Positions 1 to 50,883 of a stretch of 50,883 nt of DNA are shown here, piece by piece (position 1 is the first letter of the stretch; every line of letters starts with the position of its first letter). Origin of the DNA: a virus; the IMG/VR virus record IMGVR_UViG_3300036790_000239, positions 1 to 50,883 of that record; one strand, given 5' to 3'. A model generated the notes under the pieces. It made no database searches, had not been told where the DNA came from, and worked only from the letters and a program-made list of their open reading frames with translations. Both the position numbers and the translations under genes were made by a program.

Positions 1-43
1 CGTGATTCGCGACGCCGTCAGTTCCCACGTTTGAGACGGTGGC

Positions 44-71
44 CTGAACTGTCAGTGGCCCCCGCTATAAA
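44..71 (+). promoter_or_regulatory. Candidate promoter of the late/terminase block
   Basis: CTGAAC (44-49) and TATAAA (66-71) are 16 bases apart, and TATAAA lies only 6 bases upstream of the GTG start at 78. That spacing fits a leaderless transcript. AAAGG at 69-73 could also act as a weak ribosome binding site, so the two readings compete. The -35 match is poor. Confidence 0.4.
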
Positions 72-77
72 GGCAGT

Positions 78-1082
78 GTGACAACGGCGTGCCTGGCGTG
101 CGGTACGCAACTTGCCCCGTCTCTCGGGACCAAGCCGCGTAAGTGGTGCGATCAGAATTGTGCCCACTGGGCATCTCGCCACCCTGGCGAGGTGCGCCGC
201 ACTGAGCGAGCCTGCGTCATCTGCAGCGCGGACATCTCGGCCCTGCAGTACAAGGCCGAGGTCTGCTCGGCGAAGTGCCGGAACATCAAGGATGGCCGCG
301 CTCACCGCCAGCGGCGTCTGGCTATCGTGCGGACCTGCGCCTTTTGCGGCGACGGGTTCCAGTCGGCACAGCGGGCCGCTAAGTACTGCTCAAGGACATG
401 CGCCAATAACGCGCCCCGGCGACGTGGCCCCACCCGGAGCCGCTCCTGTGAGGTCTGCGGAAGCGGCTACAAGGCCAGCCACCCCGGGCAGCGGACGTGC
501 GGCCGGGTCTGCGGCGTGGCGTTGCGCCGCTCCGAGGGGAACATCGGAAACGGCGGCGAGTCGAGCCGGAAGCGATGGCCGGCGTGCAAGGTGTGGATCC
601 GTGAATGCAGTTGGTGCAGCACGCTGTTCGCCGCCCGGAGGCTTAAACAGCGCGCATGCTCCCCAGACCACGCCAAGCGGCTGAGCTGGGCAGAGGCCAG
701 CCAGGCGCGGCACGTATCCGAGCATGTGTGCGCGTGCGGTGCCCAGATTCCGGCGAGCCGGAATCGTTGCGATGACTGCAGGGCGCAAACGAGGAAGAAC
801 CGCAGACGGCGCGAGCGTGGCAGGAAGCGCAACAGCGTCGTCCGTGAGCCCTACACACTCGCCGAGATTGCCGCCCGCGACCGGTTCCGCTGCGGCCTCT
901 GCCACAAGCGCGTCCCCATGACCAAAGCCGTCCCGCATCCGCAGGCACCGACGATCGATCACATCGTGCCCTGGTCAGTGAGCCGGGACGACAGCCGCGC
1001 AAATGTCCAGCTAGCGCACTTCCTGTGCAATTCGCTCAAGTCGGCCGGCGGCGGCGGAGAGCAACTGCTGCTGATCGGATGA
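78..1082 (+). CDS. HNH endonuclease with tandem zinc-ribbon array
   Basis: This 334-residue protein has six successive Cys clusters over residues 1-240 (CLAC..CDQNC, CVIC..CSAKC, CAFC..CSRTC, CEVC..CGRVC, CSWC..C, CACG..CDDC), each resembling a small treble-clef or zinc ribbon. A basic stretch follows (about 240-255). A complete HNH domain ends the protein, with CGLC near residue 272, DHIVPW near 294, then N, H and NSLK near 318. HNH proteins beside the terminase assist cos cleavage and packaging in many phages, and the position before terS fits that. GTG is the start. The zinc array would bind DNA or a partner (inference). Confidence 0.85.
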   Translation: MTTACLACGTQLAPSLGTKPRKWCDQNCAHWASRHPGEVRRTERACVICSADISALQYKAEVCSAKCRNIKDGRAHRQRRLAIVRTCAFCGDGFQSAQRAAKYCSRTCANNAPRRRGPTRSRSCEVCGSGYKASHPGQRTCGRVCGVALRRSEGNIGNGGESSRKRWPACKVWIRECSWCSTLFAARRLKQRACSPDHAKRLSWAEASQARHVSEHVCACGAQIPASRNRCDDCRAQTRKNRRRRERGRKRNSVVREPYTLAEIAARDRFRCGLCHKRVPMTKAVPHPQAPTIDHIVPWSVSRDDSRANVQLAHFLCNSLKSAGGGGEQLLLIG

Positions 1083-1094
1083 GGGGAGGTGGCC

Positions 1095-1496
1095 ATGCCG
1101 GCGCCCCCCAAGTTCGATCCCGTCCGCAAGCGCGGTGCCGGCCCGGTGAAGCTGCCGGCCGAGGGCCGCTGCGGGGAGTCCCCTAAGTGGCCACTGCCGG
1201 GCCGCGTCAACACTGCGGAACGGCGCGCGTGGGACGACCTATGGCACACCCCGCAGGCGGTCGCCTGGGAACGGCTCGGCTGGACGCGGACGGTCGCGCG
1301 CCTGTGCCGGATCATGGTGCTGGCCGAGAACAGGGACGCGTCGCCGGCACTGCTGGCCCAGGTGACCGCGCTTGAGGACCGGCTCGGCCTGACGCCGAAG
1401 GCGATGCGCCTCCTGTTGTGGGAGATCGTCGCCGACGAGGTCAGTGAGCAGCGCGAGGTGCCCTCGGATGTCCGCCAGCGCATCAAGGCGGTCTGA
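1095..1496 (+). CDS. terS: Terminase small subunit (probable)
   Basis: A protein of about 133 residues, directly before terL with a TGATG stop/start overlap at 1494-1498. ATG 1095 is chosen because GGGGAGG at 1083-1089 sits 5 bases upstream; a GTG at 1089 lies inside that site. The text after about residue 40 (RAWDDLW, then a helical region with LEDRLGLTPKAMRLLLWEI) resembles actinophage small terminase proteins, which recognise the packaging site and recruit the large subunit. The call rests on gene order and general resemblance; no diagnostic catalytic motif exists for this family. Confidence 0.7.
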   Translation: MPAPPKFDPVRKRGAGPVKLPAEGRCGESPKWPLPGRVNTAERRAWDDLWHTPQAVAWERLGWTRTVARLCRIMVLAENRDASPALLAQVTALEDRLGLTPKAMRLLLWEIVADEVSEQREVPSDVRQRIKAV

Positions 1497-3080
1497 TGCC
1501 GTGGCGCGGGGCCGCCGAGCCGGGTGAGTTCCCGACGCTCGGTTATTCCATCGGGGAATGGGTCGAAGCCAATGTTGTCATTCCAGACGGCTACAGGCGC
1601 GGCCAGCCATACCTGCTCACCGACGAAATGTGGCGCTTCCTGCTGCGCTTCTACCGGATCGACATGGAGGAGGTCAGGCTCCACTTTTACGGCGCGCAAC
1701 TGCGCCGTTCCCAGAAGTGGGGCAAATTAAGACCCCTTCGGCGCGGCAATCATCCTCGCGGAAGCGCTCGGCCCTGCCAGGTTCGACGGCTGGGACGCGG
1801 CGGGCGAGCCGGTCGGCGCCCCGTACCCCACGCCGTACATCCCGTGCCTGGGCACCTCGGAAGAGCAGACGGACAACACGTACCTGCCGCTGCTGGACAT
1901 GATCCGGCTCGGCCCGCTGGCCGACCTGCCCGGCATGGACGCCGGCGAGACGCGGGTGAAGTTGCCGTCCGGCGGCGAGATCGAGCCGGTCACCGCGAGC
2001 GCGCGGGCCCGGCTGGGCCAGCGGATGACTTTTGCCAGCCTGACAGAGTCCCATTTGTGGACCGTGCAGGCCGGCTACCGGCGGCTGGCCGGCGCGGTGA
2101 AACGGAACATCGCCGGGATGGACGGCCGCTGGCTGGAGCTCACGAACGCGTGGGATCCGACCGAGGGCAGCGAGGCGCAGGTCACGGCCGAGGCGGGGAA
2201 CGAGCGCGTCTACCTGGACACCGTCGAGCCGCGGCGGGTGGACGACCTGCACGACGACGAGGCGCTGTACCGGGAGCTGCTGCGCCAGTACGGCGACTCG
2301 GCGGCCGAGCGGGGCGGCTGGGTCAACATCCGCGGCCGGATCATGCACGAGGTGCGCAGCACCGCGCACCTCGAGGCGGACCGGCGCCGGTTCTTCCTGA
2401 ACGAGATCGTTGTCGGCGAGTCCGTCATGGTGGACCCGGTCCGCTGGGACTTGCAGGCGCGGCCTGACGATCATCTGGCGCCCGGCGAGCCGGTCGCGCT
2501 CGGGTTCGACGGCTCGAAGTACCGGGACGCGACCGCCCTGGTCGCCTCGCGGCGCTCGGATGGCCGGCTGTTCGAGATCGGGATCTGGGAACGGCCTGCC
2601 GATGTCGGCCGGGACTGGCGCGTCCCGTCCGCCGACGTGGACCGGGTGGTGGGCGAGACGTTCGGCGCCTACCAGGTCGCGGTGATGTTCGCTGACCCGT
2701 ACCGCTGGCAGGACTACCTGGACACGTGGGCGCGGAGGTTCGGCGCTGAGCGGGTGGTGGAGTTCCCGACCAACGCCGAGCAGCGGATGGACGCCGCGAT
2801 CGAGCGGTTCACCACGGCGTTCGGGAACCTGGAGATCACCCACGGCGGGTCGGGGACGATGACCCGGCATTTCAGGAATGCCGTGCTGGTCAAGGGCAGC
2901 CGCAAGAAGCCGCGGCCGGGCGACGATGTGTCGCTGGCGACGCACTATCTCAAGATGGCCAAGCGCGGCGACGGGATGCTCATCGACGGGGCGGTCGCGG
3001 GCGTGCTGGCCCATGAGGCCCGTGCGTGGGCCATGGAGCATGACACCGCGCCGCCGGCACCGTTCGCCCTCTGGGGCTGA
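1496..3080 (+). CDS. terL: Terminase large subunit, reading frame broken by +1 shift
   Basis: The N-terminal part (1496 to about 1735) reads to QKWGK, the P-loop of actinophage terminases (G76 K77). The protein then continues as PFGAAIILAEAL in the +1 frame and runs to 3080. The second frame holds the rest of the ATPase (TESHLW, in place of the usual DETHxW) and the RNase H-like nuclease (GFDGSKYRDATAL, FADPYRW, GDDVSLATHYL), which cuts concatemers. The join falls in AAA TTA AGA CCC CTT. A TAA in the second frame at 1728 means the switch must happen after that point. Ribosomal slippage on CCC-C, a small insertion, or a sequence error are all possible. Start overlaps terS. Confidence 0.85.
1724..1739 (+). 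other. Frame-break site in terL P-loop
   Basis: AAA TTA AGA CCC C|TT C joins the two terminase frames. AAA, TTA and AGA are rare codons in this GC-rich sequence and stand directly before a four-C run where a +1 shift (CCC to CCC) is possible. Removing four bases (TTAA) would give GKDPFGAA, close to the family consensus GKGPF. Removing one C would give GKLRPFGAA. The sequence alone does not decide among programmed shift, mutation and error. Confidence 0.6.
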
Positions 3081-3098
3081 CCGAGAGGAAACGCGCCG

Positions 3099-3401
3099 AT
3101 GACGGCACCGCAGCCTTCGGTGGGACGCACAGTTCACTACGTCTCCCACGGCACGCCTGTCCGCCCGGACGGCAGCCAGGCGTTCACCTCGCAATGCCGG
3201 ACGGCGTTCGTCACCGAGGTCACGGAGCACCCCGGTGCTGACGGCACGGCCGGCCTGATGGTCGCCAACCCGACGGGCTTGTTCTTCCACTCTCTAGCCG
3301 ATGGCGGCGTCCCGCACGCCGAGGACAAGGCCGCCGGTGCAGATGAGCACCCGGGCGGCACCTGGCACTGGCCCGAGAGAGTCCCGGAGGGCACCCGATG
3401 A
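3099..3401 (+). CDS. Conserved small phage protein between terL and portal
   Basis: A 100-residue protein with GAGAGGA upstream of ATG 3099. It begins with a short beta-rich stretch (GRTVHYVSHGTP) and ends with HPGGTWHWPER. This type of protein is common in the same place in actinophages, but I know no function. The last codons overlap the next start as ATGA, so translation is probably coupled. Confidence 0.75.
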   Translation: MTAPQPSVGRTVHYVSHGTPVRPDGSQAFTSQCRTAFVTEVTEHPGADGTAGLMVANPTGLFFHSLADGGVPHAEDKAAGADEHPGGTWHWPERVPEGTR

Positions 3402-3652
3402 CCAGCACACCACTGGACCGCGTCCCGGTAGAGCGCATCGGCGAGCGCGCCCGGGCCGCCCGGCCGGGCCGGACGCTGCTCGTGGTCCTCACCGGGCTGC
3501 TGTTCGCCCTGGGCTGGGTGGCGTTCAAGATGCTGGCGCTGGCATGGCTGGCGCTGGCGTGGACGGGCGCGGCGGTCGCGGAAGGCTGGATGTCGGCGCG
3601 GGAGGATACGAGGGCGAAGCGGGTGAGGCGTGGGCCTGCCCGAACGGGTTAA
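3398..3652 (+). CDS. Small membrane protein
   Basis: An 84-residue protein with a basic N-terminus and two hydrophobic stretches at about residues 28-46 and 46-62 (TLLVVLTGLLFALGWVAF, then LAWLALAWTGAAVAEGW), followed by a charged tail. It overlaps the preceding stop (ATGA) and the portal start (3630). Function unknown. The position inside the packaging genes is odd for a membrane protein, but the frame is well supported by tight overlaps. Confidence 0.65.
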   Translation: MTSTPLDRVPVERIGERARAARPGRTLLVVLTGLLFALGWVAFKMLALAWLALAWTGAAVAEGWMSAREDTRAKRVRRGPARTG

Positions 3653-5606
3653 CGCCCGGCTGGGCCGCGGCCGCCTGCGGAACAGCATCGCCCCACTGGA
3701 CCTGGACGAGTACATGTCCTGGTTCTCCCCGGGCAACCCGGCCTTCCCGTGGCTGCAGACCACGATGGGCGGCGTCGACCGGGAAAAGGTCGCCACGTCC
3801 GCGGTCGCGGCGTACAAGAGTTCCGGCCCGGTGTTCTCCCTGGTGATGGCGCGGCTGCGGGTGTTCTCCCAGGTCCGGTTCCAGTGGACGCGGTTCCAGG
3901 GGTCTCAGCCCGGTGACCTGTTCGGGACACCCGAGCTGAGCGTGCTGGAGACCCCGTGGCCGAACGGGACCACCCCTGACCTGCTGGCCCGGATGGAACT
4001 GCACGACTCCCTCGCGGGGAACGCCTATGTGCGGCGCACGCGCCGGGACCGGCTGAACGTGCTGCGCCCCGACCTGGTGACGATCATCCTCGGCTCGGAC
4101 GAGGCCCCCGGCGACCCGGCCCTGGCCGCGGACACCGAAGTCGTCGGCTACCTGTACACGCCAGCGGGGGTAAAGCCGCAGATCTTCCTGCCGGACGAGC
4201 TATGCCACTTCGCCCCTGTGCCGGACCCCTGGTTCCATTTTCTCGGGCAATCGTGGATCACCCCGGTGCTGCAGGAACTGCAGGGGGACCAGGCCGCGAC
4301 CGGGCACAAGTGGGCGTTCTTCGAGAACAGCGCGAGCCCTAATATCGCCATCAAGTTCGACCCGTCGGTGACCATTGATCTGGTGAAGCAGTTCAAGGAG
4401 CTGATCGAGGAAGAGCACCAGGGTGTCCGGAAGGCTTTCCGCACCCTGTACCTGGGCGGGGGCGCCGACCCGGTGACGGTCGGGTTGTCCTTCAAGGACA
4501 TGGACTATGCGGCCCTGCAGGGCCGCGCTGAGAGCCGCCTCGCCGCAGCTGCGGGGGTCCACCCGACGATCGCGGGGTTCGCGGAAGGGCTGCAGGGCTC
4601 ATCCCTGAACGCGGGCAACTTCCAGGCGGCCAGGCGCCTGTTCGGCGAGACGACCCTGGCTCACCTGTGGGGCAACGCGGCGGCGTCGCTGCAGGCCATC
4701 CTGCGCGCCCCGGATCCCGGCGCGTCCCTGTGGTACGACGACCGGATCCCGTTCCTGCGGCAGGATGCCAGCGATCAGGCTGGTATCCAGAGCCAGCAGG
4801 CGGCGACGATCACCGGCCTGATCCGGGACGGTTTCACCCCGGAGTCGGCCACGCTGGCGGTCACGAACTCGGACTGGTCACTCCTGGTTCACAGTGGCTA
4901 CATATCGGTGCAGCTCTGGCAGCCGGGGACGGAAAGCCCGGCCCACCCCGAACCTGGTGCCGACAGCCCGGCCGCCCCGGCCGGGGCGGCCGCGTCATCA
5001 CCCGATGGCAGCGGCAACGGCAAGGTGCCTGCGGCGGGCAGCGGCCACGCCGCCATCGCGGCCGCGTCACCGCGTGCTCTGGGCGGCTACCCGGCCGGAA
5101 GCGAGCCCGGGGACCGCTCAGGCATGATCTCGCTTGACCTGGTACCCGGCACCATCCCAACCGTCCCCGGCGGTCTTGACGACCACCACATCACCATCGT
5201 CTACCTCGGCGCGGACGTGGACGATGAGGCGTTCGCGCAGGCCTGCGGCCGGGCCGCGCAGGCGGCGGCTGGAGTGGGCGCCCCGCTGGCCGGGGCCGCG
5301 GAAGGCCTGGCCGTGTTCCCGCCCTCGGACTCCTCCGGCGGGAAACTGCCGGTGTTCGCGCCCGTGGACCTGCCCGGCGGGGAGGCCCTGCGCGCCGGGC
5401 TCGCGGACCTGAGCGCCAGCGAGCACGGCGAGTGGGTGCCGCGCATCACCCTGGCCTACGCCGGCCCGGGCGAGCCGCTGCCCGGCCCGGTGCCGCCCAC
5501 CCCGCTGGAGTTCACCCACCTGTCGGTGCACCGGGGCGGCGATGTGATGCGGTTCCCGCTCGGTGCCGCAGTCGCCAACGGCAAAGTCCCGGCCGCGGCG
5601 CGTTAG
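3630..5606 (+). CDS. Portal protein with C-terminal 2H-phosphoesterase-like domain
   Basis: A 658-residue protein from GTG 3630 (GGGTGAGG upstream). Residues 1-430 follow the HK97-type portal pattern: MSWFSPGNPAF, KSSGPVFSLVMARLRVFSQVRFQW, a LAGNAYVRR core, and the GHKWAFFENSASPNIAIKF and GGGADPVTVGLSFKDMDYAALQ stretches near the stem. It forms the ring through which DNA enters. After a Pro/Ala linker, about residues 485-640 carry HHITIVYLG and WVPRITLAY, the two H-x-T motifs of 2'-5' RNA ligase/2H phosphoesterases, with the second His replaced by Arg. NGKVPAA occurs near residue 461 and again near 649, bracketing this domain. The enzyme activity is therefore doubtful. Confidence 0.88.
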   Translation: MGLPERVNARLGRGRLRNSIAPLDLDEYMSWFSPGNPAFPWLQTTMGGVDREKVATSAVAAYKSSGPVFSLVMARLRVFSQVRFQWTRFQGSQPGDLFGTPELSVLETPWPNGTTPDLLARMELHDSLAGNAYVRRTRRDRLNVLRPDLVTIILGSDEAPGDPALAADTEVVGYLYTPAGVKPQIFLPDELCHFAPVPDPWFHFLGQSWITPVLQELQGDQAATGHKWAFFENSASPNIAIKFDPSVTIDLVKQFKELIEEEHQGVRKAFRTLYLGGGADPVTVGLSFKDMDYAALQGRAESRLAAAAGVHPTIAGFAEGLQGSSLNAGNFQAARRLFGETTLAHLWGNAAASLQAILRAPDPGASLWYDDRIPFLRQDASDQAGIQSQQAATITGLIRDGFTPESATLAVTNSDWSLLVHSGYISVQLWQPGTESPAHPEPGADSPAAPAGAAASSPDGSGNGKVPAAGSGHAAIAAASPRALGGYPAGSEPGDRSGMISLDLVPGTIPTVPGGLDDHHITIVYLGADVDDEAFAQACGRAAQAAAGVGAPLAGAAEGLAVFPPSDSSGGKLPVFAPVDLPGGEALRAGLADLSASEHGEWVPRITLAYAGPGEPLPGPVPPTPLEFTHLSVHRGGDVMRFPLGAAVANGKVPAAAR

Positions 5607-6046
5607 GCAGCCGGAATACGCTGGCGCGGCCGGCGGTTGGCTGCCTGCTCAGTGGGCGACCGCACATCCTGCCAGCGGCCACAGACCCGAATGCCGCGTG
5701 CCCCGTACCGCTTGTAATCCTGGGCCTCTGGATTCGCGCAACGATCCAGCATCTTGTGCCAAGTCTGGTAAAGCGGGTGCTTGCCAAGGCCGTGCGTCAC
5801 CGCGGGATTAGCGGTCCGGTTGCGTTCGGCAATTGCCCGGCGCTTATGGCAGCCACAGGACACAATCTGGCCCCGGCAGAAGTCAGCTAGACCGGTTGTC
5901 ACCTCCGCGCCGCACTCACAGCGGCACAGCACGGCCCGGCGCCCGTAGGGCAACGCCTTCGTGGGAGCGAAGCGCATCTCCCGAACGACGGTCAGAAAGC
6001 CGGAAACCTGTCCGGGCTCAACGAACAACTTCGGGACATTGCCCAT
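5603..6046 (-). CDS. Decayed selfish-type DNA-binding/nuclease protein
   Basis: The only leftward gene in the structural block (147 residues). Its N-terminus carries CRCECGAEVTTGLADFCRGQIVSCGCH, and later HGLGKHPLYQTWHKMLDRC and YGARGIRVCGRW, the pattern of a phage mobile-protein family. Complete members continue after GRW with a FxNFLxDMG and SLDRIDN...NCRW segment before the TPTEQANNRR tail. Here GRWQDVR joins directly to SPTEQAANRR, so about 35 residues including the likely active part seem missing. GGAGGG precedes ATG 6046. The stop overlaps the portal stop end to end. Family identity is from memory of its motifs; activity unlikely. Confidence 0.65.
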   Translation of the reverse strand: MGNVPKLFVEPGQVSGFLTVVREMRFAPTKALPYGRRAVLCRCECGAEVTTGLADFCRGQIVSCGCHKRRAIAERNRTANPAVTHGLGKHPLYQTWHKMLDRCANPEAQDYKRYGARGIRVCGRWQDVRSPTEQAANRRPRQRIPAA

Positions 6047-6102
6047 AACTCGTGCCCTCCCATTCCTGCCGGAGCCGATCCCATTGTAGAGGTGAATGCT
6101 TG

Positions 6103-9100
6103 ATGCCCGTATCTCGGCGCGCGCGGGGTAACAGTGAGGATGGCTGGTACCGGATAAATAACCTGGCCAATGGCCCTACGCAGATACTCATTTACTCTGA
6201 GATCGGGTTCTGGGGCGTCACGGCGCAGGACTTCATCCGGGACCTGGGCGCCGTCAGCGGCCCGGTAGAGGTCAAGATCAACAGTCCCGGGGGCGACGTC
6301 TTCGACGCTTTCGCGATCTACCAGGCACTGGCGTCGCGGCCCGGGGTCACGACGATCGTGGACTCCCTCGCCGCGTCGGCCGCGTCGGTGATCGCGATGG
6401 CCGGCGAGCAGCGCCTGATGGCGAAGACCTCCCAGCTCATGATCCACGACGCCTGGACGGTCAGCGACGGGAACGCCGACGACCTGCGGCACATGGCCGG
6501 GCGGCTGGACATCACCTCCGCGCAGATCGCCGGGGTGTATGCGGACGCGGCGGGCGGCAGCGCGGATGACTGGCGCGAGCAGATGCGCGCCGAGACCTGG
6601 TACACGCCGGAGCAGGCGCTGGACGCCGGGCTGATCACCGGCATCATCCCCGCCGGGCGCACCCCGGCCCCGGCCGGCGCTGGAGCGGCGGCAGCAGGCG
6701 CGGGCATCCAGGCGTCCGCGCAGCAGCACCCGCAGGCCGCGGTGCCGCTGGGTGACGGCTGGGTCCAGGACCCCGACGGCACGGTGCGGTTCGACCCCGA
6801 CGGCGACGGCGACGACGACTCGACACCTGAGGGCGACACCGACCACGACTACTGGGCGGCCGACGGCACGCCGCTGCAGCCGGTGCCGCCGTGCCCGGCC
6901 ATGCCAGCGGCCCGCGCCGAGCCCGGCGTGAACGCCGCGGGTGCGCGCCATGAGCCGATCGCCGGCGCCCACTCCCACCCGCACCCCGCCTACGGCTCCC
7001 AGGGCGGCGACGCGATGCATTCCCACATGCACGAGCACGCCATGGACGCCTCCCACGACCACGCCCACGGCGGCGGCGATGACACGGGCGGCGACGGAAG
7101 CCAGGACTCCGCCGCGGCAGCGATCCGGGCTCACTTCGGGCTCACGGATGAGCAGGCGCAGGCCCTCCCGGAGGCCGAGCGGGCGCTGCTGCTGGCCAGC
7201 CTGGGCGGCCCTGGCCACCGCATCCTTGCCGCCGATGCCGACGGCAGCCCGTGGGACGCCGCCAGAGCGTGGGCCAGCGGCGCGGCCTCCGATGACCCGG
7301 CCGCGTTCTACAGCGGCATCTGCGCCGGGAAGAAGGCCGGGGACCCCGCCACCCAGGCGGCGCATGCCCTCCCGCACCACTACCAGCCGTCCGGGCCGCC
7401 GAACGCGGCCGGGGTCCGCAACTCACTGTCGCGCCTGCCGCAGACCCAGGGCCTGACGAACGAGGCGGCGGCGAAGTCGCACCTCCAGGCGCACATGAAG
7501 GCCATCAACCCGGACTGGGAGCCATCGGACACCGCAGCCCCTCAGCCGGAAGGGGGCGCCGGCGGCCTCCCGCAGGCACGCAATCCCAGTCCCCCCACTC
7601 CCGCCACGGCGCAGAGCGCCGCACCAGGCAGTACCGGGCCGCACCCGCACCCGGATGGTCACGCAGTACAGGAAGGAAACACCGTGACAACCATGAGCAT
7701 CGAGGACCGGGCGGCCCGGCGCGGCGAGATCGAGGCCCGGCTGACCGAGATCGGCGGCGAGCACGGGGACCGCGAGTTCCCGGAGCCGGTCCAGGCCGAG
7801 TGGGACACGCTGACCGCCGAACTGGACGGGCACGCGCAGCTGCTCGCCCGCCACGAGGAGGGCATCAAGGCCCGGCGGGAGCGCCTCGGCGCCATCGCCG
7901 CCCGCCAGCAGGGCGAAAGGGTGGACGGCGGCGCGGCCGGGTACACCGCGCCGGACGGTGGCACCGACGGCGCGCAGGCGCCCGGGCGCGTGCCGCCCGC
8001 ATACCGCGGCCCGCAGAACCGCGCGCCCGGCTCCCCGGCGCTGACCCACGGCCGCACGGACACCTCCATCTACGACCTCGATGACCTGCGTAAGCGGTCC
8101 AGGTCGGCCGAGGAGATGGTGGCACTGTGCCGGGACAACGCGCTGCACGCGGTCGAGCGCGCCGTCTTCCCCGGCTCCCCGGACCGGGAGAGGGCGCAGG
8201 CCACCGTTGAGCGGCTGCTGGCCCGCGTGCCCGACGAGAACGGCACCCTGGCCAAGCGGATCCTGGCCACCGGCAACCCGGTGTACGCGCGGGCGTGGGG
8301 ACGCGCGGTCGCGCGGGTGTCCACCTCGGTCCTCACGCAGGACGAGATCATGGCGCTGTCGCTGGGCACCGGGTCGGACGGCGGGTTCGCGGTGCCGTTC
8401 GAGCTGGACCCGACGATCATCCTCACGTCCGATTCGGCTATCAGCCCCCTGCGGGCGATCTCCCGGGTCGTGCAGATCACCGGCAAGGAGTACGACCTGG
8501 TCACCTCCACCGGGATCACCGTCACCCGGTCGGCCGAGGCGTCGGCCGTCCCGGAGAACAACCCCACCCTCGCGCAGCCGACGATCAAGGCCGAGCGGGT
8601 CACCGGCTTCATCCCGTTCTCGGTCGAGGTCGAGCAGGACTGGCAGGCCATGCAGTCCGAGATGATGATGCTGCTGGCCGACGCGAAGGACGTGGAGGAG
8701 TGCTCCTCGTTCACGCTCGGCGACGGCACCGGCACCAACGCCAGCGGCATCATCGGCACCCTGTCCAGCGGCAGCAACGTGAGCGGGACCGGCGGCTCGG
8801 GCGCTCTCGCGGCCGAGGACCTGGACGCGCTGGAGAACGCCGCGGCTCCCCGGTTCCGTCCCCGGGCCGTGTGGATGGCCAGCAAGACGGCCTACAACGC
8901 CTACCGCGCCCTCCTGGCCGCGCAGGCGTCCTCGGCCGGTGACGACTGGGCCCGCCCGTCCGAGGGCCAGCCGCCGCGGCTGCGGGGATACGCGGCCTAC
9001 GAGAACTCCGAGATGACCACCGCCCACACCACGGGCAGCAAGGTGATCATCCTCGGCGACTTCGGCCGCGGCTTCCTGATCGTCGATCGCCTCGGGATGA

Positions 9101-9234
9101 GCGTGGAACTCGTGCCGCACCTGGTCGATCAGGCCACGGCTCGTCCCACGGGCGAGCGGGGAATTCTGGCAATTTGGAGGAATAACAGCCGCGTGATCAT
9201 CGACCGGGCATTCACCCTGCTTGTCGTCGCGTAG
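6103..9234 (+). CDS. Capsid maturation protease fused to HK97-type major capsid protein
   Basis: A single 1043-residue frame from ATG 6103 (AGAGGTG upstream). Residues 15-190 are a ClpP-like (S14) protease: INSPGGDVFDAFAIYQAL, the Ser motif SLAASAASVIAMAG (Ser near 92) and QLMIHDAW (His near 115). Residues 287-325 are rich in His. Residues about 370-470 include ALPHHYQPSGPPNAAGVRNSLSRLPQTQ, a segment often attached to prohead proteases. Residues 528-1043 are the capsid: a coiled-coil delta domain (IEDRAARRGEIEARL) and the HK97 fold up to FTLLVVA. No stop separates them. A ribosome binding site before GTG 7684 should allow separate capsid synthesis. Confidence 0.9.
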   Translation: MPVSRRARGNSEDGWYRINNLANGPTQILIYSEIGFWGVTAQDFIRDLGAVSGPVEVKINSPGGDVFDAFAIYQALASRPGVTTIVDSLAASAASVIAMAGEQRLMAKTSQLMIHDAWTVSDGNADDLRHMAGRLDITSAQIAGVYADAAGGSADDWREQMRAETWYTPEQALDAGLITGIIPAGRTPAPAGAGAAAAGAGIQASAQQHPQAAVPLGDGWVQDPDGTVRFDPDGDGDDDSTPEGDTDHDYWAADGTPLQPVPPCPAMPAARAEPGVNAAGARHEPIAGAHSHPHPAYGSQGGDAMHSHMHEHAMDASHDHAHGGGDDTGGDGSQDSAAAAIRAHFGLTDEQAQALPEAERALLLASLGGPGHRILAADADGSPWDAARAWASGAASDDPAAFYSGICAGKKAGDPATQAAHALPHHYQPSGPPNAAGVRNSLSRLPQTQGLTNEAAAKSHLQAHMKAINPDWEPSDTAAPQPEGGAGGLPQARNPSPPTPATAQSAAPGSTGPHPHPDGHAVQEGNTVTTMSIEDRAARRGEIEARLTEIGGEHGDREFPEPVQAEWDTLTAELDGHAQLLARHEEGIKARRERLGAIAARQQGERVDGGAAGYTAPDGGTDGAQAPGRVPPAYRGPQNRAPGSPALTHGRTDTSIYDLDDLRKRSRSAEEMVALCRDNALHAVERAVFPGSPDRERAQATVERLLARVPDENGTLAKRILATGNPVYARAWGRAVARVSTSVLTQDEIMALSLGTGSDGGFAVPFELDPTIILTSDSAISPLRAISRVVQITGKEYDLVTSTGITVTRSAEASAVPENNPTLAQPTIKAERVTGFIPFSVEVEQDWQAMQSEMMMLLADAKDVEECSSFTLGDGTGTNASGIIGTLSSGSNVSGTGGSGALAAEDLDALENAAAPRFRPRAVWMASKTAYNAYRALLAAQASSAGDDWARPSEGQPPRLRGYAAYENSEMTTAHTTGSKVIILGDFGRGFLIVDRLGMSVELVPHLVDQATARPTGERGILAIWRNNSRVIIDRAFTLLVVA
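7671..7686 (+). promoter_or_regulatory. Internal ribosome binding site and GTG start for free capsid protein
   Basis: GGAAGG at 7671-7676 stands 7 bases before GTG 7684, in frame with the fusion. Initiation here gives a 516-residue protein beginning MTTMSIEDRAARRGE, the expected size and start of an HK97-type capsid precursor with its delta domain. This would supply hundreds of capsid copies against few protease copies. Confidence 0.75.
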
Positions 9235-9298
9235 CAGGCCCGGTTCTGCGGCCAGGCGCTCCTGTTCGGCTAACCCCCTGGCCAGGAGGTGTCCCCCG

Positions 9299-9529
9299 TT
9301 GTCTCCTGACCGCATCGCTGCCTCCTACCGCCCGGACGGTTCCTGGGCCTGCACGCGGGACCGGGTCACCAGTCCCTGTGGTGAATGCGACGGCTGCCGC
9401 CACGTCCAGGCCGGGAACCTCGGCGCCGCGCCGGGCCAGCCCGGCGGCCTGCGCCTGTCCGATGACTCCAGGGGCGGCTTCGCGGTACCCCGCGAACTGG
9501 CCGGGCATCCCATCCGCCGCACCCGCTGA
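9299..9529 (+). CDS. Small Cys-rich protein
   Basis: About 76 residues from TTG 9299, chosen because GGAGG at 9285-9289 is 9 bases upstream and an earlier start would run back into the capsid gene. It contains CTRDRVTSPCGECDGCRH, a possible metal site, followed by a Gly-rich tail. Function unknown; it lies in the head-gene block between the capsid and the next small gene. Confidence 0.5.
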   Translation: MSPDRIAASYRPDGSWACTRDRVTSPCGECDGCRHVQAGNLGAAPGQPGGLRLSDDSRGGFAVPRELAGHPIRRTR

Positions 9530-9541
9530 AAGGAAAACGCC

Positions 9542-9775
9542 ATGGCCGAGGGCAAGGTTCTTGTGGCCGCCACGTCCGCCACGTTCGACTTCGAGGGCAA
9601 GCGGGTCTGGCTCCAGCAGGGCCGTACCACGGCCCGCGAGGGACACCCGGTCACCAGGGGCCGTGAGCACCTGTGGAAGCCGCTGGCCGTGGACTTCGAG
9701 ACCGAAGCGCCAAAGGCCCCGGCGGCGAAGGGCCAGCAGGCCGCGCAGTCAAGATCCGGCCAGAAGACGGCCTGA
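9542..9775 (+). CDS. Small head-region protein
   Basis: A 77-residue protein with AAAGGA before ATG 9542. The N-terminal 50 residues are beta-like (KVLVAATSATFDFEGKRVWLQQGRTTAREGHPV) and the tail is Ala/Gln/Lys rich. The position after the capsid suggests a head completion or decoration role (inference). Confidence 0.65.
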   Translation: MAEGKVLVAATSATFDFEGKRVWLQQGRTTAREGHPVTRGREHLWKPLAVDFETEAPKAPAAKGQQAAQSRSGQKTA

Positions 9776-9816
9776 GCAGGGAACACCCAAATACCCAGCA
9801 GCAAAGGAGGCCTGCG

Positions 9817-10326
9817 GTGCCAGGACTCGGTGAAGACTATGACATCTCGATCGGTGTCGCCCCGTCCGATCTTTCGGTGGCGGCCAGTACCGGCAAGCGG
9901 ATCTGCATGTCTGGTGTGGAAAGCGTGGACGTGGTCCTGTTCAAGGGCGCGGGAACTGCCGGGGATGACCCGGCGGTGACGCTGGTCGCCTCCACTGCGG
10001 CGACCGGGGGCACGTCGGCTAACCTCGCGGTCGTCAGCGACTACCACCTGAAGGATGCGACCGCGCTGGCCGGGACGGAAACGTGGGCGAAGAAAACCCA
10101 GGGCGCCGCGGCGACGGTCACCGACCCAGGCGGCGCGGGCACCTCGGCCGAGCACCAGCAGATCGCGGTGATCCACGTCCGGGCGGACGACATGCCCGCG
10201 GGGAAGCCGTACCTGAGCCTGAACATCGCCGACGTGGGCGCCAACGCCCAGATCGGGGCGGTGCTGTACATCACCCATCCCACTATCAGGGAAGAGCCGG
10301 AGAGCCTCCCCGCCCCGCTGCGGTAG
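9817..10326 (+). CDS. Head accessory/decoration protein candidate
   Basis: A 169-residue protein from GTG 9817, with AAAGGAGG at 9803-9810. An upstream in-frame extension to 9673 would overlap the previous gene and is not favoured. It is acidic and beta-rich (CMSGVESVDVVLFKGAGTAGDDPAVTLV, QQIAVIHVRADDM, YLSLNIADVG). The size and place suit a capsid decoration or minor head protein, but no family is recognised. Confidence 0.6.
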   Translation: MPGLGEDYDISIGVAPSDLSVAASTGKRICMSGVESVDVVLFKGAGTAGDDPAVTLVASTAATGGTSANLAVVSDYHLKDATALAGTETWAKKTQGAAATVTDPGGAGTSAEHQQIAVIHVRADDMPAGKPYLSLNIADVGANAQIGAVLYITHPTIREEPESLPAPLR

Positions 10327-10331
10327 GCGCT

Positions 10332-10490
10332 CTGGCTAGTGCATCGGGGGCCGAGGCGAACGGCCCGCACGACCAGGCCGCCTACCAGACGTGGCGGCGG
10401 GAGCGGATGGCCAGCGGCGTGGCCACTGTCCTCAAGGTGGCGGGTCAGCCCGCCAGGAAGGGTGCCAGCGATGGCCAAGTACCTATTTGA
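10332..10490 (+). CDS. Possible small reading frame without a clear start
   Basis: The frame reads SGAEANGPHDQAAYQTWRRER then MASGVATVLKVAGQPARKG with normal codon use, filling the gap between two genes. The only start near its beginning is CTG 10332, without a ribosome binding site. It could be a real mini-protein, a frameshift extension of the preceding gene, or chance. Confidence 0.3.
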   Translation: MASASGAEANGPHDQAAYQTWRRERMASGVATVLKVAGQPARKGASDGQVPI

Positions 10491-10785
10491 GCACCCGGCT
10501 GAGGCGGGACTGGGTGAGCATCACGCGGATCCGGGTGCGCCGCCGCTGGAGGAGCGCTCCGCGGTCCGGCACGGCGCGGCCGGTGCACCGCAGCACCCGG
10601 CGCAGGACGGCGAGCTGACCATGGCCGACCTGGACATGCCGCACGGCACGCTTGTGGAGCTGCACGGCCACGACGAGGACCGCGGCCTGGTCCAGGTGGA
10701 CTGGGTGGACAAGTTCGGCAACGACCGCCGCACCTCCATCGACCCCGGGTTTTTCGCTGAGCACTTCCGTGAGGTGGGCACGTGA
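10471..10785 (+). CDS. Small head-region protein, unknown
   Basis: A 104-residue protein from ATG 10471 with GGAAGGG at 10456-10462. The N-terminal half is low complexity (HPAEAGLGEHHADPGAPPL). The C-terminal half is compact (MPHGTLVELHGHDEDRGLVQV, VDKFGNDRRTSIDPGFFAEHF) and looks like a small beta-barrel. It ends in a GTGA overlap with the next gene. Function not recognised. Confidence 0.6.
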   Translation: MAKYLFEHPAEAGLGEHHADPGAPPLEERSAVRHGAAGAPQHPAQDGELTMADLDMPHGTLVELHGHDEDRGLVQVDWVDKFGNDRRTSIDPGFFAEHFREVGT

Positions 10786-11219
10786 GCACGATCAGCGCCG
10801 GGCAGATCCTGGAATACAGCGAGAAGCGCGCCCTGCAGGCCGCGTGCGGGTCGTCGGTGTCCACCTCGGGCACCGCACCGAACCTGGCGCTGTCCACGAA
10901 CGCCGCGTCTGGGTCGTTCGACAACACCTGGGTGTCCACGTCGTCCATCGCCGAGTACGGCGCGTCCGGGTACAGCCGGCAGGGCTACACCGTGGGCACG
11001 CCCAGCTCGGCCAGCCCGTCGGTGATCTCCAACTCCAACACGATCACTTTCGGGCCGACCAGCTCCAGCCCGGGGACGACGGTCACCTGGGGTGCGCTGT
11101 GCGACGCCAGCTCGGGCGCAGCGAACCTGCACATCGCGTTCCTGCTCGGCACCGCGCGCACCCCGATCAGCGGGGACAGCCTGCAGGCGGCGGCAGCGTC
11201 GTTCACCTGCAGTGTGTAG
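10782..11219 (+). CDS. Structural protein, Ser/Thr/Gly-rich
   Basis: A 145-residue protein starting at GTG 10782 (GTGA overlap). The first 20 residues are helical (ISAGQILEYSEKRALQAA), the rest is Ser/Thr/Gly-rich and beta-like (YGASGYSRQGYTVGTPSS, FGPTSSSPGTTVTWGALC). Such composition is typical of virion surface or fibre proteins. The adjacent large gene at 11602 has similar composition. The exact role is unknown. Confidence 0.65.
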   Translation: MSTISAGQILEYSEKRALQAACGSSVSTSGTAPNLALSTNAASGSFDNTWVSTSSIAEYGASGYSRQGYTVGTPSSASPSVISNSNTITFGPTSSSPGTTVTWGALCDASSGAANLHIAFLLGTARTPISGDSLQAAAASFTCSV

Positions 11220-11588
11220 ATGAGCCACGTGCCGGCCAGCCGGGGGGCGGTACCCCTGCGCCGCGCCCCGGTGATGCACTCCATCGCCCCGGCGCTGCCC
11301 GATCTCAAGGTGCCCCGCATGCACCCGTGCCAGGCCAGGGGAGTTGGGCCGGGCGCGGTCGAGTGCGGGCACACCCCGGCGTCGTACTGGCTGCGGTGGT
11401 GCCTGAACCGGCACGAGCGGGAGTGCTGGCTGTGCGGCGCGCATGCCCTGATGCTCGCGGCCGGGCAGAGTTGCTGCGCGGAGTGCCTGGCCCGGTCGGT
11501 CAAGGCAACCGCATTCCTCAAGCCGCTGGACCTGCTGCTGGCCGGGCACGCCACCGAGCCCAGGACCCGGGCGGTGCTGTTGCGCTGA
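11220..11588 (+). CDS. Cys-rich small protein, possible zinc binding
   Basis: A 122-residue protein, starting one base after the preceding stop. Residues 35-100 contain HPCQARG, VECGHTPAS, CLNRHERECWLCGAHALML and SCCAECLARS, enough Cys/His for one or two metal sites. No family recognised. It is unusual to find such a protein within the virion-gene block. Confidence 0.6.
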   Translation: MSHVPASRGAVPLRRAPVMHSIAPALPDLKVPRMHPCQARGVGPGAVECGHTPASYWLRWCLNRHERECWLCGAHALMLAAGQSCCAECLARSVKATAFLKPLDLLLAGHATEPRTRAVLLR

Positions 11589-11601
11589 ACGGGAGGCGGC
11601 C

Positions 11602-14424
11602 GTGTCCACGCAACTGTTCCTGCGCAACATGGCGTCCGACCTGGTGGCGTCCGGCAACCTGGCGCTGTGGCCGGTGCGCGGCACCACCTCGGTCAGCGTC
11701 GCGACCACCACCATCGCGTCCGGCACCGACATTCAGGCCACCTACACCGCGGGCGGCACCGCGCTGGTGTGGCTGAGCCCGCCGCTCGCCGCCGTGTCCA
11801 TCTCGGGTGCCATCACCGTTAACATCCGCGGCAAAGAGTCGCTGTCCACGGTGAACGCGTGCGCCGGGATCAAGATCGAGCGCACTGACGGTCAGGGGAA
11901 CGTGCTCGGCACCCTGGTGAGCGACCAGGCGATCACCGGGACCGAGTTCACCACCTCCGACGCGGCCACGTCCGGGTCCGCGACGCGGACCCCCGCGGCG
12001 GTCAGCCTGAACGACGGGGACCGGCTCAAGGTCACCGTGTACACCAGGAACGCGGGCACGATGGCGTCCGGCACCGTGACCTATACCATCGACGCGCCCA
12101 CCTCGGGCAATGCCGGGGACAGCTTCGTCACGTTCACCGAGACGCTGGCCTACCTGCCGCCCACCGTCCCGTGGGTGTGCGGCGACGGTGCCAGCTCGGC
12201 CCTGGCCACCTGCCCGCTGACCGTGCCGGTGCCGGTGCCCGCCGGGTCGGTCATCGCGGTGTTCGGCAGCTCCAGCTCCGGTGGCATCACCGGGGTGGCT
12301 GACAGCCGGTCCAATACGTACACGTTCCGCAAGTCGGTCACCACCAGCCAGAACGACGGCTACTACTCCGGGGCCATCGCCACGGCGTTGCAGGCCGGTG
12401 ACATCATCACCGTGTCCAAGTCCGGGGCGTCCGGCGGGATGGTGTGCTCCGCGGTCGCGGAGCCGCGGGCCACCGCGGTGGACACCACCCCGAGCGTCAC
12501 CGCGGCCGGGACCAGCACCGCGCCGTCCGCGACCAGCGGCACCCTGGGCCAGGCGGCCGAGACCCTGATCGCGTTCATCTCCAACGCCGGGTCCACCCAG
12601 CCGGTGTGGACCGCCGCATCCGGGTTCGACGCGCCCGGGGTGGGCGGCGGCGCGTCGAATGTGTCCGGGTCGGTGCACGGGTCCACCAGTTACAAGACGG
12701 TGGCCGCGACGACCGCGCAGACCGCGTCGGCCGCGCTGGGCAGTTCGCTGGCGTGGGAAGTCATCGTTGCCTGCATCAAGATCTCCTGGCCGGCGGCGGG
12801 GACGGCCGCAGGGTCCAGCAGTGCATCGGGTGACCTGACCCCGGCGAATACGACGTGGGAGCTGGACGGGTCCGCGGCGAACAGCCCGGATGCGACCGGC
12901 GCCCCGGGGGAGATCTACGCCACCGCCGGGACCGCTGCGAACACCTCGGCCACCACCGCCACCGCCACGGCGGCGCTGGCCGTGACTGGCTCGGCCAGCG
13001 CCAGCAGCCACACTGCGGGCAGCGTGGCCGGGACGTTCCCGGTGGCCGCAACGGCCAGCAGCACCAGCGCGGCCACCGGGGCGTTCCTCCCAGCGGTGAT
13101 CACCGGCACCGCGACTGCCACGAGCAGCGCGGCCGGGGCTGCCACGCAGGTGCTTGCCGCGATGGGCAGCGCCGCGAACATGCCGGCCGCAGCCGGGACG
13201 CTGCTGTTCGCCCCGGCGAAGCTGGCGGCAGCGGCCGCTGCCGCCTCCAGCGCGGCCGGGTTCCTGAACTACCGGACCACCGGTTCGGCGGCCGCTAGCA
13301 GCTCGGCGGCCGGTGCGCTCACCTCGGTACTCACCGCGGCGGCCAGCGCGGGCGGGGCCAGCACTGCGGCCGGGGACATCAGCCAGACTCTGGCTGCCAC
13401 CGGCAGCGCGGTGGCCACCTCGTCCGCGCCAGGCGCCCTGCTGTTTGTCCCGGCGGCGCTGGCGGCCACGGCCACGAGCACGACGGCCGCAGCCGGGCTC
13501 GTGGATTACACCACCTCCGGGACGGCCGGTTCGGCCAGCGCGGCGGCCGGCACCCTGACCGGGGTTCTGGCCGTGGCCGGCCCGGCCGCCAGCACCAGCA
13601 CTGCCACTGGCGGCCCGGCCCAGGCGCTGGCCGCCAGTGCCACCGCGGCGGCCAGCTCGGCGGCGGCCGGGCTCGTGGACTACCTGACAGCGGGCCGCGC
13701 GGCTAGCAGCTCGGCCGCGTCCGGGGTCACCACTGCTGCCCTGGAAGCAGGCGCGTCCGCCGTGGCCGTCAGCTCTGCGGCCGGGACCCTGCTGTTCGGC
13801 TATGCGCAACTCTCGGGAGACGCCCCGGACGCGTCAGCCGCAGTTGGGGACCTGACCACCGCTGGCCAGGTCGCACTCACCGGCTCCGCGAGCCACGCCA
13901 GCATTACGGCTGGGGCGCTGATCCTGGCCCCGGGTGCGGTCGACGGCGTGGCCACTGCCACGTCCACCGCATCGGGCGTGTTCGCACCCGCAGTGATCAC
14001 CGGCTCGGCGGCCAGCACCGCGGCCGCTAGCGGCGACGTGGCCGCGACGCTGACGGCCGCCGGCACGGCGGCTGGTGGCAGCACGGCCAGCGGGGTCCTG
14101 GCACCGGCCGCAGGCGTGGCTGGAACTGCGGCGGCCTCCAGTAGCGCATCCGGCGCGTTCCTGGCCGCGGCGCTCGCCGGGACCGCCGCCGGGCTCAGTT
14201 CCGCGTCCGGCGGCGTGGCCGTGTCGCAGCCAGCGGCATACGGGACCGCGGTCGCGGCCCAGATGCCCTTGCCGGCCGCCCTGGCCGGGCAGCTCCTCAT
14301 CCCGCAGGCGGTGACCGGGATCATGGCGCTCCCGCAGGCGATACAGGGACAAGGGCAGGCCGCGGCGGCCAGGTCACAGCAGGGCCAGATGATGCTCGCG
14401 CACGCGGAGGGAGGCCGCCCGTGA
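11602..14424 (+). CDS. Large repeat-containing virion protein (head fibre/decoration candidate)
   Basis: A 940-residue protein from GTG 11602 (GGGAGG 7 bases upstream). Residues 1-185 form a beta-rich domain (TDIQATYTAGGTALVWL, AITVNIRGKESLS, VTYTIDAPTS). Residues 190-395 form a second (VPAGSVIAVFGSSSSGGITG, NTYTFRKSVTTS). Residues 400-880 are about 24 tandem repeats of some 20 residues. A basic Gln/Ala-rich tail ends it. Its place between capsid and head-tail connector suggests a long surface fibre or capsid decoration rather than a tail tip protein (inference). The repeat codons vary, so the repeat is old at protein level. Confidence 0.75.
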   Translation: MSTQLFLRNMASDLVASGNLALWPVRGTTSVSVATTTIASGTDIQATYTAGGTALVWLSPPLAAVSISGAITVNIRGKESLSTVNACAGIKIERTDGQGNVLGTLVSDQAITGTEFTTSDAATSGSATRTPAAVSLNDGDRLKVTVYTRNAGTMASGTVTYTIDAPTSGNAGDSFVTFTETLAYLPPTVPWVCGDGASSALATCPLTVPVPVPAGSVIAVFGSSSSGGITGVADSRSNTYTFRKSVTTSQNDGYYSGAIATALQAGDIITVSKSGASGGMVCSAVAEPRATAVDTTPSVTAAGTSTAPSATSGTLGQAAETLIAFISNAGSTQPVWTAASGFDAPGVGGGASNVSGSVHGSTSYKTVAATTAQTASAALGSSLAWEVIVACIKISWPAAGTAAGSSSASGDLTPANTTWELDGSAANSPDATGAPGEIYATAGTAANTSATTATATAALAVTGSASASSHTAGSVAGTFPVAATASSTSAATGAFLPAVITGTATATSSAAGAATQVLAAMGSAANMPAAAGTLLFAPAKLAAAAAAASSAAGFLNYRTTGSAAASSSAAGALTSVLTAAASAGGASTAAGDISQTLAATGSAVATSSAPGALLFVPAALAATATSTTAAAGLVDYTTSGTAGSASAAAGTLTGVLAVAGPAASTSTATGGPAQALAASATAAASSAAAGLVDYLTAGRAASSSAASGVTTAALEAGASAVAVSSAAGTLLFGYAQLSGDAPDASAAVGDLTTAGQVALTGSASHASITAGALILAPGAVDGVATATSTASGVFAPAVITGSAASTAAASGDVAATLTAAGTAAGGSTASGVLAPAAGVAGTAAASSSASGAFLAAALAGTAAGLSSASGGVAVSQPAAYGTAVAAQMPLPAALAGQLLIPQAVTGIMALPQAIQGQGQAAAARSQQGQMMLAHAEGGRP
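12799..14238 (+). repeat. Tandem protein repeat, about 24 units of 20 codons
   Basis: 1440 bases encode about 24 units with the loose consensus G-[ST]-A-x-A-x-S-[ST]-A-[AS]-G-x-[LF], then 6-8 variable, mostly apolar residues. Examples are GTATATSSAAGAATQVLAAM, GSAAASSSAAGALTSVLTA and GTAAASSSASGAFLAAALA. Units are 17-22 residues. The regular length suggests a beta-solenoid or stacked short strands. Confidence 0.8.
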
Positions 14425-15245
14425 TCGGCTCCGGCGCCGTGTACCCCATCGCGTTCGACGTGCTCGATGCCACCGGCACGCTCACCCACGCTGACACGGC
14501 CAGCCTGGTCATCACCCTGCCCGACGGCACCACCGCCAGCCCCGCGATCACCGACGATGCCGTCCCGGGCCAGTACCGGCTCGCCTACCAGACCACGATG
14601 GCCGGCCGGCACACCCTTCACGCGGAAACCACGGGCCCGGTCACCGCCTACGACGACGAGTTCGATGTCAGCCCCACCCCGTGGATGGCGATCGTCTCAC
14701 TCGCCGACGCGAAGCAGCACCTGCGGATGGATCCCGCCGACACCAGCGAGGACGACGAGCTGCGAGGCTTCGTCGCGGCGGCGACGGGGGCCGTGGAGCT
14801 GTACAAGCACGAGGTGATCGCCCGCCGGTCCATCACCGATGAGATCGACCTGTGCCGGGCCGGCTACCGTGGCGCGCGCAGGTTCCGGGTCTGGTCGGCC
14901 CCCGTCATCTCCCTGGTCTCCGTGGCCAGCTGGGACGGCGCCACCACCTGGGATGTCACCCAGATGCGGGTCAGCGAGTCCGGGCTGGTCCGCGTGATGG
15001 GCGCCCTGCCGGTCAGGGGCCTGGTGGATGTCACCTACCTCGCGGGCTACCAGGTGATCCCCGACCACTACCGGCAGGGTGCCCTGGTCGTCCTGCAGCA
15101 CGCGTGGGAAAGTCAGCGCGGCGGCGGCACCGTGTCCTCCGGGGTGATCGGCCCCGAGGAAGTGCGCGTCCGGTCCGTGTCGGCTTTTACCGTGCCGAAC
15201 AAGGCGAAGGAGTATCTCGGACCGCCGCGACCGGTGGTGGCCTGA
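14421..15245 (+). CDS. Head-tail connector (gp6-like) with N-terminal Ig-like domain
   Basis: A 274-residue protein, GTG overlapping the previous stop. Residues 1-85 look like an Ig-like strand domain (YPIAFDVLDATGTLTHADTASLVITLPDG). From about residue 92, VSLADAKQHLRMDPADTSEDDELRGFVAAATGAVELY is the hallmark of phage gp6-like head-tail adaptors, continuing through VDVTYLAGYQVIPDHYRQGALVVLQHAWESQRGG. It forms the ring below the portal. The added N-terminal domain is unusual for the family, whose members are usually about 100-200 residues. Confidence 0.8.
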   Translation: MIGSGAVYPIAFDVLDATGTLTHADTASLVITLPDGTTASPAITDDAVPGQYRLAYQTTMAGRHTLHAETTGPVTAYDDEFDVSPTPWMAIVSLADAKQHLRMDPADTSEDDELRGFVAAATGAVELYKHEVIARRSITDEIDLCRAGYRGARRFRVWSAPVISLVSVASWDGATTWDVTQMRVSESGLVRVMGALPVRGLVDVTYLAGYQVIPDHYRQGALVVLQHAWESQRGGGTVSSGVIGPEEVRVRSVSAFTVPNKAKEYLGPPRPVVA

Positions 15246-15508
15246 TGCCCGTCATCCACATCGCAGGACCTGACATCCAGGTCGGCAGCCAGCTCCGCCA
15301 GCGTTGCGCCTGGTGTGGCGCGGTGCTGCTCGATTACGCCCTGGACCGGATCGCTGTACCTGCCGGCCAGGATCCGCGCCCGTCCACGTGGCCAGCCGGT
15401 GAACTGGTCGCCTGCGATGGCAGCGCCCAGTACGTCGTACCCCACGAGGACCATGCTGAGCTGCCCGAAAGCTGCTGCGGCAAGCTCGGCCACGAGGTGA
15501 CCGCATGA
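15245..15508 (+). CDS. Small protein with Cys pair
   Basis: An 87-residue protein, ATG 15245 overlapping TGA (TGATG). CAWCGAVLLDY near residue 24 and a C-terminal SCCGKLGHEV could form one zinc site. Similar Cys-pair proteins sit among connector genes in actinophages. Function unknown. It overlaps the next gene by ATGA. Confidence 0.6.
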   Translation: MPVIHIAGPDIQVGSQLRQRCAWCGAVLLDYALDRIAVPAGQDPRPSTWPAGELVACDGSAQYVVPHEDHAELPESCCGKLGHEVTA

Positions 15509-15969
15509 GCTGGTCCTCGTCTGTGCCGGGCGCTCTGGCCGGCCTCCTCGCCGCGTTCCGGGCCAGCCCGGACCTGGCCAGCCCGGTGGACATCCGCGAC
15601 GGCCCCGTGGTCACCGGCTCGGGCGCGGTGGACGCCGTGATCGCCGGCTGGCACGGCATGGAGAATGACCAGCTGGCCGTGGAAGGCCAGGCGGTCACTG
15701 AGGGCCTGGCCGGGCTGCCCGACCGGGAGCAGTACTCGATCCGGTGCGCGGCGATGAGCCTGTCCGGCACCGGTGACGTGGTCGCCGCCCGGACCCGCGC
15801 TTACGAGCTTCTCGCCGCGTGCGGGGCCGCCATCGCGGCGGACCGGAAGCTGGGCGGCGCGGTGATGCGGGCCAGCATGGGCGCCTCGTCGCTGTTCCAG
15901 GAGCCCGCTGACGGCATGAGGGCCGTCGTGGAGTTCTCCGTGGACTGCGACGCCTACACCGGCCGCTAG
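15505..15969 (+). CDS. Head completion / tail terminator protein candidate
   Basis: A 154-residue protein, ATGA overlap with the previous gene. It begins SWSSSVPGALAGLLAAFRASPDL and contains DREQYSIRCAAMSLSGTGDVVAARTRAYELLAACG and a final VVEFSVDCDAYTGR. The helix-beta pattern and size match neck/tail-terminator proteins that follow the gp6-like adaptor in siphoviruses. Assigned from position and general shape only. Confidence 0.6.
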   Translation: MSWSSSVPGALAGLLAAFRASPDLASPVDIRDGPVVTGSGAVDAVIAGWHGMENDQLAVEGQAVTEGLAGLPDREQYSIRCAAMSLSGTGDVVAARTRAYELLAACGAAIAADRKLGGAVMRASMGASSLFQEPADGMRAVVEFSVDCDAYTGR

Positions 15970-16045
15970 CGCAGCCCTCTTCTCCCTGGCCAGCCGCCCC
16001 TTGGCTTGCCGTCTGCCATGCCACCACGCAACCCGAGGAGTCCCG

Positions 16046-16408
16046 ATGGGCGCAGTGCTCACCGTGCAGAGTTTCCCCCACAACGGGGCCGCCATCAGCT
16101 ACAAAACGTCCGGTTCCAGCCCGGCCCTGGCGACCACGGCGAACACCACGCCCTGCGGCGCGGGCCTCGGCCTGCTGATCAAGAACGGCTCGGGCGGGAC
16201 GCTGACGGTCACCTTCACCGTTCCCGCCTCGATCACCGTCGATGGCATGGCGGTGGCTGCGGCCTCGGCGACGTTCACGGTCGCCACCGGGGCGGACGAG
16301 ATCTTCCCGCTGCCTGCGGCCCGGTACAAGGACCCCACGACGGGGCTGGCGACGTTCGCCCTGTCCTCAGTCACCTCAGTCAGCGCCGCCTGCATCTCAC
16401 TGAACTAG
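16046..16408 (+). CDS. Small beta-rich structural protein
   Basis: 120 residues from ATG 16046 (GAGGAG upstream); an in-frame start at 16001 lacks a binding site. The sequence is beta-rich (NGSGGTLTVTFTVPASITVDG, ASATFTVATGADEIFPLPAARY). It resembles small tail-tube-region or decoration proteins. No firm family. Confidence 0.6.
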   Translation: MGAVLTVQSFPHNGAAISYKTSGSSPALATTANTTPCGAGLGLLIKNGSGGTLTVTFTVPASITVDGMAVAAASATFTVATGADEIFPLPAARYKDPTTGLATFALSSVTSVSAACISLN

Positions 16409-16418
16409 GAGCCGCCCC

Positions 16419-16646
16419 ATGCCAGCACCCGGCTTCACGAAGATCATCCACCCGGGGAACGGGAACGTGGCCACGGTCCCGCGCTCGTCCCTCGGCTACC
16501 ACTACGCGGCCGGCTGGGCGCCCCTGGACGAGACCCCGGAGCCCACACCTGAGCGTATCCGGGAGCCGGCCGCGCTCAGGGCCTCGGACGTGCAGGCCGG
16601 CATCGCCGGTGATGACGACAGCAGCGACAACCAGGAAAGCGAGTAA
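16419..16646 (+). CDS. Small protein preceding the tail tube gene
   Basis: 75 residues, AGGAG before ATG 16419. Residues 8-45 (KIIHPGNGNVATVPRSSLGYHYAAGWAPLDE) resemble short phage proteins found beside the major tail protein. The C-terminus is acidic (GDDDSSDNQESE). Function unknown. Confidence 0.6.
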   Translation: MPAPGFTKIIHPGNGNVATVPRSSLGYHYAAGWAPLDETPEPTPERIREPAALRASDVQAGIAGDDDSSDNQESE

Positions 16647-16649
16647 CCG

Positions 16650-17132
16650 ATGGCCGCCACTCCCATCGCCGGCTCACTCAGGTACATCCCGGAGGGTGTA
16701 CGCCACTTCTACTACTGCCCGGCCATCGCCAGCATCGCCGCGCCCACCCGCACCGAGCTGAACGCCGGCACCGACCTGACGCCGGAAGTCGCCGGGTTCG
16801 GCAACTGGGGGCTCACCTCCAGCGCGGTGGACACCCCGGACCTGGCGTCCCGGTTCACCCCCAACATCCCGGGCCTCGTCACCGCCGACGGCCCGACGAT
16901 CAGCATGTACGCCGACAGCACCTCCGCTGACGTGCGGACCCTGCTGCCCCGCGACACGGCCGGCTTCATCGTCGTGTTCCCCGAGGGCGATGTCGCAGGG
17001 CAGGGAATGGACGTGTTCCCGGTCAAGGTGCTGGCCGCAGAGAAGATGGCGTCCCTCGGCAACCCAGCCACCATCGACCTGACCTTCGCGGTGACCCTGG
17101 AGCCCGAGGAAAACGTGACAGTGCCGTCGTGA
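16650..17132 (+). CDS. Major tail tube protein
   Basis: 160 residues. AGSLRYIPEGVRHFYYCPAI, the ELNAGTDLTPEVAGFGNW segment and DLASRFTPNIPGLVTADGPTISMYADS, followed by VRTLLPRDTAGFIVVFPEGDV, follow the pattern of actinophage major tail proteins, which stack as hexamers to form the tail tube. It sits just upstream of the gp10-like, chaperone and tape measure genes, as expected. GTGA overlap with the next gene. Confidence 0.8.
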   Translation: MAATPIAGSLRYIPEGVRHFYYCPAIASIAAPTRTELNAGTDLTPEVAGFGNWGLTSSAVDTPDLASRFTPNIPGLVTADGPTISMYADSTSADVRTLLPRDTAGFIVVFPEGDVAGQGMDVFPVKVLAAEKMASLGNPATIDLTFAVTLEPEENVTVPS

Positions 17133-17617
17133 GCCTGACATTCCGCGCCACCGGAACCGACCTGCGGGTCGTCTCCGCGAAGCTGCGGAAGGCTGGCGCG
17201 GACAAGGCGGTCCGGCGCTCGTTCTCCCGCAACCTGCGCGCCTCGGCCGCGCCGATGGTGCCCGCGGTCCGGGCGTCGATCGCCGCCATCCCGGCCAGGG
17301 GGCCGAAGTCCACCGGGCTGCGCGGGCGGCTCCAGAAAGCCACCCGGATCAAGGTCCGGACCGTGGGCAGCTCCGCGTCGGTGCAGATCCTGGTGGATCC
17401 CAAGCGGATGCCCGAGGGGGAGAAGCGGCTGCCCCAGGCGATGGAGGGCATCCCGGACAAGTGGGGCCGTCCATGGAGACACCCGGTCTACGGCCATGAC
17501 GTGTGGGTGACCCAGGAGTCACACCCGTACTTCTTCCGGGTGGTCCGCAAACTCGGAGTCACTTCGAGGCTGGCCGCGGCAAAGGTAGTGCGCGACATAA
17601 CGCGCGAGATCACCTGA
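17129..17617 (+). CDS. HK97 gp10-like tail completion protein
   Basis: 162 residues, GTG overlapping the previous stop. A basic helical N-terminal half (LRVVSAKLRKAGADKAVRRSFSRNLRASA) is followed by TGLRGRLQKATRIKVRT and a C-terminal RHPVYGHDVWVTQESHPYFF motif common in HK97-gp10/tail-completion proteins. These join tail and neck. The family normally lies slightly earlier in the order; here it follows the tube gene. Confidence 0.65.
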   Translation: MSLTFRATGTDLRVVSAKLRKAGADKAVRRSFSRNLRASAAPMVPAVRASIAAIPARGPKSTGLRGRLQKATRIKVRTVGSSASVQILVDPKRMPEGEKRLPQAMEGIPDKWGRPWRHPVYGHDVWVTQESHPYFFRVVRKLGVTSRLAAAKVVRDITREIT

Positions 17618-17685
17618 CCCCGGTGAGCGCCGCCATCCTGGCCACGCTCACCCTGATTATCCTCCCCGCGCTGAAAGGCTGCATT

Positions 17686-18254
17686 GTGCTCCTGTCCCGC
17701 GATCAGATCCTGGAAGCCCAGGACATCGAATTTGAGGACGTGCCCGTACCGGAATGGGGCGGAACGGTTCGCGTTAAGGGCCTGAATGGCGAGGAACGCA
17801 ATTCATTCGAGGCGGCTTGCAGGCAAGAACGCCCCGTGCATAACGCCGAGGGTAAGCGAATCCGCGGCAGGACCGAGCTGGCGGTGAACCTGGCCAACAC
17901 CCACGCCAAGCTCGCCGCGCGCTCCATCGTGGACGAGCAGGGAGAGCGCCTGTTCACCGACCATGATGTCGCCGCGCTTGGCCGGAAGTCCAGCGCTGCG
18001 CTGGACCGGGTTGTCGATGTCGCCACCAGGCTGTCGCGCCTGTCCGATGAGGAGATCGAGGAACTTTCGGGAAACTCCGACGCCGCCCAGAGCGGCGATT
18101 CTACTTCGACCTCGCCGAGCGACTCGGATGCACAGTAGCGGAACTCCTGGCCCGCATTTCCTCGGCCGAACTGTCCGAATGGATGGCAAAGGCTCAGCTT
18201 GACGAGGAAGACCGGCTGGCGGCTGAGGAAGCGCGAAAGGGGCACACAAGCTGA
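17686..18254 (+). CDS. Tail assembly chaperones G and GT (-1 frameshift)
   Basis: The zero frame (GTG 17686 to TAG 18138, 150 residues) begins MLLSRDQILEAQDIEFEDVPVPEWGGTVRV, typical of actinophage chaperone G. GTG 17686 is preceded by GAAAGG; an upstream GTG 17626 would add an unlikely hydrophobic leader. At G GGA AAC (18069-18075) a -1 slip continues in the other frame as RRFYFDLAERLGCTVAELLARISSAEL and ends at TGA 18254. The long product GT (about 190 residues) and short product G together guide the tube protein onto the tape measure. The T frame has no own start. Confidence 0.9.
18069..18075 (+). promoter_or_regulatory. Slippery heptamer GGGAAAC for -1 frameshift
   Basis: The heptamer lies in the right phase (TCG GGA AAC in frame 0). 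Slippage re-pairs GGA to GGG and AAC to AAA. It is 64 bases before the zero-frame stop. This is the classical arrangement in lambda-like G/GT genes. Confidence 0.88.
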
Positions 18255-21200
18255 TGGCCCTAGCCCAGCGCGTCCTGTACGAACTGGTCGGCGTTGATCA
18301 TGCCAGCGGCGCATTTGACCGGGCTGGTATGTCGGCGTCCAAGATGGAATCGCGGATCTCCAAACTCGGCAAGAGTATTGCCATCGCCGGGGCCGCCATC
18401 GGCGGTTCGGCGGTCGTGATCGGTGTCGAGTCGGTCAAGGCGGCCACCGAGTTCCAGACGTCGATGACGAAGATCAGCACCCAGGCTGGCGGCACGCGGA
18501 AGGACGTGAAACTGCTGTCGGCCGAGGTGCTGAACCTCGGCACGAAGACGCAGCAGGGGCCGCAGGAGCTGGCGGACAGCCTCTACCACCTCAAGTCCGT
18601 GGGCCTGGACAACGTGAAGGCGATGAAGGCGCTGCGGGCCGCCTCGGACCTCGCGGCGGTGGGTGGCGCGAGCCTTGAGGACACCACGAACGCCATCGCG
18701 GGCGCATGGCGGTCGGGGATCAAGGGCGCACAGTCGTTCGGGCAGGCCGCGGCCACCGTGAACGCGATCATCGGCGCCGGGAACATGCGGATGACCGACT
18801 TCATCGACGCGATCGGGACCGGCATCCTGCCCAGCGCGCGGACGTTCGGGGTGTCCCTCAAGTCCGTCGGTGCCGCCCTCGCGCTGATGACCGACGAAGG
18901 CATCCCGGCGAACTCTGCGGCGACCCGGCTGCGGATGTCCCTGTCCCTGCTCGGGGCGCCGTCGGCTGTGGCGTCCAAGCAGCTGGCGACGATCGGGCTG
19001 ACCGGGCTGCAGCTGGCCAACGCGATGCGCGGCCCGCAGGGGATCATCGGGGCTATCGGGCTGCTCAAAAGCCATCTGGACGCGTCGGGGCTGAGCCTGT
19101 CCGAACAGGCCCAGCTGCTTTCCCACGCGTTCGGTGGCGGCCGGTCGTCCTCGGCGATCCTGACGCTGATCAACAACTACGACGTGCTGAGGCGCAAGCA
19201 GGACCAGATCAACAAGTCCATGGGGAACTTCGGCCCGGCGGTGACCGAGCAGCGGAAGACCGCGGCGGCCCAGTTCGCGCTGCTGCGCTCGAACCTCGAC
19301 GTGATCGGCATCCGGATCGGCCTGGCGCTCCTGCCCCCGGTGACGAAGTTCGCCCATTTCCTCGCCACCACGGTCGTCCCCGGGGCGCAGGCCGCCGCCA
19401 GCAAGATCGGCAAGGTTTTCAGCTCGGTCATCCCGGTCAAGTCCATCGAGAAGGACTGGTCGGACCTGATGCGGTTCCTCGGCCTGGAGAAAGCGCCGAA
19501 GCCGAAGCCGCAGAAGGTCGCCTGGTCCGACATCTGGCACATCGAGGACAGCGGCGTACGGCCGTCGCCGCTGCTGCCCGGCAAGTGGAAGCCCGCGCCG
19601 GTCAAGGTGAACTCCTCAGACCTGCTGCACATCAGCTCCGGCCCCATCGCGGCGCCGGCGGTCGCGGCGCCGAAGCTGGACACGTTCTACGGCGGGATGA
19701 CCAAGGCCGCACCCAGGCAGGCCGCAGGCGTTGCCAGCGGACTCAGTTCCGCACTGTCAAAAGTGGACTGGGGCAAGGTGCTCGGTGGTGTCCCGGCGAA
19801 GGTGCTCGGCGGCCTGCTGGACGCGATCGGGAAAGTCAACTGGGCCGACTTTGGCGGCAAGGCGACCGCGTGGGCGCTGGAGTTCACCATCGGGTTCGTC
19901 GGCGCGCTGCTGGACCCGGTGACCTGGTGGCACGTGCTCCAGAAGTCGTGGGAGCCGCTGCTCGGGATCATTCTCACCGCGATCACGATCCCGTTCGGCG
20001 GCGAGGGTGGCACCCTGTTCAAGGGCCTCGCTGACGTTGTCGAGCACATCCCGATCCTGAAGGCGTTCGCGCCGCTGCTCGACTTCGCGGACAAGCTGCT
20101 CGGGCCTATGGCCAAGGCGTGGCGGCGGTTCCTCGGTTACGTGTTCGGCCCGGCCGAGCGCATGATCGGCGACTTTTTCACCGGGGCGGCACGCTGGCTG
20201 CTGAAGGCCGGCGACGATGTCACGCTCGGGCTGCTGGACGGGGTGGAACGCCGCTGGCCGAAGCTGGCGGCCTGGATGCTTGGCGCCCCGGGCCGGATAA
20301 GCCGGTTCTTCCTGGCCGCTGGCGGCTGGCTGGTGTCCAAGGGCGTGGATATCATCTCCGGCCTCTGGGACGGCCTGACGAAGAGGTGGCCGGCCGTGAC
20401 CGGCTTCGTCGGCAGGATCGGCAGCCGGATCCTGGGACTGCTCGGCCGGGCGGGCTCGTGGCTGCTCGACACCGGCGGCAACATCATCCTCGGGCTGCTG
20501 CGCGGCATCCGGGCCAAAATGGCCGGGATCGGCGGCTGGATCAAGGGCAACATCGTCGACCCGGTGATCAACGCGGTCAAGGGGTTCTTCGGCATCCACT
20601 CGCCGTCGGCCGTCATGCACGGTCTTGGCCTGAACCTGATCGCGGGGCTGCTGCGCGGCATGTCCGTGACGAACGGCCTGGATATCGCCAAGCGGGTGTT
20701 CGGGTCGCTCCCGAGCGCACTCGGCGCACTGGTCAAGAAGGGCCTCGTTGAAGTCGAGGCGCTGCCCGGCAAGGCGCTGCGGGCGCTCGGCGGCCTGGGT
20801 TCGGGCCTGCTGAGCCTCCTCGGCCTCGGCGGCGGCGGAGGCACGTCCAGCGGCGGCGCGGTGAACCTGGGCAAGACCATGGCCGCGGTGCTCGGCTGGA
20901 CCGGCCCACAGTTCGACGCGCTCAATAAGCTCTGGACCCGCGAATCGGGCTGGAACTACCGCGCCACCAACCCGAGCAGCGGCGCATACGGAATCCCGCA
21001 GGCCCTCCCGGCGGACAAGATGGCCTCGGCCGGTGCTGACTGGCTCACCAACGCGGCCACGCAGATCCGCTGGGGCCTCGGCTACATCGCCCAGCGGTAC
21101 GGCTCCCCACTGAACGCCTGGGCGCACGAGACGGCGTTCAACTGGTACGCGAAGGGCACCGGGGGTGCCCGGAAGGGCTGGGCGTGGGTCGGCGAGCGTG

Positions 21201-22057
21201 GCCCGGAGCTGGTCAAGTTCGCCGGGGGCGAGCACGTCCTCGACGCGGTCACGTCGATGAAGGTCGCAGCCGGTCACCTGGCCGGGTACGCCAAGGGCAC
21301 GGACCTGGCCAAACTCGGCCGTGAACTGCTGCGCAGGCCGCACAAGGGCGTCCTGGACCACGAGGTCGCCAGCACCAGCAAGCGCTGGCATCAGGAGCAC
21401 CTGCTGGCCACCGCGCCCGGCACGGGGGCGGCCAGGCGCAAGCACTACGCGGCCTTGGCGGCGGCCGACCACAAGCACCTGATGAGCCTGAACCACACGC
21501 TCGCCGCCGAGCGCGCCTACCGGCACCAGCTCAGCTCGCGGGTCAAGGTGCTCCAGGCCACCGAAGCCGCGGCAAAGAAGGAGCACCTGCCCGGCGAGGC
21601 GGCCAGCCTGGCGCGGCGGATCAGGGCGGACCAGGAGATCATCCGCCACATCAACCTGTGGACCGCGGGCAAGGCGTCGTTCGCGAAAGCCCCGAAGACG
21701 GCCAGCAAGACCGGTACCACAGCCGCGGTGCCCACGGGGAACCTGGACATCGCGGACTGGGCCGCCTACCTGGACGCGCTGCACGGCGGCGCGCCCGGCC
21801 TCGCCGCATACCGGACCGGGTCATGGTTCGTTCCGGCGACAGCCCCGGCCGTGGTCCACAAGCGCGAGATGATCCTCCCGGCGGACGTGGCGCAGGCCGT
21901 CCGGGACGCGGCCAGCGGTGGCAGTAGCGACGGCGGCCAGTTCACCGGGAACCTCTACCTGGACTCCGGGGAGCTGCTCGGGGTGATCGACGGGCGCATC
22001 GAGCGGTCGGACCGCAAGTTCAACCGGCGGGTCAGTGCGGGGACGGGCCGGCGTTGA
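18254..22057 (+). CDS. Tape measure protein with lysozyme-like domain
   Basis: A 1267-residue protein; ATG overlaps the GT stop. Residues 55-380 are a TP901-type tape measure core (KAATEFQTSMTKISTQAGGT, SLYHLKSVGLDNVKAM, ALALMTDEGIPANSAATRLR, HAFGGGRSSSAIL). Hydrophobic and Gly-rich repeats fill 520-850 (WLVSKGVDIISGLWDGLTKRW). At 885-960 LWTRESGWNYRATNPSSGAYGIPQALP is a transglycosylase-type active-site region with Glu in ESGW. GERGPELVKFAGGEHVL follows. It sets tail length and may open peptidoglycan at infection. By the usual 0.15 nm per residue the tail would be near 190 nm. Confidence 0.93.
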   Translation: MALAQRVLYELVGVDHASGAFDRAGMSASKMESRISKLGKSIAIAGAAIGGSAVVIGVESVKAATEFQTSMTKISTQAGGTRKDVKLLSAEVLNLGTKTQQGPQELADSLYHLKSVGLDNVKAMKALRAASDLAAVGGASLEDTTNAIAGAWRSGIKGAQSFGQAAATVNAIIGAGNMRMTDFIDAIGTGILPSARTFGVSLKSVGAALALMTDEGIPANSAATRLRMSLSLLGAPSAVASKQLATIGLTGLQLANAMRGPQGIIGAIGLLKSHLDASGLSLSEQAQLLSHAFGGGRSSSAILTLINNYDVLRRKQDQINKSMGNFGPAVTEQRKTAAAQFALLRSNLDVIGIRIGLALLPPVTKFAHFLATTVVPGAQAAASKIGKVFSSVIPVKSIEKDWSDLMRFLGLEKAPKPKPQKVAWSDIWHIEDSGVRPSPLLPGKWKPAPVKVNSSDLLHISSGPIAAPAVAAPKLDTFYGGMTKAAPRQAAGVASGLSSALSKVDWGKVLGGVPAKVLGGLLDAIGKVNWADFGGKATAWALEFTIGFVGALLDPVTWWHVLQKSWEPLLGIILTAITIPFGGEGGTLFKGLADVVEHIPILKAFAPLLDFADKLLGPMAKAWRRFLGYVFGPAERMIGDFFTGAARWLLKAGDDVTLGLLDGVERRWPKLAAWMLGAPGRISRFFLAAGGWLVSKGVDIISGLWDGLTKRWPAVTGFVGRIGSRILGLLGRAGSWLLDTGGNIILGLLRGIRAKMAGIGGWIKGNIVDPVINAVKGFFGIHSPSAVMHGLGLNLIAGLLRGMSVTNGLDIAKRVFGSLPSALGALVKKGLVEVEALPGKALRALGGLGSGLLSLLGLGGGGGTSSGGAVNLGKTMAAVLGWTGPQFDALNKLWTRESGWNYRATNPSSGAYGIPQALPADKMASAGADWLTNAATQIRWGLGYIAQRYGSPLNAWAHETAFNWYAKGTGGARKGWAWVGERGPELVKFAGGEHVLDAVTSMKVAAGHLAGYAKGTDLAKLGRELLRRPHKGVLDHEVASTSKRWHQEHLLATAPGTGAARRKHYAALAAADHKHLMSLNHTLAAERAYRHQLSSRVKVLQATEAAAKKEHLPGEAASLARRIRADQEIIRHINLWTAGKASFAKAPKTASKTGTTAAVPTGNLDIADWAAYLDALHGGAPGLAAYRTGSWFVPATAPAVVHKREMILPADVAQAVRDAASGGSSDGGQFTGNLYLDSGELLGVIDGRIERSDRKFNRRVSAGTGRR

Positions 22058-22848
22058 CCGCGGCGAGCATGTGCAGCTACGACGGCACCCTGTTCCGCGT
22101 GCTGCTGTCCATGACCGCCGTCCGGACCGCCCTCGGGCATGACGCGACCGGGCTCGTGGAGCGCAGCGCCGACCAGGTCCAGTGGGCCGCGGTCCGGGGC
22201 GCGGCCGCCGTCACGATCTCGGCCACCGCACCGGCGGTGAGCGATTACGAGTTCACCCCGGACGCGGTGAACTACTACCGGGTAACCCCGGACACCGGCG
22301 TCTACACCGACTCCATCACCCCCGATCTGGCCGGCCAGGTGCTTCTCAAGAACCTGCGCTACCCGTTCCTGAACCGGGCCGTGAAACTGTCCGACGCGGG
22401 CGACATCACCCGGCCCGCGAACGGGACCACGTTCACAGTGCTGGGCCGGTCGTTCCAGGTGGCCGTGGCCGTGGTGCGCGGTGGGCGGCAGTTCGACCTC
22501 ACGGTGGAGACGGACTCCGACGAGGACACCGCGGACCTGGCCGGCCTGCTGTCCACCGGGGACGTGCTGCTGCTCCAGGTCCCCGGGGACTACCTCGTCC
22601 CCCTCGGCGGCTACTACGCGGCCGGGGACACCACGGAGACCCGGGGCGGCGTGCCCTGGTCGATGCGGTGGACCACCATCCCGCTGACCGAGGTCGCGCC
22701 GCCGGCCGCGGACGTGGCCCCGATCACCGGCACGTGGGAAACAGCGGTGAGCGATTACGCCACCTGGGCGGACCTGGCGGTTGCGCTGTCCACATGGGCG
22801 GACGTGGTGTCCCTGATCGGTGCGCCCTCCGATGTCGTGATCTCCTGA
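22054..22848 (+). CDS. Distal tail-type protein
   Basis: 264 residues from TTG 22054, which overlaps the tape measure stop (TTGA); ATG 22069 is an alternative. Residues 45-85 look like an Ig/FnIII-like element (AAVTISATAPAVSDYEFTPDAVNYYRVTPDTG). Residues 100-230 include NRAVKLSDAGDITRPANGTTFTVLGRS and a mixed beta domain, as in actinophage distal tail proteins after the tape measure. WADLAVALSTWADV near the end resembles short tail-protein repeats (DYATWADLAVALSTWADV). Confidence 0.7.
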   Translation: MTAASMCSYDGTLFRVLLSMTAVRTALGHDATGLVERSADQVQWAAVRGAAAVTISATAPAVSDYEFTPDAVNYYRVTPDTGVYTDSITPDLAGQVLLKNLRYPFLNRAVKLSDAGDITRPANGTTFTVLGRSFQVAVAVVRGGRQFDLTVETDSDEDTADLAGLLSTGDVLLLQVPGDYLVPLGGYYAAGDTTETRGGVPWSMRWTTIPLTEVAPPAADVAPITGTWETAVSDYATWADLAVALSTWADVVSLIGAPSDVVIS

Positions 22849-22935
22849 CCGGCCGCTGACCGCCGCGGGAACCCGGGAAACACCGGAAGGGGTGACTCCC
22901 CCATCCGCCCTGTCTCCGACGCGTTCCTGACGGCC

Positions 22936-24027
22936 GTGACCGGTTCCCACCTGATCGCCGTCCGGGCCACCGCGCTGACTTCCTACCAGGAGGGCGTGAG
23001 CCCGTCCGGGACCGTGATCGGCATCGTCGGCGGGGACGTCACCCTCGACGCCACGGCGGATGTGCGGGGCGCGCTGGATTGCACCACCGACGGCACCGGC
23101 TGGGATACCCGGCCGGGCCGCAGCCTCCTGCAGCCGTACGGCACGGAGTTGTACATCGAGCGCGGCGTGGTGCTCGGCGGCAGCACCACCTGGGTGGGCC
23201 AGGGCTACTTCAAGATCCAGTCCGTGGAGCAGGCCACAGCGCCGGACGGGAACCTGGAGATCACCGGCTCTGACCGGATGCAGGGCATCATCGACGCGGA
23301 ACTGCCCAGCCCGAGAAGCTACAGCGCCACTGACACAGTGCAGACGGTCTTCAATGACCTGGTGCTGGAGGTCTACCCGGCCGCCACGATCAGCTTCGAC
23401 TACGACGCGAGCAGCGACGAGCTCGGCTCCCCGCAGGTGACGGACACCGACCGGCACGGGTTCCTCGCGGACCTGGTGACGACCCGGGGCAAGGTCATGT
23501 ACTGGGATTACCAGGGCCACCTCGTGATCACCAGCCCGCCGGACCCCGCCTCCCCGGTCTGGACGGTCGGGGCCGGCAAGGGCGGCGTGCTGATCTCGGC
23601 GGACCGGACACTGAGCCGCGACGGCGTGAACAACGCCGTGGTGGTGACCTCCAGCGGTTCCGGCACCACGGACGCGCCGCTCGCGGTGGCCTACGACAAC
23701 AACCCGTCAAGCCCCACCTACTACTACGGGCCGTACGGCCAGGTGCCGCTGACGTTCTCCAACCCGCTGGTCACCAGCTACGACTCCGCGGCGGCGGCCG
23801 CCGTGCTGCTGCTGCAGAAGGCGATCACGCTGCCGCTGACCGCGAACCTCACGGCGGTGCCGAACCCGGCGCTGGAGCCACTGGACCCGCTCAAGGTGAC
23901 CTACGGGAAAGGGTCAGCGCCGGACACGTCCATGGTGATCGACACCATCACCATCCCGCTGAACGCCACCGACCCCTGGACCGCGACGGTGCACGACCCT
24001 TCCCGGATGCGGATCAAGGTGGCGTAG
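22936..24027 (+). CDS. Minor tail protein, DUF5047-like
   Basis: At least 363 residues. SHLIAVRATALTSYQEGVSP, GTVIGIVGGDVTLDATADVRG and ALDCTTDGTG, followed by PYGTELYIERGVV, match the start of DUF5047-type actinophage tail proteins, and LEPLDPLKVTYGKG fits the end. Family members usually begin MRPVS. The same frame is open upstream and reads ATC CGC CCT GTC at 22903 (IRPVSDAFLTAVTGSH), so the true start may be the rare codon ATC 22903, with GGAAGG 13 bases before it. GTG 22936 has no ribosome binding site. Probably part of the tail tip. Confidence 0.75.
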   Translation: MTGSHLIAVRATALTSYQEGVSPSGTVIGIVGGDVTLDATADVRGALDCTTDGTGWDTRPGRSLLQPYGTELYIERGVVLGGSTTWVGQGYFKIQSVEQATAPDGNLEITGSDRMQGIIDAELPSPRSYSATDTVQTVFNDLVLEVYPAATISFDYDASSDELGSPQVTDTDRHGFLADLVTTRGKVMYWDYQGHLVITSPPDPASPVWTVGAGKGGVLISADRTLSRDGVNNAVVVTSSGSGTTDAPLAVAYDNNPSSPTYYYGPYGQVPLTFSNPLVTSYDSAAAAAVLLLQKAITLPLTANLTAVPNPALEPLDPLKVTYGKGSAPDTSMVIDTITIPLNATDPWTATVHDPSRMRIKVA

Positions 24028-24276
24028 ATGGCGGATCAGAGCCTGCGGCGGGCCCGGCTCGCGGCCCAGAAGCCCCGGGCCGGTGCGACCCTCGGCCGGG
24101 CCACCGTCAAGACCTGGGACGCCATCAACGGCTACGTGATCACCCTGAACGGCGGCGACGTGACCGCCTTCACCATCCTGGCGTCCGCCGGCTCACCCAG
24201 CCCCGGCGACGTCGTGGCAGTGCTGCGGCAGCAGACCAGCATCCTCGTGCTGGGCAAGATCGTGAACCCGAGCTAG
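24028..24276 (+). CDS. Small minor tail protein
   Basis: 82 residues, starting directly after the previous stop. The C-terminal 50 residues are a small beta-barrel (GYVITLNGGDVTAFTILASAG, DVVAVLRQQTSILVLGKI), as in short tail-tip hub proteins that follow DUF5047 genes. The call is from order and shape. Confidence 0.65.
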   Translation: MADQSLRRARLAAQKPRAGATLGRATVKTWDAINGYVITLNGGDVTAFTILASAGSPSPGDVVAVLRQQTSILVLGKIVNPS

Positions 24277-24288
24277 GGGAGCAGGCCC

Positions 24289-24864
24289 ATGGGCACGACC
24301 ACCAACTTCAGCCTGCCCTACCCGGAGGAGACCGACGCGCCGGACGGTGCCGCGCAGATCGAGGCGCTGGCCGAGGCCGTGGATACCGCCATCGAAGACG
24401 CCACGGCAACCCAGTTCGTGCTCCCGGTCACGGCCCGCAAGGCCACCGATGAAGGCCGGGCCTCAGACACCACGCTGGCCAACGACACGAGCCTGGTGCT
24501 GACCGGCCTAGTCTCGGGTGCCATCTACCAGGTGTCCGGAATGATCTTCTACGACGGCGGTGCCGGGGCGTCCGAGGGCGATCTGCAATGGAAGTTCACC
24601 GTGCCGTCCAGCTCCAGCGGGTCCTATGGAGCTGTGCACCGCCCGAGGGCCGGTGGTCTCGCCGACCCCGCGAAGCAGGCATGGACCGACACCCTCTCGG
24701 CTGGGACCAACGGGGTGGGGACCGGCTATTACCTGATGATCGAGGGCATCCTCATCCCTGGCGCTAATGGCTCACTCCAGTTCCAGTGGGCACAGTTCGC
24801 CTCCGAGGCCACCAACACCCACATCCTGGCCAACAGCTTCCTGACCGCACGGCGGATCGGGTGA
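24289..24864 (+). CDS. Tail fibre / minor tail protein
   Basis: 191 residues; GGGAGCAGG before ATG 24289. The N-terminal TTNFSLPYPEETDAPDGAA and QIEALAEAVDTAIEDATATQ is the common attachment and trimer start of actinophage fibre-type proteins. Residues 65-190 are a beta-rich domain (SLVLTGLVSGAIYQVSGMIFYDGG, GYYLMIEGILIPGANGSLQFQW) that could bind the host surface. Confidence 0.7.
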   Translation: MGTTTNFSLPYPEETDAPDGAAQIEALAEAVDTAIEDATATQFVLPVTARKATDEGRASDTTLANDTSLVLTGLVSGAIYQVSGMIFYDGGAGASEGDLQWKFTVPSSSSGSYGAVHRPRAGGLADPAKQAWTDTLSAGTNGVGTGYYLMIEGILIPGANGSLQFQWAQFASEATNTHILANSFLTARRIG

Positions 24865-24931
24865 TCTGTCAGTACCAGGTGGGGGCGTGAAAGCTCATCG
24901 CTAGGGAGGTCCGGGAGGCGGGTGGCGCCGC

Positions 24932-25276
24932 ATGCCTGCCTCGGAGACCGACCTGCTGCAGGTCATCACCTCGGCAGCCAACCTCGGCCTGCTGGCGGTG
25001 GCGTTCTGGCTTTTTGTGGGCGGCCGGCTGCACAGCTCGGCCGAGATCGAGCGGCTGGAGAAGGAGACGGCCCGGGTCGTCGCCGAGAAGGAGAAGGCTG
25101 AGGCGCAGCGGGACGCGGCGATGGAGATCGCCCAGCGGGAACTCCTGCCCCTGCTGGCGAGCTTTACGGCCGCGACGAACAGCCTGCTGCCAGTCCTGCA
25201 GGACCTGGTCCGCATGCGCGAAGGTGAACGCCACTACCGGGAGGACCGTGGTGACCGGTACGGGCAGCAGCGATGA
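24932..25276 (+). CDS. Membrane-anchored coiled-coil protein
   Basis: 114 residues. One membrane segment at about 13-30 (ANLGLLAVAFWLFVGG) is followed by a long charged helix (EIERLEKETARVVAEKEKAEAQRDAAMEI). GGGAGG lies upstream of ATG 24932. This layout resembles spanin- or XkdW-type accessory proteins near lysis genes, but no family is recognised. Confidence 0.65.
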   Translation: MPASETDLLQVITSAANLGLLAVAFWLFVGGRLHSSAEIERLEKETARVVAEKEKAEAQRDAAMEIAQRELLPLLASFTAATNSLLPVLQDLVRMREGERHYREDRGDRYGQQR

Positions 25277-25481
25277 CGACCTCGCCGCGCTGCGGGAACG
25301 GGCCGCGCACGCGCCCACCCCGGAACAGGTGAGGGCCATGGCGGACGCTGCGCTGGCGAAAGGGTCGGCGGACATGAGCCCCGAGGACATTGCCGCCCTG
25401 GCTCACCAGGCGGTCGGGCAGGCCGAGCAGGTCGTAGTGCTGCTGCGCCGGCTGGCCGCGATGAGTGGGGAGGGCCGGTGA
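25251..25481 (+). CDS. Small acidic helical protein
   Basis: About 76 residues from GTG 25251 (GTG 25248 is equally possible), with GGGAGGA just upstream and the start nested in the previous gene. Two or three helices (DDLAALRERAAHAPTPEQVRA, PEDIAALAHQAVGQAEQVVVL). Ends in a GTGA overlap with the next gene. Function unknown. Confidence 0.55.
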   Translation: MTGTGSSDDDLAALRERAAHAPTPEQVRAMADAALAKGSADMSPEDIAALAHQAVGQAEQVVVLLRRLAAMSGEGR

Positions 25482-25606
25482 GCCGCTCCGCTGAACTCGC
25501 CCGGCTCGCGGCCGAACTGGACCGTCTGCTGGACGCGCTGAACGCCAACGTCGGCGCGCTGAACGCGATCATCGCCCCTGGCGGGAAGGAGCCGGCCCAT
25601 GGCTAG
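25478..25606 (+). CDS. 42-residue coiled-coil mini-protein
   Basis: GTG overlaps TGA of the preceding gene, and the stop overlaps the next start. The sequence is nearly all helix with a leucine heptad (ELARLAAELDRLLDALNANV then GALNAII). Coupled translation on both sides supports reality. It may form an oligomer with the adjacent membrane proteins (inference). Confidence 0.55.
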   Translation: MSRSAELARLAAELDRLLDALNANVGALNAIIAPGGKEPAHG

Positions 25607-26066
25607 GACCCCCGAGGTGGAAGAGGCCCTGGCTGCGGCGCAGGGGCTCCGCTCGTCGGTGGACGGCCTGGGTGGCGAGGTGGCGGGACTGGCCGCCGCG
25701 GTGCGCCGCAGCCGCATCCTGATCCGGGTGCTGGCTGCGGGTGGCGCGCTGCTGGCGGTGGCGCTCGGCGTGGCCGTATGGGCGCTTGTCCAGGCCGGCC
25801 ACGCGGACAGCCGGGCTGCGGCGGCCACCGCGAAGGCGGCGGTGGCTGAGGCCCGGGCAGCAGCCGAGCATGAGAGTCAGGTGGCTGGCTGCCGGTCCGG
25901 GAACGATCTGCGAAAGGCCGATCTGGCGCTGTGGAACCGGCTGTACGCAGCATCACAGAAGGGGCCTGAGACCGCGAAGCAGCGCCGGGCCAACGCTGCG
26001 CTCATCTCCTTCATTCACGAGAAGTTCGCCCTGCGTAACTGCGCGGCTTTGTATAAGGTCCCCTGA
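25599..26066 (+). CDS. Single-pass membrane protein with helical domains
   Basis: 155 residues, AAGGAG upstream of ATG 25599. Residues 1-38 are helical, 39-66 a membrane segment (RILIRVLAAGGALLAVALGV then AVWALVQAG), and 67-155 an external helical part with two Cys (VAGCRSGNDLRKA and LRNCAALY) that could be disulphide-linked. Unknown function in the lysis-proximal cluster. Confidence 0.65.
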   Translation: MARTPEVEEALAAAQGLRSSVDGLGGEVAGLAAAVRRSRILIRVLAAGGALLAVALGVAVWALVQAGHADSRAAAATAKAAVAEARAAAEHESQVAGCRSGNDLRKADLALWNRLYAASQKGPETAKQRRANAALISFIHEKFALRNCAALYKVP

Positions 26067-26067
26067 C

Positions 26068-26601
26068 GTGGGCCCGCGCTTGCGGCGGGCGCTGAGCCCG
26101 CAGGGTCTCGTGCTCGGCGCTGCAGCTTCCGTAGCTGCTGCGGTGCTGGGCCTGTCGGTCTCGGGGACGCTCCAGTTCAACGTGGTACCGCCGCCCTCAG
26201 CGTCTGGCCCGGGGCCGGGACAGGTGATCGGCGGGCCGCCGCCGCTCGCCGTTCCCTCGGTGCCGCCTGCGGCTTCCCCCAGCCAGCCCGGTACGAGCCG
26301 CCACGGCGGGCCGTCACCGGTCCACACAGCGCGCCTGGTGGGCGTCACAGCCTCCCCTGGCGGTCCCGGGCCATCCCCGGGCGGTCCTGGCACTCCCGGC
26401 AGTTCTGGGGGAGGCTCCGGGCCGTCGGCGGCTCCTTCGCCGCCGCTGCCTTCGGCGCATCCGTCCACGCCCGTCCCGGTGCGGCCTCCTTCGCCGCCGG
26501 CTCCCTCAGTGTCCCCGTCCGTGGTGCCCGTTCCCCAGCCCGAGCCGGCCGCGGGCGTGTGCGTGAGCGTGCTCGGCATCCGGGCCTGCCTGAATCTCTG
26601 A
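26068..26601 (+). CDS. Membrane-anchored Pro/Ser/Gly-rich protein
   Basis: 177 residues from GTG 26068. A signal-anchor at about 14-36 (GLVLGAAASVAAAVLGLSVSG) precedes more than 100 residues of Pro, Ser and Gly (PGGPGPSPGGPGTPGSSGG) and a final CVSVLGIRACLNL with two Cys. It looks like a surface-exposed spacer protein. The next gene has the same general design. Confidence 0.6.
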   Translation: MGPRLRRALSPQGLVLGAAASVAAAVLGLSVSGTLQFNVVPPPSASGPGPGQVIGGPPPLAVPSVPPAASPSQPGTSRHGGPSPVHTARLVGVTASPGGPGPSPGGPGTPGSSGGGSGPSAAPSPPLPSAHPSTPVPVRPPSPPAPSVSPSVVPVPQPEPAAGVCVSVLGIRACLNL

Positions 26602-26638
26602 TCCCGGCTGGCGCTGGGACCAGCACATCCGGGGAGGC

Positions 26639-27208
26639 GTGCTGAGCAGCGGAACGCCGCCCAAACTCGTCCGGCTCGCCGCCGGGGCTGGCGCCGCGGT
26701 CGCGATGGCCGTGGCCGGGTCCTTCCTCGGCGCGGCCGGGACGATCGCCGGGGCCGTGCTCGGGTCGGTTATGTCCGCGGTGATAGCCGACGTGCTCACC
26801 GAGGGCGGGACGAGGCTGCACCGGCATGTCAGCGGCTGGGAGCGGCGCCGACTCGTCATCGGCGGGACTACGGCCGTCGCGGTGTTCGCGGTCGCGGCTG
26901 GGGTCATCACCGCGGCTGAGGCGACGGCGGGGAAGCCGGTGTCCGCGATCGTGCAGGGCAGGCAGGGCAGCGGGACCACGTTTGGCGGCCCGGCCGCGCC
27001 ACCATCCCCAGCACCTACGCCCTCCCCGTCACCGTTCCCGAGCCCGTCTCCCTCGGTGAGCCCGTCGCCCTCGGTCACGCTTCCGCTGCTCACCCCGTCA
27101 GCCGCGGTGAGCAGTGCCCCCGTGACATCGCCGGCCAGCACGCCTCCTGTGGAGCCGTCCCCGTCCCCGAGCTCGCCGGCATCGGCCACGCCCAGCCTCA
27201 TCCCGTGA
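26639..27208 (+). CDS. Membrane protein with Pro/Ser-rich C-terminus
   Basis: 189 residues. Two apolar segments, residues 12-50 (GAGAAVAMAVAGSFLGAAGT then IAGAVLGSVMSAVIADVL) and 72-92 (IGGTTAVAVFAVAAGVITAAE), then a long Pro/Ser tail (SPSPFPSPSPSVSPSPSV). GGGGAGG is too close to GTG 26639, so initiation at CTG 26642 or a little downstream is possible. Similar design to the preceding gene; function unknown. Confidence 0.6.
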   Translation: MLSSGTPPKLVRLAAGAGAAVAMAVAGSFLGAAGTIAGAVLGSVMSAVIADVLTEGGTRLHRHVSGWERRRLVIGGTTAVAVFAVAAGVITAAEATAGKPVSAIVQGRQGSGTTFGGPAAPPSPAPTPSPSPFPSPSPSVSPSPSVTLPLLTPSAAVSSAPVTSPASTPPVEPSPSPSSPASATPSLIP

Positions 27209-27223
27209 ACGGAGGGGATGGCG

Positions 27224-27520
27224 GTGCACTGGCTCGCGCACGTCCTGGGCCTCGACTCCGTCTCGGGCTACTGGTACGCCTTCTGGAGCGGCTTCGGCGG
27301 CGATCTCGCCATCGTCGGCACCCTGCTCAGCGCGCCGCTGGTACTGCTCCGCAAGCACAACTGCGCCGTCCGCAAATGCTGGCGGATCGGCCGGCACAAG
27401 ATTCCCGGCACTGAGCACGTCTGCTGCCGCAGGCACACGCCAGGCGGCGCGCCAGAGCACGCACACATCCTCGCCGCGCACCGCGCGCACCAGGAACGCA
27501 CCGGGAAGGACGGCCCATGA
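27224..27520 (+). CDS. Conserved membrane protein beside endolysin
   Basis: 98 residues from GTG 27224; GGAGG at 27211-27215 is 8 bases away, while ATG 27218 is too close. HWLAHVLGLDSVSGYWYAFW then SGFGGDLAIVGTLLSAPLVLL contains one or two membrane segments. CAVRKCWRIGRHKI and HVCCRRHTPGG follow. This protein type is widespread next to actinophage endolysin genes. A lysis-related role is likely but not known. ATGA-type overlap with the endolysin. Confidence 0.75.
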   Translation: MHWLAHVLGLDSVSGYWYAFWSGFGGDLAIVGTLLSAPLVLLRKHNCAVRKCWRIGRHKIPGTEHVCCRRHTPGGAPEHAHILAAHRAHQERTGKDGP

Positions 27521-28413
27521 TCACTCTGCCCGGCGTCGACGTCTCAAGTTTCCAGGGCGAGCCCGGCCAGTGGAGGGGTCTGGCCGGGCACATCGCCTTC
27601 GCCGGGGTGAAGTTCACTGAACTCTCGGCCAGCGGCCCGTACACCAATCCCACCGCTCTCGCGGACTGGGCCGCGCTGCACGCGATGGGCGCCGGGCGGG
27701 TTGCCTACCTGTTCGGCCATCCCTCAGCCGGGGTCACCGCGACCGTGGACCTGTTCCTCTCGGTGCTCCACCCAGTCCTGGCCGACACTGACAGCGTGGC
27801 GCTGGACCTCGAGGTCCCTGACGGCCTGCCGCCCGCCAGGGTGGCCACCTGGGGCCGTGAGGTCCTCACGCTGCTCGAGCACAGGACCAGCCGCAGGGCC
27901 CTGCTCTACACCTTCCGCAGTTTCGCCATCGAGGGGAACTGCGCCGGGATGGGCAGCCACTTGCTGTGGATCGCGGACCCTGACCATCCGGCCGGGAAAC
28001 CGGACGTACCGGCACCGTGGAAGACCTGGGCGGTACACCAGTACGCCTCGTCACCGATCGACCGGGACGTGGCCGCCTACCCGTCCCTGGGCGCGATGCG
28101 GGCCGCGCTCGGCAAGCCCGCACCCACGCCCCAGCCCGCACCGGCAACGGAGGACGACATGCCCGCACTGATGAAGCCCGGCGCCGGATCGGTCACCCCG
28201 GTATCCATCCCGGCCGGGAAGAGCAAGCTCGTGCTGACCCCCGAGGACATGGCCACGGTCGGCGTGCAGACTCACGACCACGGCACCACGCAGGTCGAGC
28301 TGGCGTGGCAGCCGCCCGGCGGGAAGGTCGTCCCGGTACCGGGTGGCGTCCAGTTCGTGCACCTGCACCGGATCGACGCGGGGACAGGGGACGTGTCCTA
28401 CGCGGTGGAGTAG
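27517..28413 (+). CDS. Endolysin, GH25-type lysozyme with C-terminal binding domain
   Basis: 298 residues. Residues 1-200 follow glycoside hydrolase family 25: GVDVSSFQG (Asp near 8), a LDLEV motif near 97-99, and TWAVHQYASSPIDRDVAAYPS closing the barrel. It would cleave the glycan chains of peptidoglycan. A Pro/Ala linker (PAPTPQPAPATEDD) leads to a beta-rich 85-residue domain, probably for wall binding. GGAGG before in-frame ATG 28159 could yield that domain alone. No signal peptide, so a holin must release it. Confidence 0.85.
   Translation: MITLPGVDVSSFQGEPGQWRGLAGHIAFAGVKFTELSASGPYTNPTALADWAALHAMGAGRVAYLFGHPSAGVTATVDLFLSVLHPVLADTDSVALDLEVPDGLPPARVATWGREVLTLLEHRTSRRALLYTFRSFAIEGNCAGMGSHLLWIADPDHPAGKPDVPAPWKTWAVHQYASSPIDRDVAAYPSLGAMRAALGKPAPTPQPAPATEDDMPALMKPGAGSVTPVSIPAGKSKLVLTPEDMATVGVQTHDHGTTQVELAWQPPGGKVVPVPGGVQFVHLHRIDAGTGDVSYAVE
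28149..28161 (+). promoter_or_regulatory. Possible internal start for endolysin binding domain
   Basis: GGAGG (28149-28153) is 5 bases before ATG 28159, in frame with the endolysin and exactly at the linker/domain border. It would give an 85-residue protein starting MPALMKPGAG. Several endolysins are known to produce such free binding domains. The codons GAG-GAC could also be chance. Confidence 0.4.
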
Positions 28414-28457
28414 CGCCTAACCCCCGGCTACTCGACGGCCCCATCCCCGGGCCGCCG

Positions 28458-28505
28458 CCTGACCTGCGGTTTTGCGTAAGAGCATCTCCGTTACTGCAGG
28501 TCAGG
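28458..28505. repeat. 10-bp inverted repeat in endolysin/peptidase intergenic gap
   Basis: CCTGACCTGC (28458-28467) and GCAGGTCAGG (28496-28505) are perfect inverted copies around a 28-base, locally AT-richer loop. The gap 28414-28572 holds no gene. It may be an RNA hairpin controlling the peptidase and holin, or a binding site. No T-run follows, so a simple terminator is unlikely. Confidence 0.5.
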
Positions 28506-28572
28506 GCATTCGACGATCCAAGCACCGGCCCGCCGGGCTGCATGCTTGCCCCCACCGACCCACGGAGGTCCC

Positions 28573-29487
28573 GTGCCGTACAAACTCGGCCGCAAGCCCA
28601 ACGACCCGTCTAGGCCCCGGATCCGGCTGGCCGCGCACCTGAACGTGGTGAACCCGCCGCCGGACGAGGCGATGTGGACCGGCGTCCCGGACTGGGGGAT
28701 GCTGCTGAACGACCAGCTGGGCGACTGCACCTGCGCGGGAGACGGCCACCTCGCGGAGATCCTGACCTTCTACGGGCAGGGCACCGAGACGGTCATCACG
28801 GACGCGCAGGTGCTCGCGGCCTACGAGGCGGTCGGTGGCTACGACCCGGACGCTGGGCCGCCCGGGGAGAACCCGACCGACCAGGGCGCGACCGTGCAGG
28901 CTGCGCTCGGCTACCTCCGCAAGACCGGCATGGCCGGGGTGAAACTCGCCGCGTTCGCGGAGGTGGACCCAGCCAGCCTGACCGAGATCAGGGCCGCCTG
29001 CGCCGAACTCGGGCCACTGTCCGCCGGGGTGAACCTGCCGGCGAACGCGCTGCAGCAGTTCCAGGCTGGCGAGCCATGGCTTGCTGTGCCGGATGACGGC
29101 GGGATCGAGGGCGGCCACTGCATCGTTCTCGCTGGCTACGACGCGGAGTACCTCTACTTCGTCACCTGGGGGAAGGTCCAGAAGGCCACCTATGCCTGGT
29201 GGGCGAAGTACGGCGAGGAACTCTGGGCGGCCGTCGCCGCGGACTGGGTGTCGGCCAAGGGCGACGACCCGGAGGGCATCAACCTGGCCAGCCTCGGCGC
29301 CGAGTTCGAGCAGCTGACCGGTGAGCCGGACCCGTTCAATGGGACTCCGCCCGCACCGGTACCTGCGCCAGCTCCGGACCACGCCGGCCTGCTGACCGAA
29401 CTGGCGTCCCTGGTGCGCGTGATCGCAGCGTCAGCCGACCGGGACATCAGCGAGGCGGTCGCCTGGCTAAGGAGTCACAGCATCTAG
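28573..29487 (+). CDS. Papain/C39-fold cysteine peptidase-like protein
   Basis: 304 residues from GTG 28573 (CGGAGG upstream). MLLNDQLGDCTCAGDGHLAEI (Cys near 52 or 54) and GGIEGGHCIVLAGYDAEYLYFVTWG (His near 182) are the catalytic Cys and His regions of a papain-like fold; KATYAWWAKYGEELWAAV follows. The C-terminal 70 residues are a Pro linker and a short helix. In actinophages such proteins lie beside endolysin and holin, and may cut wall peptides or process proteins. Substrate unknown. Confidence 0.7.
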   Translation: MPYKLGRKPNDPSRPRIRLAAHLNVVNPPPDEAMWTGVPDWGMLLNDQLGDCTCAGDGHLAEILTFYGQGTETVITDAQVLAAYEAVGGYDPDAGPPGENPTDQGATVQAALGYLRKTGMAGVKLAAFAEVDPASLTEIRAACAELGPLSAGVNLPANALQQFQAGEPWLAVPDDGGIEGGHCIVLAGYDAEYLYFVTWGKVQKATYAWWAKYGEELWAAVAADWVSAKGDDPEGINLASLGAEFEQLTGEPDPFNGTPPAPVPAPAPDHAGLLTELASLVRVIAASADRDISEAVAWLRSHSI

Positions 29488-29564
29488 TTCGCATCGCGAA
29501 CGCATCAGGCGACTACACCACAGCGTCAGAAACGGGCCAGAAAATCCACCAAGGGAGGCCTGCC

Positions 29565-30023
29565 ATGCTCAAGCGCTTCGCCGTCTGGGTCAGCACCGAA
29601 TCCTCAGTGATCATGTGGGGACTCCAGGCCCTGGTGACGGCCTGGGTTGCGTTCGGCTTCCGGGCCAGCCCGGCACAGACCGCCGCGGTCACCACGATCG
29701 GCGCGGCGCTGGTCACGATCGTGACTGCCTTCGCTGCCCGGCCGGTCTCGGTCCCGGTGATCACCGGGGCGGTGGCCACGGTCGCAACTGCCGCGGCCGC
29801 GTTCGGCCTGCACCTGTCCAGCGCGCAGATCGGCGCCGCCGTGCCCGCGATGGCCCTGGTGCTGGCCCTGGTGCTGCGGCAGGCGATCACCCCGCTGGTG
29901 ACGCTCAGGCAGCAGCAGGCATCTGCCGTCCCCCAGGTGACCGCCCGGGTGACCAGCGAGGACGTGGAAGCCATCGCCACCCGGGTGGCCCAGAAGGTGC
30001 GGCCCGCGCGGCGCACGATGTGA
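29565..30023 (+). CDS. Holin candidate
   Basis: 152 residues, GGGAGG before ATG 29565. Three to four membrane segments: about 18-33 (GLQALVTAWVAFGF), 40-60 (AVTTIGAALVTIVTAFAA), 64-84 (VPVITGAVATVATAAAAFGL) and 90-110 (IGAAVPAMALVLALVLRQA). A charged tail follows (SEDVEAIATRVAQKVR). It is the last gene before the late terminator and follows the endolysin, so a pore-forming role is likely. Confidence 0.7.
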   Translation: MLKRFAVWVSTESSVIMWGLQALVTAWVAFGFRASPAQTAAVTTIGAALVTIVTAFAARPVSVPVITGAVATVATAAAAFGLHLSSAQIGAAVPAMALVLALVLRQAITPLVTLRQQQASAVPQVTARVTSEDVEAIATRVAQKVRPARRTM

Positions 30024-30044
30024 CCTGACCCAGACGACGAGAGT

Positions 30045-30083
30045 CCGGTCGGCTGCCCCACGGGGTGGCCGGCCGGGCTTTTT
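30045..30083 (+). terminator. Strong intrinsic terminator of the rightward late block
   Basis: CCGGTCGGCTGCCCC (30045-30059) pairs over its full 15 bases with GGGGTGGCCGGCCGG (30062-30076), using three G-U pairs, and is followed by GC and five T. It lies 21 bases after the holin stop and separates it from the convergent leftward genes. Confidence 0.85.
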
Positions 30084-30096
30084 CGCATGCCCAGGG

Positions 30097-30375
30097 TCAG
30101 GCCAGGTGCAGGATGTGCGCCAGCGCGTAGTGCCCCTGGTAACCAGCGGCCGTCCAGAACTTCCGGCCGCACGTGCAGCGCTTGCGCAGGCCGTAGAGCG
30201 GCACCGGGATGTCTGGTACCCACTCGCCCACGCCGTTCTGCCTCAGCGTGCCCGACGCCTGCAGCCACGCCTCCCGGTAGGTGACCCCCTTGGCCTGCTC
30301 AAGGCCCTTGGCGTAACCCTCGCGGAATGCGATGTCCCACTGGGCCGGCTGTCCCGCCTCGGTTTCGTCGCTCAC
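30097..30375 (-). CDS. Small protein with Cys-x-Cys motif
   Basis: 92 residues on the minus strand from GTG 30375. The N-terminal part is helical (QWDIAFREGYAKGLEQAKGV) and the end has RCTCGRKFWTAAGYQGHYALAH, a single zinc-finger-like arrangement (C-x-C...H..H). Last gene of a leftward group, convergent with the holin gene across the terminator. Function unknown. Confidence 0.6.
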   Translation of the reverse strand: MSDETEAGQPAQWDIAFREGYAKGLEQAKGVTYREAWLQASGTLRQNGVGEWVPDIPVPLYGLRKRCTCGRKFWTAAGYQGHYALAHILHLA

Positions 30376-30405
30376 CTGGGCATCCTCTCACCGGGCAAGG
30401 GAAGA

Positions 30406-30434
30406 CCCCGGCCGCCATGCGGGCACGGCCGGGG
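30406..30434 (-). repeat. GC-rich hairpin between leftward genes
   Basis: CCCCGGCCG and CGGCCGGGG (9 bp perfect, 11-base loop) lie between the leftward genes ending at 30459 and starting at 30375. On the minus strand TCTT follows, so it may be a weak terminator or attenuator. Confidence 0.45.
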
Positions 30435-30458
30435 CCAGGGCGCGAGGAAAACCGCCCT

Positions 30459-30638
30459 TCACGGAATGCCCGAGTCGGGGTGGGCACCCGTGCCGTACCT
30501 GGGCCGGGAAGCCTGCGCAGCCTCAGCGGTGCGCACGGCCCGGCGCCGGGGGAACAGCAGTACGACAGCGCCCTGCAGGAGCAGGCTCATCAGGATGGCC
30601 ATCGCGCTCAGGAGATCCTGGACGGCGGCGACGGTCAT
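30459..30638 (-). CDS. Single-pass mini membrane protein
   Basis: 59 residues from the ATG at 30638, which overlaps the stop of the upstream gene (ATGA). A membrane segment at about 6-29 (VQDLLSAMAILMSLLLQG) is followed by a basic tail. It is probably co-translated with the next listed membrane protein. Function unknown. Confidence 0.55.
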   Translation of the reverse strand: MTVAAVQDLLSAMAILMSLLLQGAVVLLFPRRRAVRTAEAAQASRPRYGTGAHPDSGIP

Positions 30639-30775
30639 GGCCGGGACAGCCCGGCGGCGACGTTGACGGCTAGCAGTACCAGGATGACCAGCACCCCGGC
30701 GCACACCGCGACGATCAGTGCGGCCCGCTTAAGGCCCGGGGCCAGCTGGGCGAATCTGGGGCACTTCGTGAACAC
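30635..30775 (-). CDS. 46-residue membrane protein
   Basis: Starts at GTG 30775, with GGGAGG five bases upstream. The sequence is a short basic N-terminus then one membrane helix (AALIVAVCAGVLVILVLLAV). A longer upstream frame would cross the structured region and lacks a ribosome binding site. Translation is coupled to the 59-residue protein. Confidence 0.55.
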   Translation of the reverse strand: MFTKCPRFAQLAPGLKRAALIVAVCAGVLVILVLLAVNVAAGLSRP

Positions 30776-30798
30776 CGGTACCTCCCTGGGAATGGGGG

Positions 30799-30948
30799 CC
30801 GGCCGGGGCGCACATCCTGCTTGCTCCAGCGTCAGTGCACCCCGGCCGGGTTTGATCTGGCACGCGCCCCGCTCCGCCGGACCGGACGGGGTAGCGCCCC
30901 AGCCCGCACCGTTCATGAACAGGCTGGGATGTGCGGGGCGCGTGCCAG
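30799..30948. ncRNA. Highly structured intergenic region (possible RNA element)
   Basis: A 183-base gap (30776-30958) with no convincing gene holds nested inverted repeats. CTGGCACGCGCCCCGC (30857-30872) is the exact complement of GCGGGGCGCGTGCCAG (30933-30948), spaced by 60 bases, with an inner CCCAGCC/GGCTGGG pair (30898-30904/30922-30928). A second hairpin (30799-30813 with 30835-30849) matches at 14 of 15 bases. It lies just upstream of a leftward ribosome binding site. It could be a leader RNA, a small RNA or a protein-binding site. The strand is not certain. Confidence 0.45.
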
Positions 30949-30958
30949 GCTCATGGGG

Positions 30959-31147
30959 TCAGGGCTTGTCGCCCTGCTCCGGCTGGATCTCCTGCCGGGT
31001 GGCGAACACCCCTCGCCACCCAGGCGCGAATGTGGCCACACGCGCCTGGCCCTTCGTGATCACGAGTTGGCCGCGCTCATCCGTGTCCCAGTCGTCCGCC
31101 TCGAACTCGTAGCGGGCATCCAGGTGTCCGTCAATGACGGTGATCAT
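30959..31147 (-). CDS. Small protein, unknown
   Basis: 62 residues; ATG 31147 overlaps the stop of the secreted-protein gene (TGATG). MITVIDGHLDARYEFEADDW then DTDERGQLVITKGQARVATF looks like a small beta domain. Coupling suggests it acts with, or is simply co-expressed with, the secreted protein. Confidence 0.6.
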   Translation of the reverse strand: MITVIDGHLDARYEFEADDWDTDERGQLVITKGQARVATFAPGWRGVFATRQEIQPEQGDKP

Positions 31148-31896
31148 CAGCAGTCCGCTGCAGCCGGGGCCAGGATGTTCCCCTGCGCCGGGGCCGCGCC
31201 CCACGGGTTAGCCACCGGCCACGACGAGTCCACCCACGATGAGGACAGCCGCGGGCACGCCGGGTCCGAGCCCAGCGGGGCCGTGTACGCCCAGCGGCCG
31301 GTAGTGCCGAGGGAACTGCTGGCCGTGTTGCTGACGAAGAACTGGGCGCCGGTGCCGAAGAACTGCTCGGGCCACGCGTCCGTGGTGAACCGGCCGCCCG
31401 GGGTGCTGCCCTGGTCGTTCTCGGTGGTGGCCACGAGCGCCTTGGCCGCGGACTTCCACGAGCTGTAGAAGTCGTAGCTGTAGGTCCCGCTCATAGTGCC
31501 GGTGACCGCCTCGCCCATGGTGGGCGCGCTGCCGCCGTTCAGGTCACCGTTCCCCGGCGAGGTAGCACCGGCCAGCGTGGTGAACGTGCCGTTGTCGGTG
31601 ATCTGGCCGGACCAGTGGTAACAGTCGCCCGTTCCGGTGGTGCCACCGCAGTAGGACAGGGCCACCTCGCTTAGGAGCGTGACCGAGGCGGTGCGGGTGA
31701 AGCCATCGTCAGCCCAGTTGCCGTGCACGCCGGAGTCCGGGCGGTCGCTGACCCTCGTCACCGCGGTGGAGGTGTAGGACTTCACCGCGGCATGCGTGGC
31801 CGCCGACGCGGCGCTGGCCGCCAGGCCGAGCGCCAGCGTCCCGGCGGTGGCCAGGGACAGCAGGGCCACCGCGGCCCTGCGGGTGATGCGGGACAT
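31147..31896 (-). CDS. Secreted protein with Sec signal peptide
   Basis: 249 residues. A clear signal peptide (RRAAVALLSLATAGTLALGL then AASAASAATH, cleavage near residue 33) leads to a beta-rich mature domain with four Cys (YCGGTTGTGDCYHW, ACPRLSSSW and a final DC) and WPEQFFGTGAQFFVSNT. No family recognised. It lies with lysogeny genes and points away from the late block. It may be a cargo gene expressed by the lysogen, changing the cell surface or surroundings (inference). Confidence 0.7.
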   Translation of the reverse strand: MSRITRRAAVALLSLATAGTLALGLAASAASAATHAAVKSYTSTAVTRVSDRPDSGVHGNWADDGFTRTASVTLLSEVALSYCGGTTGTGDCYHWSGQITDNGTFTTLAGATSPGNGDLNGGSAPTMGEAVTGTMSGTYSYDFYSSWKSAAKALVATTENDQGSTPGGRFTTDAWPEQFFGTGAQFFVSNTASSSLGTTGRWAYTAPLGSDPACPRLSSSWVDSSWPVANPWGAAPAQGNILAPAAADC

Positions 31897-32000
31897 ATGG
31901 TTCCCCTTCGTTGCTGATACTTGGTGGTGCCCCCGGTCTGCTCATACCGGGCCGGGGGCGCGCGGGCCGGGTGGCCCGTGCGTGTGTGGGGGCGCGGTGG

Positions 32001-32355
32001 TCAGCCGGGCGGCACGCAGGCCAGCGCCGGCCGGCCGTCCAGCACGTCGATCGCCCGCTCGTAGTTCTCCACCCAGGTCAGGTGCTCGCGGTCGCCGCAG
32101 CGGGCCCTCGTCGTGGTAGACGAGGGCGTCAGCCAGGGCGTGCAGCACGGTGGGCGTGATGTCGCCGTGGATCACCTTGATGCCCGGGTAGTCGCAGGGC
32201 ACCGTCAGCAGGCGCCCGTCCGGGAGGCGCACGCCGAGCATCAGGTGCGTGCCGCCACCGTGCGTGGCGGCGTCCCACTCGCTGTCTGCGGTAGCGGTGA
32301 TGACGATGGTGACCCGCCCGCCCTGGGCGAAGCGGGATGGCGCTGGGGTGGTCAT
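32001..32355 (-). pseudogene. Small gene interrupted by +1 frameshift
   Basis: The first frame (ATG 32355, GGGAG upstream) reads TTPAPSRFAQGGRVTIVITA through VLHALADALVYHDEG. The natural continuation CGDREHLTWVENYERAIDVL then DGRPALACVPPG lies in the +1 frame and stops at 32001. The first frame alone continues as Arg/Pro-rich text to 31942. Dropping one C from the C-run (GGGCCCGC on the minus strand, near 32102-32104) restores about 117 residues. Function unknown. Mutation or base-calling error cannot be separated here. Confidence 0.6.
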
Positions 32356-32390
32356 GATGCTCCCTCGGACGGGCGAGTGGTGCTGGGCCG

Positions 32391-32587
32391 CTGGGCCGTG
32401 CCGGGGCCGTGGGAGGCCCGAAACTGACCGAAGCCAAGTGAAGACAACCGAAGCCAAACGGGCAGGCCAGGACAGGCCTGTGAGGTGAACGGCCAGATCA
32501 GCCGGAGTCCCTGGGCAATCCACCATGGACTGGCATTCTTCCTGGTCACGAGCCTTCTCCTGACTCCTGGGCCGTGCCGGGGCCGTG
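32391..32587. other. Candidate attP / integrase-binding region
   Basis: A 21-bp exact direct repeat beginning CTGGGCCGTG occurs at 32391-32411 and 32567-32587. The second copy is inside the 3' end of the integrase gene. Between them ACCGAAGCCAA occurs twice (32428-32438, 32448-32458), 20 bp apart, like arm-type integrase sites on one DNA face. CAGGCC/GGCCTG (32463-32480) adds a small palindrome. The gap 32356-32545 has no gene. No host sequence is available to find the core. Confidence 0.5.
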
Positions 32588-33808
32588 ATCTTCGCTCGGG
32601 GCCCCGTCTTCGCCCAGTGCCTCGTCCAGCGCGCGCCGGGTCCGGTCCTCGGCGTCCGGCATCAGGTGACCGTACACCCGCAGCACCAGCGCGCCGCCGT
32701 CCGAATGGCCCATGTGCTCGGCCACCGTCCGCGGGTCCACGTTCCGGGCGAGCAGGTTCGAGGCGTACACGTGCCGGAGCATGTGGCAGCCATTCACCCG
32801 GTCATCGCTGAGCCCAGCCGCCCCGCGGGCCGGCTTCCAGACATGCTCGTTGAACGCATTGCGGTGCAGCGCACGGCCGTCCGGGGTGGTGAACAGCAGC
32901 GTGGCCGTGTGCGGCTTGCCGTGCCGGCGGGTGCCCGGCTCGTGCCAGGGCAGCGTGACCTCGCAGGCGAACTGCGCGATGTGCGCTGACAGGACCAGCG
33001 ACGTTCTGCCGGCCATCGGCACGCGCCGGTCGACGCCGCCCTTCGGCGGCGCGAACCAGAGCTGGCGGCCCACGATCTTCACCTGCTGGCGGACATGCAC
33101 GGCCCGCCCGGGCATGAACTCGATCTCCTCAACCGACAGGCCGAACAGTTCCGACTGGCGCAGCCCGAGCCCTTTCCCCGCGTCCACCATGGCCCGCAGG
33201 CGTGCGGGGAGCGACGCGCGCACCGCGGCGGCCTGGGCCGGCGCCCAGGGAACCAGTTTGCGCCGCGCACCCTTCGGGAGCTTGATCCCGGCCCGGCACG
33301 GGTTCCGCTCGATCAGGCCATCCGTCTGCGCCGCGATCATGATGGAGCCCAGGTGCGTGAACACCTTGGCCGCGGTGGACGGAGCCAGGTTCAGTCCGGT
33401 CACCCAGGCCTGGACGAGCGAGGGCCGCGCTTCCAGCTCGCTGAGCAGCCGGCTGCCGAGTTTGCCCTCCGGCAGCACGTGGTTGGCCAGCCGGGACTCG
33501 ACCGCCTCACGGGTCACCGGGTCGAACCCCTGCGCGGGCAGCCAGGTCTGCGTCACGTACTTGCGGAGCGTGATCCGGCCCGCGTCCGGGTCCCGGTAGG
33601 TGCCAGCGATCTTGGCGTGCTCGATCTCGGTGAGGAACTTCTCGGCCTGGATCTTCGTGTGGAAGCTGCGGCTGCGTTCCTTGCCGTCGGGGTCAAGGTA
33701 GCGGGCCCGCCAGCGCCTGCCCTTCCCGTGCCGGGCGGTCCTGCGTTTTACTGGCTTGCCGTCCGGGCCCTCGGCGGTGATAAACCAGCGATCTTCGGTG
33801 TGGCTCAC
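32546..33808 (-). CDS. int: Tyrosine integrase (integrase 1)
   Basis: 420 residues. The N-terminal AP2/arm-binding-like part (GRRWRARYLDPDGKERSRSF, then HTKIQAEKFLTEIE) precedes a SAM-like domain (RKYVTQTWLPAQGF) and the catalytic domain. Catalytic residues are visible as Arg in GLGLRQSELFGL, His-x-x-Arg in HMLRHVYAS, and His...Tyr in GHSDGGALVLRVYGH. It integrates and excises the phage at att sites. Its start overlaps the repressor stop by 4 bases, so both are in one leftward transcript. The gene end runs into the repeat region proposed as attP. Confidence 0.92.
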   Translation of the reverse strand: MSHTEDRWFITAEGPDGKPVKRRTARHGKGRRWRARYLDPDGKERSRSFHTKIQAEKFLTEIEHAKIAGTYRDPDAGRITLRKYVTQTWLPAQGFDPVTREAVESRLANHVLPEGKLGSRLLSELEARPSLVQAWVTGLNLAPSTAAKVFTHLGSIMIAAQTDGLIERNPCRAGIKLPKGARRKLVPWAPAQAAAVRASLPARLRAMVDAGKGLGLRQSELFGLSVEEIEFMPGRAVHVRQQVKIVGRQLWFAPPKGGVDRRVPMAGRTSLVLSAHIAQFACEVTLPWHEPGTRRHGKPHTATLLFTTPDGRALHRNAFNEHVWKPARGAAGLSDDRVNGCHMLRHVYASNLLARNVDPRTVAEHMGHSDGGALVLRVYGHLMPDAEDRTRRALDEALGEDGAPSEDHGPGTAQESGEGS

Positions 33809-34251
33809 GCGAGAGCCTCCTGCCCACCGTCTCGCCTGCGGGCCTCCCAGGCGGCATCCGCCACCTTCGCCCGCAGGTCATCGGCACGGCTCCGCAGTTC
33901 CGCATAGGTGTAGTTGGCCGACGCCAGCGCGGCTTCCGCGTTGGCGATCTGGGCCTCGGTCTCAGCCAGTTCCCGGCGCAGCTCCCGCTCCGTGCTGGCG
34001 GGGCCGCCTGCACACATCTCGTCCACACTGGCACCGAGCACCGCAGCGAAGGCGACCGCCTCGGTGAGCGAGACACTGCGCTGGCCGCGCTCGATGCGGG
34101 TGATGGCGGTCGGGTCCAGGGTCACGCCGCACTGGCCGCCGATCTCGGCCGCCAGGCGCGCCTGGCTGAGCCCGCGCGCCTCCCGGAGCTCCCGGAGTCG
34201 CTGGGCGAACACTGCCTTCGTGTCCTGCACATGCAACACGTTACTGAACAT
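33805..34251 (-). CDS. XRE-family repressor with C-terminal helical domain
   Basis: 148 residues from ATG 34251. Residues 14-75 are an XRE helix-turn-helix (FAQRLRELREARGLSQARLA, then AEIGGQ...ITRIERGQRSVSLTEAVAF). Residues 90-148 are a coiled coil (ELRRELAETEAQIANAEAAL). Likely the lysogeny repressor; its start lies inside a perfect palindrome (34240-34262), so it should repress itself. TACGGT 9 bases upstream suggests leaderless transcription; other starts (GTG 34239) are possible. Confidence 0.8.
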   Translation of the reverse strand: MFSNVLHVQDTKAVFAQRLRELREARGLSQARLAAEIGGQCGVTLDPTAITRIERGQRSVSLTEAVAFAAVLGASVDEMCAGGPASTERELRRELAETEAQIANAEAALASANYTYAELRSRADDLRAKVADAAWEARRRDGGQEALA

Positions 34252-34262
34252 TCCGCAGTAAC
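34240..34262. promoter_or_regulatory. Palindromic operator GTTACTG-9-CAGTAAC
   Basis: GTTACTG (34240-34246) and CAGTAAC (34256-34262) are perfect inverted 7-mers. The site covers the repressor start codon and borders its -10 (TACGGT on the minus strand, 34261-34266). It also overlaps the -35 region of the rightward TATATT (34278-34283) that could serve the excisionase-like gene. Confidence 0.7.
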
Positions 34263-34327
34263 CGTAAGCGTTTGAGCTATATTCAGAGATGTGACCCCCG
34301 CAGGGCGATGCTAGGAGCGCAGCGACC

Positions 34328-34543
34328 ATGGCCGATGAGAGTGGCGTCTGGCTGGACGTGGAGCAGATGGCCGGGCGCTATCACACCACGGCGCAGACCA
34401 TCTACCACTGGCGTCACTCCGGCACCGGCCCAGCGTCGGTCCGGACTGGCGTCAAGGTCGGGAAGAGCATCCTGTTCCCGCGGGCCGAGGTTGAGCGGTG
34501 CGACCAGGTGATGGCCGAGCAGGCGCGCAGTGGCGCGGCTTAG
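34328..34543 (+). CDS. xis: Excisionase-like MerR/AlpA-type DNA-binding protein
   Basis: 71 residues; AGGAG upstream of ATG 34328. WLDVEQMAGRYHTTAQTIYHWRH and a following GVKVGKSILFPRAEVERCDQV wing are typical of helix-turn-helix 17/excisionase proteins. Divergent from the repressor and controlled through the shared operator region. It would direct integrase to excision or act as a Cro-like regulator. Its stop overlaps the convergent XRE gene by 4 bases. Confidence 0.75.
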   Translation: MADESGVWLDVEQMAGRYHTTAQTIYHWRHSGTGPASVRTGVKVGKSILFPRAEVERCDQVMAEQARSGAA

Positions 34544-34770
34544 GCCGCCCGCTTAGCGAGGTCCCGCAGCAGCCTGCCGTAGGCCAGGGCGTGCCCGGTC
34601 GTCGGGGCGGTCACGCCGGCTTCCCACTGCGAGACGGCCACCCGGGACACCCCGACCACGGCGGCCACTTCGCCCTGATGGATACCCGCGGCCTCACGCA
34701 GCTCCCGGGCCCGGCCGGACCGCAGGTCGGCCCGCGCCTGGGCGATCAGGGCGAGGTCGGCGGGACGCAT
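34540..34770 (-). CDS. Second XRE-family regulator
   Basis: 76 residues from ATG 34770. ELREAAGIHQGEVAAVVGVS then RVAVSQWEAGVTAPTTGHAL is a compact helix-turn-helix with almost nothing else. It has its own minus-strand promoter (TTACCT 34804-34799, TACGCT 34782-34777), with TACGCT 6 bases before ATG, so the mRNA is probably leaderless. Divergent from recombinase 2, whose start region holds a palindrome; regulation of that gene is likely (inference). Confidence 0.75.
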   Translation of the reverse strand: MRPADLALIAQARADLRSGRARELREAAGIHQGEVAAVVGVSRVAVSQWEAGVTAPTTGHALAYGRLLRDLAKRAA

Positions 34771-34776
34771 GGGATA

Positions 34777-34804
34777 AGCGTAGTGGCCGGAAGGTGACAG
34801 GTAA
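34777..34804 (-). promoter_or_regulatory. Leaderless promoter of second XRE gene
   Basis: On the minus strand TTACCT (34804-34799) and TACGCT (34782-34777) are 16 bp apart, and six bases separate TACGCT from ATG 34770. Confidence 0.5.
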
Positions 34805-34846
34805 GGACGGCGCAAGACACGCGGAAGCGGCCTCCAGCTGATACCA

Positions 34847-34864
34847 CATAACACACGTTATGCT
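34847..34864 (+). promoter_or_regulatory. Palindrome and -10 element before recombinase 2
   Basis: CATAAC-ACAC-GTTATG (34847-34862) is a perfect inverted repeat. TATGCT (34859-34864) inside it fits a -10 and ends 6 bases before GTG 34871. A bound regulator would block transcription, which is probably leaderless. No good -35 is visible. Confidence 0.6.
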
Positions 34865-34870
34865 GTACTT

Positions 34871-35860
34871 GTGACAGCAGAACTCGCACAGCCCCGGGCC
34901 GATGCCTACTGGCTTGCTATAGCCCCGGCGGATGCCGACAGGCTCTCGATGCTGACCGCCGCGTGGCTCGCCCGGCGCAAGCCGTCCACCCGGGAGGCGT
35001 ACCGCAAAGATCTCGCCCGCTGGCTCTCGTGGTGCGAGCGCTGCGGGGTGAGCCCGCTCGCCGCGCGCATGATGCACATGGACGCCTGGATAGCGTGGCA
35101 GCGCGAGCATGGGCCGGACGGTGACGGGAAGCCTGCGGCTGAGGCGAGCATCGCGCGGCGCGTTGCCTGCGTCTCGTCCTGGTACAAGTACCTCTACCGC
35201 AACACCAAGGACGACCCGCAACCGCTCGCCATGACCAACCCGGCCGAAACGGACGGCCGGCCGGACATCGACCCGGACTACTCGCCGACGACCGGGCTCA
35301 GCACGGCCGAGGCCGACCGGCTGTGCCTCGCGGCCGACCGGGACAACCGCCGGGCCTCAGCACTGGTGCGGCTCCTGCTCTACGGTGGCCTGCGGTGCGG
35401 CTCGGTGATCCAGGCCAACATCCAGGACCTCGGCCACGACCGCGGCTTCCGCGTGATCACCGTGCGAGGGAAAGGCGACAAGGTCTTCCGTGTGCCGATC
35501 CCCGCCTCGCTCAGCGAGGCGATCGACGCCATGCTCGCCGAGCGCGGGGACCCGGCCAAGGGGGCACTGTTCGCCACCCGGACGGGCAAGCGCATTGACC
35601 GGGCGTACATCGGCCAGCTCATCCGGCGCCTTGCCGGCAGGGCCTCAATTCCCTCGGCCGCCAAACTCTCCCCCCACTCGCTGCGGCACACATTCGCCAC
35701 CGACTACCTGGACGCGGGTGGCAACCTGCGCGACCTCCAGGACGCCATGGGCCATGCCGACCCGCGCACCACCCGCCGGTACGACCGGGCCCGGCACAAT
35801 CTCGACCGCCACCCGGCCCACATCCTCGCTACGCGGTACGGGGTGCGGCGCGACGGGTGA
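34871..35860 (+). CDS. Tyrosine recombinase 2 (XerC/D-like)
   Basis: 329 residues from GTG 34871. A SAM-like core-binding domain (AAWLARRKPSTREAYRKDLA, then RWLSWC) precedes a catalytic domain with Arg in YGGLRCGSVIQANIQDL, HSLRHTFATDYLDAG and GHADPRTTRRYDRARH (His...Tyr). All catalytic residues are present. It is unrelated in detail to integrase 1 and lacks an arm-binding domain, so it acts more like XerC/D or an IS-type recombinase. It could resolve multimers, integrate at the nearby tRNA-Ser, or switch a second element. The regulator at 34540-34770 is divergent. Confidence 0.88.
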   Translation: MTAELAQPRADAYWLAIAPADADRLSMLTAAWLARRKPSTREAYRKDLARWLSWCERCGVSPLAARMMHMDAWIAWQREHGPDGDGKPAAEASIARRVACVSSWYKYLYRNTKDDPQPLAMTNPAETDGRPDIDPDYSPTTGLSTAEADRLCLAADRDNRRASALVRLLLYGGLRCGSVIQANIQDLGHDRGFRVITVRGKGDKVFRVPIPASLSEAIDAMLAERGDPAKGALFATRTGKRIDRAYIGQLIRRLAGRASIPSAAKLSPHSLRHTFATDYLDAGGNLRDLQDAMGHADPRTTRRYDRARHNLDRHPAHILATRYGVRRDG

Positions 35861-36125
35861 CCTCCGCGCCATCCTCCAGCACGGCCCGGACTTCACCCCG
35901 GCCCGGGTCCGCCGCGGCCGCCATGTCTGGCAGGTGCGGGAGGCCGTGGAGCACTGGAAGCACCCGGGCAGCGCAGCGGAGACGTTCGGCCGGGCCGGGC
36001 TCACCGAGCGGTGGGTGCTGCGCGTCTGGGGGCCGCTCCCCGGGCAGCCTTCCCAGCGGGGGGAGTTCGTGATGACCGCGGAGACCTACGGCGACAGGCC
36101 GGGGTGGTTCATCAAGCCGGCTTAG
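35859..36125 (+). CDS. Coding-looking frame after recombinase 2, start unclear
   Basis: The frame reads DLRAILQHGPDFTPARVRRG, VWQVREAVEHWKHPG and RAGLTERWVLRVWGPLPGQP, with protein-like composition, and stops one base before the tRNA. There is no ATG/GTG at the beginning; the first usable one is GTG 35934. It may be a frame-shifted extension of recombinase 2 (+1 shift), a gene with a rare start, or a remnant. Confidence 0.4.
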   Translation, partial: DLRAILQHGPDFTPARVRRGRHVWQVREAVEHWKHPGSAAETFGRAGLTERWVLRVWGPLPGQPSQRGEFVMTAETYGDRPGWFIKPA

Positions 36126-36126
36126 C

Positions 36127-36210
36127 GGAAGCTGAAGGATTCGAACCCTCGCGGCTCCTCACCGCGGCCCGGTTTTCGGGACCGGTTTGCGCCCAAGCGC
36201 GCCAGCTTCC
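36127..36210 (-). tRNA. tRNA-Ser(CGA), atypical
   Basis: 84 bases on the minus strand. Acceptor GGAAGCT/AGCTTCC, anticodon stem CCGGT/ACCGG with loop CCCGAAA (anticodon CGA), long variable arm and T-arm GAGGG-TTCGAAT-CCTTC. Position 33 is C instead of the almost universal U, position 8 is G instead of U, and the D-loop is short. No CCA is encoded. Two bases separate it from the next tRNA. May be inactive. Confidence 0.7.
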
Positions 36211-36212
36211 GC

Positions 36213-36298
36213 GGAGGGCGCAGGGATCGAACCTGCGCAGCGCTTGCGCGCCGACTACGGGATAGCAGCCCGCTGCCTTGCCTCTCGGCCAGCCCTCC
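36213..36298 (-). tRNA. tRNA-Ser(GCT)
   Basis: 86 bases on the minus strand. Acceptor GGAGGGC/GCCCTCC, D-stem GCC/GGC, anticodon arm GCGGG-CTGCTAT-CCCGT (anticodon GCT, reads AGC/AGU), class II variable arm, and T-arm GCAGG-TTCGATC-CCTGC. U8 and U33 are normal. No CCA encoded. It is transcribed before the CGA tRNA in the same orientation. Confidence 0.88.
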
Positions 36299-36396
36299 AG
36301 ATGAGACCTGCGGCCCGTCATGATCGGGCGGCGGTACTCCACGGAAATCGGCGCGACTGCATGAAACGATGCTAGCAGCGAGAGGAGGTGAGCATC

Positions 36397-36555
36397 TTGT
36401 GCAACATCACGGTCGGCCGGTACAGCGACCCGGGGTCAGTGGGCTTCCAGGGCTGGATCGAGCCGGAAGACAAGTCCTGGGTGGCGTTCGTCGGCAGCGA
36501 CGGGCATCCGCTGGTCTTCCTTGACCGTGACCCGGTGACGGGCGCGGTGAAGTGA
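36397..36555 (+). CDS. 52-residue protein, unknown
   Basis: TTG 36397 is chosen because GAGGAGG (36382-36388) is 8 bases before it; GTG 36388 overlaps the binding site. The product reads MCNITVGRYSDPGSVGFQGW, WVAFVGSDGHPLVFLDRDPV, a plausible small beta protein. It stands alone, rightward, between the tRNA genes and the leftward operon. Confidence 0.6.
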   Translation: MCNITVGRYSDPGSVGFQGWIEPEDKSWVAFVGSDGHPLVFLDRDPVTGAVK

Positions 36556-36937
36556 TCAGCAGCGGTCCGGGGGATGACCGGGCCGTGCTTCCTCACCAGG
36601 CGCAGGATGTTCCGCCGCTACGATGCTCCATGACGGGACGTACTAGTCACCGCCGCCCGGCAACTGACCGAGACCTTCACCGGCACCGGGCAGGCCCGCG
36701 AGTGCTGGCCAACGGCGCGGGTTCCCGTCGGTAATGGCGCTGCCGGACGCGGTAGAGCCCGCAGGGGATTGGGGACTCCGGTCCCTGCTTGAACCGTGGT
36801 GGGCTAACCAGCTTCCCCCCCGGGTTGTACCTGCGTGGCTCATAGGTGCGTGCCGGGCCGCGTAGCCCACGGCCCCAGGTGGTCACGATCCGATCACCCT
36901 CCTGACCGAGATTCCGGCCTTCTCAGCCAGCCGGGGG
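36556..36937. other. Gap with one doubtful leftward frame
   Basis: A 382-base stretch downstream of the long leftward operon. The best candidate is a minus-strand frame 36886-36677 (69 residues, GTG start, AGGAGG 11 bases upstream), reading RTYEPRRYNPGGKLVSPPRF, PIPCGLYRVRQRHYRREP. It has no recognisable domain and could be chance. I see no terminator, tRNA or repeat here. Confidence 0.4.
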
Positions 36938-37174
36938 TCAGGCATCGCCGCCTCCTGGCTCATCTCCTGGGAGCCACACATCCTCGGCTGGCCACGGCAC
37001 AGCATCCTCGGGTGACTGCCCCTCGCGGTAGATCCAGACGACCAGGAAATCCCGGCCCAATTCGACATCCGAGTCCGCAGTTCCCTGATGGAATTCGCCG
37101 CGCGCGTCCCGGGTTACGACGCGGCTGCCTGCGTGCACATTGGCCCGGGTGTTCGGGTGAATCTGGTCAGCCAT
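36938..37174 (-). CDS. Small acidic protein, last clear gene of leftward operon
   Basis: 78 residues from ATG 37174, overlapping the upstream stop by 8 bases. ANVHAGSRVVTRDARGEFHQ, VELGRDFLVVWIYREGQSPE and PWPAEDVWLPGDEP suggest a small SH3-like beta-barrel of the type found in many phage early proteins. Function unknown. Confidence 0.6.
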   Translation of the reverse strand: MADQIHPNTRANVHAGSRVVTRDARGEFHQGTADSDVELGRDFLVVWIYREGQSPEDAVPWPAEDVWLPGDEPGGGDA

Positions 37175-37490
37175 CAGCCTGCTTCTCCCGCAGGATCCAG
37201 TGCATGACCATGCCGTCCTCGATCCAATTGCCGTACATGTGCTCGGGGCAGTAGGCCCACCACATCCGGTCATCGGGCCGGTGGCCAGAGAAGCGGTAAC
37301 GCCGGGCGAGTTCGGCAACGGCCGGCTGGCGGCACGCCTTGCGGCCCGCGACCTGGCGGCGGCAGCCCTTGCCGCTGACCGGCCGCCATTCGAGATTGGG
37401 GACCGCAACCAGTTCGTAGCCTCCGGGCACCTGGCGCTCGTCGTGCTCGCGCTGGCGGATCGCTGCCATCTCAGTGCTGATCTCAGGCAT
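37167..37490 (-). CDS. Unknown early protein
   Basis: 107 residues. Helical start, then CRRQVAGRKACRQPAVAELA and WWAYCPEHMYGNWIEDGMVM with scattered Cys/His that could hold one metal ion. Overlaps both neighbours by 8 bases. No family recognised. Confidence 0.6.
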   Translation of the reverse strand: MPEISTEMAAIRQREHDERQVPGGYELVAVPNLEWRPVSGKGCRRQVAGRKACRQPAVAELARRYRFSGHRPDDRMWWAYCPEHMYGNWIEDGMVMHWILREKQADG

Positions 37491-37794
37491 GGTTCGCCTC
37501 CAGTTGCTCCCGTACGGCCTGCTCGGACAGCAGTTCCTCGCCCCGAGAGAGCTTCCGCAGACTGGTCGTCATGTTGATCCACGGCGGCCGGTTCCGCGTC
37601 TTCTGCCGGTTCAGGGCATCCAGGTCCAGGACATGCCGGGCCATCTTCCGCCGCACGTCCCGCTCAATCAGCGGCAGCACAGCTTCCAGGATCTGCCGGG
37701 CGTCCTCCCAGGGATCCACCGTCCCGGCCTGTGGGTGGCTCAGCAGCCACTCAGCAGCGGCGCGCTGAGCGGCGCGCGGGAGTTTGTCAGCCAC
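37483..37794 (-). CDS. Unknown helical early protein
   Basis: 103 residues, almost all helical (AAQRAAAEWLLSHPQ, WEDARQILEAVLPLIERDVR, RKMARHVLDLDALNRQK). Overlaps neighbours by 8 bases. No Cys pairs. Function unknown. Confidence 0.6.
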   Translation of the reverse strand: MADKLPRAAQRAAAEWLLSHPQAGTVDPWEDARQILEAVLPLIERDVRRKMARHVLDLDALNRQKTRNRPPWINMTTSLRKLSRGEELLSEQAVREQLEANHA

Positions 37795-38074
37795 GGGTCA
37801 CCTCTCCAGTCCCCCACCTGATCTCGTACGCCAGCTTGCAGTCGTGCGGCTGCGGGCCGTCCTGGCAGCGAGGGCAGAGCAGCAGGCCGGCGCACTGCTG
37901 CACCTCGGCCGCGCACCCGGCGCAGACCGCTGCGGCGTCCAGGTGCTCGTGCATGCAGGCGAAGCGGACGACCGCGATAACGCGCTCTCCGCAGGCGACC
38001 AGGGTTTCCGGGACGGGACCGCCGGCAGCCCACTCGTAGTCGGCCATCGTGCAGGTGACCGGGATTTCAGCCAT
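37787..38074 (-). CDS. Cys-rich early protein, zinc-ribbon candidate
   Basis: 95 residues from ATG 38074 (an earlier in-frame start at 38122 would overlap the previous gene more). ACMHEHLDAAAVCAGCAAEV and LLLCPRCQDGPQPHDCKL give CxxC pairs for a zinc site. Part of the coupled operon. Function unknown. Confidence 0.6.
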   Translation of the reverse strand: MAEIPVTCTMADYEWAAGGPVPETLVACGERVIAVVRFACMHEHLDAAAVCAGCAAEVQQCAGLLLCPRCQDGPQPHDCKLAYEIRWGTGEVTRG

Positions 38075-38456
38075 CACTGCTCTCCCCCACCTCGGTAGCC
38101 CGCATCCCGGCCAGTACCTCACCGAACGGAAGGCCGGACCGGCTGGCGATCCGCTCCAGTGCGCCAGCGAGCGCGTGCACGTCGCCGGCGCCGTCCGGGA
38201 TGCCGACCCAGGAGTCCCGGCCGCGGGATCCAGGTGGCTGCCACGCGGAGCCGCCTTCCCCGGTGCCGATCATCGCCCAGCTGTGGACGCCCAGCCATGC
38301 GCAGACCTGGGCTGGGGATGGCAGCGGGCCGGACATGCCGCCTTGGCGCAGCTCGGGGCAGTCGTGCGGGTGCTGGATGATGCCCTCGTCAAGTGGGCCG
38401 TGGCAGCCGATGCACGTCCACGTTCCGCCGTCGAGGATCAGGCGCTGGGTGATCAC
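38067..38456 (-). CDS. Unknown early protein with CxxC
   Basis: 129 residues from GTG 38456 (GTGA overlap, GGGAGG upstream). WTCIGCHGPLDEGIIQHPHDC could form a metal site; the rest (PAQVCAWLGVHSWAMIGTGE, VHALAGALERIASRSGLPFG) is mixed. No family recognised. Confidence 0.6.
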   Translation of the reverse strand: MITQRLILDGGTWTCIGCHGPLDEGIIQHPHDCPELRQGGMSGPLPSPAQVCAWLGVHSWAMIGTGEGGSAWQPPGSRGRDSWVGIPDGAGDVHALAGALERIASRSGLPFGEVLAGMRATEVGESSDG

Positions 38457-38854
38457 TGGGGCACCTCCCATCCGTTTGCCACGGCCAGCAAGATGTCCGC
38501 ATGGCACGGCTCGCCCGGCGGGCACCAGCAGGCCAGGGGCACGCCACCGAGGTAGTACCGGATGTCTTCGGGTGGCCAGCCGGACGGGTCGTGGCGGATG
38601 TAGCTGGCGAACAAGGCAACGGCATCGGCGCGGTCGCGGACCTTGCGGATCTCGTACGCGCGCGGGCCGCTCCTGTAGGTGCCTGCGGGCCGGCAGCCGT
38701 GGTACGGGGACGCGAGCGACCCATAGGCACCGGGAGCGATTACGCGGCGGCCGGGCTCGAACGGGTTGCCCCAGCGGGTGGTGCGGTCCACCTTGACCGC
38801 ACCCTCGGGCATGCGCCAGCCCTTCGTGCGGCGTAGCTGGATGCGCTCAGCCAT
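38453..38854 (-). CDS. DUF4326-domain protein
   Basis: 133 residues from ATG 38854. RIQLRRTKGWRMPEGAVKVD then RTTRWGNPFEPG at the N-terminus and LACWCPPGEPCHADILLAVA at the end are the signature of DUF4326, a widespread phage/bacterial domain of unknown biochemical function. The CWC...CH cluster is conserved in the family. One of the few recognisable genes in the operon. Confidence 0.8.
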   Translation of the reverse strand: MAERIQLRRTKGWRMPEGAVKVDRTTRWGNPFEPGRRVIAPGAYGSLASPYHGCRPAGTYRSGPRAYEIRKVRDRADAVALFASYIRHDPSGWPPEDIRYYLGGVPLACWCPPGEPCHADILLAVANGWEVPQ

Positions 38855-39029
38855 TGCCCAGCCTCCTGAACACCTGGATCCCGAGATGCTCGCCGGCGTA
38901 GTGCATTGAGTAGGCGAACGGGCGCCACGTACTGTTCCAGAACCGGCGGCCACAGGCCGGGCACTCCAGCCGGAACCAGGAGCACCAGCGGCAGTGCTTC
39001 ACGAGGTCGGGAATGACGGGGTCACTCAC
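38847..39029 (-). CDS. Small zinc-ribbon-like protein
   Basis: 60 residues. CRWCSWFRLECPACGRRFWN has two Cys pairs, and a later FAYSMHYAGEHLG adds His residues. GTG 39029 start; overlaps both neighbours. Function unknown, perhaps nucleic-acid or protein binding. Confidence 0.6.
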   Translation of the reverse strand: MSDPVIPDLVKHCRWCSWFRLECPACGRRFWNSTWRPFAYSMHYAGEHLGIQVFRRLGNG

Positions 39030-39177
39030 CGGGCACCTCTGGATCCGCCGGGCCGCTCACCATGACAGCCATCCTGGGCTGCCGCCCATCCAGCCGGCCG
39101 GAGACGGCCAGCCTGCGCCCCGGCTGCAGGTCGCGCCACAGCAGGTCGTGCGCCAGGGGCGGGACGGTCAGGGTCAC
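39022..39177 (-). CDS. Small beta-rich protein
   Basis: 51 residues from GTG 39177, chosen because it overlaps the upstream TGA (GTGA); an ATG at 39210 would add 11 residues. LWRDLQPGRRLAVSGRLDGR and RMAVMVSGP resemble an OB-like strand pair. Function unknown. Confidence 0.5.
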   Translation of the reverse strand: MTLTVPPLAHDLLWRDLQPGRRLAVSGRLDGRQPRMAVMVSGPADPEVPGE

Positions 39178-39386
39178 GTCCAGGCCGCCGTCCGGCAGAG
39201 ATACGCCCACTCGGTGATGCCGTCAGCGGGAAGCGTGCCGCAGATCTCGCAGACTGCGGCACCGGCGTGGCCGGCCTCCCGCAGGTAGGCACCGGAGCGC
39301 GACTCGCCGCGATGGTGGATGCGTTCCGCGAGCGTGCTGAACATCTCAGCGGCGATCTCCGGGTCGGACTGCGAAGCGTCAGGCAC
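39174..39386 (-). CDS. Small protein with CxxC
   Basis: 70 residues from GTG 39386 (GGGAGG upstream). EIAAEMFSTLAERIHHRGES then VCEICGTLPADGITEWAYLC with three Cys that could bind zinc. Overlaps the upstream gene by 8 bases. Confidence 0.6.
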   Translation of the reverse strand: MPDASQSDPEIAAEMFSTLAERIHHRGESRSGAYLREAGHAGAAVCEICGTLPADGITEWAYLCRTAAWT

Positions 39387-39864
39387 CGGGCACCTCCCCG
39401 CCGCCCTTGGCTTCCCGGGCCGGGCAGGTCTCGTCACACGGGATGAAGTCCGGGTGGTTGTGGCCGGACTCGGGGATCTCGCCTTCCAGCTTCCGGCCGC
39501 AGGCCGCCGCGAAAGCGTTCGCCGCCGCCCAGCGGTGGACGTGGCCGAGGCTGGCCAGCCGGAACTCGTCCTCTCCGAGCGCCACGGCGAGGTCAAGGAT
39601 GGCGCGCTGCGAACCGGACGCGGGAAGCGTGCGCTGCCCGCGCGGCCGGCAGCCGCGGTTCACGAACTCCCTGGCCTCGTCCCAGTTGATGATCGCCACC
39701 AGCCCGGCCGCGAGCTGCCTGATGCACGCGCCCTTGAAGTCGGGGCGGCGCAGCCAGGTCTCGTGCCAGATCAGCAGTTCCACTGCGGCCTGCTCGTGAC
39801 GGGTCTGGCCACGGGCCCAGCCACGCAGGCCGGCCGCCAGGTCCTCGAAGCTGATCTCAGGCAC
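39379..39864 (-). CDS. Unknown early protein
   Basis: 161 residues. The N-terminal two thirds are helical (FEDLAAGLRGWARGQTRHEQ, LLIWHETWLRRPDF, ILDLAVALGEDEFRLASLGH). A C-terminal NHPDFIPCDETCPAREAKG gives a CxxxC pair. No family recognised. Overlaps its neighbours by 8 bases on each side. Confidence 0.6.
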   Translation of the reverse strand: MPEISFEDLAAGLRGWARGQTRHEQAAVELLIWHETWLRRPDFKGACIRQLAAGLVAIINWDEAREFVNRGCRPRGQRTLPASGSQRAILDLAVALGEDEFRLASLGHVHRWAAANAFAAACGRKLEGEIPESGHNHPDFIPCDETCPAREAKGGGEVPGA

Positions 39865-40183
39865 CGGGGGCCTCCTTGCAGCAGGCGGAACAGGTGACTT
39901 CGTCGCTGTTGCCGGTCCAGGTGTCAGTCCCCGTCAGGGGTGCACCGCACGCTGGTGGGTGCCGGTAGTGAACGGTGTGCGAGCTTGGCAGCAGGGCAGC
40001 CGAGATGGCCTCGCGGATCACCACGGGAGGTATCCCCGTGGAGGGCTGGCGGGCCAGTTCCAGCACAGCCTCAACCGCAGCGAGGAGACGGGGCATCGCG
40101 TCGGACTCCCCGAAAGCCCGGTAACGCTTCTGCGCGTCGTCCAGGTAGGCGGTCACCTGGTCTGGGATGGGGTCCACGGTCAT
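39857..40183 (-). CDS. Unknown early protein with C-terminal Cys cluster
   Basis: 108 residues. Helical N-terminus (AYLDDAQKRYRAFGESDAMP, LLAAVEAVLELARQ) and a C-terminal HYRHPPACGAPLTG...VTCSACC with four Cys. ATGA overlap upstream. Function unknown. Confidence 0.6.
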   Translation of the reverse strand: MTVDPIPDQVTAYLDDAQKRYRAFGESDAMPRLLAAVEAVLELARQPSTGIPPVVIREAISAALLPSSHTVHYRHPPACGAPLTGTDTWTGNSDEVTCSACCKEAPGA

Positions 40184-40464
40184 CGCTGTACCGCCACGTC
40201 ACCGAGGCGGCCGAGCACGGCACAGTGCGGGCACGGGTCGCAGTCCGCAACCATCCCGACCGTGCACCTGCACGGCTGGTTAGCGATGTAGGCCGCCGCG
40301 TCCTCAATGGCGTTGAAGCAGATCTGGACTTCCGCCTCTTCGCCGTCCGGCGGGTTCAGCTCCTCAGCAATCTTGTCCGCCAGCACGCGGTAGTCGCAGC
40401 GCTTGCCGCTGTTCGGTTCACAGGCGCACCAGTCGGTTGCCGGGTCGTGGATTACGTCAGGCAT
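40180..40464 (-). CDS. Unknown Cys-rich early protein
   Basis: 94 residues. CACEPNSGKRCDYRVLADKI, EEAEVQICFNAIEDAAAYIA and CRCTVGMVADCDPCPHCAVL hold eleven Cys in all, enough for two zinc sites around one helical pair. GGGAGCAAGG precedes ATG 40464. Function unknown. Confidence 0.6.
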   Translation of the reverse strand: MPDVIHDPATDWCACEPNSGKRCDYRVLADKIAEELNPPDGEEAEVQICFNAIEDAAAYIANQPCRCTVGMVADCDPCPHCAVLGRLGDVAVQR

Positions 40465-40736
40465 TCCCTTGCTCCCTTGCTGCTTTCTCCCAGGTACGCG
40501 GCGGCCAGATCGCAGCCGAACAGGAACCGGTCACCGTCGTGGCGCGGGTAGTGGGTCCGCCACGTCAGCCAGTGGTCCACGTCCATGTAGTCCTGGCGGT
40601 GCGGCGGGTAGGTGGCCAGCTCGTACTTCTGGCCCGGCTCGATCGGCAGCGGGCAGTCGTCGCAGGCATGCTGAGTGCGTGCGGTGAGCACCTTGACCGG
40701 CAGGACCGCGCCGGAACGGATCACGGTCTCAGCCAC
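40452..40736 (-). CDS. Unknown early protein, single CxxC
   Basis: 94 residues from GTG 40736. RTQHACDDCPLPIEPGQKYE is a zinc-ribbon-like hairpin of the kind in phage 'knuckle' proteins; YMDVDHWLTWRTHYPRHDG and RFLFGCDLAAAYLGE follow. Overlaps its neighbours by 8 and 13 bases. Confidence 0.6.
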   Translation of the reverse strand: MAETVIRSGAVLPVKVLTARTQHACDDCPLPIEPGQKYELATYPPHRQDYMDVDHWLTWRTHYPRHDGDRFLFGCDLAAAYLGESSKGARECLT

Positions 40737-41115
40737 GGCTCCGCACCTCTTCCTTGTGCTGGACATGCCAGCGCTTGCGCGCCGCATTGGAGTCCAGGTC
40801 CGGTGACCGCTCCCCGCACTCGCACAGCGCCCGGCCGAGGAAGCCCCGGCGCAGCACGTAGCCGCCCCGGCCGTAGCCGTCCGGCTCGCACGGCCTGCCC
40901 TCGGCGCGCAGCCCATGGCCGGGCACGCGGCCCGTGGGCCACTGAGGGGCAGAGGACGCCGTGCGCACGCTCACACTCCCCTGGTCCCCGCCAGCGGCTG
41001 ACTCTGGCTGCCACGACCACGCCTGCGTGAACGCGGCCTCTTCCGCGTCAGCGTGGCAGCCGGCCTCGATGGCCAGGGTGACCGTGCGGGAGACCTTCAT
41101 CAGGTACTCAGGCAT
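40729..41115 (-). CDS. Unknown early protein
   Basis: 128 residues. EYLMKVSRTVTLAIEAGCHA then DAEEAAFTQAW is a strand-helix start; the middle is low complexity; the end has LCECGERSPDLDSNAARKRW, a CxC near a basic helix. Function unknown; coupled on both sides. Confidence 0.6.
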   Translation of the reverse strand: MPEYLMKVSRTVTLAIEAGCHADAEEAAFTQAWSWQPESAAGGDQGSVSVRTASSAPQWPTGRVPGHGLRAEGRPCEPDGYGRGGYVLRRGFLGRALCECGERSPDLDSNAARKRWHVQHKEEVRSRG

Positions 41116-41758
41116 CGTCGTCCTCCCTCAGGTCGTCCAGGTAGCCCAGCCAGCGGTTCAGCGGCAGTTCCTCACCCGAGCCGGTGATCGCGGTCACCGA
41201 GGTCAGGTGTGCCCACAGGGTCTCGTCGTCGCCTTCGTCCCCATCGCCGCTTTCCACCCGGCTGCGGTGGGCGAGCACGGCGCGGGCCAGGGTTTCCAGG
41301 GCGGCCCGGTTGTGCTTGCGGGCCACCTTGCCCGTCCCCGGGGCGCTCGCGGGCCCCTTCGGGTTCTGGGCGGCCAGCTGGGCCTTCACGAACGCGACGC
41401 GGCGCTCCACCAGCCGGCGGAAATGCGCGGTCCGGTGCCGCCAGTCAGCCTGAGCCGACCGGGCCCCGAAGAACTCTTGCTTGCCTTCCCCGCCGCGCTT
41501 CATGCAGTCCGCTCGGATCTCCTCCAGCTGGGCGTTCGCGGCGGCGACCTGGTTCTGCACGTCGGCGCGCAGCCCCGTCAGGTAGTTCTTGGTCCGGTGG
41601 ATCACCAGGGGGGCGGTGAGCGCGTCCCACACTCCGGGGGCCGCGTCGCGGCCCAGCGAGGTGCTGACGAGAGCCTCGAAGTCCTCCTGGCTCATCGCGT
41701 CCAGTGCTGCGGCCGGGACGCTGGGAACACCCGGGCCGCGCATCTCGGTCATGGTCAT
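41108..41758 (-). CDS. Unknown helical early protein
   Basis: 216 residues, no Cys pairs. ALTAPLVIHRTKNYLTGLRA, VQNQVAAANAQLEEIRADCM and AHFRRLVERRVAFVKAQLAA suggest a long helical bundle or coiled coil. C-terminal acidic part (ESGDGDEGDDETLWAHL). Among the longest genes of the operon. Function unknown. Confidence 0.6.
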   Translation of the reverse strand: MTMTEMRGPGVPSVPAAALDAMSQEDFEALVSTSLGRDAAPGVWDALTAPLVIHRTKNYLTGLRADVQNQVAAANAQLEEIRADCMKRGGEGKQEFFGARSAQADWRHRTAHFRRLVERRVAFVKAQLAAQNPKGPASAPGTGKVARKHNRAALETLARAVLAHRSRVESGDGDEGDDETLWAHLTSVTAITGSGEELPLNRWLGYLDDLREDDDA

Positions 41759-42117
41759 CAGTCCTTGCTCTCCTTTGCCAGCCGGGCTTCGATGTCAGCG
41801 ACGAGGGATGGGAGCCAGTGGCCGGACGGGTAGCGGTAGCCGAGAGCGGCGGCCAGCCGTGCGACCGCATCCCGGTTTTCGCCGGCGAACCGCTGGAGCG
41901 GCTCCAGCCGGCGCCGCAACTCGGCCACGAGGTCCCGCTGCCGCTGGGTCTCGCGCTCGGCTTCGGCCACCATCCCCCGGGCCTTCTCTGCCGCGTCCTC
42001 GATCAGGGGGCCGGCCAGTTTCTCGGCGCGGCGCTCGATGTGGTTCTGCAGGTCGGCCACCAGGCCGCGGAGGTGCTGGAGGCGCTGGGTGACCTCGTCG
42101 GGCTGGGGCTCGGTCAC
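41758..42117 (-). CDS. Coiled-coil early protein
   Basis: 119 residues from GTG 42117 (GTGA overlap, GGAGGG upstream); ATG 42129 is less likely. EVTQRLQHLRGLVADLQNHI and AEKARGMVAEAERETQRQRD then LVAELRRRLEPL is a continuous coiled coil. It may partner the helical protein encoded next (inference). Confidence 0.6.
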   Translation of the reverse strand: MTEPQPDEVTQRLQHLRGLVADLQNHIERRAEKLAGPLIEDAAEKARGMVAEAERETQRQRDLVAELRRRLEPLQRFAGENRDAVARLAAALGYRYPSGHWLPSLVADIEARLAKESKD

Positions 42118-42338
42118 GTCGCCCTCCATTCGACTGCGGGCCGCGCGTCGCCGTCAGCGCGCGGCCGGGTCCGGCTCTCCGCTTCGCCGTCATGCGCCAT
42201 CCGGGCTAGGGCCTTCCTGACGCCGCCAGCGCTGCGGCCGATGACGCGGCCGACCTCGTTAGCCGTCAGCCACGGGTGCTGGCGGAGGTGGGCGTGGATC
42301 TCGGTGCGCAACCCGGTCACCGGCTTGGTCTCAGCCAC
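42114..42338 (-). CDS. Winged-helix DNA-binding protein
   Basis: 74 residues from GTG 42338. LRTEIHAHLRQHPWLTANEV then GRVIGRSAGGVRKALARMAH is a winged helix-turn-helix; the tail forms the wing. It could regulate the operon in which it lies. Short for a repressor, with no ligand domain. Confidence 0.65.
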   Translation of the reverse strand: MAETKPVTGLRTEIHAHLRQHPWLTANEVGRVIGRSAGGVRKALARMAHDGEAESRTRPRADGDARPAVEWRAT

Positions 42339-42705
42339 GGCGGCCGTCCCCTGTCTCGCTGCCACCGGGCAGATCCTCGGCCGCGACCGCCCAGTCCGGC
42401 GGCAGGCGCCTCTCGCATCCCTGCTTCCGGCAGAGCCAGCCGACCAGCTCGCCGTCTGCGGTACGGATCTGGACGACGCGGCGGTGCACGCAGCGGCCCG
42501 GTACCGCCGCAGAGCTGGCAGCGACAGGAGCGGGGCGCATCGCCTCGGCCAGCTCGATCCGCCGCTCGTGGTGGCGGGCGAACACCCCGGCGACCGCCTC
42601 GGCCATGCCGATGAAGAAATCCCGGACACCCTCGAATACGCCGAAGACGGCCAGCCAGAAGAACACGTACCAGTGGTTCAGCAGCCAGTTCAGGACAGCG
42701 ATCAT
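42331..42705 (-). CDS. Membrane protein with cytoplasmic domain
   Basis: 124 residues from ATG 42705 (ATGA overlap). One long membrane segment at about 3-28 (AVLNWLLNHWYVFFWLAVFG) is followed by a helix and a domain with RCVHRRVVQIRTADGELVGW then LCRKQGCERRL. Host-membrane target possible; function unknown. Confidence 0.6.
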   Translation of the reverse strand: MIAVLNWLLNHWYVFFWLAVFGVFEGVRDFFIGMAEAVAGVFARHHERRIELAEAMRPAPVAASSAAVPGRCVHRRVVQIRTADGELVGWLCRKQGCERRLPPDWAVAAEDLPGGSETGDGRRG

Positions 42706-42995
42706 CGCTTCTCCTCCAGCCCGAGCAGCGCCAGGGCAACCCTCCGGCCCTCCGGGGTCAGCGTGTAGATGCCGCGCCCCCGGCGGCCCGGCAGCCACTC
42801 GTGCGAGCGCACGGCCCAGCGCTGGCCCACCAGCCGGGCGACCGTCTTGTACGCGGTGCCTGAGCCCACCTGGGCGGCCCGGCACAGGGGCCACGCCATG
42901 CTGCCGTCGGGAGTGGCCAGGAGTGCCAGCAGGACGCGGCGCTCCCGGCGGTTCGGCTTCCAGCGGCGCGGCTGGCGGCGCTTGAGACGGATCAC
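42702..42995 (-). CDS. PadR/MarR-like winged-helix regulator
   Basis: 97 residues. RERRVLLALLATPDGSMAWP, AAQVGSGTAYKTVARLVGQR and GRGIYTLTPEGRRVALALL follow the winged-helix pattern of PadR/MarR-type regulators, with a basic N-terminal arm. Overlaps both neighbours (ATGA). Likely a phage-encoded transcription regulator. Confidence 0.75.
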   Translation of the reverse strand: MIRLKRRQPRRWKPNRRERRVLLALLATPDGSMAWPLCRAAQVGSGTAYKTVARLVGQRWAVRSHEWLPGRRGRGIYTLTPEGRRVALALLGLEEKR

Positions 42996-43408
42996 TGGCC
43001 AGCCTCCCCGGTGCCGAGGATGGCGCGGGCCACCCTGAGTGCTGGATCCAGGTACCCGGCGCGGCCACCGCTCGCAAAGAAGGTCACCATGTCCTCACCG
43101 GAAGGGCCGCTGGCGTACGCGTCATACTGGACCGCACGGGACTCCAGCCAGTCAGTGAGGGCCAGCCCCACCAGTGGGTGCATGCTGGCTATGTAGACGG
43201 CATCGGCCGTGAGGGCAGCACCGAAGACAACGGGTTTGGCCGTGCCGTCACCCGGATAGCCACCGCCGTCGATCACCAGCCGGCCATCGGCGCGCACGTT
43301 GCCGCTGACGTTGTTGCCCGGGTCGGGCCGCCACGGGCCCGGGGTCGCACCCTCGGCGCGCTCACGCATGAGCTTCGCGGCGTGGCGTAGTTCCTCCGCT
43401 GGGCTCAC
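42992..43408 (-). CDS. Conserved phage early protein, unknown
   Basis: 138 residues. ELRHAAKLMRERAEGATPGP then WRPDPGNN, VFGAALTADAVYIASMHPLV and GLALTDWLESRAVQYDAYAS resemble a protein family common in actinophage early regions (the MHPxVGLAL motif). No activity is known to me. Overlaps upstream gene by ATGA. Confidence 0.65.
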   Translation of the reverse strand: MSPAEELRHAAKLMRERAEGATPGPWRPDPGNNVSGNVRADGRLVIDGGGYPGDGTAKPVVFGAALTADAVYIASMHPLVGLALTDWLESRAVQYDAYASGPSGEDMVTFFASGGRAGYLDPALRVARAILGTGEAGQ

Positions 43409-43602
43409 CGGGGATCACCCGCCAGCAGTGTGAGCAGGGCCGGAGCGGTCGCCTTGGCGTGCTGATCGCCCTTGTAGCGAACGAACACGTACGAATCGCT
43501 GACGCTGGTGATCTCGCCCTGCTCGACGGCGTCGAGTTCGGGGGCGTAGGGCCGGTAGATCACGCCGTGGCCAATGTGCTCGCGGGCTTCGTCCAGGGTC
43601 AC
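43405..43602 (-). CDS. Small SH3/Tudor-like protein
   Basis: 65 residues, GTG start overlapping TGA. HGVIYRPYAPELDAVEQGEI then TSVSDSYVFVRYKGDQHAKA looks like a small beta-barrel, as in many phage mini-proteins. Function unknown. Confidence 0.6.
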   Translation of the reverse strand: MTLDEAREHIGHGVIYRPYAPELDAVEQGEITSVSDSYVFVRYKGDQHAKATAPALLTLLAGDPR

Positions 43603-44303
43603 CGGGATTCCCCTTCCACCTTCTGCGCATCGCGTAGCTGCCGCTCAAGGTGGCCTTTCTCGCCAATCAGCCGGGCGTTCTCCTCGCTCTGCCGTTGGAT
43701 CAGCTCGACCGCGCAGCCGTGGTGTTCGGGGAATCCCCAGCAGCCAAAGAAGTGCGTCAATGGCGGCCCGGATGTGCCCCGGTGAGCGTGGGTCGTGCAG
43801 TCGCCCGGCTTCTCCCACGGGCCGCCCGTGATGACACACTCCGGCCGCCCAGCCTCCCGTCTGTCCCGCTCAGCCCGGAACTGCGCTGCCCGGCCGGCGT
43901 GCTCCCGCTCCTCATCGGTGCGCCCTTCGTGGCGGGCGTACCGGGCACGCTCATCCCGGTCTGCGGCGGCCTCGTCCAGGGCGGCGAGGACAAGGGCGTC
44001 CCGCTCGCTGATGCCCTCGGTGTAGCGGCGGACGGCGGTGTAGTGGTCGCCACGCTGCTCGCAGGTCACCAGATGGCCGTTGCCCAGCCGGTGGGAGACA
44101 TCCACCCGGATGAAGGTCTCGCCGGTCTCGCGGTTCCAGATGTCCTTGTAGACATGGACGCGCTCCCGGGTGATCAGGACGCCATCCAGCACAACGAGGT
44201 CGGCGGCGGTCACGTCGCTCCAGCGGACGATCATGTCGTGCACGTCGCTCGGTGGGCAGGTGGTGACCGGCTGGGCCGGTGCGGGGGTCTGTGTGGTGGT
44301 CAT
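43599..44303 (-). CDS. Unknown early protein with C-terminal coiled coil
   Basis: 234 residues from ATG 44303. The N-terminal third is beta-like (DLVVLDGVLITRERVHVYKD, FIRVDVSHRLGNGHLVTCEQ), the middle an Arg/Glu-rich helix (ADRDERARYARHEGRTDEER), then a Cys/His-containing stretch (CVITGGPWEKPGDCTTHAHR) and a coiled coil (SEENARLIGEKGHLERQLRD). No family recognised. Confidence 0.6.
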   Translation of the reverse strand: MTTTQTPAPAQPVTTCPPSDVHDMIVRWSDVTAADLVVLDGVLITRERVHVYKDIWNRETGETFIRVDVSHRLGNGHLVTCEQRGDHYTAVRRYTEGISERDALVLAALDEAAADRDERARYARHEGRTDEEREHAGRAAQFRAERDRREAGRPECVITGGPWEKPGDCTTHAHRGTSGPPLTHFFGCWGFPEHHGCAVELIQRQSEENARLIGEKGHLERQLRDAQKVEGESR

Positions 44304-44316
44304 CTCGGGGGTCTCC

Positions 44317-44640
44317 TCAGAACGGTGCAGTGTGGTAGGCGCTCCGGTGGACACGCCACACAGCCCGCAGGCTCCGGTAGCCCGTGACGGCGCACAGGCC
44401 CGTGGTGCCGCAGTGCCAGCCCTTGCGCGGGGTCCAGAGCGGCATCCAGCGCCACCAGCGGCAGCGGGGCGGTTTGTACGGCGGGCAGTCGCAGGCGAGG
44501 CCGCCGTGCTCCTCGTCCAGGTGCCGCTGGTGCTGACGGTCGGCTTCCTCTTCGAAGTACGAGTCGGGTGGCTCCTCGGCGCGGCGCTGGGCGGCCTCGT
44601 AGTCCTCCGGGCTCTCGTCCCAGTCGTCAACGTCGGTCAC
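44317..44640 (-). CDS. Unknown early protein
   Basis: 107 residues. An acidic helical start (DDWDESPEDYEAAQRRAEEP) is followed by GGLACDCPPYKPPRCRWWRW and GWHCGTTGLCAVTGYRSLRA, five Cys in a basic, Trp-rich half. Charge asymmetry is notable. Function unknown. Confidence 0.6.
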   Translation of the reverse strand: MTDVDDWDESPEDYEAAQRRAEEPPDSYFEEEADRQHQRHLDEEHGGLACDCPPYKPPRCRWWRWMPLWTPRKGWHCGTTGLCAVTGYRSLRAVWRVHRSAYHTAPF

Positions 44641-44643
44641 GGC

Positions 44644-45207
44644 TCAGCTCTCCTCAATCTGCCTGAGCACTGGGGCCACGATGGCGTTCAGCTCACGGAC
44701 CACCACAGCCACGGCCCGCTGGCAGGTCTCCACGTCGGCACCGTCCGGGTGGGGCTGCGGCAGGCCGGCCGAGGGCACAGTGAAGCGCAGGCTGGCCGTG
44801 CACAGCAGGTAGTGGTCGCTGGCCAGCTCGTCGCTGTCCGGCTCGTAGAACGGGGCCTCATCGGCGCGGCGGACGGCGTGCTGGTCCACCGGCCAGTCGC
44901 GCCAGTAGCCCCGCTCCTCGTCGGTGCGCATCCAGCGCAGCGGGGAAGGCTGGGAGATCACGAGGTCCACGCGGGCCAGCAGGGAGCCGTCCCAGTCGCT
45001 GCGGGCCAGTTGCGCCCGGTGGACCCTGCGGTGACGGCAGACGTAGGGCGGGGACATGACCGGCCCCGTGCCGCGCTCCCATGCGTACACGGCCAGCTCA
45101 ACGGCACGGTCGTTGTCGCTGTACGGCTCGAAACTGCCCTGGCGGACGTAGGCGCCGTAGCGGGTTATCCCGCCGCTGTACTCGGTGTCGATCCAGAAGG
45201 CATCCAT
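44644..45207 (-). CDS. Unknown early protein
   Basis: 187 residues. MDAFWIDTEYSGGITRYGAY, VAVVVRELNAIVAPVLRQIE and a central HRRVHRAQLARSDWDGSLLA with mixed alpha/beta character. One of the larger soluble proteins of the operon. No motif recognised. Confidence 0.6.
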   Translation of the reverse strand: MDAFWIDTEYSGGITRYGAYVRQGSFEPYSDNDRAVELAVYAWERGTGPVMSPPYVCRHRRVHRAQLARSDWDGSLLARVDLVISQPSPLRWMRTDEERGYWRDWPVDQHAVRRADEAPFYEPDSDELASDHYLLCTASLRFTVPSAGLPQPHPDGADVETCQRAVAVVVRELNAIVAPVLRQIEES

Positions 45208-45210
45208 GGG

Positions 45211-45408
45211 TCAGCTCTCCTGCTCAGTGAAGGTCTTGGGCGTCACGGCGACCGCACTTGAGCAGCGGACGAATGTCCGGCCCTCCGAGCGGATGGTGAC
45301 GTACGGGTCGGCTGCGGGCTTGTCCCAGACGCGGGTGACATGGCCAGCGCTGGTGGTCTCCGCGTTCTCGCGGAACCGCACGATGTCGTGGAGCCTGGGA
45401 GTGGTCAT
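45211..45408 (-). CDS. Small beta-rich protein
   Basis: 65 residues from ATG 45408 (ATGA overlap). PRLHDIVRFRENAETTSAGH then VTRVWDKPAADPYVTIRSEG is an SH3-like barrel pattern, as in the protein at 43405-43602. Function unknown. Confidence 0.6.
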   Translation of the reverse strand: MTTPRLHDIVRFRENAETTSAGHVTRVWDKPAADPYVTIRSEGRTFVRCSSAVAVTPKTFTEQES

Positions 45409-46133
45409 GAGGTCGTCTCCAGTGCGTGCCTGCGGTCGCATTCCGTGGCGCAGTTCTCGCCATCGGAGGTGAGGCGGAACAGCCACCAGCGCTCAAAAGC
45501 CGCCGGGAGGATCGTCACCGAGTGCCCGCACGGGCCGCAGAGCATGGCCGTGATGCGCTCAGGGGCACCAGCGCGGGGGCGGTAGTCGTAGACCGCCACG
45601 TGATCGGCCGGGGAGTTGCGGCACCAGCGGCAGGTCAGCGGGTACCGCGCTACCGGCCCGGGCTGGCGGCAGCCCTCCCTGGGCGCGGCGGTGGGCAGTA
45701 TCGCCAGCAGCTCGTCGTATGCGGCCACCCGGCCGGCCGCGCGGGCTTCCTGCACCTCGTGGCCGGCCATCTCGCTGTGCTCGCAGGCCTGCTCGTAGTA
45801 GAGGTCGCGCTCCTGCTGGACCTGCTGGCGGAGGGCTTCGAGGGTCATGGCGAGGCTCTTGCGCTCAGCGGCGGCGATGCCATCAGGCTGCGCGCCCAGG
45901 GTCACCCAGCGCCCCCCGGCGAGCACACGCTCGTAGTCGCCCTCGCCGTCGAGCGCAGCCTCAAAGACGGCGGCCAGTTCATTAACCGGCTCATCCAGGC
46001 TGGTGATCCACGACAGCCACTCGGCGCCGTCAGCGCCCATGTACTTCCGCATGCCGCAGAGCAGGCCGGCCAGTTGCGTAATCGGGATGGCAAGGTCGGA
46101 TGCCAGGTGGTCGCGTTCCTCGGCGTCGATCAT
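45405..46133 (-). CDS. Unknown early protein with zinc-ribbon
   Basis: 242 residues. Helical N-terminal half (DHLASDLAIPITQLAGLLCG, SLAMTLEALRQQVQQERDLY). The C-terminal part has LTCRWCRNSPADHVAVYDY and ITAMLCGPCGHSV, a CxxC...CxxC ribbon, plus NCATECDRRH. May bind nucleic acid; no family known. Confidence 0.6.
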   Translation of the reverse strand: MIDAEERDHLASDLAIPITQLAGLLCGMRKYMGADGAEWLSWITSLDEPVNELAAVFEAALDGEGDYERVLAGGRWVTLGAQPDGIAAAERKSLAMTLEALRQQVQQERDLYYEQACEHSEMAGHEVQEARAAGRVAAYDELLAILPTAAPREGCRQPGPVARYPLTCRWCRNSPADHVAVYDYRPRAGAPERITAMLCGPCGHSVTILPAAFERWWLFRLTSDGENCATECDRRHALETTS

Positions 46134-46136
46134 CTC

Positions 46137-46337
46137 TCAGCCCCCCTTGCGTGCGGGCGGCCCGAGCGCCTTGCGGCAGGCCGCGCAGTCGTCCTTGCTC
46201 GGGAACTCGTCCGGGTCGAGCGGGCCGGTGTAGAAGCCCACGCGGCGGCAGAGCGAGGTCATGTCCCGGTAGTAGTGCGCGCGGCGGTCACCGGGACGGA
46301 TGACGCCCCAGCCCTCGGGCTTGTCGGTCTCAGGCAT
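46137..46337 (-). CDS. Small Cys-pair protein
   Basis: 66 residues from ATG 46337. WGVIRPGDRRAHYYRDMTSL then CRRVGFYTGPL and DDCAACRKALG give a possible C..CxxC site, in the style of short actinophage zinc-binding proteins ('HYYRD...SLCRR' pattern). Overlaps upstream gene by 8 bases. Confidence 0.6.
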   Translation of the reverse strand: MPETDKPEGWGVIRPGDRRAHYYRDMTSLCRRVGFYTGPLDPDEFPSKDDCAACRKALGPPARKGG

Positions 46338-46551
46338 AGTCGGCACGCTCCTGCCGGTACTCGTCGTCAAGGTCTGGGTCGTGCGCCCCGTCCAGCACGA
46401 CAGGCTCTCCTGCGGTAAGCACACGGGGCTGGGGTGGGACAGGCTGGCCGGCCAGGATGGCGCGGATACGTGCCCGCTGCTCCCCCAGGGACATGCCGGA
46501 TGGGCGGAACGTGTCGGCGTTGCGGAGGATGTCGCTCGCGGTCATGGCCAT
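46330..46551 (-). CDS. Small protein, unknown
   Basis: 73 residues. Helical start (TASDILRNADTFRPSG, LGEQRARIRAILAG) and an acidic end (DGAHDPDLDDEYRQERADY). The end could be a protein-binding or DNA-mimic tail; that is speculation. Function unknown. Confidence 0.6.
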   Translation of the reverse strand: MAMTASDILRNADTFRPSGMSLGEQRARIRAILAGQPVPPQPRVLTAGEPVVLDGAHDPDLDDEYRQERADYA

Positions 46552-46554
46552 GGG

Positions 46555-46737
46555 TCAGTCCTCCGTGCGCATGAAGTGCGGGCGGTCCATCGCGCCGCCC
46601 CAGGCCGTATTCACGCAGGACTCACCCGGCCGGGCGTGGCAGTAAGAACAGGTCCGCGTCAGGGGATCTGCGGGGGGCGGGGTCAGCTTCCGCAGCAGCG
46701 CCGAGATGCCCTGCGGAGTGGGCCGCTTCGTTGCCAT
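46555..46737 (-). CDS. Phage-type zinc finger protein
   Basis: 60 residues. CSYCHARPGESCVNTAWG then GAMDRPHFMR follows the small phage zinc-binding pattern CxxCxAxxGxxC...H, which binds DNA in related proteins. The N-terminus is basic and Pro-rich. Part of the operon. Confidence 0.65.
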   Translation of the reverse strand: MATKRPTPQGISALLRKLTPPPADPLTRTCSYCHARPGESCVNTAWGGAMDRPHFMRTED

Positions 46738-46740
46738 CGC

Positions 46741-46869
46741 TCAGTCCTCCACGTGCTCAAGGTCGCGGCCCTCGGTGCCGGTCTCCGCGAACCAGTTGAC
46801 CCAGGACGTGATGTGCCGGGACAGGTCGTCGGCGTCTTCGGCTTCGTAACCGCAGCGGCAGAGGACCAT
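46741..46869 (-). CDS. 42-residue zinc-finger-like mini-protein
   Basis: ATG 46869 to TGA 46741, filling the gap between two genes with 3-base spacings. The product reads MVLCRCGYEAEDADDLSRHI, TSWVNWFAETG, an arrangement (CxC...H) of half a zinc finger. Tight packing supports it. Confidence 0.55.
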   Translation of the reverse strand: MVLCRCGYEAEDADDLSRHITSWVNWFAETGTEGRDLEHVED

Positions 46870-46872
46870 CGC

Positions 46873-47064
46873 TCAGCGCCCCTTCAAGCTCACGTCAGCG
46901 AACCGGCCGAGAGCCGAACCCTGCACCTGGGACAGCACGTAGCCCTGCACGCTGTCCACGGTGTCCTTGGCGCGGGGCGGCAGCGGTAGCTCGTTGTCCG
47001 CTGCCCACTTGCGCTCCATCTCGTCGGTCATCTGCACGACGATGGGAATCTGGACGGTGCGCAT
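46873..47064 (-). CDS. Small protein, unknown
   Basis: 63 residues from ATG 47064. VQIPIVVQMTDEMERKWAAD then ELPLPPRAKDTVDSVQGYVL looks like a strand plus two helices. It resembles ribbon-helix-helix-like early proteins weakly. Two bases separate it from the upstream gene. Confidence 0.55.
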   Translation of the reverse strand: MRTVQIPIVVQMTDEMERKWAADNELPLPPRAKDTVDSVQGYVLSQVQGSALGRFADVSLKGR

Positions 47065-47066
47065 GG

Positions 47067-47945
47067 TCAGGCCGCCTTTCTGCCGAGTGCCGCCATAACC
47101 GCAGCGCACGGCCAGCGGACCATCTGGTCCGCGGTCGTCGCATGGGCATCCTGAGTGCAGCCGGCACATACCGTGTTCAGCGCGAAGTCGATCAGCGGGA
47201 ACTGGCCGGGGTAGTGCTTCTCGAAGACGGGCCGCAGGTCGGGCCGGGGCAGTGCGGAGATCTGCGGCGGGGCGATCGTGATGGTGGCCGCGCGGGTCTC
47301 CGTCGCGTCGAGCGAAACGGCCTTGTGCATCATGCGGGCCAGCGCCGCAAGATCGGTCTCTGCCTCATAAATCAGGGCCATGCGCCCGGCACGCCGCTCT
47401 AGCCGCGCGTCGTGCCAGCCGTTCAGGTCCTCGACGCCGTTCTCCGCCAGCCATGCGCTGACCGCGCTGACTTCACCCAGCGGGGCGTACAGGGCATGGC
47501 AGGCCGGGAGCGCCCAGACCACCGGGCCGGGCTCGTCGCCGCCCATCCGGCGGGTACGGTCACGCTGCGCCCATTCCGCCTCCTGCTGTGCGATCTTCGC
47601 TTGGCGCTCGCGGCGCTCATCGGCGCGGAAGCGGTCGCTCAGGTCCGGGTTCAGGGCGTACTCGCGGACCTGAGCCTGCTCGGCGGCCTCGCGGCTCTGG
47701 TGACCGCACGACAGCCCGCGCGGCCCGTAGGAGATCCAGTTCTCGCCGGACTTGCCGCCGTCGTCCCATCCCCAGCCGGGCACCTGCTGGGCGGCGTTGT
47801 AACTGCCGAGGTAGGTGCCGCCGATCTCCTCGCCGTCAGCGACGATCAGGAACTCATCCGGCGCATCCCGCTTGGTGCCGTGCAGGCTGTCGCAGTCCTC
47901 GTACCGGGGCTGGCGGGTGACCTCGAACGTCTTCACGGTGAGCAT
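47067..47945 (-). CDS. Unknown early protein, largest of the operon
   Basis: 292 residues. N-terminal beta part (TVKTFEVTRQPRYEDCDS, FLIVADGEEIGGTYLGSYNA), a central Arg/Glu-rich helix (ERRERQAKIAQQEAEWAQRD), and a C-terminal half with VSAVSAWLAENGVEDLNGWH and ALNTVCAGCTQDAHATTADQ. No family recognised; multi-domain layout. Confidence 0.6.
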   Translation of the reverse strand: MLTVKTFEVTRQPRYEDCDSLHGTKRDAPDEFLIVADGEEIGGTYLGSYNAAQQVPGWGWDDGGKSGENWISYGPRGLSCGHQSREAAEQAQVREYALNPDLSDRFRADERRERQAKIAQQEAEWAQRDRTRRMGGDEPGPVVWALPACHALYAPLGEVSAVSAWLAENGVEDLNGWHDARLERRAGRMALIYEAETDLAALARMMHKAVSLDATETRAATITIAPPQISALPRPDLRPVFEKHYPGQFPLIDFALNTVCAGCTQDAHATTADQMVRWPCAAVMAALGRKAA

Positions 47946-47948
47946 CGC

Positions 47949-48245
47949 TCAGGCCGCCTTCACGGTCAGGGCCACCATGCGGGTGACATCGGCGCGGTGC
48001 CTGCCAGCCGGGGCGAAACCCTCGCCGGGCACGACCTCGGCCCACCCGTACGGGGTGAGCTGGGCGATCCGGATGGGCCGGGCCAGGCCGTGCAGGTAGT
48101 CCAGGGCCGCGTCCGGCCACGCCGCCTCGCGCCGCATCCGGCGCCACACCAGGAACCGGTTCTCCAGCGGGCCGTAGGCGCAGGCCGCAGCGAGGAACAG
48201 GGGCGGCAGGATCAGCATGAGGATGATGGCGATCAGGGTCTGCAT
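47949..48245 (-). CDS. Membrane-anchored early protein
   Basis: 98 residues. An N-terminal membrane segment (LIAIILMLILPPLFLAAACA) leads to a basic cytoplasmic domain (LENRFLVWRRMRREAAW) and a beta-like end. Expressed early next to the promoter, so a host-membrane target is possible. Function unknown. Confidence 0.6.
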   Translation of the reverse strand: MQTLIAIILMLILPPLFLAAACAYGPLENRFLVWRRMRREAAWPDAALDYLHGLARPIRIAQLTPYGWAEVVPGEGFAPAGRHRADVTRMVALTVKAA

Positions 48246-48248
48246 GGC

Positions 48249-48410
48249 TCAGGCCGCCTTCGCGGTCGGCGCATGATCCGTGAGCGACGCCCCTGGGCTG
48301 GCCAGGCAGACCACGCACCCGTCCGGGTCAGTCCACAGACCGCCCAGCAGGGTGATCTCCTGGCTGCACGTGGCGCACGTGGCCACGGTGCCCTCCGCTG
48401 GTGTCGTCAT
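48249..48410 (-). CDS. 53-residue zinc-ribbon mini-protein
   Basis: ATG 48410 overlaps the stop of the first operon gene (ATGA). VATCATCSQEITLLGGLWTD then PDGCVVCLASPG gives two CxxC pairs 20 residues apart, a complete minimal zinc ribbon. No family assigned. Confidence 0.6.
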   Translation of the reverse strand: MTTPAEGTVATCATCSQEITLLGGLWTDPDGCVVCLASPGASLTDHAPTAKAA

Positions 48411-48673
48411 CGCTCCACGACCTTGATTTCGGCCAGCGGGAGAACCGGCGGGGTCGAGAAGGTGCGGACGATGCGCCCCTGGGGGGTCCGCCGCATGGAT
48501 GGTGAGCCGTCAAGTCGCTGGAGGTCGCCATTGACCCGGATGTACGTCCCGTCCGCGCTGACATTGCCGACCCAGGTGACCGCCAGACGGTACGCCGAGC
48601 GCGGCCGCAGCGGGTCGGCACCAGTGGGGACCAGGATGGTGACTCCGGGCTTGATTTCGTCGGCGTTGCTCAT
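48407..48673 (-). CDS. First gene of the leftward operon, unknown
   Basis: 88 residues from ATG 48673. PGVTILVPTGADPLRPRSAY, RLAVTWVGNVSADGTYIRVN and IVRTFSTPPVLPLAEIKVVE suggest a small beta-barrel. It is probably translated from a leaderless mRNA: the -10 TAGCGT is 7 bases upstream and there is no ribosome binding site. Confidence 0.7.
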   Translation of the reverse strand: MSNADEIKPGVTILVPTGADPLRPRSAYRLAVTWVGNVSADGTYIRVNGDLQRLDGSPSMRRTPQGRIVRTFSTPPVLPLAEIKVVER

Positions 48674-48680
48674 GCCAATG

Positions 48681-48709
48681 ACGCTACGCGCGGGACGTGA
48701 TACTGTCAA
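48681..48709 (-). promoter_or_regulatory. Strong leftward early promoter
   Basis: On the minus strand TTGACA (48709-48704), a 17-bp spacer and TAGCGT (48686-48681) are followed 7 bases later by ATG 48673. The -35 is a perfect consensus. It can drive all genes down to about 36938. AGTC-containing repeats between 48708 and 48755 (AGTCAG, AGTCAG, AGTCTGA) could be regulator sites. Confidence 0.8.
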
Positions 48710-48736
48710 GTCAGTTCGCGTAGTCAGACCGCATAG

Positions 48737-48765
48737 TTGTCTCGCGAAGTCTGATAGGCAATAAT
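48737..48765 (+). promoter_or_regulatory. Divergent rightward promoter
   Basis: TTGTCT (48737-48742), 17 bp, AATAAT (48760-48765), 7 bases before ATG 48773. Lies back to back with the leftward promoter, about 28 bp between their -35 elements, so one bound protein could control both. Confidence 0.55.
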
Positions 48766-48772
48766 GATCACC

Positions 48773-48991
48773 ATGACGCCGGCTGAACGTCTCGCGCTGA
48801 TCGCGAAAGCGCGCACCGAGTACGACCGCGCCCGCTCCCGGCTGATGTCGCAGGTGCACGCGGCGCTGGACGAGGCCGACGAGCTGCCACCTGACCGCAG
48901 GCGCGAACTCGGGCCATCTGCCATCGGGCGCGCGGCGAAGTTCACCCGCGAGTACATCTCCCAGTTGCGGGACGCCCGCAACGACGGCTGA
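48773..48991 (+). CDS. Small helix-turn-helix-like regulator candidate
   Basis: 72 residues from ATG 48773 (ATG 48764 lies inside the -10). A helical N-terminus (ERLALIAKARTEYDRARSRL) leads to GPSAIGRAAKFTREYISQLR, which fits a recognition-helix pair. Transcribed divergently from the long leftward operon, so it may act as its switch. Convergent with the next leftward gene. Confidence 0.6.
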   Translation: MTPAERLALIAKARTEYDRARSRLMSQVHAALDEADELPPDRRRELGPSAIGRAAKFTREYISQLRDARNDG

Positions 48992-48996
48992 CTCCC

Positions 48997-49257
48997 TCAT
49001 CGCTGCGCCCTGACCTTGACCGCCCTGGCGGGTACTCCTGCGAAGCCAGTCATGTGGCCAGCCAGCCAGCGGGCGTCGTCCTCGCTGTCGCAGGCGACAT
49101 GCACCCGGTCACCGCCGAGCGAGGGCGTGATGACGGTGATCCGGCCGACGGGCTCCATCCGCAGCCGCCATTCGTTCCACCAGTCGCTACCCATGCGGCT
49201 GGCCCAGATGGCCGCCTCGTTGACCTCGACACCCCAGGTGCGCACGGTGGCGCTCAC
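48997..49257 (-). CDS. Small alpha/beta protein
   Basis: 86 residues. WGVEVNEAAIWASRMGSDWW, VGRITVITPSLGGDRVHVAC then DSEDDARWLAGHMT. Overlaps the upstream mini-protein gene as ATGA. Last gene of the right-hand leftward cluster. Function unknown. Confidence 0.6.
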   Translation of the reverse strand: MSATVRTWGVEVNEAAIWASRMGSDWWNEWRLRMEPVGRITVITPSLGGDRVHVACDSEDDARWLAGHMTGFAGVPARAVKVRAQR

Positions 49258-49391
49258 CGGGACCGCCTCCGCCCGAGCACCAGCCCAGCCGCGAACGCTC
49301 CAGCCACCGCGAGCACCACAGACCGGAGTACCGGGCGGCGCTTGCGCTCAGGGCCGGCCAGCGAATGGCCGTACACCTGCTGCCCGGTCAC
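49254..49391 (-). CDS. 45-residue membrane mini-protein
   Basis: GTG 49391 overlaps the upstream TGA; the stop overlaps the next start. A basic stretch (GPERKRRPVLR) precedes one membrane helix (SVVLAVAGAFAAGLVLG) and ends RRRSR, a positive-inside anchor on both flanks. Function unknown. Confidence 0.55.
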   Translation of the reverse strand: MTGQQVYGHSLAGPERKRRPVLRSVVLAVAGAFAAGLVLGRRRSR

Positions 49392-49657
49392 CAGCTACCA
49401 CCCGGGGCACGGCGGCGCACCACCCGCCAGTAGCAGCCCCCGGCGAGTGCCAGCACGCCGCACACCCCGGTCACGAGCCACAGCCCCGACAGCACGGCAC
49501 TCACCCCGGACAGGGTCATCGCCAGCACGAACAGCCCGGCAGCCCCCGCCACGCGCCTCGCCTCATGCCCAGCCGTGAGGAACCGCCACGCTGAGGCCAT
49601 CAGCAGCGGCAGTGTCGGGAGGGCCGCCACCAGCGCGAGCCAGGGCCTGGTCATCAC
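49388..49657 (-). CDS. Multi-pass membrane protein
   Basis: 89 residues with three apolar segments (LALVAALPTLPLLMASAW, VAGAAGLFVLAMTLSGVSAV, LWLVTGVCGVLALAGGCYW). Starts MM; either ATG may be used. Coupled with the membrane mini-protein that follows, they may form a pair. Function unknown. Confidence 0.6.
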   Translation of the reverse strand: MMTRPWLALVAALPTLPLLMASAWRFLTAGHEARRVAGAAGLFVLAMTLSGVSAVLSGLWLVTGVCGVLALAGGCYWRVVRRRAPGGSW

Positions 49658-49917
49658 GCGGCCCCCGTCTCTGGCCAGCGCCGCGCCCGGTAAGCCTCAA
49701 CCCCGGCCTCAGACTCTGCGGTCAGCCGGTACCGGATCCCGGCCGGCTGGACCGTGGGGGTGCCGCACTCGGGGCACTCCCGCTCCGGGCCCGCGATGAT
49801 CGACGGGCCGGCGATGCGGATGGAGCGCCGGTTGATGCGGGCGGTGGGGAAGCTCCACTGCCTGAGCTGGAATCCGCAGAGGACGCAGGGAAATCTCGCT
49901 TCGAGGGTGAGCATCAT
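49654..49917 (-). CDS. Zinc-ribbon protein
   Basis: 87 residues. FPCVLCGFQLRQWS and RECPECGTPTVQPAGIRYRL form a CxxC...CxxC ribbon; the rest is a short helix. Overlaps both neighbours by 4 bases. Nucleic-acid binding possible. Confidence 0.6.
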   Translation of the reverse strand: MMLTLEARFPCVLCGFQLRQWSFPTARINRRSIRIAGPSIIAGPERECPECGTPTVQPAGIRYRLTAESEAGVEAYRARRWPETGAA

Positions 49918-50237
49918 GACGGCCGCTCCTGCACCCAGCGCCGCCAGTACCGGCAGCGCATGTCAGGCACTTCGATCTTCTCGACCTCGCCGCGCTTTGC
50001 CAGCCGGTTGAGCATCCGCAGCAGGTCTCCGTGGTAGACGCGGAGCGGGCGTTCCCCCTCGCCGCTGAGCTGGCCCGAGCTGGCCGCGCCCAGCAGGTCC
50101 CGCAGGGTCGGCTCCGGGTAGGCGGCGTTCAGCTTCTCCAGCAGTCCCATCGTGGAGATCGGCAGGCCGCCCTCATCGGTCAGCGCGGCGAGGATCTGGT
50201 CAGTCAGGGCCACGTTCCGGGCCGTCAGGGCGGTCAT
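49914..50237 (-). CDS. Winged-helix-like DNA-binding protein candidate
   Basis: 107 residues. NVALTDQILAALTDEGGLPI then STMGLLEKLNAA, followed by HGDLLRMLNRLAKRGEVEKI has the helix-helix-helix-wing order. Basic end (CRYWRRWVQERPS). Probably a regulator; no family assigned. Confidence 0.6.
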   Translation of the reverse strand: MTALTARNVALTDQILAALTDEGGLPISTMGLLEKLNAAYPEPTLRDLLGAASSGQLSGEGERPLRVYHGDLLRMLNRLAKRGEVEKIEVPDMRCRYWRRWVQERPS

Positions 50238-50431
50238 CGCGGCGGCCTCCGCTCCCCCAGCGCCATGCCGAAGATCAGGCCGCAGAACATGAAGAACGTG
50301 GCGGTCAGTGCCTTAGAGCCGTAGCCGCCCAGCCACTCACCGAGGCCGGCGAAGGCCGTGAGCGCGATGACGGCCAGCAGCCGCACCGTGGCGGGATGCC
50401 AGGCTATCCAGTCGCGGAGGGCCTGCCTCAT
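50234..50431 (-). CDS. Small membrane protein
   Basis: 65 residues, two apolar stretches (TVRLLAVIALTAFAGLGEWL, ALTATFFMFCGLIFGMALGE). ATGA overlap on both sides. Function unknown. Confidence 0.6.
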   Translation of the reverse strand: MRQALRDWIAWHPATVRLLAVIALTAFAGLGEWLGGYGSKALTATFFMFCGLIFGMALGERRPPR

Positions 50432-50883
50432 CCCCGCTCCCGCTCTGCCCGCTCCAGATCCGGCAGGCCCTCGCGAATCAGGTCAGCGAACGGCAGGCCA
50501 GCGCCGCCCTTGAGCACCACCGTGCACGGACGGCCTGTGCGCGGGCGGATGCGTCCGCAACTGCACGGCTTGGTCAGGTCGTACCGGGCTTCGTGTGCCT
50601 CGGCCAGCTGGGCGACCCGCTCCCTCTCGTCGGCGCGGATCTCCGCCTCACTGACCTCCGTCACGAGCGCCCAGTCGCCGCCCTGCCCGGCCGCCTCCAG
50701 CAGGCCCCGCAGCGGCAGCCGGTACGCCCTGGCCAGCTTCACCAGGTGGACGATCCCCGGCGCGGTGATCTTGCCGGTCTCCATCTGGCTGATGTGCGCG
50801 TTCGCGATGCCGGTCTCGCGCTCAGCGTCCCGCAGCGACCAGCCGAGGCGCACCCGGGCACCGGAGAGGATCGCGCCGAGGGT
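50428..50883 (-). CDS. XRE-type regulator, cut by the window edge
   Basis: At least 151 residues; the frame is still open at the right edge (TLGAILSGARVRLGWSLRDA). SLRDAERETGIANAHISQME is an XRE helix-turn-helix, and helical text and CSCGRIRPRTGRPC follow. The GTG at 50853 would remove the first helix, so the true start lies beyond the edge. Joining the edge to base 1 gives no ATG/GTG start before a stop, so circular closure here is not supported. Probably regulates the right-hand cluster. Confidence 0.75.
   Translation of the reverse strand, partial: TLGAILSGARVRLGWSLRDAERETGIANAHISQMETGKITAPGIVHLVKLARAYRLPLRGLLEAAGQGGDWALVTEVSEAEIRADERERVAQLAEAHEARYDLTKPCSCGRIRPRTGRPCTVVLKGGAGLPFADLIREGLPDLERAERERG

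Follow-up and report, generated by a model that had tools for sequence, protein, structure and literature searches.

A single viral gene, at 6103-9234 of the window (the whole stretch of DNA that was analysed, 50,883 bases), very probably gives rise to two head proteins. From its sequence and that of its relatives, we propose a dual-product gene in which a protease-capsid fusion would be made from ATG 6103 and a delta-capsid precursor from an inner GTG at 7684, with co-assembly of the two products and self-release of the protease. The nested, in-frame capsid start that the first-pass annotation had pointed out is supported both by its conservation in a clade of homologous fusions and by its recurrence in unrelated ones.

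A Protease and a Capsid in One Frame

The frame is open throughout, encodes a product of 1043 aa, and ends at a TAG stop (9232-9234). It lies uninterrupted between the genes for the portal (3630-5606) and the head-tail adaptor (14421-15245). The single protease-linker-capsid frame described earlier was thus borne out by translation, as well as by Pfam and NCBIfam matches at both ends (Table 1). At the N-terminal end, CLP_protease scored 89 bits over residues 52-182 (Pfam cut-off 20.2), and NF045542, the family of ClpP-related head maturation proteases, scored 154 bits (curated cut-off 120). Ser92 and His115 occupy invariant columns of the alignment of this domain; Glu164 is possibly the catalytic acid, the triad being assigned by analogy with ClpP. 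At the C-terminal end, Phage_capsid (PF05065) scored 104.5 bits over residues 760-1041 (Pfam cut-off 24.2) and TIGR01554 149.6 bits (cut-off 27.5), which places this part among the HK97-type major capsid proteins. The nearest solved capsid found by phmmer is 9lw6 (E 6.8e-56, residues 519-1042). An AlphaFold model of the whole fusion, built from a ten-row alignment, was set aside (pLDDT 38.3, pTM 0.26), save for helices at residues 533-606, just past the inner start, with a pLDDT of about 70-80.

The window also encodes a terminase, a portal, a tape measure, an integrase, and a GH25 lysin, and it therefore probably derives from a temperate tailed phage. The host is probably an actinobacterium. 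Two neighbouring genes were noted in passing. The first, a 147-aa ORF between portal and protease (5603-6046, minus strand), is Cys-rich with a pattern that by eye resembles HNH/AP2-type homing proteins, and had no Pfam match. The second, downstream of the capsid (11602-14424, plus strand), encodes a repetitive 940-aa protein rich in Ala, Ser, and Thr; it had no Pfam or PHROG match, and the gene contains no DNA tandem repeats.

Table 1. Features of the fused gene and its surroundings, with positions in the window.
Feature	Position	Strand	Evidence
SD-like GAGGTGA serving the protease start (ATG 6103)	6089-6095	+	sequence; duplex energy -10.1 kcal/mol
Fused gene for a ClpP-type head maturation protease, a linker, and a major capsid protein of HK97 type	6103-9234	+	unbroken frame; Pfam, PHROG, and NCBIfam matches at both ends
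CLP_protease (S14) domain, residues 52-182	6256-6648	+	Pfam; NF045542; invariant columns
Linker motif DPDGDGDDDSTPEGDTDHDYW	6793-6855	+	alignment; common to 7/10 clade members
His-rich stretch of linker	about 6970-7071	+	sequence, alignment
ICAG...LPHHYxPxGxPNxAGVRN...HMKAINPDW segment	7318-7518	+	alignment with stand-alone proteases
Variable linker of 49 codons running up to the inner start	7537-7683	+	GC3 comparison
Inner SD GGAAGGA (core AAGGA 7673-7677), 6 nt ahead of GTG 7684	7671-7677	+	sequence; homologous sites across the clade
Capsid gene nested in the frame (516 aa from GTG): delta-like coiled-coil segment and HK97-fold capsid	7684-9234	+	
Delta-like N-terminal segment of capsid (approximate limits; helices about 7699-7920)	7684-8163	+	alignment with REQ1, Eyre, and Babsiella
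Phage_capsid fold, residues 760-1041	8380-9225	+	Pfam; phmmer to 9lw6

Ten Homologous Fusions Form One Clade

Scans with the protease alignment led to ten distinct homologous fusions, that of the window included; a first search of viral sequences, made with just the window protein, had yielded only three relatives. The other nine fusions are 50-56% identical to that of the window, and all ten form one clade with a support of 100 in the protease tree. Two lie in named Streptomycetaceae genomes, those of Actinacidiphila cocklensis (L091) and Streptomyces sp. Ag109_O5-1 (L092). The fusion is retained in every classifiable clade member, the sole unclassified row being L023, whose contig piece ends soon after the protease. 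Two rows scored as fused in the tree (L036 and L100) are not capsid fusions, and the tree's number of changes is therefore too high.

The first-pass annotation had called for a search for homologues that keep or lack the stop codon between the two genes. Besides the ten that keep the fusion, this search gave two stand-alone proteases, L009 and L010, in which a stop follows shortly after the protease C-terminus. That the genes are normally separate, as had been stated, holds for about 100 relatives scanned, but gene fusions of this kind have been described before from many phages.

Linker and Junction

The two stand-alone proteases also indicate where the protease ends. Both contain an LPHH...PNAAGVRN...HMKAINPDWEPD segment ahead of their stop; a separate capsid-like ORF starts 12 nt after the protease stop in L009 and overlaps the protease by 29 nt in L010. 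Because these proteins share the segment and then terminate, the HHYxPxGxPN stretch is, by this alignment, the protease's own C-terminal part, and the true connector amounts to only about 49 codons. The segment had no Pfam match and has been lost in four clade members. The His-rich stretch is also found in L009 and L010 and is missing from the other clade members.

The 49-codon connector has a GC3 of 0.69, against 0.90 in the protease and 0.94 in the capsid. From protease start to inner start, the distance ranges from 224 to 527 aa across the clade, with the inner start kept throughout. Separately, the motif DPDGDGDDDSTPEGDTDHxxW is nearly invariant in the seven clade members that have it and resembles acidic calcium-binding repeats.

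A Conserved Start inside the Fused Gene

The sequence agrees with the positions given earlier for GGAAGG (7671-7676) and for the in-frame GTG (7684-7686), which falls at the beginning of the delta-like segment of the capsid. The ATG at 7693 was ruled out as the inner start, since 15 nt separate it from the SD core. All ten clade members have an SD-like site with a start codon in frame, a few residues ahead of the (L)TIEGRR start of the capsid. For example, the site reads CAGGAAGGAAACACC-GTG in the window, GGAAGGAACGAC-ATG in L016, CAGGAAGGACAGTC-ATG in L028, GGAGAGGAACCGAAC-ATG in L091, and AAGGGAACCAGGCA-ATG in L020, the weakest in the clade. The homologues have ATG where the window has GTG, a difference that was counted against the site.

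At the conserved junction Met, a strong SD is present in 7/8 cases, while 1.1 are expected from synonymous shuffles, and 0/300 shuffles scored as high. Among the other conserved internal Met columns of the protease or capsid, none exceeded every synonymous shuffle. Moreover, GC3 over the 15 codons before the inner start is 0.53-0.73 in 10/10 members, against about 0.93, and in 6/10 members the local RNA near this start folds less strongly than at least 96% of the synonymous shuffles. A conserved SD and start thus open a second functional unit within the frame, and we infer that this start is used for translation. No sigma-70-like promoter was detected in 5500-9700 by a search poorly suited to GC-rich actinobacterial phage.

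Inner Starts in Unrelated Fusions

Of 30 fusions of the NF045540 type, from enterobacterial, Pasteurellaceae, and related sources, 28 contain the junction Met, and all 28 have an SD there (9.6 expected from synonymous shuffles; no shuffle above 16). We also compiled 18 named fusions from several lineages, with junction starts chosen by inspection. They include Gifsy-2, Fels-1, mEp460, RRH1, GMA5, Rahul, McGonagall, Schiebs, BlueFeather, Root, Circum, REQ1, Jflix2, and Madraxi. A strong SD precedes the junction ATG in 15/18 of these, against 7/216 of their other in-frame ATGs; the background in about 100 stand-alone protease ORFs is 24/884. Synonymous shuffles predict 7.6 SDs for the 15 observed, and for several lineages the encoded residues (Lys-Glu and the like) by themselves make an SD likely, with shuffle probabilities of 0.4-1.0. 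In Shagrat and EricDab, the junction SD is poor or absent.

The same layout recurs in the RRH1-type, Arthrobacter, Circum, and Rhodococcus cluster CF fusions, and about six protease/capsid pairings were counted among fusions with an inner start. The S14 protease is joined to the window-type capsid, to the Gifsy-2-type capsid, and to an Arthrobacter-AN-like capsid (L110). The S78 protease is joined to the window-type capsid in cluster CF (tested for REQ1), and S78-like proteases to the RRH1/AN-type and Circum-type capsids (for RRH1 and Circum, S78 comes from annotation or inspection). The L110 gene (5887-7752, in a Microbacterium sp. TNHR37B prophage) encodes a ClpP-type protease with its AN-like capsid and has the junction AAAAGGAAACCCTC-ATG.

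Relation to Known Fusions and Nested Genes

Fusions as such are not new. NCBIfam already names protease/major capsid fusion proteins (NF045540 and NF045541), and the literature refers to a "tripartite capsid gene" of Gifsy-2 (Effantin et al. 2010, Virology 402:355, pmid 20427067, as cited in PMC3121763 and PMC8538268). The window gene resembles this type in combining an N-terminal ClpP-like protease, a middle segment, and an HK97-fold capsid in a single frame, and Gifsy-2, Fels-1, mEp460, and their relatives have GAGGA or GAGG ahead of the junction Met. It differs in its capsid family, and the protease tree separates the two. Against NF045540, the window protein scored 169.8 bits (cut-off 475), matching in the protease part only (residues 26-186), and two further clade members scored 163 and 177 bits.

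In the Rhodococcus cluster CF fusions (REQ1, Jflix2, Shagrat, and Madraxi; PMC13313380), the capsid portion is nearer to the window capsid than any other named one (41-48% identical), the gene likewise follows the portal, and an inner SD with ATG is found in 3/4; the protease, in contrast, is of the HK97 S78 type (TIGR01543). A "major capsid and protease fusion" is annotated in Arthrobacter AM/AU/AN and RRH1 phages (PMC5513430), and such fusions are called "common in small-genome siphoviruses" (PMC9671004). Gordonia phages have fusions annotated likewise. Most of these Arthrobacter, Gordonia, and RRH1-type Rhodococcus fusions share a junction ATG with an SD, but their capsid family differs from that of the window and, mostly, so does their protease family. 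A comparison of L001-L004 with 7684-9231 of the window gave one capsid lineage that has an S78 protease in cluster CF and, in the clade of the window, a ClpP-type one (S14); therefore, either one protease replaced the other or fusion took place on two occasions.

Nested genes with an in-frame inner start within a protease gene are known from lambda (C/Nu3) and Mu (I/Z). There, as proposed here, the inner start yields extra copies of an assembly partner, but the nested product is a scaffold, whereas that of the window would be a capsid precursor with a delta-like segment.

The novelty first claimed was overstated for the fusion, given Gifsy-2, the AM/AU/AN, RRH1, and CF phages, and the two NCBIfam families, although the window clade does lie outside the NCBIfam fusion model. 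In the accessible parts of the literature on prohead proteases and their fusions, we found no description of the inner start, and the text of a bacterial N-terminomics study contained no data on prophages. Fusion genes are known; their conserved inner start seems to have gone unremarked hitherto.

Predicted Products, Their Ratio, and Alternative Readings

Initiation at ATG 6103 would give the protease-linker-delta-capsid fusion; since a ribosome starting there would necessarily make the fusion, no free protease would be translated. Independent initiation at GTG 7684 would give the delta-capsid precursor alone, and the two kinds of subunits, sharing one capsid fold, would co-assemble into the procapsid. 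Because the N-termini of HK97-fold proteins face the procapsid interior, the fusion subunits, which alone would carry a protease there, may reasonably be taken to place and tether it inside. The protease would then cut the linker and delta segments and free itself, leaving a single kind of mature capsid subunit.

The proposal of few fusions and many free capsids finds no support in SD strength: the energies are -10.1 kcal/mol at the protease start and -6.5 kcal/mol at the inner start of the window, and about equal across the clade. The one argument for an excess is a volume estimate, presuming T=7 and HK97 dimensions, by which the 527-residue extension, if present in 415 copies, would take up about 100% of the procapsid interior; for the window, free subunits should therefore be the majority. 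In the short-linker clade members, the share is 0.43 and the space argument is weaker.

The inner start could make the free capsid while the fusion is incidental read-through, its tethering having no role in protease packaging. We regard this as unlikely: the linker does vary in sequence and length, and most relatives lack the fusion, but its retention throughout the classifiable clade and its occurrence in about six pairings speak for a role, and no separate protease product is left to enter alone. Quite improbable, in our view, is that all capsid is made as a polyprotein-like 1:1 fusion from which the protease cleaves itself, the inner SD being an unused relic of a separate capsid gene. The continuous ORF, from which any protease made is fusion, and the strong SD at the protease start would fit such a gene, and the low GC3 could be a remnant of a former intergenic stretch. 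However, the inner site persists in proteins that are only 50-56% identical and stands out against synonymous shuffles, it recurs in unrelated fusions, and the load would be too large for the T=7 shell of the window, even if short-linker members would fit. Finally, a sequencing or assembly error, with a lost stop or an indel merging two genes, deserves next to no credence, for although the window is a single virus record and L009 and L010 do have the stop, the same fusion occurs in ten distinct homologues, two of them on Streptomycetaceae contigs, and so is, on this comparison, no artefact.

Implications

For many phages, it is not understood how a suitable number of maturation proteases is loaded into the procapsid. 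A gene whose capsid precursor comes in a tethered and a free form, as we propose here, would be a simple device for dosing the protease. We think it fairly likely that the protease-capsid fusion genes of phages, nearly without exception and across about six unrelated protease/capsid pairings, encode two products by way of an inner ribosome-binding site, that covalent tethering to a minority of subunits has recurrently served to dose and enclose the protease, and that the start from which the major product is really made goes unnoticed in current annotation. Many deposited fusion genes would then, if inner starts are general, carry a wrong N-terminus for the most abundant virion precursor.
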